This document shows, in pieces, positions 1-42,099 of a stretch of 42,099 nt of DNA. Made by a program: the position numbers and the translations under genes. Location: NCBI GenBank assembly GCA_947259245.1, contig CAMYLP010000017.1, positions 1 to 42,099 of the forward strand, written 5' to 3'. Each line of letters opens with the position of its first letter. The stretch's first letter is position 1. Under the pieces are notes generated by a model. The model was not told the origin of the DNA. It saw only the letters and a program-made list of their open reading frames with translations, and made no database searches. The stretch is from an uncultured Patescibacteria group bacterium. GTDB taxonomy: Bacteria; Patescibacteriota; Minisyncoccia; Phycocordibacterales; UBA12088.

Positions 1-119
1 GGTGCGGGCGCACCCTGTGGTGCCACCTGCGGTTGTTGTGGAGGTGCCGGTGGCGCTTGGGGTGGCTGCTGGGGTGCTGAACCCGTATTCGAGCTCTGTG
101 GTGAATAGTTCACGTCCAT
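1..119 (-). CDS. N-terminus of a Pro/Gln-rich protein (runs off the window)
   Basis: An ATG at 117-119 opens a minus-strand frame that stays open to the window edge. The 39 visible residues begin MDVNYSPQSS and then become a low-complexity run of Pro, Gln and Ala. This looks like a disordered N-terminal segment; no domain is visible and I do not recognise the protein. It follows murC on the same strand after about 80 bases, and a TATACT-like -10 (complement of 147-152) lies in that gap, so it may have its own promoter with a leader of about 20 bases. No Shine-Dalgarno is seen. Confidence 0.55.
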   Translation of the reverse strand, partial: MDVNYSPQSSNTGSAPQQPPQAPPAPPQQPQVAPQGAPA

Positions 120-197
120 AAAAAGTATGTTACTAACAATAGTCTCAGTATACGCGACGTGCATGGAATAGCATTTGTGTTTTGCACAAAAGAGCAC

Positions 198-1472
198 CTA
201 TGCTACGAGGGCCTCCGCAAGGCGATAGACATCACCGGCGCCCATCGTGACTAGCAACTCGTCCTTCCCTGCACCCTGAAGCAGGTTCTCGGCTTCTTCG
301 AATGTTGCAACGTACCTCGCCTCTCCTCCCCTTTCTCGTATTGCGTCGACCAGTGCTTCTGAGCGCACCTCCTCATCAGGCGCTTCACGTGCCGCGTATA
401 TTGGCAAAAGGTATACTTCATCCGCCTGCAGCAGCGCTTCGACGAAACCACTAAAGAAGTCTCGTGTGCGTGAGTATAGATGAGGATGAAATATGACCGC
501 CATTTTCTTTCCCGGAAACGAAGTACGCATCGTTTGAAGCGTCCCTGCAATTGCAGTCGGATGGTGTGCATAGTCATCGTATACCAGTGCGCCGCTTTGC
601 ATGGTGCCCTTGTACTCAAACCGACGCCACGTACCGGTAAATGTCCGTAACGAATGGTCTATATCCTTCTCGTGGAGTTCTGGCTCGACCGCGTACGCTG
701 CGGCCTTCGCTGCCTGGGCATTGTAGGTATGAAATGCGCCAGGCACCAGCAGCTCGGGCGTGGTCACATTTTGATACGGTACCTTGTTGGCACGCGTTTC
801 TGGCAAGAGTGGTTTTATACTGCCCGACTCAGTGTTTGTGATGATTGTGCCTGTTTCTGGAACGTTTAATGAGAGCTCGCGAAACGCATCCTGTACATCC
901 TTCAGATCTTTGTAGTAATCGGTGTGGTCGAGCTCAACGTTGGTGATTATGAGAATCTCAGGATGGAGGTGCAGAAAATGTCTCCTGTACTCACACCCCT
1001 CAACCACGAACAAGTCCGGCCTCCCAGCGACGAAATTACTACCCTGTTCGTTCAGAATGCTGCCGGCTATGATCGTGGGTTCAAGTCCGGCGTCGATCAG
1101 TACCTTGCCGAGCATTGCGGTTACTGTGGTTTTGCCGTGTGTTCCCGACACGACGACGCACGTACCCTCCCTCGTCGCTTCACCGAGCGCTTCAAAATAC
1201 GATAACTCCCGGATACCCTGCTCTCGCGCCGCAACACGTTCGACGTTGTCGTCCGGAACGGCGTCACTGTACACCAACAGCGTAGTGCCCTCGTTGAGGT
1301 AGGAGGGGTCGTGACCCTGTCGCACATCGATACCTCGTATCGATAACAGCTCAGTGATCCGTGACATTTCTCGATCAGAGCCGCTCACGGAGTAACCGCG
1401 AGCACTGTAGAGCTGTGCAAGCGCACTCATGCCAATACCACCGATGCCGACCATGTGCACCTGTCTCACCAT
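198..1472 (-). CDS. murC: UDP-N-acetylmuramate--L-alanine ligase
   Basis: A cytoplasmic Mur ligase that adds L-alanine to UDP-MurNAc using ATP, the first step of the peptidoglycan stem peptide. The N-terminal Rossmann motif GIGGIGMS is at residues 9-16, the ATP-binding GTHGKTT at 110-116, the central NVELDHTDYY at 178-187 and the C-terminal DDYAHHPT at 299-306. The product is 424 aa, somewhat shorter than the usual 450-490. The start ATG lies one base after the murD stop (TAG-C-ATG), so translation is probably coupled; no Shine-Dalgarno is visible. It is the last gene of the murI-murD-murC series. Confidence 0.95.
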   Translation of the reverse strand: MVRQVHMVGIGGIGMSALAQLYSARGYSVSGSDREMSRITELLSIRGIDVRQGHDPSYLNEGTTLLVYSDAVPDDNVERVAAREQGIRELSYFEALGEATREGTCVVVSGTHGKTTVTAMLGKVLIDAGLEPTIIAGSILNEQGSNFVAGRPDLFVVEGCEYRRHFLHLHPEILIITNVELDHTDYYKDLKDVQDAFRELSLNVPETGTIITNTESGSIKPLLPETRANKVPYQNVTTPELLVPGAFHTYNAQAAKAAAYAVEPELHEKDIDHSLRTFTGTWRRFEYKGTMQSGALVYDDYAHHPTAIAGTLQTMRTSFPGKKMAVIFHPHLYSRTRDFFSGFVEALLQADEVYLLPIYAAREAPDEEVRSEALVDAIRERGGEARYVATFEEAENLLQGAGKDELLVTMGAGDVYRLAEALVA

Positions 1473-1473
1473 G

Positions 1474-2838
1474 CTACAGGTGCTCGCGTACCAGCTGCTC
1501 GAATTGGTCGTTCCTGTCGTACTCGTTCTTGAACTGACCGAAGCTCGCGAAGGCGGGAGAGAACAATACTACGTCACCGGACTCTGCCATGTCACACGCT
1601 GTCTGTGCCGCCTCCCCTAACGATTCCACGGTGCGGGGTAATGGCAGGTCACACTCCTTCATGATGCGCGTGGTTCCCGTGCCCGGTAAGAACACACATG
1701 ACTTTACGTGTTTGCTTGCGGCCTCGTGCAACACCTCTGTTTCGCAGCCCTTGTCGTCACCACCGGCGATGAGAATGATGTTCTGCTTGTTCTCAGGATC
1801 GAGTGCATGTAGTGCAGCGGCGGTCGCATCCGGGGTTGTTGCGTTGTTGTCATTGTAGATATCGATGCCCCGGACGGTACGGAGGTACTGCAGTCGTCCC
1901 GGCATGGCCTTGACCGTTTGAATAGCGGTCCGTATCGTCTGATCCTCAACGCCAAGTGCGCGCCCGACAGCTCCTGCTATCGCTGTATTGTACTTGTTGT
2001 GCTTGCCCAACAATGGTACTCGGCAGTCCTCGGGTAGGTCATGCTCGTCAGTGATGATCACGCGACCCTTCATGTGCGTCATGAATGGTGTCAGTGCCTC
2101 GAGTGCCTGCTTGCCGATAATGACAATATCGTCTTCCGTTTGGTGCAGGAAGATGTTCGCCTTGTCAGCAAGGTACCGTTCCATATCACCTCCATAGTAG
2201 TTCATGTGATCCGACATAAACGATGTGAAGACGGCTATGTGCGGAGAGTGCGGTCCTTGCATGACACCATCCGAGGGTAGGGATCGCTCTTCGGCGAATC
2301 CCTGAAGTTGCCAGCTGTCGAGCTCGAACAGTGCGGTGCTGTCCGGAGTGATCTTTTCGAGGAGTGCCAAGTTGGACACGCCACGGACATTGCCGCCCAC
2401 GACAACCTGCTGACCGTCTGCACGTAGAATTTGTTCGATGAGATGTGTCACGGTGCTCTTTCCACGCGTGCCCGTTACACCGATCATGGGAATGCCCGAG
2501 ACACGAGCAAACAGCGACGCGCTCATGTCGACCGGTATACTGTTGCTACGCGCCTCTTCTATGTACGGGGAGTCAAGCGGAACGCCTGCACCCTTCAGTA
2601 TAAAATCTCTATCTCGAAAGTCATCTTTATCGTGCTTACCCAGGCGATATGTTATGTTCTCGTATTCTTTAAGTTGCCGTAGCGAACTCGCAAGATCTTC
2701 CTCTGTGGCGCTGTCTGTTATCGTGAGCTGTGCCCCATATCGTGCTAAGGTACTCGCGTCACCAACCCCTCGGCCAAGCGTGCCGAGTCCCATTTGAGTG
2801 ATACGCTTCCCCTCAAAAAGCGTCTTAAGTTTTTCCAT
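1474..2838 (-). CDS. murD: UDP-N-acetylmuramoylalanine--D-glutamate ligase
   Basis: A cytoplasmic ATP-dependent ligase that adds D-glutamate to UDP-MurNAc-L-Ala. The ATP-binding loop GTRGKST is at residues 123-129. The family ELSSFQL motif appears as ELDSWQL, and the AGGDDKG and FSPAFASFGQF motifs mark the C-terminal domain. Length (454 aa) is normal. It sits between murI, which makes its substrate D-Glu, and murC. The 40-base gap upstream towards murI shows no clear Shine-Dalgarno. Confidence 0.95.
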   Translation of the reverse strand: MEKLKTLFEGKRITQMGLGTLGRGVGDASTLARYGAQLTITDSATEEDLASSLRQLKEYENITYRLGKHDKDDFRDRDFILKGAGVPLDSPYIEEARSNSIPVDMSASLFARVSGIPMIGVTGTRGKSTVTHLIEQILRADGQQVVVGGNVRGVSNLALLEKITPDSTALFELDSWQLQGFAEERSLPSDGVMQGPHSPHIAVFTSFMSDHMNYYGGDMERYLADKANIFLHQTEDDIVIIGKQALEALTPFMTHMKGRVIITDEHDLPEDCRVPLLGKHNKYNTAIAGAVGRALGVEDQTIRTAIQTVKAMPGRLQYLRTVRGIDIYNDNNATTPDATAAALHALDPENKQNIILIAGGDDKGCETEVLHEAASKHVKSCVFLPGTGTTRIMKECDLPLPRTVESLGEAAQTACDMAESGDVVLFSPAFASFGQFKNEYDRNDQFEQLVREHL

Positions 2839-2878
2839 ATCTGTTCAGTGTAGCAGAAATACCGTGGTTGTGGCGTGC

Positions 2879-3655
2879 CTAGACCCGTCGCACGTGCGTG
2901 TCTGTATGTACGACCTCGTCACAAGCGGCGTACTCGTGTAAGTATCCCGTGAATATACTGCTTTGTTTTGACGTGTGAACAAACGTGCCTCCTGCACCGG
3001 TGAGGGTGAACCGTTGTTCCACGGTGTCCACCACACTCTCTGCAGGGTCGACCAGTATTGCGTCGATGCCTAGTTCGTTGAAAACTGCCTCAAACACGCC
3101 TCTGATAAGAGGAAAGTGCGTGCACCCGAGAACGATATGCGTGTAGGACATACCAGCCAATGGGGTGAGTGCGGTACGTATCGTGTCATGTAGTGTGGTC
3201 ACCGGTGCACCCGACTCGATGTGCTGGACCAGATCAGGTATTGCGATCGCCGACGCTTGTATGCCTAGTGCGTTGAAGCCACTCTGGTAGACCGCACTCT
3301 CAACAGTGGCTCGTGTGGCCAACACAAGAGGACAAGCAGGGGTGCTTTTGAACGATGATACTGTGGGTCCCACCATCTCGATTATATTAGCGTGGGGTAG
3401 CTCGAGTATCTCGAACATGGGAAGTACGATTGAAACCGATACGCTGTTACACGCACTGATTATCTGCGTTGCGCCTTCATCTATCAGTTTCTGTATGCCC
3501 AGTACCGTAAGCGCGCCGAGCTCTTCCCTGCTCTTGTTGCCATACGGTGCGTTCTTCAGGTCACCAAAGTACACAATGTCAGCCTCCGGTGCGCGCTGGC
3601 GCAGTTCGCGCAGCACAGTGAGTCCCCCTGATCCGCTGTCATAGATACCGATCAT
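2879..3655 (-). CDS. murI: Glutamate racemase
   Basis: An Asp/Glu racemase family enzyme converting L-Glu to D-Glu for MurD. It begins MIGIYDSGSGGLTVL (phosphate/substrate loop), then GDLKNAPYGNKS, with catalytic Cys69 in ACNSVS and Cys178 in LGCTHFPLI. The 258-aa length is normal. The frame stays open far upstream, but the homologous protein begins at the ATG at 3653-3655, which follows the DUF2207 stop by one base (TAG-C-ATG, the same junction as murD/murC). The upstream extension overlaps DUF2207 and should be excluded. Confidence 0.93.
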   Translation of the reverse strand: MIGIYDSGSGGLTVLRELRQRAPEADIVYFGDLKNAPYGNKSREELGALTVLGIQKLIDEGATQIISACNSVSVSIVLPMFEILELPHANIIEMVGPTVSSFKSTPACPLVLATRATVESAVYQSGFNALGIQASAIAIPDLVQHIESGAPVTTLHDTIRTALTPLAGMSYTHIVLGCTHFPLIRGVFEAVFNELGIDAILVDPAESVVDTVEQRFTLTGAGGTFVHTSKQSSIFTGYLHEYAACDEVVHTDTHVRRV

Positions 3656-3656
3656 G

Positions 3657-5390
3657 CTACCAGCTACCGCCTCCACCGCCGCCAAAACCGCCGCCGACCG
3701 AGCCGCCGCCTGAAGAACCGCTTGAGCTGGGGGCGCTCGCGGCACTAAAGTCAGACGAAAAAGCGCTGATGTCAGACGTGAATGATGATGGGGAGAACGA
3801 CTCGCCGTCAACGCCATGGTACCAGCGTGGCTCTGTGGCATAGATATCCTCGAACTGCCTTGCCCACTCTTTCTCGACACCGTAGACCACTGCGTACGGT
3901 ACCATGGCGTCAAAGAGCTCGGGGGTGCGCTCAGGTGCGTTGTGGAACGCGATGCGATCTTTCTCCGCAACGCCTACGTATCGTTTGAAACCTTCCAGGT
4001 GCTCCTTCACTCGTACACCCTCTCGCGTTTTGGCTGGCATGATGAGTCCCCACAGACCAATCATCGCACCGGAGACTGCCACGCCAATGCCAAGAAGGAC
4101 CAAGGTGAAGTGCTGCAGCATGAGCGCGGCACCCGCGCCCACAAACATGAGCACAATACCGCCGAGAGAAAAGCGCTTCCGCACCTTGTCCGGCCGCTCG
4201 ATGAAGTAACCACGGTCGTACACCTCTGCATACAGCGCATCTTCAATGATCTCAAGCTCGCGTGCAAATTTTTGCTTCATCTTCGAGAGCATCACACCTT
4301 CAATACGCCCACCATCGACCTCTGCCGTGCCCAGAAACTCGCTCTGGAAGAGCTGTTCGAGAATGAGGGCTTGGAGAGTGTCATCCGGCGTCTTCTCCGC
4401 CTGCATCCGCTCCAGCAGGTAGTCTGTCGTGGTCAGGAACAAGACCTCCTTGTCGATGCGATGTATCTTGATGTATCCGTCGACCGCAAGCCGTATGATC
4501 TCGGCAGAGATCTCCCGTGGCTCGATGCGTTCGTTGTACACGACTCCCGCCATACTGGGCGTCATATCATGTGGGGGTTCAAACTGCGTTACGATCGTGG
4601 TGCGCCCTTCTGGGTCGCGACCGCGCGTATACCACAAACGTGCCATGAACAGAAACACGGCAAGCGGTAGTATGAGTGGCCAGTAGCTCCACATGCTTCG
4701 CTGGGGTGTTCGCTCCCACGGTCTCTGTACAACCGCAATCGTTCCCTTTGGAAACGCAACTGCAACGGAGAATCCTTCCTGAGTCGCAAGTTCGTTGGCT
4801 GCCGCATGATATCCTGCCCGTTCGTCACTGATGAGGCGCGTTCCTTCGTCACACGTTTCTACGCTGCCCTGCACACCCTGGTAACAGGCCGCATCAAGTA
4901 CCGTTGTGTCGAGTGGCAGGTTAACCAAAACACTCGCTCGATCTATAGGCACGCTCCACGAACCCACCACGTTCCAGTACAGCTCATCGCGATCGGTGAA
5001 GTACAAGAACGGACCAGTGACCGAGTATGTAATGATGTACGTCTGTTCGCCGCTCACCGTTACATCTGGATCACCGATCTTGAGTGTGAGCTCGCTACCG
5101 GTCCTGCTCTCTTGAAATCGGCGTGGCGTACCATCTGCATCGGTGACCGTCACGCTAGAAATGGGGGCAGTGTACGTTGTGCTACTTGCCTGGTAGCTAA
5201 AGGGTATTTGACGAAAGATGCCGTGACGCTCAAGCGTACTGAAGTCATATACGATCTGCTCTCGTACGTGGATTGTCGCGTCCGTCTCGACATCTATCCG
5301 CGCATCAAATGACCGTATCTGCTCAAACGCAAAGACACCCAGTGGCATTGCACAAATGAGAAGGGATACAAGAAAATAAACGAATCGCAT
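3657..5390 (-). CDS. DUF2207 membrane protein
   Basis: A 577-aa DUF2207-family predicted membrane protein of unknown function. The start at 5390 gives a clean signal peptide (MRFVYFLVSLLICAMPLGVFA), followed by an extracytoplasmic beta-rich domain to about residue 230. There is one transmembrane segment (WPLILPLAVFLFMARLWY), a cytoplasmic domain, two closely spaced membrane segments (IVLMFVGAGAALML, LVLLGIGVAVSGAMIGLWG) and a Ser/Gly tail ending GGGFGGGGGGSW, typical of the family. An upstream in-frame ATG at 5531 would bury the signal peptide. A TATACT -10 ends six bases before the ATG, so the mRNA may be leaderless. It heads the murI-murD-murC operon. Confidence 0.88.
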   Translation of the reverse strand: MRFVYFLVSLLICAMPLGVFAFEQIRSFDARIDVETDATIHVREQIVYDFSTLERHGIFRQIPFSYQASSTTYTAPISSVTVTDADGTPRRFQESRTGSELTLKIGDPDVTVSGEQTYIITYSVTGPFLYFTDRDELYWNVVGSWSVPIDRASVLVNLPLDTTVLDAACYQGVQGSVETCDEGTRLISDERAGYHAAANELATQEGFSVAVAFPKGTIAVVQRPWERTPQRSMWSYWPLILPLAVFLFMARLWYTRGRDPEGRTTIVTQFEPPHDMTPSMAGVVYNERIEPREISAEIIRLAVDGYIKIHRIDKEVLFLTTTDYLLERMQAEKTPDDTLQALILEQLFQSEFLGTAEVDGGRIEGVMLSKMKQKFARELEIIEDALYAEVYDRGYFIERPDKVRKRFSLGGIVLMFVGAGAALMLQHFTLVLLGIGVAVSGAMIGLWGLIMPAKTREGVRVKEHLEGFKRYVGVAEKDRIAFHNAPERTPELFDAMVPYAVVYGVEKEWARQFEDIYATEPRWYHGVDGESFSPSSFTSDISAFSSDFSAASAPSSSGSSGGGSVGGGFGGGGGGSW

Positions 5391-5396
5391 GGTGAT

Positions 5397-5402
5397 AGTA
5401 TA
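5397..5402 (-). promoter_or_regulatory. -10 element, leaderless start of the DUF2207-mur operon
   Basis: TATACT on the minus strand, six bases before the ATG at 5390, which places the predicted +1 at or next to the start codon. No good -35 is visible. Confidence 0.5.
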
Positions 5403-5557
5403 CTTGCCGGGTGAGCCCTTACCATAGGTCTTGACGGTATTGACACTATATACATTGTGCAGCATTGTTACGTGCGATATTTTGTGCGAGCTGCTGTACC
5501 TATGCACATGCATGTGCTCGTTTCCGATCACAGCGCGTTCCTTGCAGGAACTACTTG

Positions 5558-5641
5558 TGCCGCGGAGTGGACTCGAACCACCATGGGGTTGCCCCCACTA
5601 CGACCTGAACGTAGCGCGTCTACCAATTTCGCCACCGCGGC
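5558..5641 (-). tRNA. tRNA-Leu(CAG)
   Basis: A class II tRNA: acceptor GCCGCGG pairs with CCGCGGC, and the D-arm has GGTAGACGC. The anticodon stem CTACG/CGTAG encloses TTCAGGT (anticodon CAG). The long variable arm is TGGGGGCAACCCCA and the T-loop TTCGAGT. No CCA is encoded. It lies 168 bases upstream of the DUF2207 start. Confidence 0.95.
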
Positions 5642-5691
5642 GTGTCGAATCGCAGAATACCACACATTTTCTTGTTAGAGTACACATACAT

Positions 5692-5720
5692 TTGCGTCAC
5701 CAAGCACACACAGGCACAAT
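5692..5720 (+). promoter_or_regulatory. Promoter of the S9 peptidase gene
   Basis: TTGCGT (5692-5697), a 17-base spacer, then CACAAT (5715-5720). The ATG at 5730 follows nine bases later, giving an essentially leaderless or 2-3-base-leader mRNA. Confidence 0.5.
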
Positions 5721-5729
5721 AGAACAACT

Positions 5730-7544
5730 ATGCACAAAGTTACATTCCTACTTGCTACCCTCTTCCTTGTCGGTAGCACCGCTCACGCAGCGACAAATGA
5801 AATACAATACGGCTCGCTCAAAGGGCAGCGCGCCGATCTTCTACTTCTCCAGTACAAAGGTCCCGCTGGCTCACAGTACTTCACCTGTAAGGTTTCGGGT
5901 GTGTGCAAGGACAGAGGAACAACCAGCCCAGAGCTGTTCCCGACCCTCCTCGGTTCGCGTGTGTATGAGACGAGCGCCGATGGCCGCTTGGCGGTCAAAC
6001 CGTTTGCCGTAGGCAGTACAGTCTACCACTTCCTCTATGATCTGAGTGAAAACAAGCCACAGCGTCTTGGACTCATACCCTACATGACGTCAGCAAACGT
6101 GTATTTCAGTAAGAACAACAATGCGGTGGTCTTCCGTGACGGCCTGCGCTTCACACGCTACGATATCGCCACTCAGAAACTCTCATCGGTCACACTGCCG
6201 CACAACCTAGCCTTTCTTTCCATCTCCCCAAACGCAACATACATCACAGGATACAACTACGGCACACTGCGCCACGAACTCTGGCGCGTGAACGACGGAA
6301 CAAAATTCGAGAGCCCAAGCTCCATGCAGTCGTACCTGGAGTTTTCTGAGGACGAGTCTGCTATTGCATTCCTTGAGGACGTTGGAAGCTTTCGAACGCT
6401 CTATACCATGCACACCTCTGAGCTAGGAGAGGAGGACCCGGACTCACTCACACGACTGACGAGTCCTGAAACGGAGACTGAAGACTATCTCTTCATCGGT
6501 GACACACTGTACTTTATGGCAAATGTAGAAGGAGCGCTTGAATGGGACCTTTTTGCGTACAGCGACGGTAACGTGGAAACCGTCGATGAAGACGTCTCGT
6601 ATGGTGATTTCCTGAAGCGCGCACGTACCGAAGACGGCTCTTACTTAGCGTATCTTAAGACAGAGGGTAAGAACACCAATATTGCACTTATTGCACCAAA
6701 TCCCGGTGAGCGAACGGTGCTCTCTCCCGTGGAGGATTCTCCATTAAGCGAGTCCATTCTACGTAGCGTGACAACGTATGGTGAACGAACGGGTGTCTTA
6801 CTTTCACCAAAGGATCCTGCGCGAGAACCTGCTCTGTTTATTTGGATGCACGGTGGACCGCAGCGCCAAGTAGCCAAGAGCTACCATCCGTACCTTTCCT
6901 ACGCCGTGTACGATGAGCTGCTTGAGCGTCTCGTTGACGGTGGACACTACGTATACAAGATAGACTACACCGGCTCGAGTGGTTACGGTGCGGAGTTCCG
7001 CAAGGCACTGCATGAGAGAATCGGCGACGTTGAAATGGATGACGTCGAGTACGCAATCGAAGAACTAACAGATGACCTTGACGTTGAAAACATCTACCTT
7101 ATCGGCAATAGCTATGGTGGTTATATGGCTCTGCGCGGCATTGTAGACATGCCTGAAACCCTCGACGGTGTTGTCTCAATAAATGGTGTCTCTGATTGGT
7201 ATAGCTTGATACAAAAGATACCAAGCTCGCCATTCAAGGCGCTCTTTAACGGAGTCCCGGATACACACAACATCAAAGCGTACTTCCAAGCAAGTGTCTT
7301 TCTCGGCATGGAGGACCTGTCGAGGAGGGACAAGGTCTTGTTGGTATGGGGTGAGAATGACAGTACGGTTCCTGTGTGGCAAAGTGAAAACTACGTAGAG
7401 TACGCTGAGAGTCTTGGCGTGAACGTACATGCACTATCGTTCCCCAACGAAGACCACATCCTGAGGCAACGGAGTACACTCGACACTCTGTGCGACACCG
7501 TTACCGAAACGCTGCAGATAGACGGTGTGCGGTGCCGTCTCTAA
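5730..7544 (+). CDS. Secreted S9 prolyl-oligopeptidase-family peptidase
   Basis: A 604-aa exported serine peptidase with the S9 (prolyl oligopeptidase/acylaminoacyl peptidase) layout. A signal peptide (MHKVTFLLATLFLVGSTAHA) is followed by a beta-propeller-like N-terminal half and a C-terminal alpha/beta hydrolase domain. The oxyanion-side motif WMHGGP is present, with nucleophile Ser461 in GNSYGGY, Asp544 in GENDSTVP and His576 in PNEDHIL, so the catalytic triad is complete. It probably degrades peptides outside the membrane. It stands alone on the plus strand and ends at a bidirectional terminator. There is no Shine-Dalgarno before the ATG. The substrate is unknown. Confidence 0.9.
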   Translation: MHKVTFLLATLFLVGSTAHAATNEIQYGSLKGQRADLLLLQYKGPAGSQYFTCKVSGVCKDRGTTSPELFPTLLGSRVYETSADGRLAVKPFAVGSTVYHFLYDLSENKPQRLGLIPYMTSANVYFSKNNNAVVFRDGLRFTRYDIATQKLSSVTLPHNLAFLSISPNATYITGYNYGTLRHELWRVNDGTKFESPSSMQSYLEFSEDESAIAFLEDVGSFRTLYTMHTSELGEEDPDSLTRLTSPETETEDYLFIGDTLYFMANVEGALEWDLFAYSDGNVETVDEDVSYGDFLKRARTEDGSYLAYLKTEGKNTNIALIAPNPGERTVLSPVEDSPLSESILRSVTTYGERTGVLLSPKDPAREPALFIWMHGGPQRQVAKSYHPYLSYAVYDELLERLVDGGHYVYKIDYTGSSGYGAEFRKALHERIGDVEMDDVEYAIEELTDDLDVENIYLIGNSYGGYMALRGIVDMPETLDGVVSINGVSDWYSLIQKIPSSPFKALFNGVPDTHNIKAYFQASVFLGMEDLSRRDKVLLVWGENDSTVPVWQSENYVEYAESLGVNVHALSFPNEDHILRQRSTLDTLCDTVTETLQIDGVRCRL

Positions 7545-7563
7545 AACGTCTACGGACATGAAA

Positions 7564-7591
7564 GCAGCCCCGACTCGTTTGTCGGGGCTGC
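7564..7591. terminator. Bidirectional hairpin terminator
   Basis: A perfect 11-bp stem (GCAGCCCCGAC / GTCGGGGCTGC) with a 6-base loop sits between two convergent genes. The T-tracts are weak on both sides. Confidence 0.7.
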
Positions 7592-7595
7592 GGTA

Positions 7596-8084
7596 TCAAA
7601 CCTTCACCTTCCTGTACGTAGTGTGCTCGAGCATCCAGTGGGAGGCTCCGCGCAATTGTGCTCTTGCGAAGGGTACGAGCGTACCACATAGCACTAACAA
7701 TGTGCCGAACACCATGTCATGATGGGCTATGAGGTAGAGTCCAAGGACAAGTAGTGCGCCGCTTGCACAGTACTTACTTGCCTCGGTTTCCAGCCGTCTC
7801 TTACCACGCGATTCTCTGATCGAGCGCAGTATCACACAACCGGCGACCAAGAGTACAAGTGCCACTGACACCACCTGGCTAGATACAGATAGCTGCCACG
7901 CCACGCCGCTTAACATGATTGTGGCGGCAAGTGCCACTTCCGAGTGCCATATGATAGCCGCGGAGACTATCGCGAAGAGCGCTGTGACCTGTAGCGCAGT
8001 GTCCGTGCCAAGCAGTGGTGCCAATACTGCAAACAAACCGAAATATGCGCCTAGTGACGCTACATATCTATATTGAACGGTCAT
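7596..8084 (-). CDS. Small polytopic membrane protein, unknown function
   Basis: A 162-aa protein with about five hydrophobic segments in three blocks: residues 9-45, 50-85 and 110-140. A basic cytoplasmic stretch (RSIRESRGKRRLETEASK) sits between the second and third blocks. I recognise no family. The start is well supported: AAGGAGG lies eight bases before the ATG, one of the best Shine-Dalgarno sequences in the window, and a TTGACT/TATACA promoter is about 45 bases upstream. It ends at the shared terminator with the S9 peptidase. Confidence 0.75.
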   Translation of the reverse strand: MTVQYRYVASLGAYFGLFAVLAPLLGTDTALQVTALFAIVSAAIIWHSEVALAATIMLSGVAWQLSVSSQVVSVALVLLVAGCVILRSIRESRGKRRLETEASKYCASGALLVLGLYLIAHHDMVFGTLLVLCGTLVPFARAQLRGASHWMLEHTTYRKVKV

Positions 8085-8126
8085 GCCACACCTCCTTCGT
8101 CAACATGTGACAGCGAAACTTGACAA

Positions 8127-8154
8127 TGTATACTATGTATTGCCTTAAAGTCAA
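8127..8154 (-). promoter_or_regulatory. Promoter of the 162-aa membrane protein gene
   Basis: Minus-strand TTGACT (8154-8149), 16-base spacer, TATACA (8132-8127). The leader is about 35 bases and contains AAGGAGG. A weaker TTGACA/TATTGT pair lies about 50 bases further upstream. Confidence 0.65.
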
Positions 8155-8239
8155 GGGGCTGATGGAGAGAACCTCTACCCTGGACAATATACCCCTAGTT
8201 GTAGGTGTCAATATGCCTAGGGTGCATAATCAAACAGGC

Positions 8240-8424
8240 AAGAAATAGCCCGCAGTGGCGGTACTGCGGGGCTGAAACAGCAACAATGCTGCTGTTGGAA
8301 TTTGGGAGCGATGAGAAGTCCGGTATCGACTTTATGGCCATCCCTTACGGGACCGACCATACAACCCGGTTGAGGTTGTCATAAGCCCTTGGAGGAGAGG
8401 TCCCCTCCTGCACTCATCGCTTCT
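8240..8424 (-). ncRNA. Candidate structured ncRNA, unidentified
   Basis: An independent transcription unit of about 185 nt without an ORF. A consensus promoter precedes it and an intrinsic terminator ends it (stem 8247-8256/8263-8273, then ATTTCTT). A closing helix (GAAGCGATGAG with CTCATCGCT) encloses four hairpins. One is GGAGG/CCTCC. The second is ACAACC/GGTTGT. The third is TATGGTC/GGCCATA capped by TCCC-GTAA-GGGA, where GTAA is a GNRA tetraloop. The fourth is AAGTC/GACTT. A further stem AACAGCA/TGCTGTT precedes the terminator. I looked for and did not find tmRNA, RNase P, SRP, 6S or 5S signatures. Confidence 0.6.
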
Positions 8425-8431
8425 GATTCGA

Positions 8432-8459
8432 ATACTACCACACACTGATTTTTTGTCAA
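8432..8459 (-). promoter_or_regulatory. Promoter of the candidate ncRNA
   Basis: Perfect -35 TTGACA (8459-8454), 16-base spacer, TAGTAT (8437-8432). The predicted +1 is near 8424, exactly where the closing helix of the RNA begins. Confidence 0.65.
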
Positions 8460-8563
8460 TGTCAACTCTGTGTGTATCTTGTTGGGGTCGACACCCTCAC
8501 GGGTGTCTCCCAAATAACGTTGCGGACCATGCGAGAAGCTCACTGCTCGCCTTGCTGCGCTCA

Positions 8564-8641
8564 CGAAACCCTCGGTTTCGCGTTGCTTCCTACACGGGGA
8601 AACGAGGTTTTCCCAGACCCCCTTCCCGGTTCGAGACCGGC
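8564..8641 (+). repeat. Palindromic element copy A (T-arm-ended)
   Basis: Hairpin 1 CGAAACC-CTC-GGTTTCG (8564-8580), a 14-base spacer, hairpin 2 GGGGAAAC-GAG-GTTTTCCC (8596-8614), then a tail from 8615 ending GGTTCGAGACCGGC. That tail contains a tRNA-like T-loop. The same plan recurs at 18977-19063 with different stem bases. Further hairpins precede it (GACACCC-TCAC-GGGTGTC at 8490-8507 and GCGAG/CTCGC at 8531-8550). Minus-strand reading frames across it look non-coding. Confidence 0.6.
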
Positions 8642-8700
8642 ATATAGCATCGGGAACGACAAGGGGGTGGCAAACCGCATCTGTTACCATTGCGGTGGAC

Positions 8701-8817
8701 ATGACAGGTAGAATATTGAACCAGCTAAAGGACTGCCTCTCTCGGTTCTGGGAATGCTACAATAAGGTCACCAAACATACAAAAAGCCCTTGCAAATACT
8801 TTGTAGAAGGAAGGTGA
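8701..8817 (+). CDS. Possible 38-aa peptide
   Basis: ATG at 8701 to TGA at 8815-8817, starting MTGRILNQLKDCLSRFWECY and rich in Lys, Cys and aromatic residues. A second tiny frame (GTG 8814 to TGA 8870, 18 aa, ending VSKRPPA) overlaps its stop, with AAGGAAG directly before the GTG. The stop of the second frame lies in the loop of the terminator at 8859-8884. There is no good Shine-Dalgarno for the first frame and no recognisable family. This may simply be part of a short RNA. Confidence 0.2.
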   Translation: MTGRILNQLKDCLSRFWECYNKVTKHTKSPCKYFVEGR

Positions 8818-8858
8818 AAGAGGCACAAGTGTTCTACAAGTACTCTGTAAGTAAGCGA

Positions 8859-8884
8859 CCACCGGCCTGAGGGCCGGTGGTTTT
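8859..8884 (+). terminator. Intrinsic terminator
   Basis: A perfect 9-bp stem CCACCGGCC/GGCCGGTGG with loop TGAG, followed by TTTT. Confidence 0.75.
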
Positions 8885-9076
8885 GGAAAAGGCCCGCTGG
8901 GCGGGCTCACACTCTGTGAAGGATGATGCCGAGCATGTGGCGCCTTAACTGCCCTGCGTATACATGTTGGTGGTTAAAACAATGCGCCTCGAGTACCTAA
9001 AGCCGTGCGGAATGTGAGATAGATACGGCGTCACCTTCATACGTACACTCCAGCTATGCTGGAGGTTTATAGGATT

Positions 9077-9109
9077 AAGAAAAGAGACCGCAAGCAAGCT
9101 CGCGGTCTC
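9077..9109 (-). terminator. Intrinsic terminator of the 115-aa gene
   Basis: Minus-strand stem GAGACCGC/GCGGTCTC (9109-9102 with 9091-9084) followed by TTTTCTT, 21 bases after the stop codon at 9130. Confidence 0.8.
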
Positions 9110-9129
9110 ATCGAAGTTCGTGATAAGTA

Positions 9130-9477
9130 TCAAAACGACTCAATTTTGATGATACTGTGTGTGGCTGGGCAGCCTAAACCTGGTGATTTTATGTAGTGTA
9201 TGTTTTTTACTTCCATTTCTGCCCATACGCTTGGTGGCTTGCGTGTGTGAAAGATGAAGCTCTTCACGTCCCCATTGTTTGCCTGGTAGATGAGCTGGAA
9301 GTCTTTTGTGTCGCTGCCCCAGTGTATGTTGCTCCCCAGAAAATTCAGAGCCTTAACTTTTCCAGGGCCTGTTGTTTCTGGTTGAAGAAAGTCTGGCAGA
9401 AGTTCAGGCTTTGTTTTATTGATCGTACCTAATGTAATGCCCACAATTACGAACAGAATCATGGAATATTTGATCAT
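9130..9477 (-). CDS. 115-aa membrane-anchored or exported protein, unknown function
   Basis: An N-terminal hydrophobic segment (MIKYSMILFVIVGITLG) acts as a signal or anchor, and about 95 residues would lie outside the membrane. No family is recognised. The gene is visibly more AT-rich than its neighbours, which may point to transfer. It is a self-contained unit: a TTGACA promoter overlapped by a 24-bp palindrome, a leader of about 45 bases, AAGGGGG eight bases before the ATG, and its own terminator. This suggests a regulated accessory gene. Confidence 0.7.
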   Translation of the reverse strand: MIKYSMILFVIVGITLGTINKTKPELLPDFLQPETTGPGKVKALNFLGSNIHWGSDTKDFQLIYQANNGDVKSFIFHTRKPPSVWAEMEVKNIHYIKSPGLGCPATHSIIKIESF

Positions 9478-9528
9478 ACATAACCCCCTTGGGTTTGCAA
9501 AGTGAAGAAAAACTCACCGTCTGCTAGA

Positions 9529-9557
9529 ATAATGACATAATACACATATTATGTCAA
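9529..9557 (-). promoter_or_regulatory. Promoter overlapped by a 24-bp palindromic operator
   Basis: TTGACA (9557-9552), 17-base spacer, CATTAT (9534-9529). The perfect inverted repeat TGACATAATA-N4-TATTATGTCA (9533-9556) fills the space between the -35 and -10, the expected place for a dimeric repressor of the 115-aa gene. Confidence 0.55.
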
Positions 9558-9621
9558 TAATAAGCTCAATGTTGCCTGGTCTATAGAAAAATGAACTCTA
9601 GAAAATAGGCTCGTTTCACGG

Positions 9622-9694
9622 TGGACCATGCCGGACTCGAACCGGCCACCTCACCCATGCCATGGGTGCGCTCTACCAGATGAGCTAATGGCCC
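9622..9694 (-). tRNA. tRNA-Ala(GGC)
   Basis: A 73-nt cloverleaf. Acceptor GGGCCAT pairs with ATGGTCC and includes the G3:U70 alanine identity pair. The anticodon stem CACCC/GGGTG encloses ATGGCAT (anticodon GGC), and the T-loop is TTCGAGT. No CCA is encoded. It lies 36 bases after the response regulator stop and could be cotranscribed with it. Confidence 0.95.
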
Positions 9695-9730
9695 AAAAAG
9701 CACGCGTGCATGCTAACATGCACAACGGGG

Positions 9731-10105
9731 CTAGTCGAGACGCTCCTTGACTCTGCTAACGACATCGTCAAGACGCATGTCCGTCTTAACCAAAAACTCA
9801 CTCATACCGGTGGTCACGGCACGAGCGACCGTTTCTATACTTGAACTATTGGTGAGTAGTATGATCGGAACATTCTTTCCCCAGTCATCCTCCTGCAAGT
9901 GGCGCATAACGTCAAAACCATCCATTTCTGGCATCATAATGTCCAGTAAAATGACATCCGGATGTTCGCTGAGTGCAGTATCCAAACCCTCCCGACCGTT
10001 GGATGCTGTGAGAACCTCTATTCCCTCTTCCTTGAATTTCCGTTCCAACACTTTCACCAACGACTCCTCATCGTCAACGATCAAAACTGTATGCGGGTCA
10101 CTCAT
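9731..10105 (-). CDS. Single-domain response regulator (CheY-like receiver)
   Basis: A 124-aa receiver domain with no output domain. The acidic pair is Asp11-Asp12, phospho-acceptor Asp55 lies in VILLDIMMP, and the switch residues are Thr85 (LLTNSS) and Lys107. It follows the histidine kinase by 53 bases on the same strand and is very probably its partner. Without a DNA-binding domain it must act by protein contact or in a phosphorelay. No Shine-Dalgarno is visible before the ATG. Confidence 0.92.
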   Translation of the reverse strand: MSDPHTVLIVDDEESLVKVLERKFKEEGIEVLTASNGREGLDTALSEHPDVILLDIMMPEMDGFDVMRHLQEDDWGKNVPIILLTNSSSIETVARAVTTGMSEFLVKTDMRLDDVVSRVKERLD

Positions 10106-10158
10106 ATGTATGCTTTTGCTCTAAAAACTCACGACTAAGTAGGTACAGCATACCCTCA

Positions 10159-11514
10159 CTAGGCGCCAGGTGCAACGCGCGGCAGATCAATTGTAAAGGT
10201 CGTGCCCTCATCCAGTATAGACGTGAACTCCATCGTTCCACCTAGTTTTTCGATGAATGCCTTTGTGAGGTACAGGCCAAGACCAGTTCCGTTGGCAGAC
10301 ACCTGCCTCGCGTTGCTTGCACGGAACATTTTTGTGAAGATCTTTGTCTGTTCTGCGGGAGGAATGCCATACCCTGTGTCACGTACGGTAATCGTCGCCC
10401 TGCTTGGGGTAAAGACGCCATCAATTGAAACCGTTGCGCCTACGGGGGAATACTTGATGGCATTTGTGCACAGGTTATGAATGGCAATACGTAACATGGT
10501 CCTATCAGTCGTCAGCGTATCATCCTTGTTGATGGTTTTTTCAATGTTAATGCTCTTCTTGAGTATTTCTGGCGCGAGTTCGGTCAGTATGTCTTCAATC
10601 AGTTTCTTTACATGCAGTCGTTTATACTCAGGAGCAAGAGTGCCCATCTCGATGCGGGATACGGTGAGGAGAGTGGTTATCAATTCGATCATGCGCTCGT
10701 TACCGACGTAGATCTGCTCGAGATATTCACGCATATCATCTGTTACCTGTAGCGTCTTGGTCGTGAGAAGGTAGTCGATGTACCATTTGATGGTCGTGAG
10801 GGGTGTGCGCAGTTGGTGTGATGCAAGGAGAAGGAAATCTGTCTTTACCATGTCGCTTTCCTTCTCCTGTGTAACATCAATCAGGGTGACGAGGTGTTTG
10901 TATGGTATCTGGCTGTCCTTGTCGAGCGAGTAGATGGACACTAAACCCCACCGGTCAGTGCCGGTGAGTGTCGTGATGTTGACTTCCTGTTTGGTGATGG
11001 GAAAACCACGCTCAACTTTCGTGCGCATGAGTGAAGTTTCAGAGCCACCATCATCCCCTTCACGAAGGAGTGAAAAGAAGTTTGTTGCCGAACATTGTTC
11101 CGCGGTACCCCCAAGGAATCGTAGCGTTGCCCGGTTAGGATTGCGTATGACTCCGGTGTCATCCATCAAAAAGTATGGGACCGGACTGTTTTCGTAGAGT
11201 TGTCGAAACTGTTCACGAGAGAGCATTAGATCGGTAACCATCTCTTTGGTGACCCCTTTATTAGATTGTTGGCGCCAGTAACGAAGAAAGGCAATTCCTG
11301 TAGTGCTTGCGGCTATCAAGACACCGCTTGCAAGAATAATGCTTTGCACTCGGTACAGCAGTGCTGCCGAGTACGTACCGGTATCGACGCCAAATATGAT
11401 GAGATTACTGAGAGGGGCTGCAAACACCATCAAGGCAAGGCTCACAACAAACCACACAGCAAGGATGATCCATTCAACTGATTTCCACTTTGCGAGCCAC
11501 TCGGATACCATCAT
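10159..11514 (-). CDS. Membrane sensor histidine kinase with PAS domain
   Basis: 451 aa. There are two transmembrane segments at about residues 14-44 and 55-78. A PAS domain (about 95-215) starts at REQFRQLYENSPVPYFLMD. HisKA follows with phospho-acceptor His233 in LLLASHQLRTPLTT. HATPase_c has N box HNLCTNAIKYSP (346-357), G1 DTGYGIP (379-385), F box KIFTKMF and G2 GTGLGLYL (409-416). All kinase boxes are intact. It phosphorylates presumably the CheY-like protein encoded just downstream; the signal is unknown. An extended -10 (TGC-TATACT) ends seven bases before the ATG, consistent with a leaderless mRNA. Confidence 0.93.
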   Translation of the reverse strand: MMVSEWLAKWKSVEWIILAVWFVVSLALMVFAAPLSNLIIFGVDTGTYSAALLYRVQSIILASGVLIAASTTGIAFLRYWRQQSNKGVTKEMVTDLMLSREQFRQLYENSPVPYFLMDDTGVIRNPNRATLRFLGGTAEQCSATNFFSLLREGDDGGSETSLMRTKVERGFPITKQEVNITTLTGTDRWGLVSIYSLDKDSQIPYKHLVTLIDVTQEKESDMVKTDFLLLASHQLRTPLTTIKWYIDYLLTTKTLQVTDDMREYLEQIYVGNERMIELITTLLTVSRIEMGTLAPEYKRLHVKKLIEDILTELAPEILKKSINIEKTINKDDTLTTDRTMLRIAIHNLCTNAIKYSPVGATVSIDGVFTPSRATITVRDTGYGIPPAEQTKIFTKMFRASNARQVSANGTGLGLYLTKAFIEKLGGTMEFTSILDEGTTFTIDLPRVAPGA

Positions 11515-11521
11515 GATTGTT

Positions 11522-11530
11522 AGTATAGCA
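11522..11530 (-). promoter_or_regulatory. Extended -10, leaderless start of the kinase operon
   Basis: Minus-strand TGC-TATACT, seven bases before the ATG at 11514. No clear -35. Confidence 0.5.
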
Positions 11531-11620
11531 CTTGCATTATGTGCATGTGTAGCAAGTCAAACGAGGCGGACGGATAGATGGTACAATGCAGAGCACGTTA
11601 CCATTAAATAAAACATACCT

Positions 11621-11932
11621 ATGGAGAAAAATGTAGGAACACATGAGGGTCATGTACGCACCATCGCTGCTGCAGTGTTGGTGCTCATCGCGTTCTTTGT
11701 CATCACCAATCCGTACATCCGCATAACTCTTGCACTGATTGCCGGCGTACTTGCTGTGACTGCGTTTGTACACACCTGTCCGATCAACCACATGATCGGG
11801 CGCAACACATGCGGTCCGGTGAAAGCAACGTCTGGATCGGCAGCATCGGGTGATGCCGACGCTGTACATGATGCAGAAGGTCAGGACGACTCTGCGAAAA
11901 TATCAGAGGAGTCCCGCGAAAGCACTTCGTAA
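11621..11932 (+). CDS. DUF2892-family small membrane protein
   Basis: 103 aa with the pattern seen in DUF2892/YgaP-like membrane proteins. The start is MEKNVG; two transmembrane helices (IAAAVLVLIAFFVITNPYI, LALIAGVLAVTAFVHTC) are followed by CPINHMIGRNTC. The acidic, Ser-rich C-terminal tail of about 35 residues looks disordered. TGG-TACAAT about 34 bases upstream is a likely -10. Its last 30 bases overlap the convergent tsaC. The role is unknown. Confidence 0.75.
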   Translation: MEKNVGTHEGHVRTIAAAVLVLIAFFVITNPYIRITLALIAGVLAVTAFVHTCPINHMIGRNTCGPVKATSGSAASGDADAVHDAEGQDDSAKISEESRESTS

Positions 11933-12472
11933 AAGTGCTCCCTCTCTAAGTATCACGACGTGTGTACCTCGGGCATCTACGATAGTCGATGGTGTGTTGC
12001 CCGAGAGTGCACCATGGTCGACCACATGTGCTACACGGCATGTGGTTTGGTCGAGTTGGGAGAGCATGGTCTGCACGTCACGTGGTTGGGCCATGCCCGA
12101 AAGGTTCACGCTCGTGCTCGTGATGGGCTTCTGGAAAGTACGTGCTAGCTCAAGACAAAACGGATGGTTCGGTATGCGAAAACCGGCTGTCCCTTCGCTG
12201 CCTGCTACGGTAGCAAGCTCACTAGATGTTGTCTTCAACACGAGTGTTAGTGGTCCGGGTAGGAATTGTTCAGTGAGTGCCCGTGCGAGTGGCGTGACCT
12301 CCGCGTACATAGAGAGCATGTCGAGGTCAGCAACCATGGCAAGTATTGGCTTGTCAGCAGCCCTTCCCTTTAACTGTCGCACACACTGTACAGCACTCTC
12401 GTTCGTTACGTCAGCACCTAAACCGTACACCGTGTCAGTAGGATACACGATCGTCCCTCCGTTCCGGAGCAC
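11903..12472 (-). CDS. tsaC: L-threonylcarbamoyladenylate synthase (Sua5/YrdC)
   Basis: Makes threonylcarbamoyl-AMP from Thr, bicarbonate and ATP for t6A at position 37 of ANN-decoding tRNAs. The diagnostic stretch GGTIVYPTDTVYGLGAD opens the protein, followed by the KGRAADKPI lysine/arginine motif, PGPLTLVL, GFRIPNHPF and TSTSVNLSG. The single domain of 189 aa is like TsaC rather than long Sua5. No ATG exists in frame before the conserved core; the only usual start is GTG at 12472, and the frame is open for about 11 more codons up to a TAG. tsaD lies close by, and tRNA-Val lies upstream on the same strand. Confidence 0.9.
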   Translation of the reverse strand: MLRNGGTIVYPTDTVYGLGADVTNESAVQCVRQLKGRAADKPILAMVADLDMLSMYAEVTPLARALTEQFLPGPLTLVLKTTSSELATVAGSEGTAGFRIPNHPFCLELARTFQKPITSTSVNLSGMAQPRDVQTMLSQLDQTTCRVAHVVDHGALSGNTPSTIVDARGTHVVILREGALLRSAFAGLL

Positions 12473-12590
12473 TCTGACACATTGTGTGATATCGGTGTTG
12501 ATAGTCTAGAAAGCACTAGTGCGTAGCACAGTGACACGACTCGCCGGTCCTTACTTCAAGTCGGCGCACATACCGTCACCCCGTGGTCGT

Positions 12591-12667
12591 TGGTGGGCGA
12601 TACAGGGCTTGAACCTGTGACCTTTCCCACGTCAAGGGAACGCTCTAGCCAACTGAGCTAATCGCCC
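12591..12667 (-). tRNA. tRNA-Val(GAC)
   Basis: Acceptor GGGCGAT/ATCGCCC, anticodon stem TTCCC/GGGAA with loop TTGACGT (anticodon GAC), T-arm ACAGG-TTCAAGC-CCTGT, and an encoded CCA (12591-12593). It lies 118 bases upstream of tsaC on the same strand. Confidence 0.95.
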
Positions 12668-12709
12668 GTGCGCGCTATAGTACAATGATTGAACACGGTA
12701 AGCAAGGAG

Positions 12710-12718
12710 TGGTACGAT
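12710..12718 (+). promoter_or_regulatory. Extended -10, leaderless start of tsaD
   Basis: TGG-TACGAT followed by seven bases and the ATG at 12726. AAGGAG at 12704-12709 could instead serve a GTG start at 12720, so the two readings compete. Confidence 0.4.
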
Positions 12719-12725
12719 AGTGTAC

Positions 12726-13931
12726 ATGAGGTTGCTTGCAATTGAGACATCGTGTGATGAGACGGCAGTGTCTATTGTCGAATCTGAGGGTACCCCTACT
12801 TCGGCAACATTTCATGTACTTGGTAACGCCCTCTATTCACAGGCAAGCAAGCACGCTGACTACGGTGGCGTCTACCCGTCTCTCGCCAAACGGGAGCACG
12901 CGGCAAACCTAGTGCCCTTGCTGCACAGTGCCCTTACCGAGTCACGTCTTCGTAAGGACGATCCATCCGCGGTCACAAAGCAGGATGCCGAGTATTTAGA
13001 AAAGTTGCTCGTGCGAGAGGATGCGTTGTACCGTTCATTGTTGCGCTATGTGACGGAGCATGGTGCACCAGAGATTGATGCTATCGCGGTCACACAGGGT
13101 CCAGGACTTGAACCAGCTCTTTGGGTTGGTATCAACTTCGCTCGCGCACTTGCCCACCTCTGGCACCTTCCGATCATTCCCGTGAATCACCTTGAGGGTC
13201 ATATTCTTGCAAGTGCGGCCGTTGGTGACGAGAGCACAAGAACGTACACGGTGCACGACATCACGTTCCCCGTCCTGGGCTTGATTCTGTCTGGGGGTCA
13301 TACTGAGTTTGTTCGTGCCGCGAGTTGGGGTGAATATCAGGTAGTCGGTTCTACGCGAGATGATTCCATAGGGGAAGCATTTGATAAGGTCGCGCGGTTG
13401 CTCGACATACCCTACCCAGGTGGACCGGTCTTATCCGATTTAGCATCACGGTGGCGTTCGGCGCAGATCAATAGCATGGCGCAGGGTATGACACTCTTTC
13501 CACGCCCGATGCTGCATTCAGAAGACATCGACTTTTCGTTCTCCGGTCTAAAAACTGCAGTCCTCTACCATGTACGCGAACGTGGCGCACTGTCCGATCG
13601 ACAAAAAGAGGAGATCGCAGCTGAGTTCGAGGAAGCGGTAGCAGATGTGGTGTGTACAAAGATAGTGAGAGCGCTTGCCGTTTATCCGACTCGAACATTT
13701 CTTGTCGGAGGCGGTGTATCTGCAAACAAGTACTTACGCAAACGTATAGCTGCACTCTTTGGGAGCGTCTCAGGTACGGTGCTTGCGCTGCCAGCGACAG
13801 GGCTGTCCACTGACAATGCCATCATGATAGGTATGGCCGGCTACTTTATGCATCTACGAGGTGCAAACAAACTAGAAGCACATGACCCGCTTGTTGCACA
13901 CGGGACATTGAGTATGGAAGCAAAAACATAA
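12726..13931 (+). CDS. tsaD: tRNA N6-adenosine threonylcarbamoyltransferase
   Basis: Transfers threonylcarbamoyl to A37 of tRNA (t6A), completing the pathway begun by TsaC. It begins MRLLAIETSCDETAVSIV, and the metal-binding histidines are His155 and His159 in NHLEGH. ILSGGHTEF, DDSIGEAFDKVAR, YPGGP, FSFSGLKTA and VGGGVSANKYLR follow in family order. At about 402 aa it is longer than the usual 335-345, mainly because of an insert between about residues 62 and 105 (rich in charged residues, RKDDPSAVTKQDAEYLEKLL), before the conserved AVTQGPGLEPAL. The ATG at 12726 was chosen over GTG 12720 because it matches the family start. Confidence 0.93.
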   Translation: MRLLAIETSCDETAVSIVESEGTPTSATFHVLGNALYSQASKHADYGGVYPSLAKREHAANLVPLLHSALTESRLRKDDPSAVTKQDAEYLEKLLVREDALYRSLLRYVTEHGAPEIDAIAVTQGPGLEPALWVGINFARALAHLWHLPIIPVNHLEGHILASAAVGDESTRTYTVHDITFPVLGLILSGGHTEFVRAASWGEYQVVGSTRDDSIGEAFDKVARLLDIPYPGGPVLSDLASRWRSAQINSMAQGMTLFPRPMLHSEDIDFSFSGLKTAVLYHVRERGALSDRQKEEIAAEFEEAVADVVCTKIVRALAVYPTRTFLVGGGVSANKYLRKRIAALFGSVSGTVLALPATGLSTDNAIMIGMAGYFMHLRGANKLEAHDPLVAHGTLSMEAKT

Positions 13932-14135
13932 AGCGCGCCCGAGGCGCGCTGTCATGCTGTCGCGTACGTGCATGTGCTTTGCAACGTCGTGCACGGTGCC
14001 TGTTATGACAACTCCGTCAATTGAGAGGTTCACCGGCCTCCCGACACGGGTGGAAGGTACGGGAGCCGTTGCCCCCTGCCAGACAGTGCGAACACCATCA
14101 CATGCAACTTGTTGTACTGTACGTTCCTGTTTCAT
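13872..14135 (-). CDS. Possible small protein coupled to the signal-peptidase-like gene
   Basis: The ATG at 14133-14135 overlaps the stop of the upstream gene (ATGA), a usual sign of coupled translation. The first 65 or so residues (MKQERTVQQVACDGVRTVWQ onwards) look plausible, with a beta-strand-like middle (SIDGVVITGTVHDVAKHM). The frame then runs through the palindrome at 13932-13950 into the antisense of tsaD before stopping at 13872, so the last 20 residues are doubtful. No family is recognised. Confidence 0.35.
   Translation of the reverse strand: MKQERTVQQVACDGVRTVWQGATAPVPSTRVGRPVNLSIDGVVITGTVHDVAKHMHVRDSMTARLGRALCFCFHTQCPVCNKRVMCF
13932..13950. terminator. Hairpin at the tsaD 3' end
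   Basis: Stem AGCGCGCC/GGCGCGCT with a 3-base loop. On the minus strand it is followed by TTATGTTTTT, so it best terminates leftward transcripts from 14899; it also sits at the tsaD stop. Confidence 0.6.
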
Positions 14136-14899
14136 GTTTGAATACCATATCGATGTCCTGTTGGCACCATTCGCGATACCGCATGACGGTGTCGTCGAGG
14201 TAGTTCAACGGTCATCCCCGAATCATACTCGTGCACCATTGCATCTGCGCGAAGCGTCTCACGTCTGCCTCGGCCCATGCTGCTAAGTCGCCCGCGTATA
14301 CGAGCCATGAGTCCTGGACGTAGTACAACATACTCCCGTTCCTTGCGGCGCTGCTGTCGTGCAGTTACCTTTGAGGGTATACCCCGCTGCAGAGGAACTG
14401 AACGCAAGCGGACCATCCAAGAACTGTTTCTGGCAACCATCAACATGTCGAGCACAAACATAATGAAGGGTACGACGATGAGCCCTACCAGTCCGGCTGG
14501 GTGCTGCAGTGCGCGCACCCATGTGCCTAAGAGTGGTGCCGACGTGAGTACCTCATATGGAAGCTCTCGTGCTGCAAACACAAGCGTCTCATCCGATATT
14601 GTGGGCACAACGCGATAGAAGAGCACGCCATCTCTACGAAGTGTGTTTGTCAACGTGTATGTGATCAATGCGTTACCCTCACCTACTGCGGCAAGCGTAC
14701 CCCCCGAGCTCACAAATGAGGAGTCGCGTACGACCAAAAACGAGGTGCTCCCCTGTTCCGCACCAATCGATATGTCAAACGGTAGTACTCCGCTTACGCC
14801 TGAGAATAGTATGAGCGATACGAAAAATATACCCGCGAGTAAAGCGTACATGAAACCATACAGTAGCTGTGGAGTCCTTGTTGCCATATTCAGTGTCAT
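14132..14899 (-). CDS. Signal-peptidase-I-like membrane protein lacking catalytic residues
   Basis: 255 aa with an N-terminal transmembrane helix (LLYGFMYALLAGIFFVSLILF), an extracytoplasmic beta-rich domain and a second helix (VGLIVVPFIMFVLDMLMV). A basic, Arg-rich cytoplasmic tail follows. The segment APLLGTWVRALQHPAGLVGL resembles the PYLGY...PLGL motif before the C-terminal helix of SipW/archaeal-type signal peptidases. Where the family has Ser-Met-x-Pro there is only VVRDSSFVSSGG, and no catalytic Lys or His is evident, so it is probably not an active peptidase. The first ATG at 14899 or the one at 14887 could be the start. Confidence 0.5.
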   Translation of the reverse strand: MTLNMATRTPQLLYGFMYALLAGIFFVSLILFSGVSGVLPFDISIGAEQGSTSFLVVRDSSFVSSGGTLAAVGEGNALITYTLTNTLRRDGVLFYRVVPTISDETLVFAARELPYEVLTSAPLLGTWVRALQHPAGLVGLIVVPFIMFVLDMLMVARNSSWMVRLRSVPLQRGIPSKVTARQQRRKEREYVVLRPGLMARIRGRLSSMGRGRRETLRADAMVHEYDSGMTVELPRRHRHAVSRMVPTGHRYGIQT

Positions 14900-15338
14900 A
14901 TCTCTGTCTATGCAGCTGTCGGGGTCCGAAGGTTCCCAAGAAGAGTCTTGGGGTCAGACCCCGCGTAGCTGAATATCAGCCCCCTGATCCAGTCACGCTT
15001 TAAGCAAACTTGTTCCTTGCCCGAACCCGTTTGCTCTGATTACATAAATACCACCATATACCATATATACCAATGTGCATATGTAGTAAAAATAAGGACT
15101 GGTCTTTGAGGTCAACAGATGTCCATTGTCCAAGACTTATCGGCTCATTAGAGCCGTAAAAATAGATGTGTCTCACATGACCTTTGAAATGACTTTTATG
15201 TAAGTGGACCTCGTGGAGGCATTTTTACTTGACAAACACAGGGGTATTGGAAACCGAACCGTCGGACACGCATCAGCATGGCTACCATCATCGAACTGTA
15301 GAAGGTACCCTCTTCATGTGCTAGTATCCAGATTATCT
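14900..15338. other. Non-coding region upstream of valS with hairpins
   Basis: No convincing gene. A nested hairpin at 14913-14971 combines CAGCT/AGCTG, CGGGGTC/GACCCCG and an inner CCAAGA-AGAG-TCTTGG. A small palindrome ATCAG-CCCC-CTGAT is at 14976-14989. A further hairpin CGGCTC-ATTA-GAGCCG lies at about 15139-15154. I see no T-box signature for valS. Confidence 0.5.
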
Positions 15339-17531
15339 ATGGATGACAAGTTTCTCAAACCATACAACCCGCAGGCGTGCGAGGATGCGATCTATGAGCG
15401 CTGGGAAACATCTGGGTACTTCAATCCGGACGTCTGTGTCGAGAAAGGTGTCACAAAGGAAGATGCCGAACCATATTCGATCGTACTTCCTCCCCCAAAT
15501 GTGACGGGGGTGCTACACATTGGTCACGCTGCAATGCTTGCGATCGAGGACATACTAGTACGTTACCATCGCATGAATGGGTACCGAACGCTGTGGATAC
15601 CAGGTACCGACCATGCTGCTATCGCCACACAGGCGCGTGTCGAGAAAGACCTACAGAAGAAGGAAAAGAAGACCCGGCACGACCTCGGGCGTGAAGAGTT
15701 CTTGAAGCGCGTAGAAACGTTTGCCCAAGAGTCACACAACACGATCGTACACCAGGTGCGCAAGATGGGGTCGTCGCTCGACTGGGGCCGCGAGGCGTTC
15801 ACGCTCGATGAGACACGACAACAAGCAGTGCACGAGGCATTCAAGCGTTTCTACGAACTCGGACTCATCGTGCGAGGCGATCGTATCGTGAATTGGGATC
15901 CCAAAGGGCAAACGGTGATATCGGATGATGAGATTGTATATGAAGAGCGCAAGACGATGTTCTACACCTTTCGGTACGATAAAGACTTCCCTATCGCTAT
16001 ATCGACCACACGTCCTGAAACAAAAGTCGGCGATACAGCTGTCGCAGTACATCCCGACGACAAACGTTACAAGGAGTACATCGGCAAGGAGTTTGACGCC
16101 GTGTTCTGTGACGTACCTATTCATGTGAAGGTAATCGCGGATAATTCAGTGGACCCAGAATTTGGAACTGGTGCCCTTGGTGTTACCCCAGCCCACAGTG
16201 TTGCGGATGCAGACATGGCCGAGCGACATGGACTACCCACGGTGCCGGTAATAAACGAATATGCTCGGATGACCGTTGACGGTCACTTGAAGGACATGAA
16301 GGTGAATGCTGCTCGGGAGACGATCGTAGGGTGGCTGCGTACGGAAAGACTTATGGAGCATGAGGAGGAGATCACGCAAAATGTCTCCACGGCAGAACGT
16401 ACCGGTGCCATCATCGAACCACTACCGAAGTTGCAATGGTTTGTTGCCGTCAACAAGCCCTTCGTATTGGAACATTCCAACATTCCTAGCATCGAGAGCG
16501 GGTCCACCACTACACTGAAGGAGATTATGCGTGCATCGGTAGCGCCAGGGGCTATACATATCACGCCAGAGCGCTTTGAGAAGACTTACTATCATTGGAT
16601 CGACAACTTGCGCGATTGGTGCATCAGTCGCCAGATCTGGTACGGTCATAGGATCCCAGTCTGGTACAAGGGCGATAAGCTGTACGTCGGTACCACAGCT
16701 CCACAGGGAGAAAAGTGGGAACAGGATCCCGACACACTTGATACCTGGTTCTCGAGTGGCTTGTGGACCTTCTCCACGCTCGGTTGGCCTGAGGATACAA
16801 GTGACCTGCGCACGTACCACCCGACATCCGTGCTTGAGACCGGATACGACATCTTATTCTTTTGGATCGCACGCATGATACTGATGAGTGGCGCGCTCGT
16901 CGGCGACATTCCCTTCCGTGATGTATACATGCACGGCCTAGTGCGCGATGAGAAGGGACGAAAGATGAGCAAGTCAATCGGAAATACGATGGATCCGCTC
17001 GATCTCATTGCAAAGTACGGGGCTGATGCCACGCGACTCTCGCTCATCATTGGTGCTGCTGCAGGCAACGACATCAAACTCTCTGAGCAACGTGTTAAAG
17101 GCTACAAGAACTTCAGCAACAAACTATGGAACATATCCCGGTTCGTACTGCAGTACGCCGACGAGGTGAAACTCGACCTGAAGACACCGTTGCACTCAGA
17201 CGACGAGAAACTGGTCGACGAGCTATGTGAACTTGCGCAAGATGTGACCGCTGATTTGGAAGGTTTCCGTCTATACCTTGCAGGCGAAAAGCTGTACCAC
17301 TACACATGGCATCGGTTTGCTGATGAGATACTCGAAGAATCAAAAGCTGTTCTTGCTGGTAAGGATGAAACTGCGAAGAAACAGCGCGTGCGCCTACTCT
17401 ATGACATGCTCGTCATACAGTTGAAGCTCCTGCATCCGTTCATACCATTCGTTACTGAAGAGATATGGTCTGCTCTGCCAAAGAAAGACGCAGACCTGCT
17501 CATGATAGCAAGGTGGCCAGACACAAAGTAG
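15339..17531 (+). CDS. valS: Valyl-tRNA synthetase
   Basis: A class I aminoacyl-tRNA synthetase that charges tRNA-Val (a cognate tRNA-Val gene lies at 12591). HIGH is at residues 60-63 (PPPNVTGVLHIGH), the editing domain occupies about 150-330, the DWCISRQIWYGHRIPVW motif follows, and KMSKS is at 542-546. The product is 730 aa against about 880-950 in most bacteria, and it ends soon after the anticodon-binding domain, so the C-terminal coiled-coil tRNA arm is absent. The frame is open to 15204, but homology starts at MDDKFLKPYNPQACEDAIYE. TGC-TAGTAT lies 11 bases before this ATG, giving a 4-5-base leader. Confidence 0.95.
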   Translation: MDDKFLKPYNPQACEDAIYERWETSGYFNPDVCVEKGVTKEDAEPYSIVLPPPNVTGVLHIGHAAMLAIEDILVRYHRMNGYRTLWIPGTDHAAIATQARVEKDLQKKEKKTRHDLGREEFLKRVETFAQESHNTIVHQVRKMGSSLDWGREAFTLDETRQQAVHEAFKRFYELGLIVRGDRIVNWDPKGQTVISDDEIVYEERKTMFYTFRYDKDFPIAISTTRPETKVGDTAVAVHPDDKRYKEYIGKEFDAVFCDVPIHVKVIADNSVDPEFGTGALGVTPAHSVADADMAERHGLPTVPVINEYARMTVDGHLKDMKVNAARETIVGWLRTERLMEHEEEITQNVSTAERTGAIIEPLPKLQWFVAVNKPFVLEHSNIPSIESGSTTTLKEIMRASVAPGAIHITPERFEKTYYHWIDNLRDWCISRQIWYGHRIPVWYKGDKLYVGTTAPQGEKWEQDPDTLDTWFSSGLWTFSTLGWPEDTSDLRTYHPTSVLETGYDILFFWIARMILMSGALVGDIPFRDVYMHGLVRDEKGRKMSKSIGNTMDPLDLIAKYGADATRLSLIIGAAAGNDIKLSEQRVKGYKNFSNKLWNISRFVLQYADEVKLDLKTPLHSDDEKLVDELCELAQDVTADLEGFRLYLAGEKLYHYTWHRFADEILEESKAVLAGKDETAKKQRVRLLYDMLVIQLKLLHPFIPFVTEEIWSALPKKDADLLMIARWPDTK

Positions 17532-17565
17532 CTGTGTACAGCGTACGGCAGACTGTCACCTGTGC

Positions 17566-17574
17566 TGGTACACT
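17566..17574 (+). promoter_or_regulatory. Extended -10, leaderless start of prsW
   Basis: TGG-TACACT, then six bases (ACGTGT) and the ATG at 17581. Confidence 0.5.
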
Positions 17575-17580
17575 ACGTGT

Positions 17581-18366
17581 ATGGTGATCGAACCTGTAAT
17601 TGTTGTGTATGCGCTCTTTGGCGGTATCCTACCCGCCCTTCTGTGGCTCTGGTTCTTTTTAAAGGAAGACAGTGAGCGTCCGGAGCCAAAGTGGCTCATT
17701 CTTGCGTCATTTCTGTCGGGCATGATAGCTGTCTTGCTTGCGCTCCCTGCTGAAATGTTAGCAAAGTGCGTCGCCGCTGGTTCTTGGCCACATCCACTTC
17801 TAGGTACACTCACGTTTGGTCACGAGACCTACACCGCACCCTTTAATATTTTCGCCTACTGTAACAGTCTTACGAGCGTACATCCTATCTTCCTCTGGGC
17901 TGCAGTGGAAGAATTGCTAAAGTACTTGGTTGCAGTTGTGGTGGTGCTCTGGCGTCGCGCAGTTGACGAACCGGTCGACGCTATGGTCTATCTTCTGACC
18001 GTAGCGCTCGGATTTGCAGCGCTGGAAACGGGTCTTTTTCTCCTCGAACCGCTTGGGCGAGGTGACGTAACCGGAGGCATACTGACAGGTAACTTACGCT
18101 TTATGGGAGCGGCGCTCATACATACGCTCTCGAGTGCGGTGGTAGGGTTCTTCATAGCGATTGCCTACTATCGTTCTTATATCATACAGTTTTTCTCCTT
18201 ATGCACAGGACTTACGCTAGCTACCGTGTTGCATGCACTATTCAACCACCATATAATTGCTAGCAGCGGGGCACGAACGTCTATTGTCTTCTTTTTCGTT
18301 TGGATTGGCGTTATAGGACTGCTCCTTCTCTTTGAGCGCGCAAAGTTGATTACTCGCCCTACTTAA
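17581..18366 (+). CDS. PrsW-family intramembrane metalloprotease
   Basis: A 261-aa polytopic membrane protein with about seven helices. The family motifs are all visible: EELLK at residues 110-114 (the EExxK signature), GFAALE at 144-149, the FMGAALIH block with His181, and LHALFNH with His218 and His223. These glutamates and histidines are the expected metal and catalytic residues. In Firmicutes PrsW cleaves an anti-sigma factor; the target here is unknown and no anti-sigma gene is nearby. The hsp20 gene follows after eight bases, so the two are probably cotranscribed and may share a stress role. Confidence 0.85.
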   Translation: MVIEPVIVVYALFGGILPALLWLWFFLKEDSERPEPKWLILASFLSGMIAVLLALPAEMLAKCVAAGSWPHPLLGTLTFGHETYTAPFNIFAYCNSLTSVHPIFLWAAVEELLKYLVAVVVVLWRRAVDEPVDAMVYLLTVALGFAALETGLFLLEPLGRGDVTGGILTGNLRFMGAALIHTLSSAVVGFFIAIAYYRSYIIQFFSLCTGLTLATVLHALFNHHIIASSGARTSIVFFFVWIGVIGLLLLFERAKLITRPT

Positions 18367-18374
18367 ATATTTAT

Positions 18375-18890
18375 ATGGCAAAACCGAAACAGTCTTTCTT
18401 TCAACGTCTAACGGGTGCAGTGGATGTAGACGACGGATATGATGACGTATACGAAGATGAGGTGTTGGAGGAACCGTCACAGGACGTGCGCACGCGCCAG
18501 GCGGCACCGCATGACGAAGGCGATGGTTCAGTGGAAGAGTGGATGGAAGACGATGCTGTTGAGGGGCAGCTGACTGTTGATGTATACCAGACACCAGACG
18601 AGATCGTCATACGTAGTATCGTGGCCGGTGTCCGGCCTGACGACCTCGATGTTTCAATATCGCGCGATATGGTGACCATTCGCGGTACACGTGAAGAGCA
18701 TAAGGAAGTCAGTGATGACGGCTACTTCCACAAAGAACTGTACTGGGGCTCATTTTCACGCACGGTACTCCTCCCTGCCGAAGTGGAGGTTGAAGGCGCA
18801 CAAGCAAATGAAAAACACGGTCTCCTCACGATACGCCTCCCAAAGATAGACAAAGAAAAACAGACAAAATTAAAAGTGAAGACCAGTTGA
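18375..18890 (+). CDS. Hsp20/alpha-crystallin small heat-shock protein
   Basis: 171 aa: a 60-residue acidic, disordered N-terminal arm (runs of Asp and Glu) and then the alpha-crystallin domain from about residue 65. Recognisable strands are DEIVIRSIVAGVRPDDLDVSI, DMVTIRGTREEH, FHKELYWGSFSRTVLLP and HGLLTIRLPK. It is an ATP-independent holdase for unfolding proteins. It is the second gene after prsW and ends at a strong terminator. A second, shorter Hsp20 is encoded at 29574-29981. Confidence 0.92.
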   Translation: MAKPKQSFFQRLTGAVDVDDGYDDVYEDEVLEEPSQDVRTRQAAPHDEGDGSVEEWMEDDAVEGQLTVDVYQTPDEIVIRSIVAGVRPDDLDVSISRDMVTIRGTREEHKEVSDDGYFHKELYWGSFSRTVLLPAEVEVEGAQANEKHGLLTIRLPKIDKEKQTKLKVKTS

Positions 18891-18891
18891 G

Positions 18892-18916
18892 AACAAGCGG
18901 CCCAAGGCCGCTTGTT
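18892..18916 (+). terminator. Terminator of prsW-hsp20
   Basis: A perfect 11-bp stem AACAAGCGGCC/GGCCGCTTGTT with a 3-base loop, immediately after the hsp20 stop. Confidence 0.8.
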
Positions 18917-18976
18917 TCGAACTGTGCTGGGGGGCGGTGTCTCACGTCGTCGTTATCGCCACTCTCCGCCTCCTCC

Positions 18977-19063
18977 CTGAGAACCACTCGGTTCTCAGCG
19001 CTACGCTGCTCTCCTCCACGGGGGAACTCCCGTTCTCCCGACCCCCTTCCCGTTCGAGACCGG
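18977..19063 (+). repeat. Palindromic element copy B (T-arm-ended)
   Basis: Hairpin 1 CTGAGAACC-ACTC-GGTTCTCAG (18977-18998), a 20-base spacer, hairpin 2 CGGGGGAAC-TCCC-GTTCTCCCG (19019-19040), then the tail GACCCCCTTCCCG ending GTTCGAGACCGGC (19063). It matches the plan of 8564-8641 with compensating base changes. It lies between the hsp20 terminator and tRNA-Phe, in the opposite orientation to the tRNA. Confidence 0.6.
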
Positions 19064-19082
19064 CCACAACACGGAATCAAAA

Positions 19083-19110
19083 CAGAAACCTCCCATCCGA
19101 GAGGTTTCTG
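19083..19110 (-). terminator. Terminator after tRNA-Phe
   Basis: A perfect 10-bp stem CAGAAACCTC/GAGGTTTCTG; on the minus strand it is followed by TTTTGATT. Confidence 0.8.
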
Positions 19111-19164
19111 TATGATATGTGACCAGATTTTCAAGAAGCGACTATGAAAATCAAAGTACTCTTG

Positions 19165-19240
19165 TGGTGCTGGGGGCCGGTCTCGAACCGGCGACCCTTC
19201 GCTCTTCAGGCGAATGCTCTACCAACTGAGCTACCCCAGC
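19165..19240 (-). tRNA. tRNA-Phe(GAA)
   Basis: Acceptor GCTGGGG/CCCCAGC, anticodon stem TTCGC/GCGAA with loop CTGAAGA (anticodon GAA), T-arm GCCGG-TTCGAGA-CCGGC, and CCA encoded at 19165-19167. It lies 32 bases after the stop of the 104-aa gene and before a terminator, so the two may form one transcript. Confidence 0.95.
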
Positions 19241-19272
19241 AAGGACTGTCGCATTGTAGCAAACCCGTGTGT

Positions 19273-19587
19273 TTATTCAACATCTGGAATACGGTTCTGT
19301 ATTTCGTTCAGTATCGTGGCAGCCGTAGCCTGCTCGGTAAGTTCCGCGGTGCTGACTAAAGTACTTCGTATATTGTCATACATCTCGCGAACCTCACTGA
19401 AGTAGTCCGACAGGTAGTACTGATAGACGAGTACGGGAACGCCAACAATGATCAGGAGAAACAGAACACGCGACCAAAATCCGAGCATTTGTGCCCGCCA
19501 CAATTTTTTTAACAGCTTCCGATTTTCCCGTGCTAATCGTATATTCTCACGGAGCAAGTCCTCTGTCATGTCGTCCTCGTGTTCCAT
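19273..19587 (-). CDS. Small membrane protein with N-terminal coiled coil
   Basis: 104 aa. The first 35 residues form a charged, Leu-rich likely coiled coil (DDMTEDLLRENIRLARENRK). One transmembrane helix (VLFLLIIVGVPVLVYQYYL) is followed by a 45-residue outer segment. I recognise no family. Transcription is probably leaderless: TATACT ends seven bases before the ATG, with TTTAAA about 17 bases further up. tRNA-Phe follows downstream. Confidence 0.7.
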   Translation of the reverse strand: MEHEDDMTEDLLRENIRLARENRKLLKKLWRAQMLGFWSRVLFLLIIVGVPVLVYQYYLSDYFSEVREMYDNIRSTLVSTAELTEQATAATILNEIQNRIPDVE

Positions 19588-19594
19588 AGTATGT

Positions 19595-19600
19595 AGTATA
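19595..19600 (-). promoter_or_regulatory. -10 element, leaderless start of the 104-aa gene
   Basis: Minus-strand TATACT, seven bases before the ATG at 19587; TTTAAA at 19623-19618 is a fair -35. Confidence 0.5.
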
Positions 19601-19717
19601 CGGCAGGAGAATACCTATTTAAAGCGTGTACCACTGCGCGGTTCACTGCAATACTTCGTCGTAAGAGCAGCAAGTGACGTATATTTTGGGTGCAAGCTAG
19701 GTTATGATGGTGTGGAT

Positions 19718-20272
19718 ATGAATTACATTTTTGACTTCTTCGGTGTTATTGCCTCTGAGCTATCATCTATCTGGTTTGCCCAGCACCTGCCTGAGTATGA
19801 CAGTTCCGAATTACGGCAGAAGTATCTCAATGATGCCGACCTGGGAAATTGTTCGCTCAACGAACTGTTTGACAAACTTGCTATCCTCTCACATCAGTCA
19901 GCATCCGACGTTACCGAACAATGGTTTGGGCTTGTTGCTGTTCATCAGGATGTAGTAACTATCATCGAACAGCTTAGTCAGCAGCACACAGTAGCATTGT
20001 GCTCAAATGCACCAAGTGAGTTCATACGTCCGATTCTGAAACAGTATAAACTTGATGGGCTGTTTGACGAGATCGTTGTTTCGGGCGAAGTTGGGATGAT
20101 AAAGCCGAACGAAGATATATTTATACACACCTTGGACGTTCTCAAGGTTGAACCAGCTGATACAACGTTTGTCGACGACACCAAAGAAAACATTGAAACA
20201 GCAATAAGAATGGGTATGAAAACGATCTTGTTTAAAGAGACTCACGATATTGCATCTCTTCTCCATACCTAA
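19718..20272 (+). CDS. HAD-superfamily hydrolase
   Basis: 184 aa. Motif I is IFDFFGVI with nucleophile Asp6; the second Asp of the DxD phosphatase motif is replaced by Phe, as in the GGV/FGV branch of HAD-IA proteins. Motif II is LCSNAP, motif III Lys lies in GMIKPNEDIF and motif IV is FVDDTKENI. A helical cap sits at about residues 15-80. The substrate cannot be inferred. The longer upstream frame (from 19448) overlaps the divergent gene and was rejected. TATGAT lies nine bases before this ATG. The gene looks more AT-rich than its neighbours. Confidence 0.85.
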   Translation: MNYIFDFFGVIASELSSIWFAQHLPEYDSSELRQKYLNDADLGNCSLNELFDKLAILSHQSASDVTEQWFGLVAVHQDVVTIIEQLSQQHTVALCSNAPSEFIRPILKQYKLDGLFDEIVVSGEVGMIKPNEDIFIHTLDVLKVEPADTTFVDDTKENIETAIRMGMKTILFKETHDIASLLHT

Positions 20273-20294
20273 GAGTACAAACTCTTGCGTAATG

Positions 20295-20366
20295 TGCCCC
20301 GAGCAGGAGTCGAACCCACATTTCCTCCTTAGGACGGAGTTGTTCTATCCATTGAACTATCAGGGC
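20295..20366 (-). tRNA. tRNA-Arg(CCT)
   Basis: 72 nt. Acceptor GCCCTGA/TCGGGGC with one U:G pair, D-arm GTTCAATGGATAGAAC, anticodon loop GTCCTAA (anticodon CCT) on a CTCC/GGAG stem with the outermost pair mismatched, and T-loop TTCGACT. No CCA is encoded. A truncated copy of its 5' half lies upstream at 20500-20534. Confidence 0.92.
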
Positions 20367-20375
20367 AGATGTGTG

Positions 20376-20485
20376 TAGCGTACCAAATGTTCGACTTCTG
20401 TCGAACCCACCTTGAAACAGTCCCCCAGACTAGCGTACCAAATGTTCGACTTCTGTCGAACCCACCTTGAAACAGTCCCCCAGAC
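20376..20485. repeat. 55-bp tandem duplication beside tRNA-Arg
   Basis: Two perfect 55-bp copies, 20376-20430 and 20431-20485. Each holds a 7-bp hairpin GTTCGAC-TTCT-GTCGAAC and one arm of a longer palindrome. Only the second copy completes it: TTGAAACAGTC/GACTGTTTCAA with loop CCCCA (20467-20493). On the minus strand each unit contains GTGGGTTCGAC, the 5' part of the tRNA-Arg T-arm. Confidence 0.9.
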
Positions 20486-20499
20486 TGTTTCAATCCCGC

Positions 20500-20534
20500 G
20501 GACGGAGTTGTTCTATCCATTGAACTACGGGGGC
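20500..20534 (-). pseudogene. Truncated tRNA-Arg 5' half
   Basis: Reads GCCCCCG, then 28 bases identical to tRNA-Arg from position 8 to the anticodon loop (ending ACTCCGTCC). After that the sequence continues GCGGGATTGAAACAGTC, part of a palindrome, instead of the 3' half. No acceptor 3' strand or proper T-arm follows, so it cannot fold as a tRNA. Confidence 0.75.
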
Positions 20535-20567
20535 AGTAAGCGTCACTGTACCATGTTGTGAAGCAAA

Positions 20568-20594
20568 GAAAAAACGCGTAGTCGCGCTTTTTCT
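20568..20594 (-). terminator. Terminator of the glutaredoxin gene
   Basis: Minus-strand GAGAAAAAG-CGCG-ACTA-CGCG-TTTTTTC, a GC core flanked by A and T tracts, about 22 bases after the stop. Confidence 0.75.
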
Positions 20595-20615
20595 CACGAT
20601 TACAATGTTGACGTA

Positions 20616-20864
20616 CTACGCCTCAATGCCGAGCATAGACGCCAGTTTTTCCTTGTCGAAACCAATCACCATTTCGTCACCAACAAAAATGACGGGAACG
20701 CCCATTTGACCGCTCTTGTCCATCATTTCCTGCCGCTTTTCTATGTCCTCAGCAACATTGAAGTCTTCAAAGGCCACGCCCTTTTCGGTAAAGTACTCTT
20801 TGGCCATGTGACAGAAGTGACATGTTGGCGTACTGTAAATTGTGACTTTTTTATTTTCATCCAT
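20616..20864 (-). CDS. Glutaredoxin-like protein (NrdH/Grx type)
   Basis: An 82-aa single thioredoxin-fold domain with redox motif CHFC (Cys15, Cys18) in TIYSTPTCHFCHMAKEYF. The cis-proline loop is MGVPVIFVGDEMVIGF, and LASMLG lies at the C-terminus. It is a cytoplasmic dithiol reductant; an electron donor role for ribonucleotide reductase is possible but no nrd gene is nearby. The length is typical. Confidence 0.9.
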   Translation of the reverse strand: MDENKKVTIYSTPTCHFCHMAKEYFTEKGVAFEDFNVAEDIEKRQEMMDKSGQMGVPVIFVGDEMVIGFDKEKLASMLGIEA

Positions 20865-20927
20865 AATAACTTGCTATTAACTTGTCAGTTGTGGCAGTAT
20901 ATCACGATAGTATATAAAACGCACAGC

Positions 20928-21001
20928 GCGGGTATCGTTTAGTGGTAGGACGCGACCTTCCCAAGGTTGAGATCGGGGTTCGATTCCCCGTACCCGCACC
21001 A
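20928..21001 (+). tRNA. tRNA-Gly(CCC)
   Basis: Acceptor GCGGGTA/TACCCGC, anticodon stem CGACC/GGTTG with loop TTCCCAA (anticodon CCC), T-arm CGGGG-TTCGATT-CCCCG, and an encoded CCA. A terminator hairpin begins four bases later. Confidence 0.95.
20981..21001 (+). repeat. tRNA-Gly 3'-end direct repeat, copy 1
   Basis: The last 21 bases of tRNA-Gly including CCA. They recur perfectly at 21168-21188, 187 bases downstream. Confidence 0.9.
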
Positions 21002-21004
21002 CGT

Positions 21005-21044
21005 GACGAACAGCTGGTTTACAGCCAGCTGTTTGTCGTGTTTT
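21005..21044 (+). terminator. Terminator of tRNA-Gly
   Basis: A 13-bp stem GACGAACAGCTGG/CCAGCTGTTTGTC (one G:T) with a 7-base loop, followed by GTGTTTTA. Confidence 0.8.
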
Positions 21045-21167
21045 AGGTGTATGCGGAATCGAAGGGCGCAGACGCGCGTGCCAAAGCACGAGCAAGCGTC
21101 GAGCCGGGGTCGAGAGTGCTTAACATTTCACGAGTTGCGCGATGTGAAATGGTTAGCAACTCGTGAC

Positions 21168-21188
21168 CGATTCCCCGTACCCGCACCA
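21168..21188 (+). repeat. tRNA-Gly 3'-end direct repeat, copy 2 (att-like)
   Basis: A perfect 21-bp copy of the tRNA-Gly 3' end including CCA. It is preceded by two overlapping palindromes: CATTTCAC/GTGAAATG (21124-21131 with 21144-21151) and CACGAGTTGC/GCAACTCGTG (21129-21138 with 21156-21165). They cannot both form. A weaker hairpin GCTCACC/GGTGAGC follows at 21208-21229. Confidence 0.8.
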
Positions 21189-21235
21189 AACTACAGCGAC
21201 TCGTACCGCTCACCACGGGCGGGGTGAGCTTTAAC

Positions 21236-21643
21236 CTACCATCTGAGTACTTTGCGTATCCGTTCCCAAATCCTAGGTGCTGGCTCCTCAGTAGGTTCAT
21301 GTTCTACTCGTTCCTGTTCCTCTTCAATGAGCACGACAACTTCCTCACCGTCTCTACCTACTTCGTACCGTTGGCGTAGTGCTGCCTCTACCCCCCGCGG
21401 ATCTTCAAGCTCGCGGATATCTGCCTCAAGCATGTTCGCACGTGCCTGTAGTTGATCGAGCTCTGAAGCCACCTCGGAACGGTGCATGGCGGTATCCTCA
21501 AGTGTATTATAAGCGTTGTGTGTTGCGTACGTTAAGAAACCGATAGGTACTAGCAATAGCACCAGAAACGGTTTGGAATGGAGCCACTGTCTCAATTTTC
21601 TCTTCTCGTAGAAACCTAGCATCGAATTGCACCGTTTACGCAC
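21236..21643 (-). CDS. ftsB: FtsB/DivIC-type septum formation initiator
   Basis: 135 aa: a short basic cytoplasmic N-terminus, one transmembrane helix (FLVLLLVPIGFLTYATHNA), then a coiled coil (SEVASELDQLQARANMLEAD) and the family segment EDPRGVEAALRQRYEVGRDGE. A Glu-rich tail ends the protein. It is expected to join the divisome with FtsL/FtsQ. Two starts are possible: GTG at 21643, six bases after GATACT and so leaderless, or the ATG at 21622, which fits the usual FtsB length better. I give the longer form. Confidence 0.8.
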   Translation of the reverse strand: MRKRCNSMLGFYEKRKLRQWLHSKPFLVLLLVPIGFLTYATHNAYNTLEDTAMHRSEVASELDQLQARANMLEADIRELEDPRGVEAALRQRYEVGRDGEEVVVLIEEEQERVEHEPTEEPAPRIWERIRKVLRW

Positions 21644-21649
21644 TGTGGT

Positions 21650-21655
21650 AGTATC
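21650..21655 (-). promoter_or_regulatory. -10 element upstream of ftsB
   Basis: Minus-strand GATACT, six bases before the GTG at 21643 and 27 before the ATG at 21622. Confidence 0.4.
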
Positions 21656-21687
21656 ATTCTACCTTATAACAGTTCCACAGTAACGCT

Positions 21688-22020
21688 ATGTTTTTATTTA
21701 CTAAAAAGACACGTAACATTATTAAATGGTTTTGGGGCATCTTCGCCACACTGATCATTCTCAGTATGGTCGTTACGTATTCCGGATTTACCATGCTCGC
21801 CCGTACCTCCACTCCCAACTCTTCGATCGAGCTCACTGAAGAAGAGCTGGCACAGCTGCGTGAAAATGCCTCGGGTACCACGACCGCCGATGGTGCAACC
21901 GTACAAGACAACATCGATGAAGCTGTTGGTGCGGCAACCTCTGGTGCAGGGAGCACCATCGAAGAGCCCCCAATCCCTGCGAGTGCTCCCACTGTACCGG
22001 AGCTACGGTTTGATATCTAA
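21688..22020 (+). CDS. Small single-pass membrane protein, unknown function
   Basis: 110 aa: basic N-terminus (MFLFTKKTRNIIKW), one transmembrane helix (GIFATLIILSMVVTYSGF), then a Ser/Thr/Ala-rich outer tail that looks disordered. It has no recognisable domain. It is divergent from ftsB and convergent with lepA (20-base gap). TATAAC about 20 bases upstream is a possible -10. A role at the septum is only suggested by the neighbour. Confidence 0.65.
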   Translation: MFLFTKKTRNIIKWFWGIFATLIILSMVVTYSGFTMLARTSTPNSSIELTEEELAQLRENASGTTTADGATVQDNIDEAVGAATSGAGSTIEEPPIPASAPTVPELRFDI

Positions 22021-22040
22021 TAATTCGCGCACGTTACTCG

Positions 22041-23849
22041 CTACTCACTTGAGCGCATCATCTTGAGGAATACTTCATGTGGTATGTGTACCTTACCACG
22101 TGAGCGCATCTTTTTTTTGCCCTTCTTTTGCTTTTCGAGAAGTTTCATCTTGCGTGTGATATCACCACCGTAGAGCTTTGCGGTCACATCTTTACGGTAT
22201 GCTTGTAGTGTTTTGGAACTCACTATGCGACCAAGTGCTACTGCCTGAATCTTGGCGACAAATTGCTGTCGTGGCATTACCTCATGCAATCGCTCAACCG
22301 TATCTTGTGCTTCCTCTTCGAGCCGACGACGGGAGACGACGCGCGTAAATGCCGGCACCGGTTCGTCTGCTACAAGCACGTCCATACGACAAACGTCAGC
22401 GACACGCATTTCTCCGAATGTGTATGATACGGACGCGTACCCGCTTGAAACGCTTTTAATTTTATCGAAGAAACCACGCATGAGCTCGCGCAGCGGCATG
22501 GCGATGGTCAGTTTTGTACGGCCGTCACCAAATGTTTCTGTTTCTCTGCTCTCCGCTTCATGCTCGTACAGAAGTTGCATGATTGAACCGACATACTCCG
22601 AAGGTGTTATGAGTGTGACTTCAGCCCATGGTTCACTCACAGTGCGTACTGTTGCATGGTCTGGAAATTTGTGTGGAGAGAAGACGCGTTCTGTCTTGCC
22701 ACTGGTGAGCGTAACGTCGTATGTAATGCTAGGCAGCGTTATGATGAGGTCGAGGTCAAATTCACGCCGCAGTCGCTCCGTAATTATCTCGAGGTGCAAC
22801 ATACCCAGAAATCCACAGCGGAATCCCCTTCCCAGCACGCCGGAGCTTTCTTCCTCAAATGAGAGCGAGGAGTCTGAAAGCTTAAGCCGGAGCAGCGCTT
22901 GCTTTAGCAGTAAGAAATCATCCTGACTTTCCGGGTACACACTTGCCCAAACGACAGGTGCCGGCTTTCGATAGCCTGAAAGCGGACGTACCGTTGCGGA
23001 GGGTGGTAGCACCGTGTCACCAACACTGGCTACTCCGGGTTCTTTGATACCTGTGACAATGTAGCCGATCTCGCCGGCCGTCAGGGTATCCGTGGCAACT
23101 TCATCCGGCATGAAAACACCCACTTCGAGAGATTGAAATGTTTTTTTTGACGCGCCAAATGTCAGTGTCTGACCTTTTCGTACCACACCGTCGAACACAC
23201 GTACGTACACGATAACACCCCGATGGTTTGAGTATTGAAAATCAAATACAAGGCCTCGAAAATTCGCTGAATGGTCCACCTGTTGAGGTTCTGGAATGCG
23301 GTCGATGATACCATCAAGCAATTCTGGAACACCCTTGCCCGTCTTACCACTTGTTTCCATGACATCGGTCACGTCCACGTTCAGGAGTTCAGCGAGTTCG
23401 AGTTTGACTTCATCGACACGGGCGAGTGGTGCATCAACTTTTGAAAGCACAGGTACGATAACAAGACCTTGCTCTCGTGCCATGTCAAGCGTGGTGAGGG
23501 TTTGTGCCTGTACGCCCTGCGTAGCATCAACCAAGAGCACGACGCCCTCGACGGCTTTGAGCGCCCGGGATACCTCATATGAAAAATCGATGTGTCCCGG
23601 CGTGTCGATAAGGTTGAGAATATACTCTTGTCCTCTGGAGCGGTATGACATACGGACAGGTTGCATCTTGATAGTGATGCCACGCTCGCGCTCAAGGTCC
23701 ATTCTGTCGAGGACTTGGTCTTTCATTTTACGGGCTTCGATGGTCTTGGTGACCTCGAGCATGCGGTCAGCCAAGGTACTCTTCCCGTGGTCGATGTGCG
23801 CTATAATACTGAAGTTACGTACCTTTTCCATGTGTTCTGTTGTGGCCAC
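22041..23849 (-). CDS. lepA: Elongation factor 4 (LepA), ribosomal GTPase
   Basis: A 602-aa translational GTPase that acts on the ribosome during initiation or elongation and can back-translocate tRNAs. P-loop AHIDHGKST is at residues 17-25, then switch I RGITIK, DTPGH (G3) and SKVD (G4). Domains II, III and V follow, then the LepA-specific C-terminal domain (VSRRRLEEEAQDTVERL, KAKLYGGDITRKMKLLEKQK-like basic segment). Length is normal. The gene has a leader of about 35 bases without a Shine-Dalgarno. murJ lies 39 bases upstream on the same strand. Confidence 0.96.
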   Translation of the reverse strand: MATTEHMEKVRNFSIIAHIDHGKSTLADRMLEVTKTIEARKMKDQVLDRMDLERERGITIKMQPVRMSYRSRGQEYILNLIDTPGHIDFSYEVSRALKAVEGVVLLVDATQGVQAQTLTTLDMAREQGLVIVPVLSKVDAPLARVDEVKLELAELLNVDVTDVMETSGKTGKGVPELLDGIIDRIPEPQQVDHSANFRGLVFDFQYSNHRGVIVYVRVFDGVVRKGQTLTFGASKKTFQSLEVGVFMPDEVATDTLTAGEIGYIVTGIKEPGVASVGDTVLPPSATVRPLSGYRKPAPVVWASVYPESQDDFLLLKQALLRLKLSDSSLSFEEESSGVLGRGFRCGFLGMLHLEIITERLRREFDLDLIITLPSITYDVTLTSGKTERVFSPHKFPDHATVRTVSEPWAEVTLITPSEYVGSIMQLLYEHEAESRETETFGDGRTKLTIAMPLRELMRGFFDKIKSVSSGYASVSYTFGEMRVADVCRMDVLVADEPVPAFTRVVSRRRLEEEAQDTVERLHEVMPRQQFVAKIQAVALGRIVSSKTLQAYRKDVTAKLYGGDITRKMKLLEKQKKGKKKMRSRGKVHIPHEVFLKMMRSSE

Positions 23850-23888
23850 TCCCCTGCTGTGGGTACCGCGTACAGCACTATACCGTAC

Positions 23889-25583
23889 CTACACGTTTAC
23901 GCTACCACTGCTCACATCTCCCCGTGCCTCGTCAATGCGACGCCGGGTGATCTTTCTTCGTAGCGCGTCCCACGCAGCAGCCACATCACTGCTGCCAACA
24001 GTGATGAGCGCCAGCACCCACGCAGTGATGCCTATCAAACCCGCTGCAGCGCCTTGAAGAAAGACACCTTGTGCAGTCTGCAAAGAGACAAGTTCGTCAA
24101 AGATGTTCAATGCGCCATATGCAGCAAGACCCCCAATGAGGGACGCCGCAAGTGACTGCCATACTGTTGTGAAGAGCCCGCGAAATATCTGGTGGAAGGT
24201 CCGCTCAAAATACCATAGCAGTAGCAACGCGTTTACGATAGAACCAAGCGAATACGCAACCGCGACCAAGAGCACCTCATTGCCGGGAACACCCTCGACA
24301 CGCATGAGAGTAGCTAGAGCATGTGTGTTTATGATGTTCGCCTGTGCTAAATATAGGAAGAGGAATGCCAAGCCAACAGTGAGTACCGAGCTCGTCAGGT
24401 TCAATATCAGTGGCACCGTTGTCTGCCCTGCCGCGTAGCATGCACGGACCAGGAGCACCACAAGACTCTGTGCGACCAACGAGACCACTAGGAGAGCCAG
24501 CATTGCTCCCACGAGCATGGTGTCATCCCAGTCGAATGCTCCGGTTCCAAATATGACACGTACGAGTTGCGCACGCAGTATGATGACCAGTATAGTAGCC
24601 GGAAACGCCCAAAACAGTATCTGTCGAGCAGCTGTCAAGATGAGGGCACGATACTCAACATGGTCCCCGTTCCCAAAGAGACGTGCAAGTTTTGGAAATG
24701 CTGCAACTGAGTAGCTCGCGCCAATGATAGCCAGAGGTACCGCTTGTAAGTTCCAGGCAAGACTGAATGAGGATACCGAACCCACGGCGAAGAGGGCGGC
24801 AATGGATACAAGGACAAGTATCACGAGCTGTTGGGCTGAGAGTGTGAGTGTACGTGGTATCGACACACGCACTACATCGTAGACCCTACCCCACTCCGGC
24901 CAGACAAGTTTTGGGAAAACGCCTTGGTGGGCAACGAAGGGTGCTTGGATGAGGAGGTGCAGTAATGCACCGAACACAACACCCCAGGCAAGTCCCTGTA
25001 TGCCTATGGTCGGCTCCAAAAACACGATGCCCGCGATAATGCCAAGGTTGTACACTATCGGTGCTAACGCGTAGAGCAAGAAACGTCCTTGTACCTGTAC
25101 ATATGCAGCAAAAAGATTCGAGATACCTAAGAGCAGTGGCTGCAGCAGCAGTATGCGTACCATGGGCACGAGATCGGCCTGCATACTCGCACTGAAACCA
25201 CCGTAGAGCACCGCTATCAACTCAGGCGTGAAGACAAATACGATGAGGGCAAACAGAACGAGAGCTCCGCTAAAGAAGCTGAACATGTCGGACAAAAAAC
25301 GTTGTATGGCGTCTGTTCCATCACGCCTTGCCCTCTCCAAAAATGGTATTAGTACGAACAACGACACCATTGACGCGAGAATGGCATACATGGTGTCGGG
25401 TATACGAAACGCAGCATAGAAGACGTCGAGTACTTCACCTGCACCAAACTTATGTGCAAGAAGTCTGTCGCGCACAAGCGCCATCAGCTGTGATCCGAGC
25501 GTAAAGAACGCTAGGAGATACGCGGCCTCATGCAAGCCGCGTATCTCCCTATGGAGAATCTTGTACACAGTATGCGTGGGCAT
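23889..25583 (-). CDS. murJ: Lipid II flippase MurJ (MviN family)
   Basis: A 564-aa polytopic membrane protein with about 14 helices. It has the MviN start (TLGSQLMALVRDRLLAHKFGAGEVLDVFYAAFRIPD), the loop FSFFSGALVLFALIVFVFTPEL and repeated FPKLARLF-like segments. It moves lipid II across the membrane and so links with the murI-murD-murC cluster. The stop of the Wzy/TPR gene lies five bases before its ATG, so the two are probably coupled. The C-terminus is a short Arg-rich tail. Confidence 0.92.
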   Translation of the reverse strand: MPTHTVYKILHREIRGLHEAAYLLAFFTLGSQLMALVRDRLLAHKFGAGEVLDVFYAAFRIPDTMYAILASMVSLFVLIPFLERARRDGTDAIQRFLSDMFSFFSGALVLFALIVFVFTPELIAVLYGGFSASMQADLVPMVRILLLQPLLLGISNLFAAYVQVQGRFLLYALAPIVYNLGIIAGIVFLEPTIGIQGLAWGVVFGALLHLLIQAPFVAHQGVFPKLVWPEWGRVYDVVRVSIPRTLTLSAQQLVILVLVSIAALFAVGSVSSFSLAWNLQAVPLAIIGASYSVAAFPKLARLFGNGDHVEYRALILTAARQILFWAFPATILVIILRAQLVRVIFGTGAFDWDDTMLVGAMLALLVVSLVAQSLVVLLVRACYAAGQTTVPLILNLTSSVLTVGLAFLFLYLAQANIINTHALATLMRVEGVPGNEVLLVAVAYSLGSIVNALLLLWYFERTFHQIFRGLFTTVWQSLAASLIGGLAAYGALNIFDELVSLQTAQGVFLQGAAAGLIGITAWVLALITVGSSDVAAAWDALRRKITRRRIDEARGDVSSGSVNV

Positions 25584-25588
25584 ATGTG

Positions 25589-28006
25589 CTATTCAGCAAG
25601 ACTTTTCGCCTCAGTCTCGATTGTGTTGGTCGCTTCTTCGTCAGACACTATCGGTGGGCCATCGCGCTCTGTAATTTCCTCAGTCTCGGTTATCGTACCA
25701 AAGGGTTCATTCCCCGCTTCAAGATTGCTGATTATTGATGCAACCTCTACATTATCCGGATTCGTTTGTTGCACTGCGCGAAACTGCTCCAGTGCTGCTA
25801 CACCATCGCCCAAACGCCAGTACGCTAGACCAAGGAAGTACCGAGCATTGGCGTAGAAACTATTGAGCACGATGGCTCGCTCCAGCGCTTGAGCTGCCCC
25901 AACGTAGTCCTCAGAACCATACCGCAACAAGCCGAGCTGGAAGAAGGCGACAGGATTAGTGGGTTCAAAGATGGTAATGGCTTCGACCGAGCGAAGGGCG
26001 CTTTCTGTATCATCGTCTTCGAGCTGTAGTTGCGCAAGTAGGAATATGGCGTCAGTATACTGGTTGCGCAAGCCCACCGCCTGTTGCACCAGCTCCATGG
26101 CTGCATCGTTGTTGCCACGCGCACGCTCCAGTGTTGCCTTGTACAGGTATAACTGTGGTGAGTTTGGTCTCAGTACCAGTGCCTCATCAAACGCTGATAC
26201 CGCACTTTCGACTGAACCCTCGATACCGAGTGGCGAAATTGAACTGTATATGGTGCCAAGATTAACCCAGTTGTGGTAGTCTCTATTGTCCAACTCTGTA
26301 GCTTGTGTCGCATTCGCAATTGAACGGGCTAGGAGGGTTTGGAACTGTTCTTGAATCTCTTCAGGCGCACGATTTTCTGCGAGGAGATTCCGTATGCGCA
26401 CTATATCTATCGCCGATAGTAATCGGTAGTATGTGTCGTTTGGATTGCGTGCGACCGATCTTTCTAAGAGTGTGTATGCTGCATCAATATCACCACCCGT
26501 GTTCCACTCTGTGAGCGCCCGCTGGTACGACGCTTCCGCAGCGAAGCGGCTTGTCAGGCCATAGATGCCTCCTGCAGCTAGCAAGATGATGAAGGTCATG
26601 AACAGGGTCACCAGAAAGCCAATGCGTGCGTTCTCATGGAACACGATCTTGATTTTTTTCGATGCGTCAGCTCCAAGTGCAAGCGATGCGATGAAGATCC
26701 CGGTTAGCAGCGCGGCGTAAATGATAAGCGCCGGTGACGGAACCTGAATGACCGCGATGATCCACAGGTATAGGGCACTGATAAATGATGTAATGCGCAA
26801 GAAATACGTAATATCCCCCCGCTCACCCTTTCGTGAGAAAATAAAGTTTTTCACTCCATAGAACATGAACAATCCAAAAAACACCAGCCACGCAAGAGCA
26901 CCGAGGAGACCTGTGCTGATTATGGATGTTGGTACAAGTCCAATGCCGTAGGCAAAATCTGTCAACCAGAAAGCCGTCTGATTGATATCCGCCGGCATGT
27001 GTTCCGCCCACATGTATGTGAATGAACCCGGACCAGAGCCGAAAATGGCTTGACCGCTCAGCGCCTGTTCACCTAGACCAACGGTCGTCTGCCAAGACGG
27101 GCGCACCTCGAGTTCCCCAACATTGACCATTTGTGCGAGTGAGCCCGTGGAGGCGTCGCTTCCGAAGATGAAAAATGACGCGGCTAGTATCATCACCAGT
27201 GAGGCAATCGAGATGCCTTTGGTGAACTGTTCATGGGCGTCCACTGCACTAAATGCGCTGTAGACAAAACTTCCTAATGCAAACACGCCTACTATCCACC
27301 ACAGTACGGTGAGATTCACCACACCTAAGAAGAATATCGATGCGACCAGCGTAAGCCAGAGAACTCCGCGGATTACGTTTGACACGGGTAGCAGTATCAA
27401 CGACAACAGTACAAAGACGATGATGAGTCCGAAGAACACAGCCAGGTCATTCAGCGATCCGAGGAGAGAGATCGAGGGGAGTATTGCCCCCGTTGCGACC
27501 ACGGCATCGCGTGCAAAGAACAGGATGAGTTGGAGGACGATCAGTATGACCGCTGATACAAGCATTGCTAAGTACATTCCCAGCACGCGCCTTTGGGTTG
27601 TGAGCGCAAGTGCCGTCACGGTGACCGCCAGTGCCGAAATGGTCATGAACACCACACTGTCCATACTCAACCGTTCACCGTAAAAAGTGGGTGAAGCGTC
27701 GGTAGTAAACAGAACTGACAGCAGATACATTACGGGTACCAGCCATGCCGCAGGTATCAGGAATAGTTTTGGTATCGACAACGACTGGTGTCGCAAGGTG
27801 ACTATGGAAAATAAAATGGTCGCAATCAGCACAAGAGCGCCACCAACCAGTATCTTGGTCATTGTGGGTGGTACGCTGGCCGTTACGAACACGCTGATGG
27901 GTAATATCACAGCAAGCACCAGAAGTGCCCAGTACACGCTATTATCAAGAAATGTGCTTGTTGTTGTGGTTGGTGATGATGTAGAAAACATAGTACGCCT
28001 GCTCAC
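25589..28006 (-). CDS. Polytopic membrane protein with C-terminal TPR repeats (Wzy/O-antigen-ligase-like)
   Basis: 805 aa. The N-terminal 480 or so residues hold about 12 hydrophobic helices with a long outer loop (SWQTTVGLGEQALSGQAIFG, GSGPGSFTYMW), a pattern seen in O-antigen ligase/Wzy-type proteins. From about residue 490 there are at least four tetratricopeptide-like repeats (AEASYQRALTEWNTGGDIDA, ALERAIVLNSFYANARYFLG) and an acidic tail. It may handle a cell-surface polysaccharide, which fits its position before murJ, but the substrate is not evident. A TTGCAG/TACAAT promoter lies upstream. Confidence 0.7.
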   Translation of the reverse strand: MSRRTMFSTSSPTTTTSTFLDNSVYWALLVLAVILPISVFVTASVPPTMTKILVGGALVLIATILFSIVTLRHQSLSIPKLFLIPAAWLVPVMYLLSVLFTTDASPTFYGERLSMDSVVFMTISALAVTVTALALTTQRRVLGMYLAMLVSAVILIVLQLILFFARDAVVATGAILPSISLLGSLNDLAVFFGLIIVFVLLSLILLPVSNVIRGVLWLTLVASIFFLGVVNLTVLWWIVGVFALGSFVYSAFSAVDAHEQFTKGISIASLVMILAASFFIFGSDASTGSLAQMVNVGELEVRPSWQTTVGLGEQALSGQAIFGSGPGSFTYMWAEHMPADINQTAFWLTDFAYGIGLVPTSIISTGLLGALAWLVFFGLFMFYGVKNFIFSRKGERGDITYFLRITSFISALYLWIIAVIQVPSPALIIYAALLTGIFIASLALGADASKKIKIVFHENARIGFLVTLFMTFIILLAAGGIYGLTSRFAAEASYQRALTEWNTGGDIDAAYTLLERSVARNPNDTYYRLLSAIDIVRIRNLLAENRAPEEIQEQFQTLLARSIANATQATELDNRDYHNWVNLGTIYSSISPLGIEGSVESAVSAFDEALVLRPNSPQLYLYKATLERARGNNDAAMELVQQAVGLRNQYTDAIFLLAQLQLEDDDTESALRSVEAITIFEPTNPVAFFQLGLLRYGSEDYVGAAQALERAIVLNSFYANARYFLGLAYWRLGDGVAALEQFRAVQQTNPDNVEVASIISNLEAGNEPFGTITETEEITERDGPPIVSDEEATNTIETEAKSLAE

Positions 28007-28038
28007 ATGCGCCGCCCAATGGCGCTGAATAATACCTT

Positions 28039-28068
28039 ATTGTACCTGTAGTTGGACTACTTCTGCAA
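28039..28068 (-). promoter_or_regulatory. Promoter of the Wzy/TPR-murJ operon
   Basis: TTGCAG (28068-28063), 18-base spacer, TACAAT (28044-28039). The ATG lies about 30 bases after the predicted +1. Confidence 0.45.
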
Positions 28069-28072
28069 ACTG

Positions 28073-29161
28073 TCATTCTGAAAATAGGACTGGGATAGTA
28101 TGCACGTCGTACTCATCGATGAGTACCGCCGTGTCTTCCCTGTCTAGTATCACATACCCTGTGGTCGCTGTCGTAGAACCAAACACCAGGGCCACCTCAA
28201 ATGGTACGTAGTTCTCACTGATGCGCTCAGTCTGAACAGTCGCGGGCACCGCCGCTAGCACTTCCCCGTCCGGGGTTTCTAACCGCACAGGAAAGTCACT
28301 TCCCAAGTACCAGCTCGTGTGTACCTCACCTTCAATGAGCAGTGGTGATGCTATCGTTGCACCCGGCTGAGGTGTGCGTACGCGTATCATGTCAGTATCG
28401 CCGAGTGTCGTGTCCGTTGCTTGCTGGATGCTTTGCGTGAACGAAAAACTGTTCAGCACTTGTGAGATCTGCTCCCAAAGTTGTGTGTCGACAAAACCAA
28501 ATCGTCGAATCTCGTCTCCGGCATAGACATCAAACTCCTCAGCAGTAATGCCCGTCTCGCCACGAAAGTACCCGAGCTCTTCTTCCTTGATGGGTACACG
28601 CCCGAACACAAAACCTGATTCGGACCACGTGGACGGATACACGTCAAAACGTACTGTGGTTGCCCAGGGCCTGCCAGTGCCCAACACACGATCGTGTGCA
28701 CTGGCTTGTGGCACGGTGATGGTGGTCATGCTTCCTACTTCTGCTTCGCCGGAACCGCCGACAGGTACACCGAGAGGATACACCGTGACACGCAGTTGCA
28801 TATCGTGCACACTAGCTGTTGACGTACTGCTTCCTTGTGAGGACTCATAGACCGTTATTGCCGGGGATCCATGCACGGTGCCAGTGGCGACAATCCACCC
28901 AGCCGGATACATGAAGGTGAAGTTGAATGTCTCATTTTCGTACACACGCCACCCTCCGCGAGGATCGACTTCTGCTGTCTGTGTGTCGCTCTCAAGGTCC
29001 TCTATCATCTCTTGTTCTGGCAAGGGAATCGGTTGGGGTGTCGTTCTACCAATGTAGTACAGCATGGCAACGCCTGCGAGAATAGCTACCGAAAGTCCGA
29101 GCAGTGTCAGCGTTACCGCGTTGCCTGTCTCTGTGTTAGGTACTACTTTTGAGTGCATCAT
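28073..29161 (-). CDS. Membrane-anchored protein with Gmad2 immunoglobulin-like domain
   Basis: About 362 aa. One N-terminal transmembrane helix (VTLTLLGLSVAILAGVAMLYYIG) is followed by a Pro/Glu linker and an outer domain of about 170 residues. That domain begins WRVYENETFNFTFMYPAGW, resembling PsbP-like or other secreted CPR domains. The C-terminal Gmad2 domain reads IRVRTPQPGATIASPLLIEG to VILDREDTAVLI. The start is ambiguous: ATGs at 29161 and 29158 are preferred because the frame from 29185 overlaps the upstream gene more. It overlaps the end of the 111-aa gene by about 25 bases. Confidence 0.75.
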   Translation of the reverse strand: MMHSKVVPNTETGNAVTLTLLGLSVAILAGVAMLYYIGRTTPQPIPLPEQEMIEDLESDTQTAEVDPRGGWRVYENETFNFTFMYPAGWIVATGTVHGSPAITVYESSQGSSTSTASVHDMQLRVTVYPLGVPVGGSGEAEVGSMTTITVPQASAHDRVLGTGRPWATTVRFDVYPSTWSESGFVFGRVPIKEEELGYFRGETGITAEEFDVYAGDEIRRFGFVDTQLWEQISQVLNSFSFTQSIQQATDTTLGDTDMIRVRTPQPGATIASPLLIEGEVHTSWYLGSDFPVRLETPDGEVLAAVPATVQTERISENYVPFEVALVFGSTTATTGYVILDREDTAVLIDEYDVHTIPVLFSE

Positions 29162-29471
29162 GATTTTGTTTCGAACGGTGTTCACCTACTCCCTGCTCTT
29201 CGAGTCTTTCTTGGTACCTATGGTACAACCATTCAATGCCCGCTCCAACAACGTACACCATGCTCGCGTTTAACAGTATGAACACTGGGTATATTGCCCA
29301 GGGGAAGGAGATGCCCAAGTCCTGTGTGAGAATGAACGCCCACGGCATTATGGGCAGCACGATATAAAGACCACAGGTTGTAGTGCCACACATAAAGCTG
29401 GTCACGTACATACCAAGCGTGAACAGCGTGTAGAGTATGATACATATCTTCCCGAGCTTTGATTCCAACAT
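29136..29471 (-). CDS. Small polytopic membrane protein, unknown function
   Basis: 111 aa with three to four hydrophobic segments (ICIILYTLFTLGMYVTSFMCG, GLYIVLPIMPWAFILT, WAIYPVFILLNASMVYVVGA) and a charged cytoplasmic tail. No family is recognised. It has the clearest leaderless promoter in the window, TTGACG-16-TAGTAT with the ATG six bases after the -10, and probably drives the Gmad2 gene that overlaps its 3' end. Confidence 0.7.
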   Translation of the reverse strand: MLESKLGKICIILYTLFTLGMYVTSFMCGTTTCGLYIVLPIMPWAFILTQDLGISFPWAIYPVFILLNASMVYVVGAGIEWLYHRYQERLEEQGVGEHRSKQNHDALKSST

Positions 29472-29477
29472 ATCTTC

Positions 29478-29505
29478 ATACTACGGAGTCAGCGCGCGGC
29501 GTCAA
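29478..29505 (-). promoter_or_regulatory. Leaderless promoter of the 111-aa membrane protein
   Basis: TTGACG (29505-29500), 16-base spacer, TAGTAT (29483-29478), then six bases and the ATG at 29471. Predicted +1 falls on or beside the A of ATG. Confidence 0.65.
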
Positions 29506-29532
29506 CTTGTCATGCGCGAAACCAGTGTTACG

Positions 29533-29560
29533 AAAAAAGCGCCCGTTTGGGCACTTTTTT
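29533..29560 (-). terminator. Terminator of the second hsp20
   Basis: AAAAAAGTGCCC/GGGCGCTTTTTT with a 4-base loop, 14 bases past the stop; symmetric, so it can act in both directions. Confidence 0.85.
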
Positions 29561-29573
29561 CTCCCATCGCGAA

Positions 29574-29981
29574 CTACTTCACCACCACCTTTACTTTCCC
29601 CGGCTTCGTTTCTTCTCGCTTTGGCAGTGTCACTTTCAGTACACCTTCCTTGTACTCAGCAGCGACCTCTTCTTCGTTCACCGGTGCCGGCAAGCGAAGT
29701 GCTCGCTCAAAACTCCCGCGACGAATCTCCTTGGAGAAGAAGTGCTTCTCTTTCTTTTCCTTTTCCTCCTCCCGAGTACCGACGATACGCAGATAGTTCC
29801 CTTCGACTGTCACATCGACCTTCTCGGGCTCGATTCCGGCTACGTTCATTTCCGCAATATAGTTATTGCCATCCTCGTACAGATCAACCGCCATGTCGCC
29901 CATACCCCCGAGACCGGGTGTGTGGAAGTCATCAAAGAAACGGTCGAGCTCACCGAACGGCTCCCATTTAACGATTGCCAT
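29574..29981 (-). CDS. Hsp20/alpha-crystallin small heat-shock protein
   Basis: 135 aa: short N-terminus (MAIVKWEPFGELDRFFDDFH), alpha-crystallin domain from about residue 28 (DMAVDLYEDGNNYIAEMNVA, GNYLRIVGTREEE, SFERALRLP, GVLKVTLPKREE) and a basic VKVVVK end. Length is standard, unlike the acidic-armed Hsp20 at 18375. It is monocistronic, with its own TTGAAT/TATAAT promoter and terminator, as expected for a strongly inducible chaperone. Confidence 0.93.
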   Translation of the reverse strand: MAIVKWEPFGELDRFFDDFHTPGLGGMGDMAVDLYEDGNNYIAEMNVAGIEPEKVDVTVEGNYLRIVGTREEEKEKKEKHFFSKEIRRGSFERALRLPAPVNEEEVAAEYKEGVLKVTLPKREETKPGKVKVVVK

Positions 29982-30011
29982 AGGCCTAATAGTTAGACTT
30001 GTAACGTCTGT

Positions 30012-30039
30012 ATTATAGTCCCACGATGTTGTTATTCAA
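30012..30039 (-). promoter_or_regulatory. Promoter of the 29574-29981 hsp20
   Basis: TTGAAT (30039-30034), 16-base spacer, perfect TATAAT (30017-30012). The leader is about 24 bases without a Shine-Dalgarno; the -35 touches the stop of the GH15-like gene. Confidence 0.65.
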
Positions 30040-31099
30040 GAGCCTGCTCGTTTGTCGCATCACGTGTGTGCGTGAGTGCAATGATGTACAAACTCTCCGC
30101 CCAACCAAGCGGGTTGTTCTCATTGGGAGTGTCGGTGTGTGAGAAGTAGAGTTCCGGGAGCCTGCTCTCTGGGTCCAGTGCCTGTCGCGCCTGTTCGAGC
30201 CAGTGGTCTGCACGTTCGTGCTCCCCTCTTGCACGATAAATGATAGAGAGCCATGGAAAACCCATTGTCCACTCGGCCTCTTCGCTAAAGCCGTCTTCGT
30301 TCACGTTGTAGTATCGATCATTACGGTATCGCACGACGCCCTTGTTGCGTGCCAGGTGGTACTCAAGGTTGCGCAGTATCTCATCTTCCTCCTCACGAGT
30401 CACAACCTGGTATGGGTAAATGAGCGACAAGAGAGCAAGGTCGGTGAACTTTGTCTCACTTTCTCGTGGCAACAGTGTACTCAGGGCGTCCTTACCTTTT
30501 TGTACGAGCTCGTCAGACACATCTGCTATTCCCGCTTGTTTGACCTGCATGAGCCCTGCAACACAAGCACCGACCGAACTTGCATGTACTTCCTCATACT
30601 CCTCCCAGACACCATTGTCCGGGTCGTGCCAGTACTCAATGGACTCCAGGTATTGTACCAGTCGGTTGATGATACGCCGGTCCGCGTCGCTGCGAAGAAT
30701 GTGGTGTCCTTCAGACTCGAGCTTCCCGATAGCGTAGAGGATGCAGCCGACCGCATCGTTCTGTTTGTTACCCCACTCCTCCCAGAATTCTTCGAAGGTC
30801 TCCGGATTGTACCGTGCGTGTATGTACTGGTAGGTAAAACGCGGGCGCTCCTTTATGGCCCACTGTATCTTCTCTTCGTGTTTGCAGAAAATGTCGAGTA
30901 GTGCGTGCCAGGTCTTGTTGACGGTCTCCCAATCCTCGAGCTCCTCGAATGCCATCACCTCATAAAAGTTGTCCCGTAGCCAGCTCTTGTCGTAGCCGGT
31001 TGCTACACCAGGCCCTGCAGCGGCGAGGAAAAGACCGCTCGGCGCTTGCAGGCGCCGGAGGATAGCCACGTGGTGGTCGATTTCCTTTTGAAAGTCCAT
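30032..31099 (-). CDS. GH15/glucoamylase-like (alpha,alpha)6-barrel enzyme
   Basis: 355 aa of almost pure helical repeat with GH15/phosphorylase-kinase-like features. The N-terminus reads LQAPSGLFLAAAGPGVATGYDKSWLRDNFY; candidate catalytic carboxylates lie in GVWEEYEEVHASSVGAC and NPLGWAESLYIIAL. Aromatic-rich segments line the barrel. No signal peptide is seen, so it is probably cytoplasmic and may act on alpha-glucans. It is shorter than full GH15 enzymes and lacks their N-terminal beta-sandwich. It follows the 138-aa gene by five bases. Confidence 0.75.
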   Translation of the reverse strand: MDFQKEIDHHVAILRRLQAPSGLFLAAAGPGVATGYDKSWLRDNFYEVMAFEELEDWETVNKTWHALLDIFCKHEEKIQWAIKERPRFTYQYIHARYNPETFEEFWEEWGNKQNDAVGCILYAIGKLESEGHHILRSDADRRIINRLVQYLESIEYWHDPDNGVWEEYEEVHASSVGACVAGLMQVKQAGIADVSDELVQKGKDALSTLLPRESETKFTDLALLSLIYPYQVVTREEEDEILRNLEYHLARNKGVVRYRNDRYYNVNEDGFSEEAEWTMGFPWLSIIYRARGEHERADHWLEQARQALDPESRLPELYFSHTDTPNENNPLGWAESLYIIALTHTRDATNEQALE

Positions 31100-31104
31100 G
31101 TTCT

Positions 31105-31521
31105 TTACGCTGCGTCTTTTTGTTCAAACGAGGAATCGTTTGCGCTCTCGAAAAGTGCAGGGTGCCGCCCTTGTATTAATGCAGCCAACTCATCTGAATC
31201 ACGTTCTGCGTCGCGACCAAGTCCTACGATGATGCGCTCCGCATCGAGCATTTGTTCAAGCATACGCGCAGCACGCTCTGCGTACGGCTCACCTCGCTGA
31301 CCGCACGCTTCCGCTTCGCCTGCACAAGAATCCTTCATCAACTTACATGCCGCCACCTCACGTTCTGCGTCGCTGGTCACCGGACGACCATGTAAAAGCA
31401 ACTCTGCGGCCTCAGGCTCTGCGGCCTCCAATACTCGGAAACGCTCGACAACACGGTGTATCTGCTCACTTTTCCCTTCGGAAGTGTTTTCAGGTGTTGT
31501 GAATGGTGTTTCCAGACTCAT
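31105..31521 (-). CDS. Helical soluble protein, unknown function
   Basis: 138 aa, acidic and Ala/Glu-rich, predicted all-helical (QIHRVVERFRVLEAAEPEAA, RAARMLEQMLDAERIIVGLG), with no membrane segment or known motif. Two Cys lie in KDSCAGEAEACGQ. It sits five bases before the GH15-like gene and shares its promoter: TATAGT ends seven bases before the ATG, suggesting a leaderless operon start. Confidence 0.65.
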   Translation of the reverse strand: MSLETPFTTPENTSEGKSEQIHRVVERFRVLEAAEPEAAELLLHGRPVTSDAEREVAACKLMKDSCAGEAEACGQRGEPYAERAARMLEQMLDAERIIVGLGRDAERDSDELAALIQGRHPALFESANDSSFEQKDAA

Positions 31522-31528
31522 ATCGCGG

Positions 31529-31534
31529 ACTATA
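31529..31534 (-). promoter_or_regulatory. -10 element, leaderless start of the GH15 operon
   Basis: Minus-strand TATAGT, seven bases before the ATG at 31521. No clear -35. Confidence 0.4.
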
Positions 31535-31633
31535 TCATGCGCTATTCAAAGCGCTAGAGCATTTTCCACTTAGACAACGCGTTTTACAATTTCGACAAGC
31601 TCGTGGTCGAGTGGGACAAGGTTCTTGACGGTA

Positions 31634-32662
31634 CTATTTTTCCCAATACCGTTTCGCTGCGCGCCAACCGTTTTTTGCAACGAAGATGATGATTGTGAGG
31701 AATATAGTGAAGTACAGTGCAAACACGGCAAAGTACAGTAGGCTCGTGAGAAGACCGACGGTAACCGTTTGCAGCGCGGCGTTCACTCCCCATACGAACT
31801 GCTGCATCTTGACCATCCATGAATCTTTAATGCGCTCACCATTGATCACCTCATACAGAACCACTGAAACATTGAAGTACACGTATTCAATACGATCTGT
31901 TAGCTCGGCGGTACGTCGCGATAGTGAGTCAAGCTGTGCCGCGATCTGTGCTCGTTCGCGCGAAAGCCGCTCTATGTACTGCAGCTTCCCTTCTATACCC
32001 TTGGCTAAGCTCTCCGCATCTTTTGCATCTTTAGAGTACTGCACAAGCTCATCGTACGCAGCGGCGACATCTTCAAGCGTTTGCTCTAAAAGAGCTTCTT
32101 GGTCACGTAGTATCTGCAACTCACTCGTATACTCGGTGAGTTGGCGCTTGACCACGCGCGTTTGTTCAGAGAGATCGCGCGGATCGAGTTTTTCGAGCTC
32201 GCTTATGATTAAAGCAGCACGATCGCGCTCCACCTTGAACCTGTAGCTGCAGTGCGCATCACCTCGTGAGGCGTGTTCAAAGATGACCGATGGTTCGGGT
32301 TTCCACGATTCAATCGTGTCACAGGTAGCTTCGTACTCTTGCGTCTTAAATTGTGCGTTATACTCCTGTGTTTCGTACGCCGCCTCGTCGTAGCTGCCAC
32401 TGCCACCATAGTCGTCCACAGGCGCTCGTGCCATCTCCCCGTATACACCCACCTTACGTACGTCCACGGAGTCATACGTTTGTATTGACGGTGCGCTGAC
32501 GCTGCCTTGGTTCAGACCTGCCGGTTGATTCAACATGGCCACGAGCCCCCACAGCACAATGTAAACCGCAAACACTCCACCAAGCACCTTCAGGATCGTT
32601 TTGGTGTTTATGTGCCGGGTCCAGTCTTGCCCCACAGGTGTTTCTTCAGGTTGGTTGTCCAT
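31634..32662 (-). CDS. DUF4349 membrane protein
   Basis: 342 aa. N-terminal transmembrane helix (TILKVLGGVFAVYIVLWGLVAML), an outer domain, a long coiled coil (about residues 165-255, e.g. ELQILRDQEALLEQTLEDVA and RERAQIAAQLDSLSRRTAEL), then the DUF4349 signature VYFNVSVVLYEV. A C-terminal membrane helix (LLYFAVFALYFTIFLTIIIFVA) and basic tail complete it. Function is unknown. TATAGT about 30 bases before the ATG implies a short leader without a Shine-Dalgarno. Confidence 0.85.
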   Translation of the reverse strand: MDNQPEETPVGQDWTRHINTKTILKVLGGVFAVYIVLWGLVAMLNQPAGLNQGSVSAPSIQTYDSVDVRKVGVYGEMARAPVDDYGGSGSYDEAAYETQEYNAQFKTQEYEATCDTIESWKPEPSVIFEHASRGDAHCSYRFKVERDRAALIISELEKLDPRDLSEQTRVVKRQLTEYTSELQILRDQEALLEQTLEDVAAAYDELVQYSKDAKDAESLAKGIEGKLQYIERLSRERAQIAAQLDSLSRRTAELTDRIEYVYFNVSVVLYEVINGERIKDSWMVKMQQFVWGVNAALQTVTVGLLTSLLYFAVFALYFTIFLTIIIFVAKNGWRAAKRYWEK

Positions 32663-32735
32663 AAAAAAGAACTACACGAATAACGTGTTTGTACTATAAC
32701 ACTGAGTACACACGCTGACGCCTCTTTTGTACACA

Positions 32736-33506
32736 CTACTTCAGTGAACCTCGCACCTTGTACTTCCCTACCCGTGTGCGTTGTATGCGCATAGCAAGAG
32801 CGGGGATGCCCATGCGCTCGCCCAGCTCATGAGCGATTGAGCGTACGTACGTACCGCTACTGCAGTGCATGCTTACGGTAGCTATGTCGAATGACATGCC
32901 GTAGAGTATGCGGAGTGCTTCATCCCAAAGGTGTAGAATGCGCTCTTGGCGGAAGTCTCCCTTGACCTGCTTGATACTAGTCTCGATCTCCTTGAGGAGG
33001 TCCTCGCTCTTTACGCGTTTCATGCCGACGAGCGACGCTGCATAGATTTCTATCTGATGTTCCGGTAGGTCATACCCTTCAAGCTCACCCTTTCGTGCTT
33101 TGACAAAGAGCGGTTGCCCTTCAAGGGGTTTCGATGAAAACGGCGGATACTTTTGGCTATGTACCCCGGGCAGCTGCGCTATGTACTCCATCAAGAGTGG
33201 TGTCTTCACCGCCTTGTGGCTCGCTCGTGTGACACCGTCGGTCATGACACCAAGAAGGTCGTACGTGTCAGTGGCAAAACCAAAGAGTATGTCGAACGTG
33301 TACTCTTTGTCGAGGTCAAGATACTCGTTTCGTTTCTTGTTCGCCTCACCAGCAAGTATCACCAGTACACCCTCTGCCATAGGGTCGAGTCGTCCAGCGT
33401 AGGATAACGGTACGTTCTTGTACTCAGGATTATGCATGCGGAAACGTTCGATGCATTGTAGCGGTGTTTCTCCACGTGCTTTATAAAGATTGAGGATGTT
33501 CTTCAT
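32736..33506 (-). CDS. truB: tRNA pseudouridine(55) synthase
   Basis: Converts U55 in the T-loop of tRNAs to pseudouridine. Catalytic Asp41 is in YAGRLDPMAEG; other family motifs are KEYTFDILFGFATDTYD, KYPPFSSKPLEGQPLF and SGTYVRSIAHELGE. At 256 aa it lacks room for the C-terminal PUA domain of longer TruBs. The start gives an N-terminus (MKNILNLYKARGETPLQCIE) lacking the usual leading GxxxxDKPxG, replaced by LNLYKARGETP. Its -10 overlaps that of the divergent hisS. Confidence 0.9.
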   Translation of the reverse strand: MKNILNLYKARGETPLQCIERFRMHNPEYKNVPLSYAGRLDPMAEGVLVILAGEANKKRNEYLDLDKEYTFDILFGFATDTYDLLGVMTDGVTRASHKAVKTPLLMEYIAQLPGVHSQKYPPFSSKPLEGQPLFVKARKGELEGYDLPEHQIEIYAASLVGMKRVKSEDLLKEIETSIKQVKGDFRQERILHLWDEALRILYGMSFDIATVSMHCSSGTYVRSIAHELGERMGIPALAMRIQRTRVGKYKVRGSLK

Positions 33507-33510
33507 TTCA

Positions 33511-33521
33511 GGTACACTCTA
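33511..33521. promoter_or_regulatory. Overlapping divergent -10 elements of truB and hisS
   Basis: The near-palindrome GGTACACTCTACC provides TACACT on the plus strand (33513-33518, 11 bases before hisS) and TAGAGT on the minus strand (33521-33516, nine bases before truB). The two polymerases could not bind together. Confidence 0.45.
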
Positions 33522-33529
33522 CCGCAACT

Positions 33530-34861
33530 ATGCCAAAAAAGAAAAGCTCCCAGAATAGTGGCAAGAAACTATCGACCGATCCATACAAGGGTGTCCGGGA
33601 CTTTTACCCTGAGGACATGTACATAGAAAACTACCTGTTCGAAACGATGCGGGACGTGGTCGAACACTTTGGCTACGAAGAGTATGCAACCTCACTGCTT
33701 GAGCCGTCCGAGCTTTTTGAGGGTAAGACGAGCGAGGAGATCGTGCGTGAACAGACCTACTCGTTCGTTGACCGTGGTGACCGACGCGTAACACTTCGTC
33801 CAGAAATGACACCCTCCGTGGCACGACTCGTAGCTGCACAAAAACGCAACCTTGCCTTTCCATTGCGTTGGTACACCATTGCCAATGTCTTTCGGTACGA
33901 GCGTCCTCAACGAGGGCGCTTACGAGAACATTTCCAACTGAACTGTGACCTGTTTGGGGTAAAGAGTACCGAGGGGGACGTTGAGATAATTCTTTTGGCC
34001 TACGAGCTCATGCGTGCTTTTGGCGCGACCGAGAGTGAGTTTGAGATACGGATAAACCACCGTGCTGTCATACCGGAGACCCTTGCCCTCCTCGCGAAGG
34101 AGCATGGTGCGACCTTACCGCAACAGAAGCAAGGCGAGCTCATCCGGCTGATGGATAGGCGCGACAAGATGAAGGCGGAACCGTACGCAGAGGCAATGCG
34201 TGATCTCTTGGGCGAAGAACTGTCAAAGATAGTGCTGCTGCACTACAAACCCAGTGCGATACGAAAGCTCATAGCACAAACCAACGCTGGTCAGGAACTC
34301 CTCGATGTGCTCGAAACACTGGATCGTAGGGGTATACAAAACATCGTCCACGATCCACATCTGGTGCGCGGTTTCGATTACTACTCTGGCACAATTTTTG
34401 AGGTGTTTGATACTGCGGCCACGAACAAGCGTTCGTTATTTGGCGGGGGCAGGTACGACAATCTTCTAGAATTGTTTGGTGCTGAACCCCTACCTACCGT
34501 CGGTTTTGGTATGGGTGACGTAACCCTGCGTGATTTTCTTGAAACACATAACCTTCTTCCCGAGTACACCAGTCCGATTGATCTCTATCTCGGTGTCACC
34601 AGCCCAGCTATGTTCTCTTTTGCGGCTCAGCTCGCCCAGCGCTTGCGTAGACACGACCTAACCGTCGCTGTCGACCTAACCGGTAAAAAGGTGGGAGACC
34701 AGATTAAAACAGCATCTCGTAAGAAGGTTCCCTTCGTCTGCATTGTAGGTGAAGATGAGGAGGAATCAGGTATGTATCGGCTTAAACACCTTGCAAGCAA
34801 GAAAGAGTACGTCGTACCTGAGGGCCAAGTGGCAGACGTGATTTTTGAGACTTTAGAATGA
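33530..34861 (+). CDS. hisS: Histidyl-tRNA synthetase
   Basis: A class II aminoacyl-tRNA synthetase, 443 aa. Visible are YKGVRDFYPEDM, motif 1 around RPEMTPSVARL, motif 2 FRYERPQRGRLREHFQLNCD, the histidine-binding LVRGFDYYSGTIFEV, motif 3 GFGMGDVTL and a C-terminal anticodon-binding domain (DLYLGVTSP onwards). A short basic N-terminal extension (PKKKSSQNSGKK) precedes the core. It has a 4-5-base leader and no Shine-Dalgarno. The YprB-like gene follows after three bases. Confidence 0.96.
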   Translation: MPKKKSSQNSGKKLSTDPYKGVRDFYPEDMYIENYLFETMRDVVEHFGYEEYATSLLEPSELFEGKTSEEIVREQTYSFVDRGDRRVTLRPEMTPSVARLVAAQKRNLAFPLRWYTIANVFRYERPQRGRLREHFQLNCDLFGVKSTEGDVEIILLAYELMRAFGATESEFEIRINHRAVIPETLALLAKEHGATLPQQKQGELIRLMDRRDKMKAEPYAEAMRDLLGEELSKIVLLHYKPSAIRKLIAQTNAGQELLDVLETLDRRGIQNIVHDPHLVRGFDYYSGTIFEVFDTAATNKRSLFGGGRYDNLLELFGAEPLPTVGFGMGDVTLRDFLETHNLLPEYTSPIDLYLGVTSPAMFSFAAQLAQRLRRHDLTVAVDLTGKKVGDQIKTASRKKVPFVCIVGEDEEESGMYRLKHLASKKEYVVPEGQVADVIFETLE

Positions 34862-34864
34862 TCT

Positions 34865-35455
34865 ATGGGCAAAAAGGTACACCCAGTCGTATTTGATATT
34901 GAAACATCCAACATATTCGAGGACGTTGGTAGCAACGACCCGGCAAAACTTGATATTTCGATCGTGGGAGTCTACGATTCTCGGACCGATACGTATGATA
35001 CATACTCAGTAGAAGAGCTGCCAAAGTTGTGGTCCGTCATCGAGCAGGCGGACATGCTGATCGGCTACAATTCAGACCACTTCGACATCCCCCTCCTGAA
35101 CAAGTACTACCCGGGCGACCTCACTACCATTCAGAGCCTCGACTTGTTGGTGGAAATCAAGCGGTCACTCGGTAGACGACTTCGACTCGACTCGGTCGCA
35201 GAGGCAACACTCGGTGTCAATAAATCGGCCCACGGGCTTGAAGCGGTGCGGTGGTGGAAGGAAGGTAAAGAGGACCTCGTGCGGAAGTACTGCATCGACG
35301 ACGTGAAGATAACCAAGGATGTCTACGACTACGCCCTCAAGAACAAGGAACTAAAGTACAAAGACTTCGGTGAAGAGAAGACCATCAAGCTCGACACGAA
35401 AGAATGGGAGAAAATTGCTGAGCCATCAGCACTCACGCACACGCTACCGTTTTAA
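34865..35455 (+). CDS. RNase H-like 3'-5' exonuclease (YprB-type)
   Basis: 196 aa with a DEDD-type exonuclease fold: Asp11 and Glu13 in VVFDIET, Asp in GYNSDHFDIPLL, and the final Asp in YCIDDVKITKDVYDYA. LGVNKSAHG fits the ribonuclease H-like YprB group. It may process RNA or repair DNA; the substrate is unknown. It starts three bases after hisS and is probably cotranscribed. Its last four bases overlap the convergent DUF4430 gene. Confidence 0.8.
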   Translation: MGKKVHPVVFDIETSNIFEDVGSNDPAKLDISIVGVYDSRTDTYDTYSVEELPKLWSVIEQADMLIGYNSDHFDIPLLNKYYPGDLTTIQSLDLLVEIKRSLGRRLRLDSVAEATLGVNKSAHGLEAVRWWKEGKEDLVRKYCIDDVKITKDVYDYALKNKELKYKDFGEEKTIKLDTKEWEKIAEPSALTHTLPF

Positions 35456-35853
35456 TAAATACTCTCCTCAAATCGCCATTCGAGTGAGTCGCCGGGGGAA
35501 ACTTCGAGGTCCCCTGCTCCGACGGGGCTTGTGGTGCCGTTGTGGTACAGTATCCAGAATTTATCCTCGGTATTCTTCCTTCCGTTTACTGTGTGCACAA
35601 AGATGCCAAGACCAGGATACTCTTCTCCCTCGTATGAAAAGTCACTCGTAGACGCATGCAGCTCCATGGCGTCAAGCGCAGTACCGAAAGAGAAAACTGG
35701 TACGGACACTTCATCAGCCTCTTCCGCTACCTCAATATCACTATACCCTTCCGGTAGCGCGTCAGGTGTTGGCGCCAGAAATAGGTACAAGCCAACAAGT
35801 ATATTGAAGCCAATGATGATACCTGCAAGCAGGATGATGTTGGTGCGAGACAT
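35452..35853 (-). CDS. Membrane-anchored DUF4430 protein
   Basis: 133 aa: one N-terminal helix (IILLAGIIIGFNILVGLYLFL), a linker, then a C-terminal domain (YPGLGIFVHTVNGRKNTEDK, FWILYHNGTTSPVGAGDLEV, GDSLEWRFE) matching the DUF4430/transcobalamin C-terminal-like fold. The ATG lies seven bases after the last base of tRNA-Ile, so tRNA 3' processing would itself create an almost leaderless mRNA. No separate promoter is visible in that gap. Confidence 0.8.
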   Translation of the reverse strand: MSRTNIILLAGIIIGFNILVGLYLFLAPTPDALPEGYSDIEVAEEADEVSVPVFSFGTALDAMELHASTSDFSYEGEEYPGLGIFVHTVNGRKNTEDKFWILYHNGTTSPVGAGDLEVSPGDSLEWRFEESIY

Positions 35854-35860
35854 AAGCCTG

Positions 35861-35934
35861 TGCGCGTGCCAAGACTCGAACTTGGGACCTCTCCCTTATC
35901 AGGGGAGTGCTCTAACCACCTGAGCTACACGCGC
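35861..35934 (-). tRNA. tRNA-Ile(GAT)
   Basis: Acceptor GCGCGTG/CACGCGC, anticodon stem CTCCC/GGGAG with loop CTGATAA (anticodon GAT), T-arm CCAAG-TTCGAGT-CTTGG. No CCA is encoded. The DUF4430 ATG follows within eight bases. Confidence 0.95.
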
Positions 35935-35995
35935 ATTCTTTTGTTGTTCACTTCTCTACGCCATCATAGCTGAACCTCTGTATTACGACCATATC

Positions 35996-36009
35996 AGCTA
36001 CACGCGCAT
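35996..36009 (-). repeat. tRNA-Ile 5'-end fragment
   Basis: Fourteen bases identical to the first part of tRNA-Ile (35923-35936: start region GCGCGTGTAGCT), about 60 bases upstream of it. A small hairpin ACTTG/CAAGT follows at about 36015-36030. Confidence 0.5.
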
Positions 36010-36056
36010 AACTAGTACTTGAAACAAGTGCGCATTATCGTACCAGAAATACGGAA

Positions 36057-36085
36057 GACCCTCAACCAAATGTAGGCTGAGGGTC
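36057..36085 (-). terminator. Terminator of the 60-aa gene
   Basis: Stem GACCCTCA/TGAGGGTC with a 13-base loop; TCTTCC follows on the minus strand. Confidence 0.65.
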
Positions 36086-36091
36086 ACTATG

Positions 36092-36274
36092 TTACGAGTT
36101 GAACAACCACAGTAGAAATGCCCAGAACAACGATACACCGATCAGCACGAACCGGGCCGTCCACCGAGCAAGCGGTGTTTTCTCCATAGCCTGGGCAACC
36201 GAGCTATTGTACAGTTGCTCATGGCTTACCTCTGGGATTGCCATTGATCTCTTGAGACGTTTCAGTACATTCAT
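36092..36274 (-). CDS. Small single-pass membrane protein
   Basis: About 60 aa (MNVLKRLKRSMAIPEVSHEQ start) with one C-terminal helix (FVLIGVSLFWAFLLWLFNS), so a tail-anchored topology is likely. The start at 36274 is supported by AAGGGG seven bases before it; an in-frame ATG at 36289 is less likely because that AAGGGG would then be coding. A near-consensus promoter and a terminator make it a complete single-gene unit. No family is recognised. Confidence 0.6.
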   Translation of the reverse strand: MNVLKRLKRSMAIPEVSHEQLYNSSVAQAMEKTPLARWTARFVLIGVSLFWAFLLWLFNS

Positions 36275-36311
36275 AATCGTCCCCTTCATTGAACAGTGAT
36301 AACTAAATATC

Positions 36312-36339
36312 TTTATAACACACATATTGTATCGGTCAA
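36312..36339 (-). promoter_or_regulatory. Promoter of the 60-aa gene
   Basis: TTGACC (36339-36334), 16-base spacer, TATAAA (36317-36312). Confidence 0.6.
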
Positions 36340-36365
36340 GTAGAGCCTTGTGCAGATAAGCAAAA

Positions 36366-36393
36366 ATCCCTCCAGGGCGAACCCTAGAGGGAT
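36366..36393 (-). terminator. Terminator of the 117-aa gene
   Basis: Stem ATCCCTC/GAGGGAT with an inner AGGG/CCCT pairing; on the minus strand it is followed by TTTTGC. Confidence 0.8.
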
Positions 36394-36400
36394 GGGATAA

Positions 36401-36754
36401 CTACCTGGTGAACAGATAGAAAAGAAAGGCAGCGACACCAAGGAACGTCACAACATAGCTCCCTACCTGCGCTGCAATAGTTGGCACAAGGCCTACGATC
36501 GGCTCTCCGCAGTTCTCTCTGATCGAGATGCGTATGCGCTGGTGTCGCGCAGGTTGAAGAAATTTCTTTCTACCACTCATGTACGTTGCCCACTTGTGCA
36601 GCGGGTGTGATGTGTTGCTCACAGTCGTCCACAGCTCTGCCCATGAGGCAAAGTAGATGTCATGGTCACGCCAGAAACTGACGTCATACGGCTCCTGCTC
36701 TGAGCACGGTGAGTTCGTAATGTCGTTTCCCATTCGAAAGTGTGCACTGGACAT
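36401..36754 (-). CDS. Small protein with C-terminal membrane helix, unknown function
   Basis: 117 aa: a soluble N-terminal part rich in Trp, His and aromatic residues (DVSFWRDHDIYFASWAELWT), a basic stretch (GRKKFLQPARHQRIRISIRE), then a C-terminal hydrophobic region (VGLVPTIAAQVGSYVVTFLG, AAFLFYLF). I recognise no family. Its unit is complete: TTGACA/CATTAT promoter, AAGGGAGGG about six bases before the ATG, and a strong terminator. Confidence 0.65.
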   Translation of the reverse strand: MSSAHFRMGNDITNSPCSEQEPYDVSFWRDHDIYFASWAELWTTVSNTSHPLHKWATYMSGRKKFLQPARHQRIRISIRENCGEPIVGLVPTIAAQVGSYVVTFLGVAAFLFYLFTR

Positions 36755-36789
36755 GATGCCCTCCCTTGGTCGGTGATATTCCAGGAGTT

Positions 36790-36817
36790 ATAATGTCACA
36801 TACCATCTGTTTGTCAA
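36790..36817 (-). promoter_or_regulatory. Promoter of the 117-aa gene
   Basis: Perfect TTGACA (36817-36812), 16-base spacer, CATTAT (36795-36790). The same -10 variant occurs at the 115-aa gene. Confidence 0.55.
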
Positions 36818-36824
36818 TTCTTCA

Positions 36825-36864
36825 CACACAACAACCGCGGACATGTGTCTGCGGTTGTTGTGTG
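36825..36864 (-). terminator. Terminator of the 16S rRNA transcript
   Basis: A perfect 14-bp stem (CACACAACAACCGC/GCGGTTGTTGTGTG) with a 12-base loop, about 190 bases after the 16S end. No 23S, 5S or tRNA lies between. Confidence 0.75.
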
Positions 36865-37055
36865 AGAGAAACCGTCTCTTTTGTTCCGTCAGCCCCACGA
36901 GTGTGGGGTGCTCATTCCTACCTGGTCTTTCCCAGTGTCAGCTAGACTTTCCTAGTGGTCAGCATAGATTTGAGGCTCGTATGCATACCTTCTTGTCCTC
37001 GATCGAGGGACAAGACCGACCTGTAAGTGCAAACACTGTCGTGCTGCACGTTCCA
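36865..37055 (-). other. 16S rRNA 3' trailer with processing-stem arm
   Basis: 36875-36890 is exactly complementary to leader bases 38641-38656 (16 bp) and so forms the long-range processing stem. Inside it lie a hairpin AGCACCCCAC/GTGGGGCT, two imperfect 22-base tandem units (about 36932-36973, CTGGTCTTTCCCAGTG-like) and a hairpin CTTGTCC/GGACAAG near 36992-37014. No CCTCC sequence occurs on the minus strand anywhere in this stretch. Confidence 0.7.
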
Positions 37056-38566
<1,511 letters not shown>

Positions 38567-38836
38567 GATAGGAATTCTGCTCTGTACCGAAGCACAGAGA
38601 CTTTTGAGCTTCGTGTATCGTTGCATGAACGATACACAAGGACGGAACAAAAGAGAATGCTTCTCCTTTGTCCCTATGTTTACTTAGGTTCTCGTCATAG
38701 GACCAGCGTCTTACACATTCTTTCGCTGTGCCAGTCCTACTTTTATTCGGTTGTCAAACAACATGCGCTCGGTCAAAAAAACAAGCTTTTGGCTTGCATT
38801 CTGAAGGAACGCCTGCCTCCACTAGGCAGTGGAACT
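38567..38836 (-). other. 16S rRNA 5' leader
   Basis: Runs from the promoter to the 16S 5' end. It contains 38641-38656, the arm complementary to the trailer, and directly inside it the hairpin GTGTATCGTT-GCATG-AACGATACAC (38613-38637). A GCCTGCC/GGCAG hairpin lies near the promoter. No ORF of note. Confidence 0.65.
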
Positions 38837-38864
38837 AGTATACTTATCCACGGCGCCGCGTCAA
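38837..38864 (-). promoter_or_regulatory. 16S rRNA promoter
   Basis: TTGACG (38864-38859), 16-base GC-rich spacer, TATACT (38842-38837); about 270 bases upstream of the 16S 5' end. Confidence 0.7.
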
Positions 38865-38884
38865 GGGCTATTTTGGCTCAGACG

Positions 38885-38962
38885 CTACTTACTATCGTCG
38901 TTGTAGACGAGGAAGGCGATGAGAAGTATTGCTGCGAGTACCACTAGAGCAATGAGAAGCAT
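38885..38962 (-). CDS. Possible 25-aa hydrophobic peptide
   Basis: ATG 38962 to TAG 38885 encodes MLLIALVVLAAILLIAFLVY plus NDDSK, a single transmembrane helix with a charged end. It starts 27 bases after the stop of the 195-aa gene and ends 20 bases before the rRNA -35. No Shine-Dalgarno. The clean helix over the entire frame is suggestive but could be chance. Confidence 0.35.
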   Translation of the reverse strand: MLLIALVVLAAILLIAFLVYNDDSK

Positions 38963-38989
38963 GGATAGAAGGTGAGGTCGGTTCTTGCA

Positions 38990-39577
38990 CTACAGATGAC
39001 TCGCATCATGGTGGTCGCCCTGCAACGTCGGACCTCGGGGTGCGTGCTGTTTGGTCTCCTCATCGACTCCTGCCTCACCCTCGACATCTGCGCCAGTAAG
39101 GCGGTGCAGGATATGCAGACCGGGCGTGTTGGTGAGCTCGGTTGCGAGGTCGTTCTTATCCGCATATCGGTCCAGTGCCTCGCGTAGTTCAGCATAGCCT
39201 CGTTCAGTAGCTTCGTCCGTCGATATCATCTCTCCTGTTGCAGCCATCATCTGTTCCTGTACCCGTTCTACGTACGGTTTCAGAAGATCTTCGAGCATCG
39301 CCTTCTCACCAAGACCTCCAACTCGTGCAGATGCCTTCAGGCCTTTCGATTCGACAACTACTCTGTCTGCTATGGTTTGTATCATTTGCTCTGCACTCTC
39401 AGCCTTCACCTGCTCCGTTGTTTCGTCAGCTTCCGTTATCGTGTTTTCTTCCTGATCTGAGCATCCTGCACCAGTGACCGCTGCAGCTACCATAGCTCCT
39501 CGTGCAGCCTTAGCTGCTTTACTTTGTGACAACTTCTGCAACGTTCCCCCTGCTGATTCTAGTGGTGGTTTTTCCAT
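38990..39577 (-). CDS. Protein with lipobox-like motif, unknown function
   Basis: 195 aa. The N-terminal segment SKAAKAARGAMVAAAVTGAGC resembles a lipoprotein signal with Cys at about residue 39, although the preceding region is long. The rest is acidic and helical (AEQMIQTIADRVVVESKGLK, LKPYVERVQEQMMAATGEMI). No domain is recognised. TATACT (39611-39606) gives a leader of about 22 bases; no Shine-Dalgarno. The last 25 residues (HAPRGPTLQGDHHDASHL) look unstructured. Confidence 0.6.
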   Translation of the reverse strand: MEKPPLESAGGTLQKLSQSKAAKAARGAMVAAAVTGAGCSDQEENTITEADETTEQVKAESAEQMIQTIADRVVVESKGLKASARVGGLGEKAMLEDLLKPYVERVQEQMMAATGEMISTDEATERGYAELREALDRYADKNDLATELTNTPGLHILHRLTGADVEGEAGVDEETKQHAPRGPTLQGDHHDASHL

Positions 39578-39641
39578 ATTTCTTTTTTAGGACAATTATG
39601 TTCTCAGTATACTACCAGAAGCTTTTTCTGGTATAGAAACA

Positions 39642-39666
39642 CCCCGACCATTGCTGGCCGGGGTTG
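39642..39666 (-). terminator. Terminator of pyrE-pyrF
   Basis: Minus-strand ACCCCGGCC/GGTCGGGGT with a 6-base loop followed by GTTTCT, about 22 bases after the pyrF stop. Confidence 0.75.
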
Positions 39667-39688
39667 TAGGTGTCAGGAACACGGAACA

Positions 39689-40417
39689 TTAGACATACCG
39701 GGGAACTTCCTCGACGGTGCGACAAAATGCATCCATCGGACTTTCAGCTTGCACAATGGGACGTCCCACAACAATCAGGTCGGCACCTTCGTTGAAGGCA
39801 CCCACAACAGTCATTACTCGCTTCTGGTCATCACGCTTCACAATCGACCACTCCGGCCGTATGGCTGGGGTAATACAGAGCAATGTGTCGCCATACTCAC
39901 GCTTCACTGCATTGGCCTCATGCGGAGAACATACCAGCCCACGCAGTCCCGCTTCGACAGCCATTTCCGCAAAGTGTAGTACACCCTCAAGTGCTGTTTC
40001 CTGCCCGTAACTTCGTTTGCATGTTTCATCAGTAAACGTAGTGAGTACCGTCACGCCCGCAACAATCGTATGCGGAAGGGCAGCTTGCACTCGTGCCATA
40101 CCATCGACACCAGAGCTGCACATGACCGTTACAATCTTGGGTTCTGACTCTGCAAGGAACTGCGCGTCTGTTTCCATCGTGTTGGGTATGTCGTCCAGCT
40201 TGTAGTCCACCATTACCTCATTGCCTAATTCCCGAAGACGTTGTACCTCCGTACCACCTCCCAGGTGCCGTATCAACGAATTGCCTTTGACGGTCGCACC
40301 GGTGTTAGCCAAGGCGTCGGTAAGTGCCCGATAGGCACGCACGGCACCGTCCACACCATCCTCGTAATTTTCAGGGATGAAGTCTGCGGCGACGATGACT
40401 CTTTCGATTGGTTCCAT
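39689..40417 (-). CDS. pyrF: Orotidine 5'-phosphate decarboxylase
   Basis: Decarboxylates OMP to UMP, the last step of de novo UMP synthesis. A 242-aa TIM barrel. The catalytic signature is DYKLDDIPNT with Asp71, Lys73 and Asp76; the phosphate-binding elements are ITPAIRP and VVGRPI near the C-terminus. AGGAGG lies about eight bases before the ATG, so the start is firm. It follows pyrE after 14 bases, which places the two consecutive enzymes in one operon. Confidence 0.95.
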   Translation of the reverse strand: MEPIERVIVAADFIPENYEDGVDGAVRAYRALTDALANTGATVKGNSLIRHLGGGTEVQRLRELGNEVMVDYKLDDIPNTMETDAQFLAESEPKIVTVMCSSGVDGMARVQAALPHTIVAGVTVLTTFTDETCKRSYGQETALEGVLHFAEMAVEAGLRGLVCSPHEANAVKREYGDTLLCITPAIRPEWSIVKRDDQKRVMTVVGAFNEGADLIVVGRPIVQAESPMDAFCRTVEEVPRYV

Positions 40418-40431
40418 TATGTATCCTCCTC

Positions 40432-41097
40432 TCAGTAGCTTGCGTTGAGTGCTGCCCAGTTACCTTTCGGACGAATAGCTTCAGAGTCCTGTTCGCACAG
40501 GGGACATTCATCCGGTATCCACATGGGCATTGGGTAGTCGATGAGCGCGATGATCTTTCTACCATCGAGCTCCGTTATACCAGACCTGTTCACCAACACC
40601 ACGATTGCAGGGTACACATCCGCACCGACCTCCTCAAGCTGCGCTATCGTCTTTCGTGTCGTACCGCCGGTGGTCATGACATCTTCAACAACCAGCACCT
40701 TGTCACCAGCCACGATATCAAAACGCTTCAACTGCATCTGTTTGCCTTCGTCAGTCATAACTGGTTCCGTAAAAGCTGTTTTGGTGCCATAGTAGAGCGC
40801 AATCGTGTGCGCTATCGTTATGGCGCCAAATGCAGATCCGACCACCCACGCCATCTCATTGCGTACCGGAAGATCATCAGCGTGGTGGTGCAAGATATCA
40901 GCACACGCTTCCTCAAGCATCGAGGGATACGTTATCACCTTACTTGCGTTGAAGAATCCGTTACTATGGTTGCCAGATGTCAACAATGCATGCGGTCGTT
41001 TTGGATTCCCATCATGTATCCACAAAGCACCAACCTCAGAAAACTTGGTACGCCATGTGGCACTTATTGATTCCCAACTCATTTCTTCCTCACTCAT
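40432..41097 (-). CDS. pyrE: Orotate phosphoribosyltransferase
   Basis: Joins orotate to PRPP giving OMP, which PyrF then uses. 221 aa; the PRPP-binding motif VLVVEDVMTTGGTT spans residues 134-147. LLTSGNHSNGFFN is the N-terminal substrate loop. The C-terminus carries an unusual CPLCEQDSEAIRPKGNW extension with a Cys pair. GGAGG precedes the ATG by eight bases. TATAGT at 41151-41146 gives a leader of about 45 bases. Confidence 0.94.
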   Translation of the reverse strand: MSEEEMSWESISATWRTKFSEVGALWIHDGNPKRPHALLTSGNHSNGFFNASKVITYPSMLEEACADILHHHADDLPVRNEMAWVVGSAFGAITIAHTIALYYGTKTAFTEPVMTDEGKQMQLKRFDIVAGDKVLVVEDVMTTGGTTRKTIAQLEEVGADVYPAIVVLVNRSGITELDGRKIIALIDYPMPMWIPDECPLCEQDSEAIRPKGNWAALNASY

Positions 41098-41184
41098 TTA
41101 TTGTTCCTCCAAAGTTCATTTCAAGATACATCCATTCCACGTGCCACTATACCGAAGCGGACAAAACGCACAAGGCGAGAAGAG

Positions 41185-41193
41185 TGGTATAGT
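41185..41193 (+). promoter_or_regulatory. Extended -10 upstream of the UMP kinase gene
   Basis: TGG-TATAGT, eight bases before the ATG at 41202; near-leaderless. Confidence 0.5.
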
Positions 41194-41201
41194 ACGTGCA
41201 T

Positions 41202-41888
41202 ATGAGAACCAAAGAAACTGTTGTGGTGAGCGTTGGCGGATCACTGATAGTACCAGATCAAATAGACACCCACTTCCTCAAAAAACTTAAGACGCTTGTA
41301 TTAGAACAGATTAAACTAGGACGTCGCTTTGTGATCATTACAGGTGGGGGTAAAACTGCACGACGCTACCAGGACGCCACGCGCGGCGTAGCGGACCTAA
41401 CGCCGGAGGACCTAGACTGGCTCGGTATACACGCTACGCGCCTCAACGGCCACCTCCTGCGCGCCATCTTTAACAGGCAGGCATACCCAAACTTGGTGAA
41501 GAATCCGAAACGTAAGCTCGACACCACAAAGCCGGTCATCATCGCTGCTGGCTGGAAGCCTGGATGGAGCACCGACTATGTAGCCACCATGTTTGCAAAG
41601 AAACTGGGTGCAACGCGTCTCATCAACCTTTCCAACATTGATTACGCCTACGACAAAGATCCTAAGAAATACAAGAGTGCCGTGCGTATCAAGGAAACAG
41701 ATTGGAAAAGTTTTAGAGCGCTGCTTCCCAAAAAATGGGATCCTGGACTCTCTGCCCCGTTTGATCCCATCGCTGCGCGCGAGGCCGAGAAGGCAGGTGT
41801 AGAAGTGACGATCATCAACGGTTCAAAACTACGGCAAGTAGAAAAGTACCTTGAGGGTGACACGTTCGTCGGCACAAAGATCTCCTAG
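41202..41888 (+). CDS. pyrH: UMP kinase (amino-acid-kinase fold)
   Basis: Phosphorylates UMP to UDP, the step after PyrF. 228 aa of the amino-acid-kinase fold: VVVSVGGSLIVPDQID at the N-terminus, FVIITGGGKTARRYQD, the WKPGWSTDYVATMFAKKLGA segment and LINLSNIDYAYDKDPKKYKS. The pattern is nearer to the archaeal-type UMP kinase than to E. coli PyrH. The ATG at 41202 was preferred to GTG 41196, which would lie only two bases after the -10. It is divergent from pyrE. Confidence 0.88.
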   Translation: MRTKETVVVSVGGSLIVPDQIDTHFLKKLKTLVLEQIKLGRRFVIITGGGKTARRYQDATRGVADLTPEDLDWLGIHATRLNGHLLRAIFNRQAYPNLVKNPKRKLDTTKPVIIAAGWKPGWSTDYVATMFAKKLGATRLINLSNIDYAYDKDPKKYKSAVRIKETDWKSFRALLPKKWDPGLSAPFDPIAAREAEKAGVEVTIINGSKLRQVEKYLEGDTFVGTKIS

Positions 41889-41971
41889 CTTGCGCAGATA
41901 CGATGCCATGCTAAGCTCCCTTGTTAGAGCTGCAAATTGACATTAACTACATACTGACAAGGAGAATACCA

Positions 41972-42099
41972 ATGAAACTACGTGGTATTGATTACGGGCG
42001 AGCACATCTCGCTTCAGGAACTGATGGCTTCAAGTGTGACGGTACTGAGTATTGGTACCATAAGGTGCCGATACTACGACCTGACTTTTCAGGAGCTAC
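41972..42099 (+). CDS. N-terminus of a possible dihydroorotate-dehydrogenase-like protein
   Basis: The frame runs off the window after 42 residues: MKLRGIDYGRAHLASGTDGF, then KCDGTEYWYHKVPILRPDFS. The GxxLASG...G and YWYHK pattern recalls dihydroorotate-dehydrogenase-like proteins and would fit next to pyrE, pyrF and UMP kinase, but too little is visible to be sure. AAGGAG lies seven bases before the ATG. About 80 bases separate it from the UMP kinase stop. Confidence 0.45.
   Translation, partial: MKLRGIDYGRAHLASGTDGFKCDGTEYWYHKVPILRPDFSGA

Follow-up and report, generated by a model that had tools for sequence, protein, structure and literature searches.

The candidate RNA lies in a 42,099-nt window (the whole stretch of DNA that was analysed) from an uncultured Patescibacteria group bacterium, within a gap between an S9 peptidase gene and a tRNA-Ala gene. 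The gap measures ~2.1 kb here (7545-9620) versus ~150 bp in the nearest relative (G004), where the gene order is S9 peptidase (65% identical), tRNA-Ala within ~150 bp, response regulator, and histidine kinase. On present sampling, the ~2.1-kb insert appears to be species-specific. It holds a 162-aa orphan ORF, the candidate RNA, a dispersed repeat, a relic IS200-type element, and a 115-aa orphan ORF (Table 1), and Pfam and NCBIfam gave no match to either of the orphan ORFs. The relic has hairpins at its left end (9010-9076) and its right end (8836-8892), with no transposase between them, and its ends align with both ends of an IS200-like element (L043) in the same-genus genome G005, which encodes a Y1_Tnp TnpA (Pfam E 2e-32). 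Partial matches to the dispersed repeat occur in roughly 55-60 of the 397 genomes sampled from the order, and the repeat terminates in CCGGTTCGAGACCGGC, which resembles a tRNA T-arm. Its second copy adjoins tRNA-Phe, and a copy in genome G001 (L039) adjoins a tRNA-like sequence. The T-arm-like end and the tRNA-adjacent copies suggest that the repeat may be a mobile element associated with tRNA 3' ends. The candidate RNA was rejected as a part of either the relic or the repeat, as it lies outside both and matches neither.

Table 1. Coordinates of the candidate RNA, its predicted parts, and neighboring features in the window.
Feature	Position	Strand	Description
Promoter-like site	8432..8459	-	TTGACA-16-TAGTAT, extended -10 TG
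Predicted transcript	8238..8425	-	~185 nt, from promoter/terminator positions; fold z -5.1
Five-way-junction domain	8307..8421	-	closed by P1; z -4.5
Hairpin P2	8391..8408	-	7 bp, loop ACCU; predicted fold
J2/3 unpaired joining segment	8380..8390	-	11 nt, AAGGGCUUAUG; predicted fold
Hairpin P3	8361..8379	-	7 bp, abuts P4; predicted fold
Hairpin P4	8334..8360	-	7+4 bp, GNRA (GUAA) tetraloop; predicted fold
Hairpin P5	8316..8332	-	5 bp, 7-nt loop, abuts P1; predicted fold
3' hairpin	8276..8296	-	9 bp, 3-nt loop AUU; predicted fold
Intrinsic-terminator-like hairpin and U-rich tail	8240..8273	-	-14.9 kcal/mol
Downstream orphan ORF	7596..8084	-	162 aa, hydrophobic, Shine-Dalgarno AAGGAGG
Relic or non-autonomous IS200/IS605-type element	8840-9073	-	end hairpins align with G005 element
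Dispersed repeat	8535-8641; second copy 19004-19064

The initial annotation had reported a consensus promoter without naming its strand, and our analysis places this element on the minus strand, where TTGACA (8459-8454) is separated by a 16-nt spacer from TAGTAT (8437-8432) and a TG one base 5' of TAGTAT provides an extended -10. With 10 of 12 matching positions, the site is sigma-70-like as judged by consensus match, and only three sites with at least 10/12 matches and a TG occur in the whole window when both strands are counted. At the other end, the terminator-like hairpin (8273-8247) is stable, is followed by AUUUCUUG, and has a mediocre U-tract; the region shows no excess of terminator-like sites (3 observed versus 1.4 +/- 1.5 expected). 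The predicted transcript of ~185 nt is bounded by this promoter-like site and the terminator-like hairpin. No frame with a Shine-Dalgarno sequence was found inside the candidate RNA, in agreement with the reported lack of an ORF, although tiny peptides could still be encoded. The segment is single copy and has a G+C fraction of 0.55, versus 0.45 and 0.47 in its flanks.

The predicted fold of 8425-8238 (-80.0 kcal/mol) comprises a closing helix around four hairpins, followed by a 3' hairpin and the terminator-like hairpin. The closing helix, P1, is formed by 9 bp (8421-8413/8315-8307) with a mean pair probability of 0.94. Apart from the outer terminator stem (0.66), every helix has a mean pair probability of 0.85-0.99, and the fold is almost unimodal. 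This architecture reproduces the closing helix of 8-10 bp around four hairpins, one with a GNRA loop, that had been described before, together with the additional hairpin on the 3' side (8296-8276). Besides J2/3, the junction contains UGCA at J1/2 and one A as joining segments, with no linker at P3/P4 or P5/P1, and the two linkerless contacts would permit coaxial stacking. As read from the sequence, GGGCU in J2/3 is complementary to AGCCC at the base of the terminator, on its 5'-arm side, and the two could possibly form a 5-bp pseudoknot.

None of 2000 dinucleotide-preserving shuffles folded as well as the full unit (z -5.1), and two of 2000 matched the 115-nt core (z -4.5). On the opposite (plus) strand, the corresponding values were z -2.8 and z -2.4, and a plus-strand RNA was rejected in view of this weaker fold and the lack of a good promoter and terminator pair on that strand. 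These nominal p-values overstate the case, because a reader had selected the region from 42 kb. In a coarse scan of the window, 13 of 1000 126-nt tiles (~1.3%), tRNA and rRNA tiles among them, reached z <= -4.25. Perfect 9-bp helices of P1's span number ~6 in the window, about the chance expectation, so that the closing helix alone is unremarkable. The strength of the case therefore lies in the combination of a strand-specific fold with a promoter and a terminator rather than in a single part. Separately, the strongest fold of the coarse tile scan was found on the plus strand at 14953-15078 (z -6.5).

The initial annotation could not assign the RNA to a known class, and our searches lead to the same result: no Rfam 15 family matched the region at gathering thresholds, and a lenient Rfam scan of 8000-8900 gave a best score of 15.1 bits against a gathering threshold of 39. 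The size and multi-branch shape would fit a housekeeping RNA (RNase P RNA, tmRNA, 6S, or SRP) that has diverged strongly, but the genes for RNase P RNA (RF00010; G000:C6:18440-18785, 131.8 bits) and tmRNA (RF00023; G000:C6:35510-35892, 62 bits) sit elsewhere in the genome, which largely refutes the housekeeping reading for these two. Furthermore, such an RNA would be expected within the genus, and the candidate has no match in the five genomes of its genus that were searched. 6S and SRP RNA were not located in the genome. The empty lenient scan, the RNase P RNA and tmRNA genes found elsewhere, and the lack of a match in the genus make a housekeeping identity very improbable.

The candidate RNA had no homolog by BLASTN in 60 relatives, and a covariance model built from a single sequence, searched against 60 relatives and against the 12 nearest genomes, recovered only the window itself; five genomes of the same genus and four other members of the family thus gave no homolog. 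The searches use a fast first pass, so very diverged homologs could escape them. Applied to 397 sampled genomes of the order and 384 sampled genomes of the class, the covariance model returned only one match besides the window, L022, which lies in a different genome of the order (20.2 bits, E 0.03 per genome). The segment AGGGCUUAUnACA after a hairpin is common to L022 and the candidate RNA; in L022, however, this shared segment is helical in the locus's own fold and overlaps a possible 71-aa ORF. We rejected L022 as a homolog and regard it as a chance match because its structure is incompatible and such an E-value is expected by chance across nearly 400 genomes. The L022 region itself (L022:1249-1900) is intergenic, between ATPase-like and nucleoside diphosphate kinase-like genes (names judged from translations), and contains two segments with very strong predicted structure (z -5.3 and -5.8), both with GGGG..CCCCCGAGGGyUUA and neither with an Rfam match. 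Exact-pattern matches in two viral contigs were likewise attributed to chance, one (L033) having no covariance match and the other (L034) a single hairpin at 10.9 bits. Using the plus-strand ORF frame of the RNA as a proxy query, nothing was retrieved from genome (GTDB) or viral contig collections, and phages and plasmids yielded nothing meaningful.

With no homologs found, none with compensatory base changes could be identified, and the stems are without comparative support. The suggestion of a novel RNA, if taken to mean a new family, is not supported by the conservation search, which found no homolog in the genus, the family, or the order and class samples. The same search showed no broken stems, since the locus is absent from the relatives, and the RNA is for this reason not formally refuted.

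As a cis-regulatory leader of the attenuator or riboswitch-like kind, the candidate RNA would have a folded domain that decides whether the terminator forms ahead of the 162-aa membrane-protein-like ORF, which lies on the same strand with its ATG at 8084, ~155 nt past the terminator. The shared strand, the start codon ~155 nt on, and the succession of an aptamer-like multi-helix domain and a terminator-like hairpin are consistent with such a role, and in a possible but weakly supported variant the GGGCU of J2/3 would pair with AGCCC as an antiterminator pseudoknot. The lysine riboswitch, a multi-helix-junction riboswitch with a terminator, likewise has a five-way junction, and the candidate resembles it in that a terminator-like hairpin follows a compact, closed junction. 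Unlike this type, however, the candidate has no useful Rfam score and no nested alternative structure, and the next gene is apparently separately promoted. Blocking the 3' arm of the terminator in silico left the rest of the fold unchanged, which argues against a nested antiterminator, and a 5-bp complement easily arises by chance. Past the RNA's terminator, the 162-aa ORF has promoter-like sites of its own (TTGACA/TTGACT, at 8211 and 8154), which together with its strong Shine-Dalgarno sequence favor a stand-alone RNA over a leader. No homologous pair of gene and RNA was found; for the ORF itself, a search of 40 genomes gave one weak, unconvincing match of 14 bits, and the genome and viral contig collections gave no relatives. 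We regard a leader as unlikely, and the initial view that the RNA precedes no gene as a leader is favored by the separate promoter-like sites and the Shine-Dalgarno sequence of the ORF, with the possible attenuator pseudoknot speaking against it.

A stronger competitor, although still an unlikely one, is that the segment is non-functional and hairpin-rich, left behind by mobile or repeat DNA within the species-specific insert, and that its promoter-like site arose by chance. The near-absence of the stretch from the closest relative, the IS200-type relic and dispersed repeat within the insert, and the lack of conservation all point this way, but the RNA segment matches none of the insert's repeats, and its fold is strand-specific, with a promoter and a terminator accompanying it on that strand. 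Overall, the anatomy fits a stand-alone, terminated, structured transcript, and our preferred reading is a species-specific gene for a small RNA, encoded by the minus strand, at a probability of about 0.5, ahead of non-functional sequence and then of a leader. For such a gene, RNA polymerase would start near 8425 and stop near 8240, releasing an RNA of ~185 nt. Its five-way-junction body would probably be rigid, with P3 stacked on P4 and P1 on P5, thereby presenting the 11-nt J2/3 segment and the hairpin loops. As an sRNA with a regulatory or a protein-binding role, it would most likely use these exposed segments to act in trans.

In a previous survey, 31 intergenic regions (IGRs) of T. lienii were without homologs ('unnamed' IGRs; PMC6429828). 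The candidate RNA is likewise GC-rich, intergenic, strongly structured by prediction, and without homologs, and differs in that promoter and terminator signals are also visible, the comparison being one of kind only. Orphan structured intergenic RNAs are an already known kind, of which the candidate is a good specimen and not a class. That it belongs to a new class of compact five-way-junction RNAs (trans-acting sRNAs or ligand-sensing leaders) in a sparsely sampled lineage, with other members unsequenced or outside the genomes sampled, appears improbable. The RNA is a credible candidate for an orphan structured sRNA, and because it has no homologs, it constitutes neither a family nor a demonstrably new class. 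Were it transcribed, this bacterium with a reduced genome (~0.95 Mb) would possess an sRNA that is highly structured and specific to its lineage, and the case would show that reduced genomes gain genes for structured RNAs in variable inserts next to tRNA genes.
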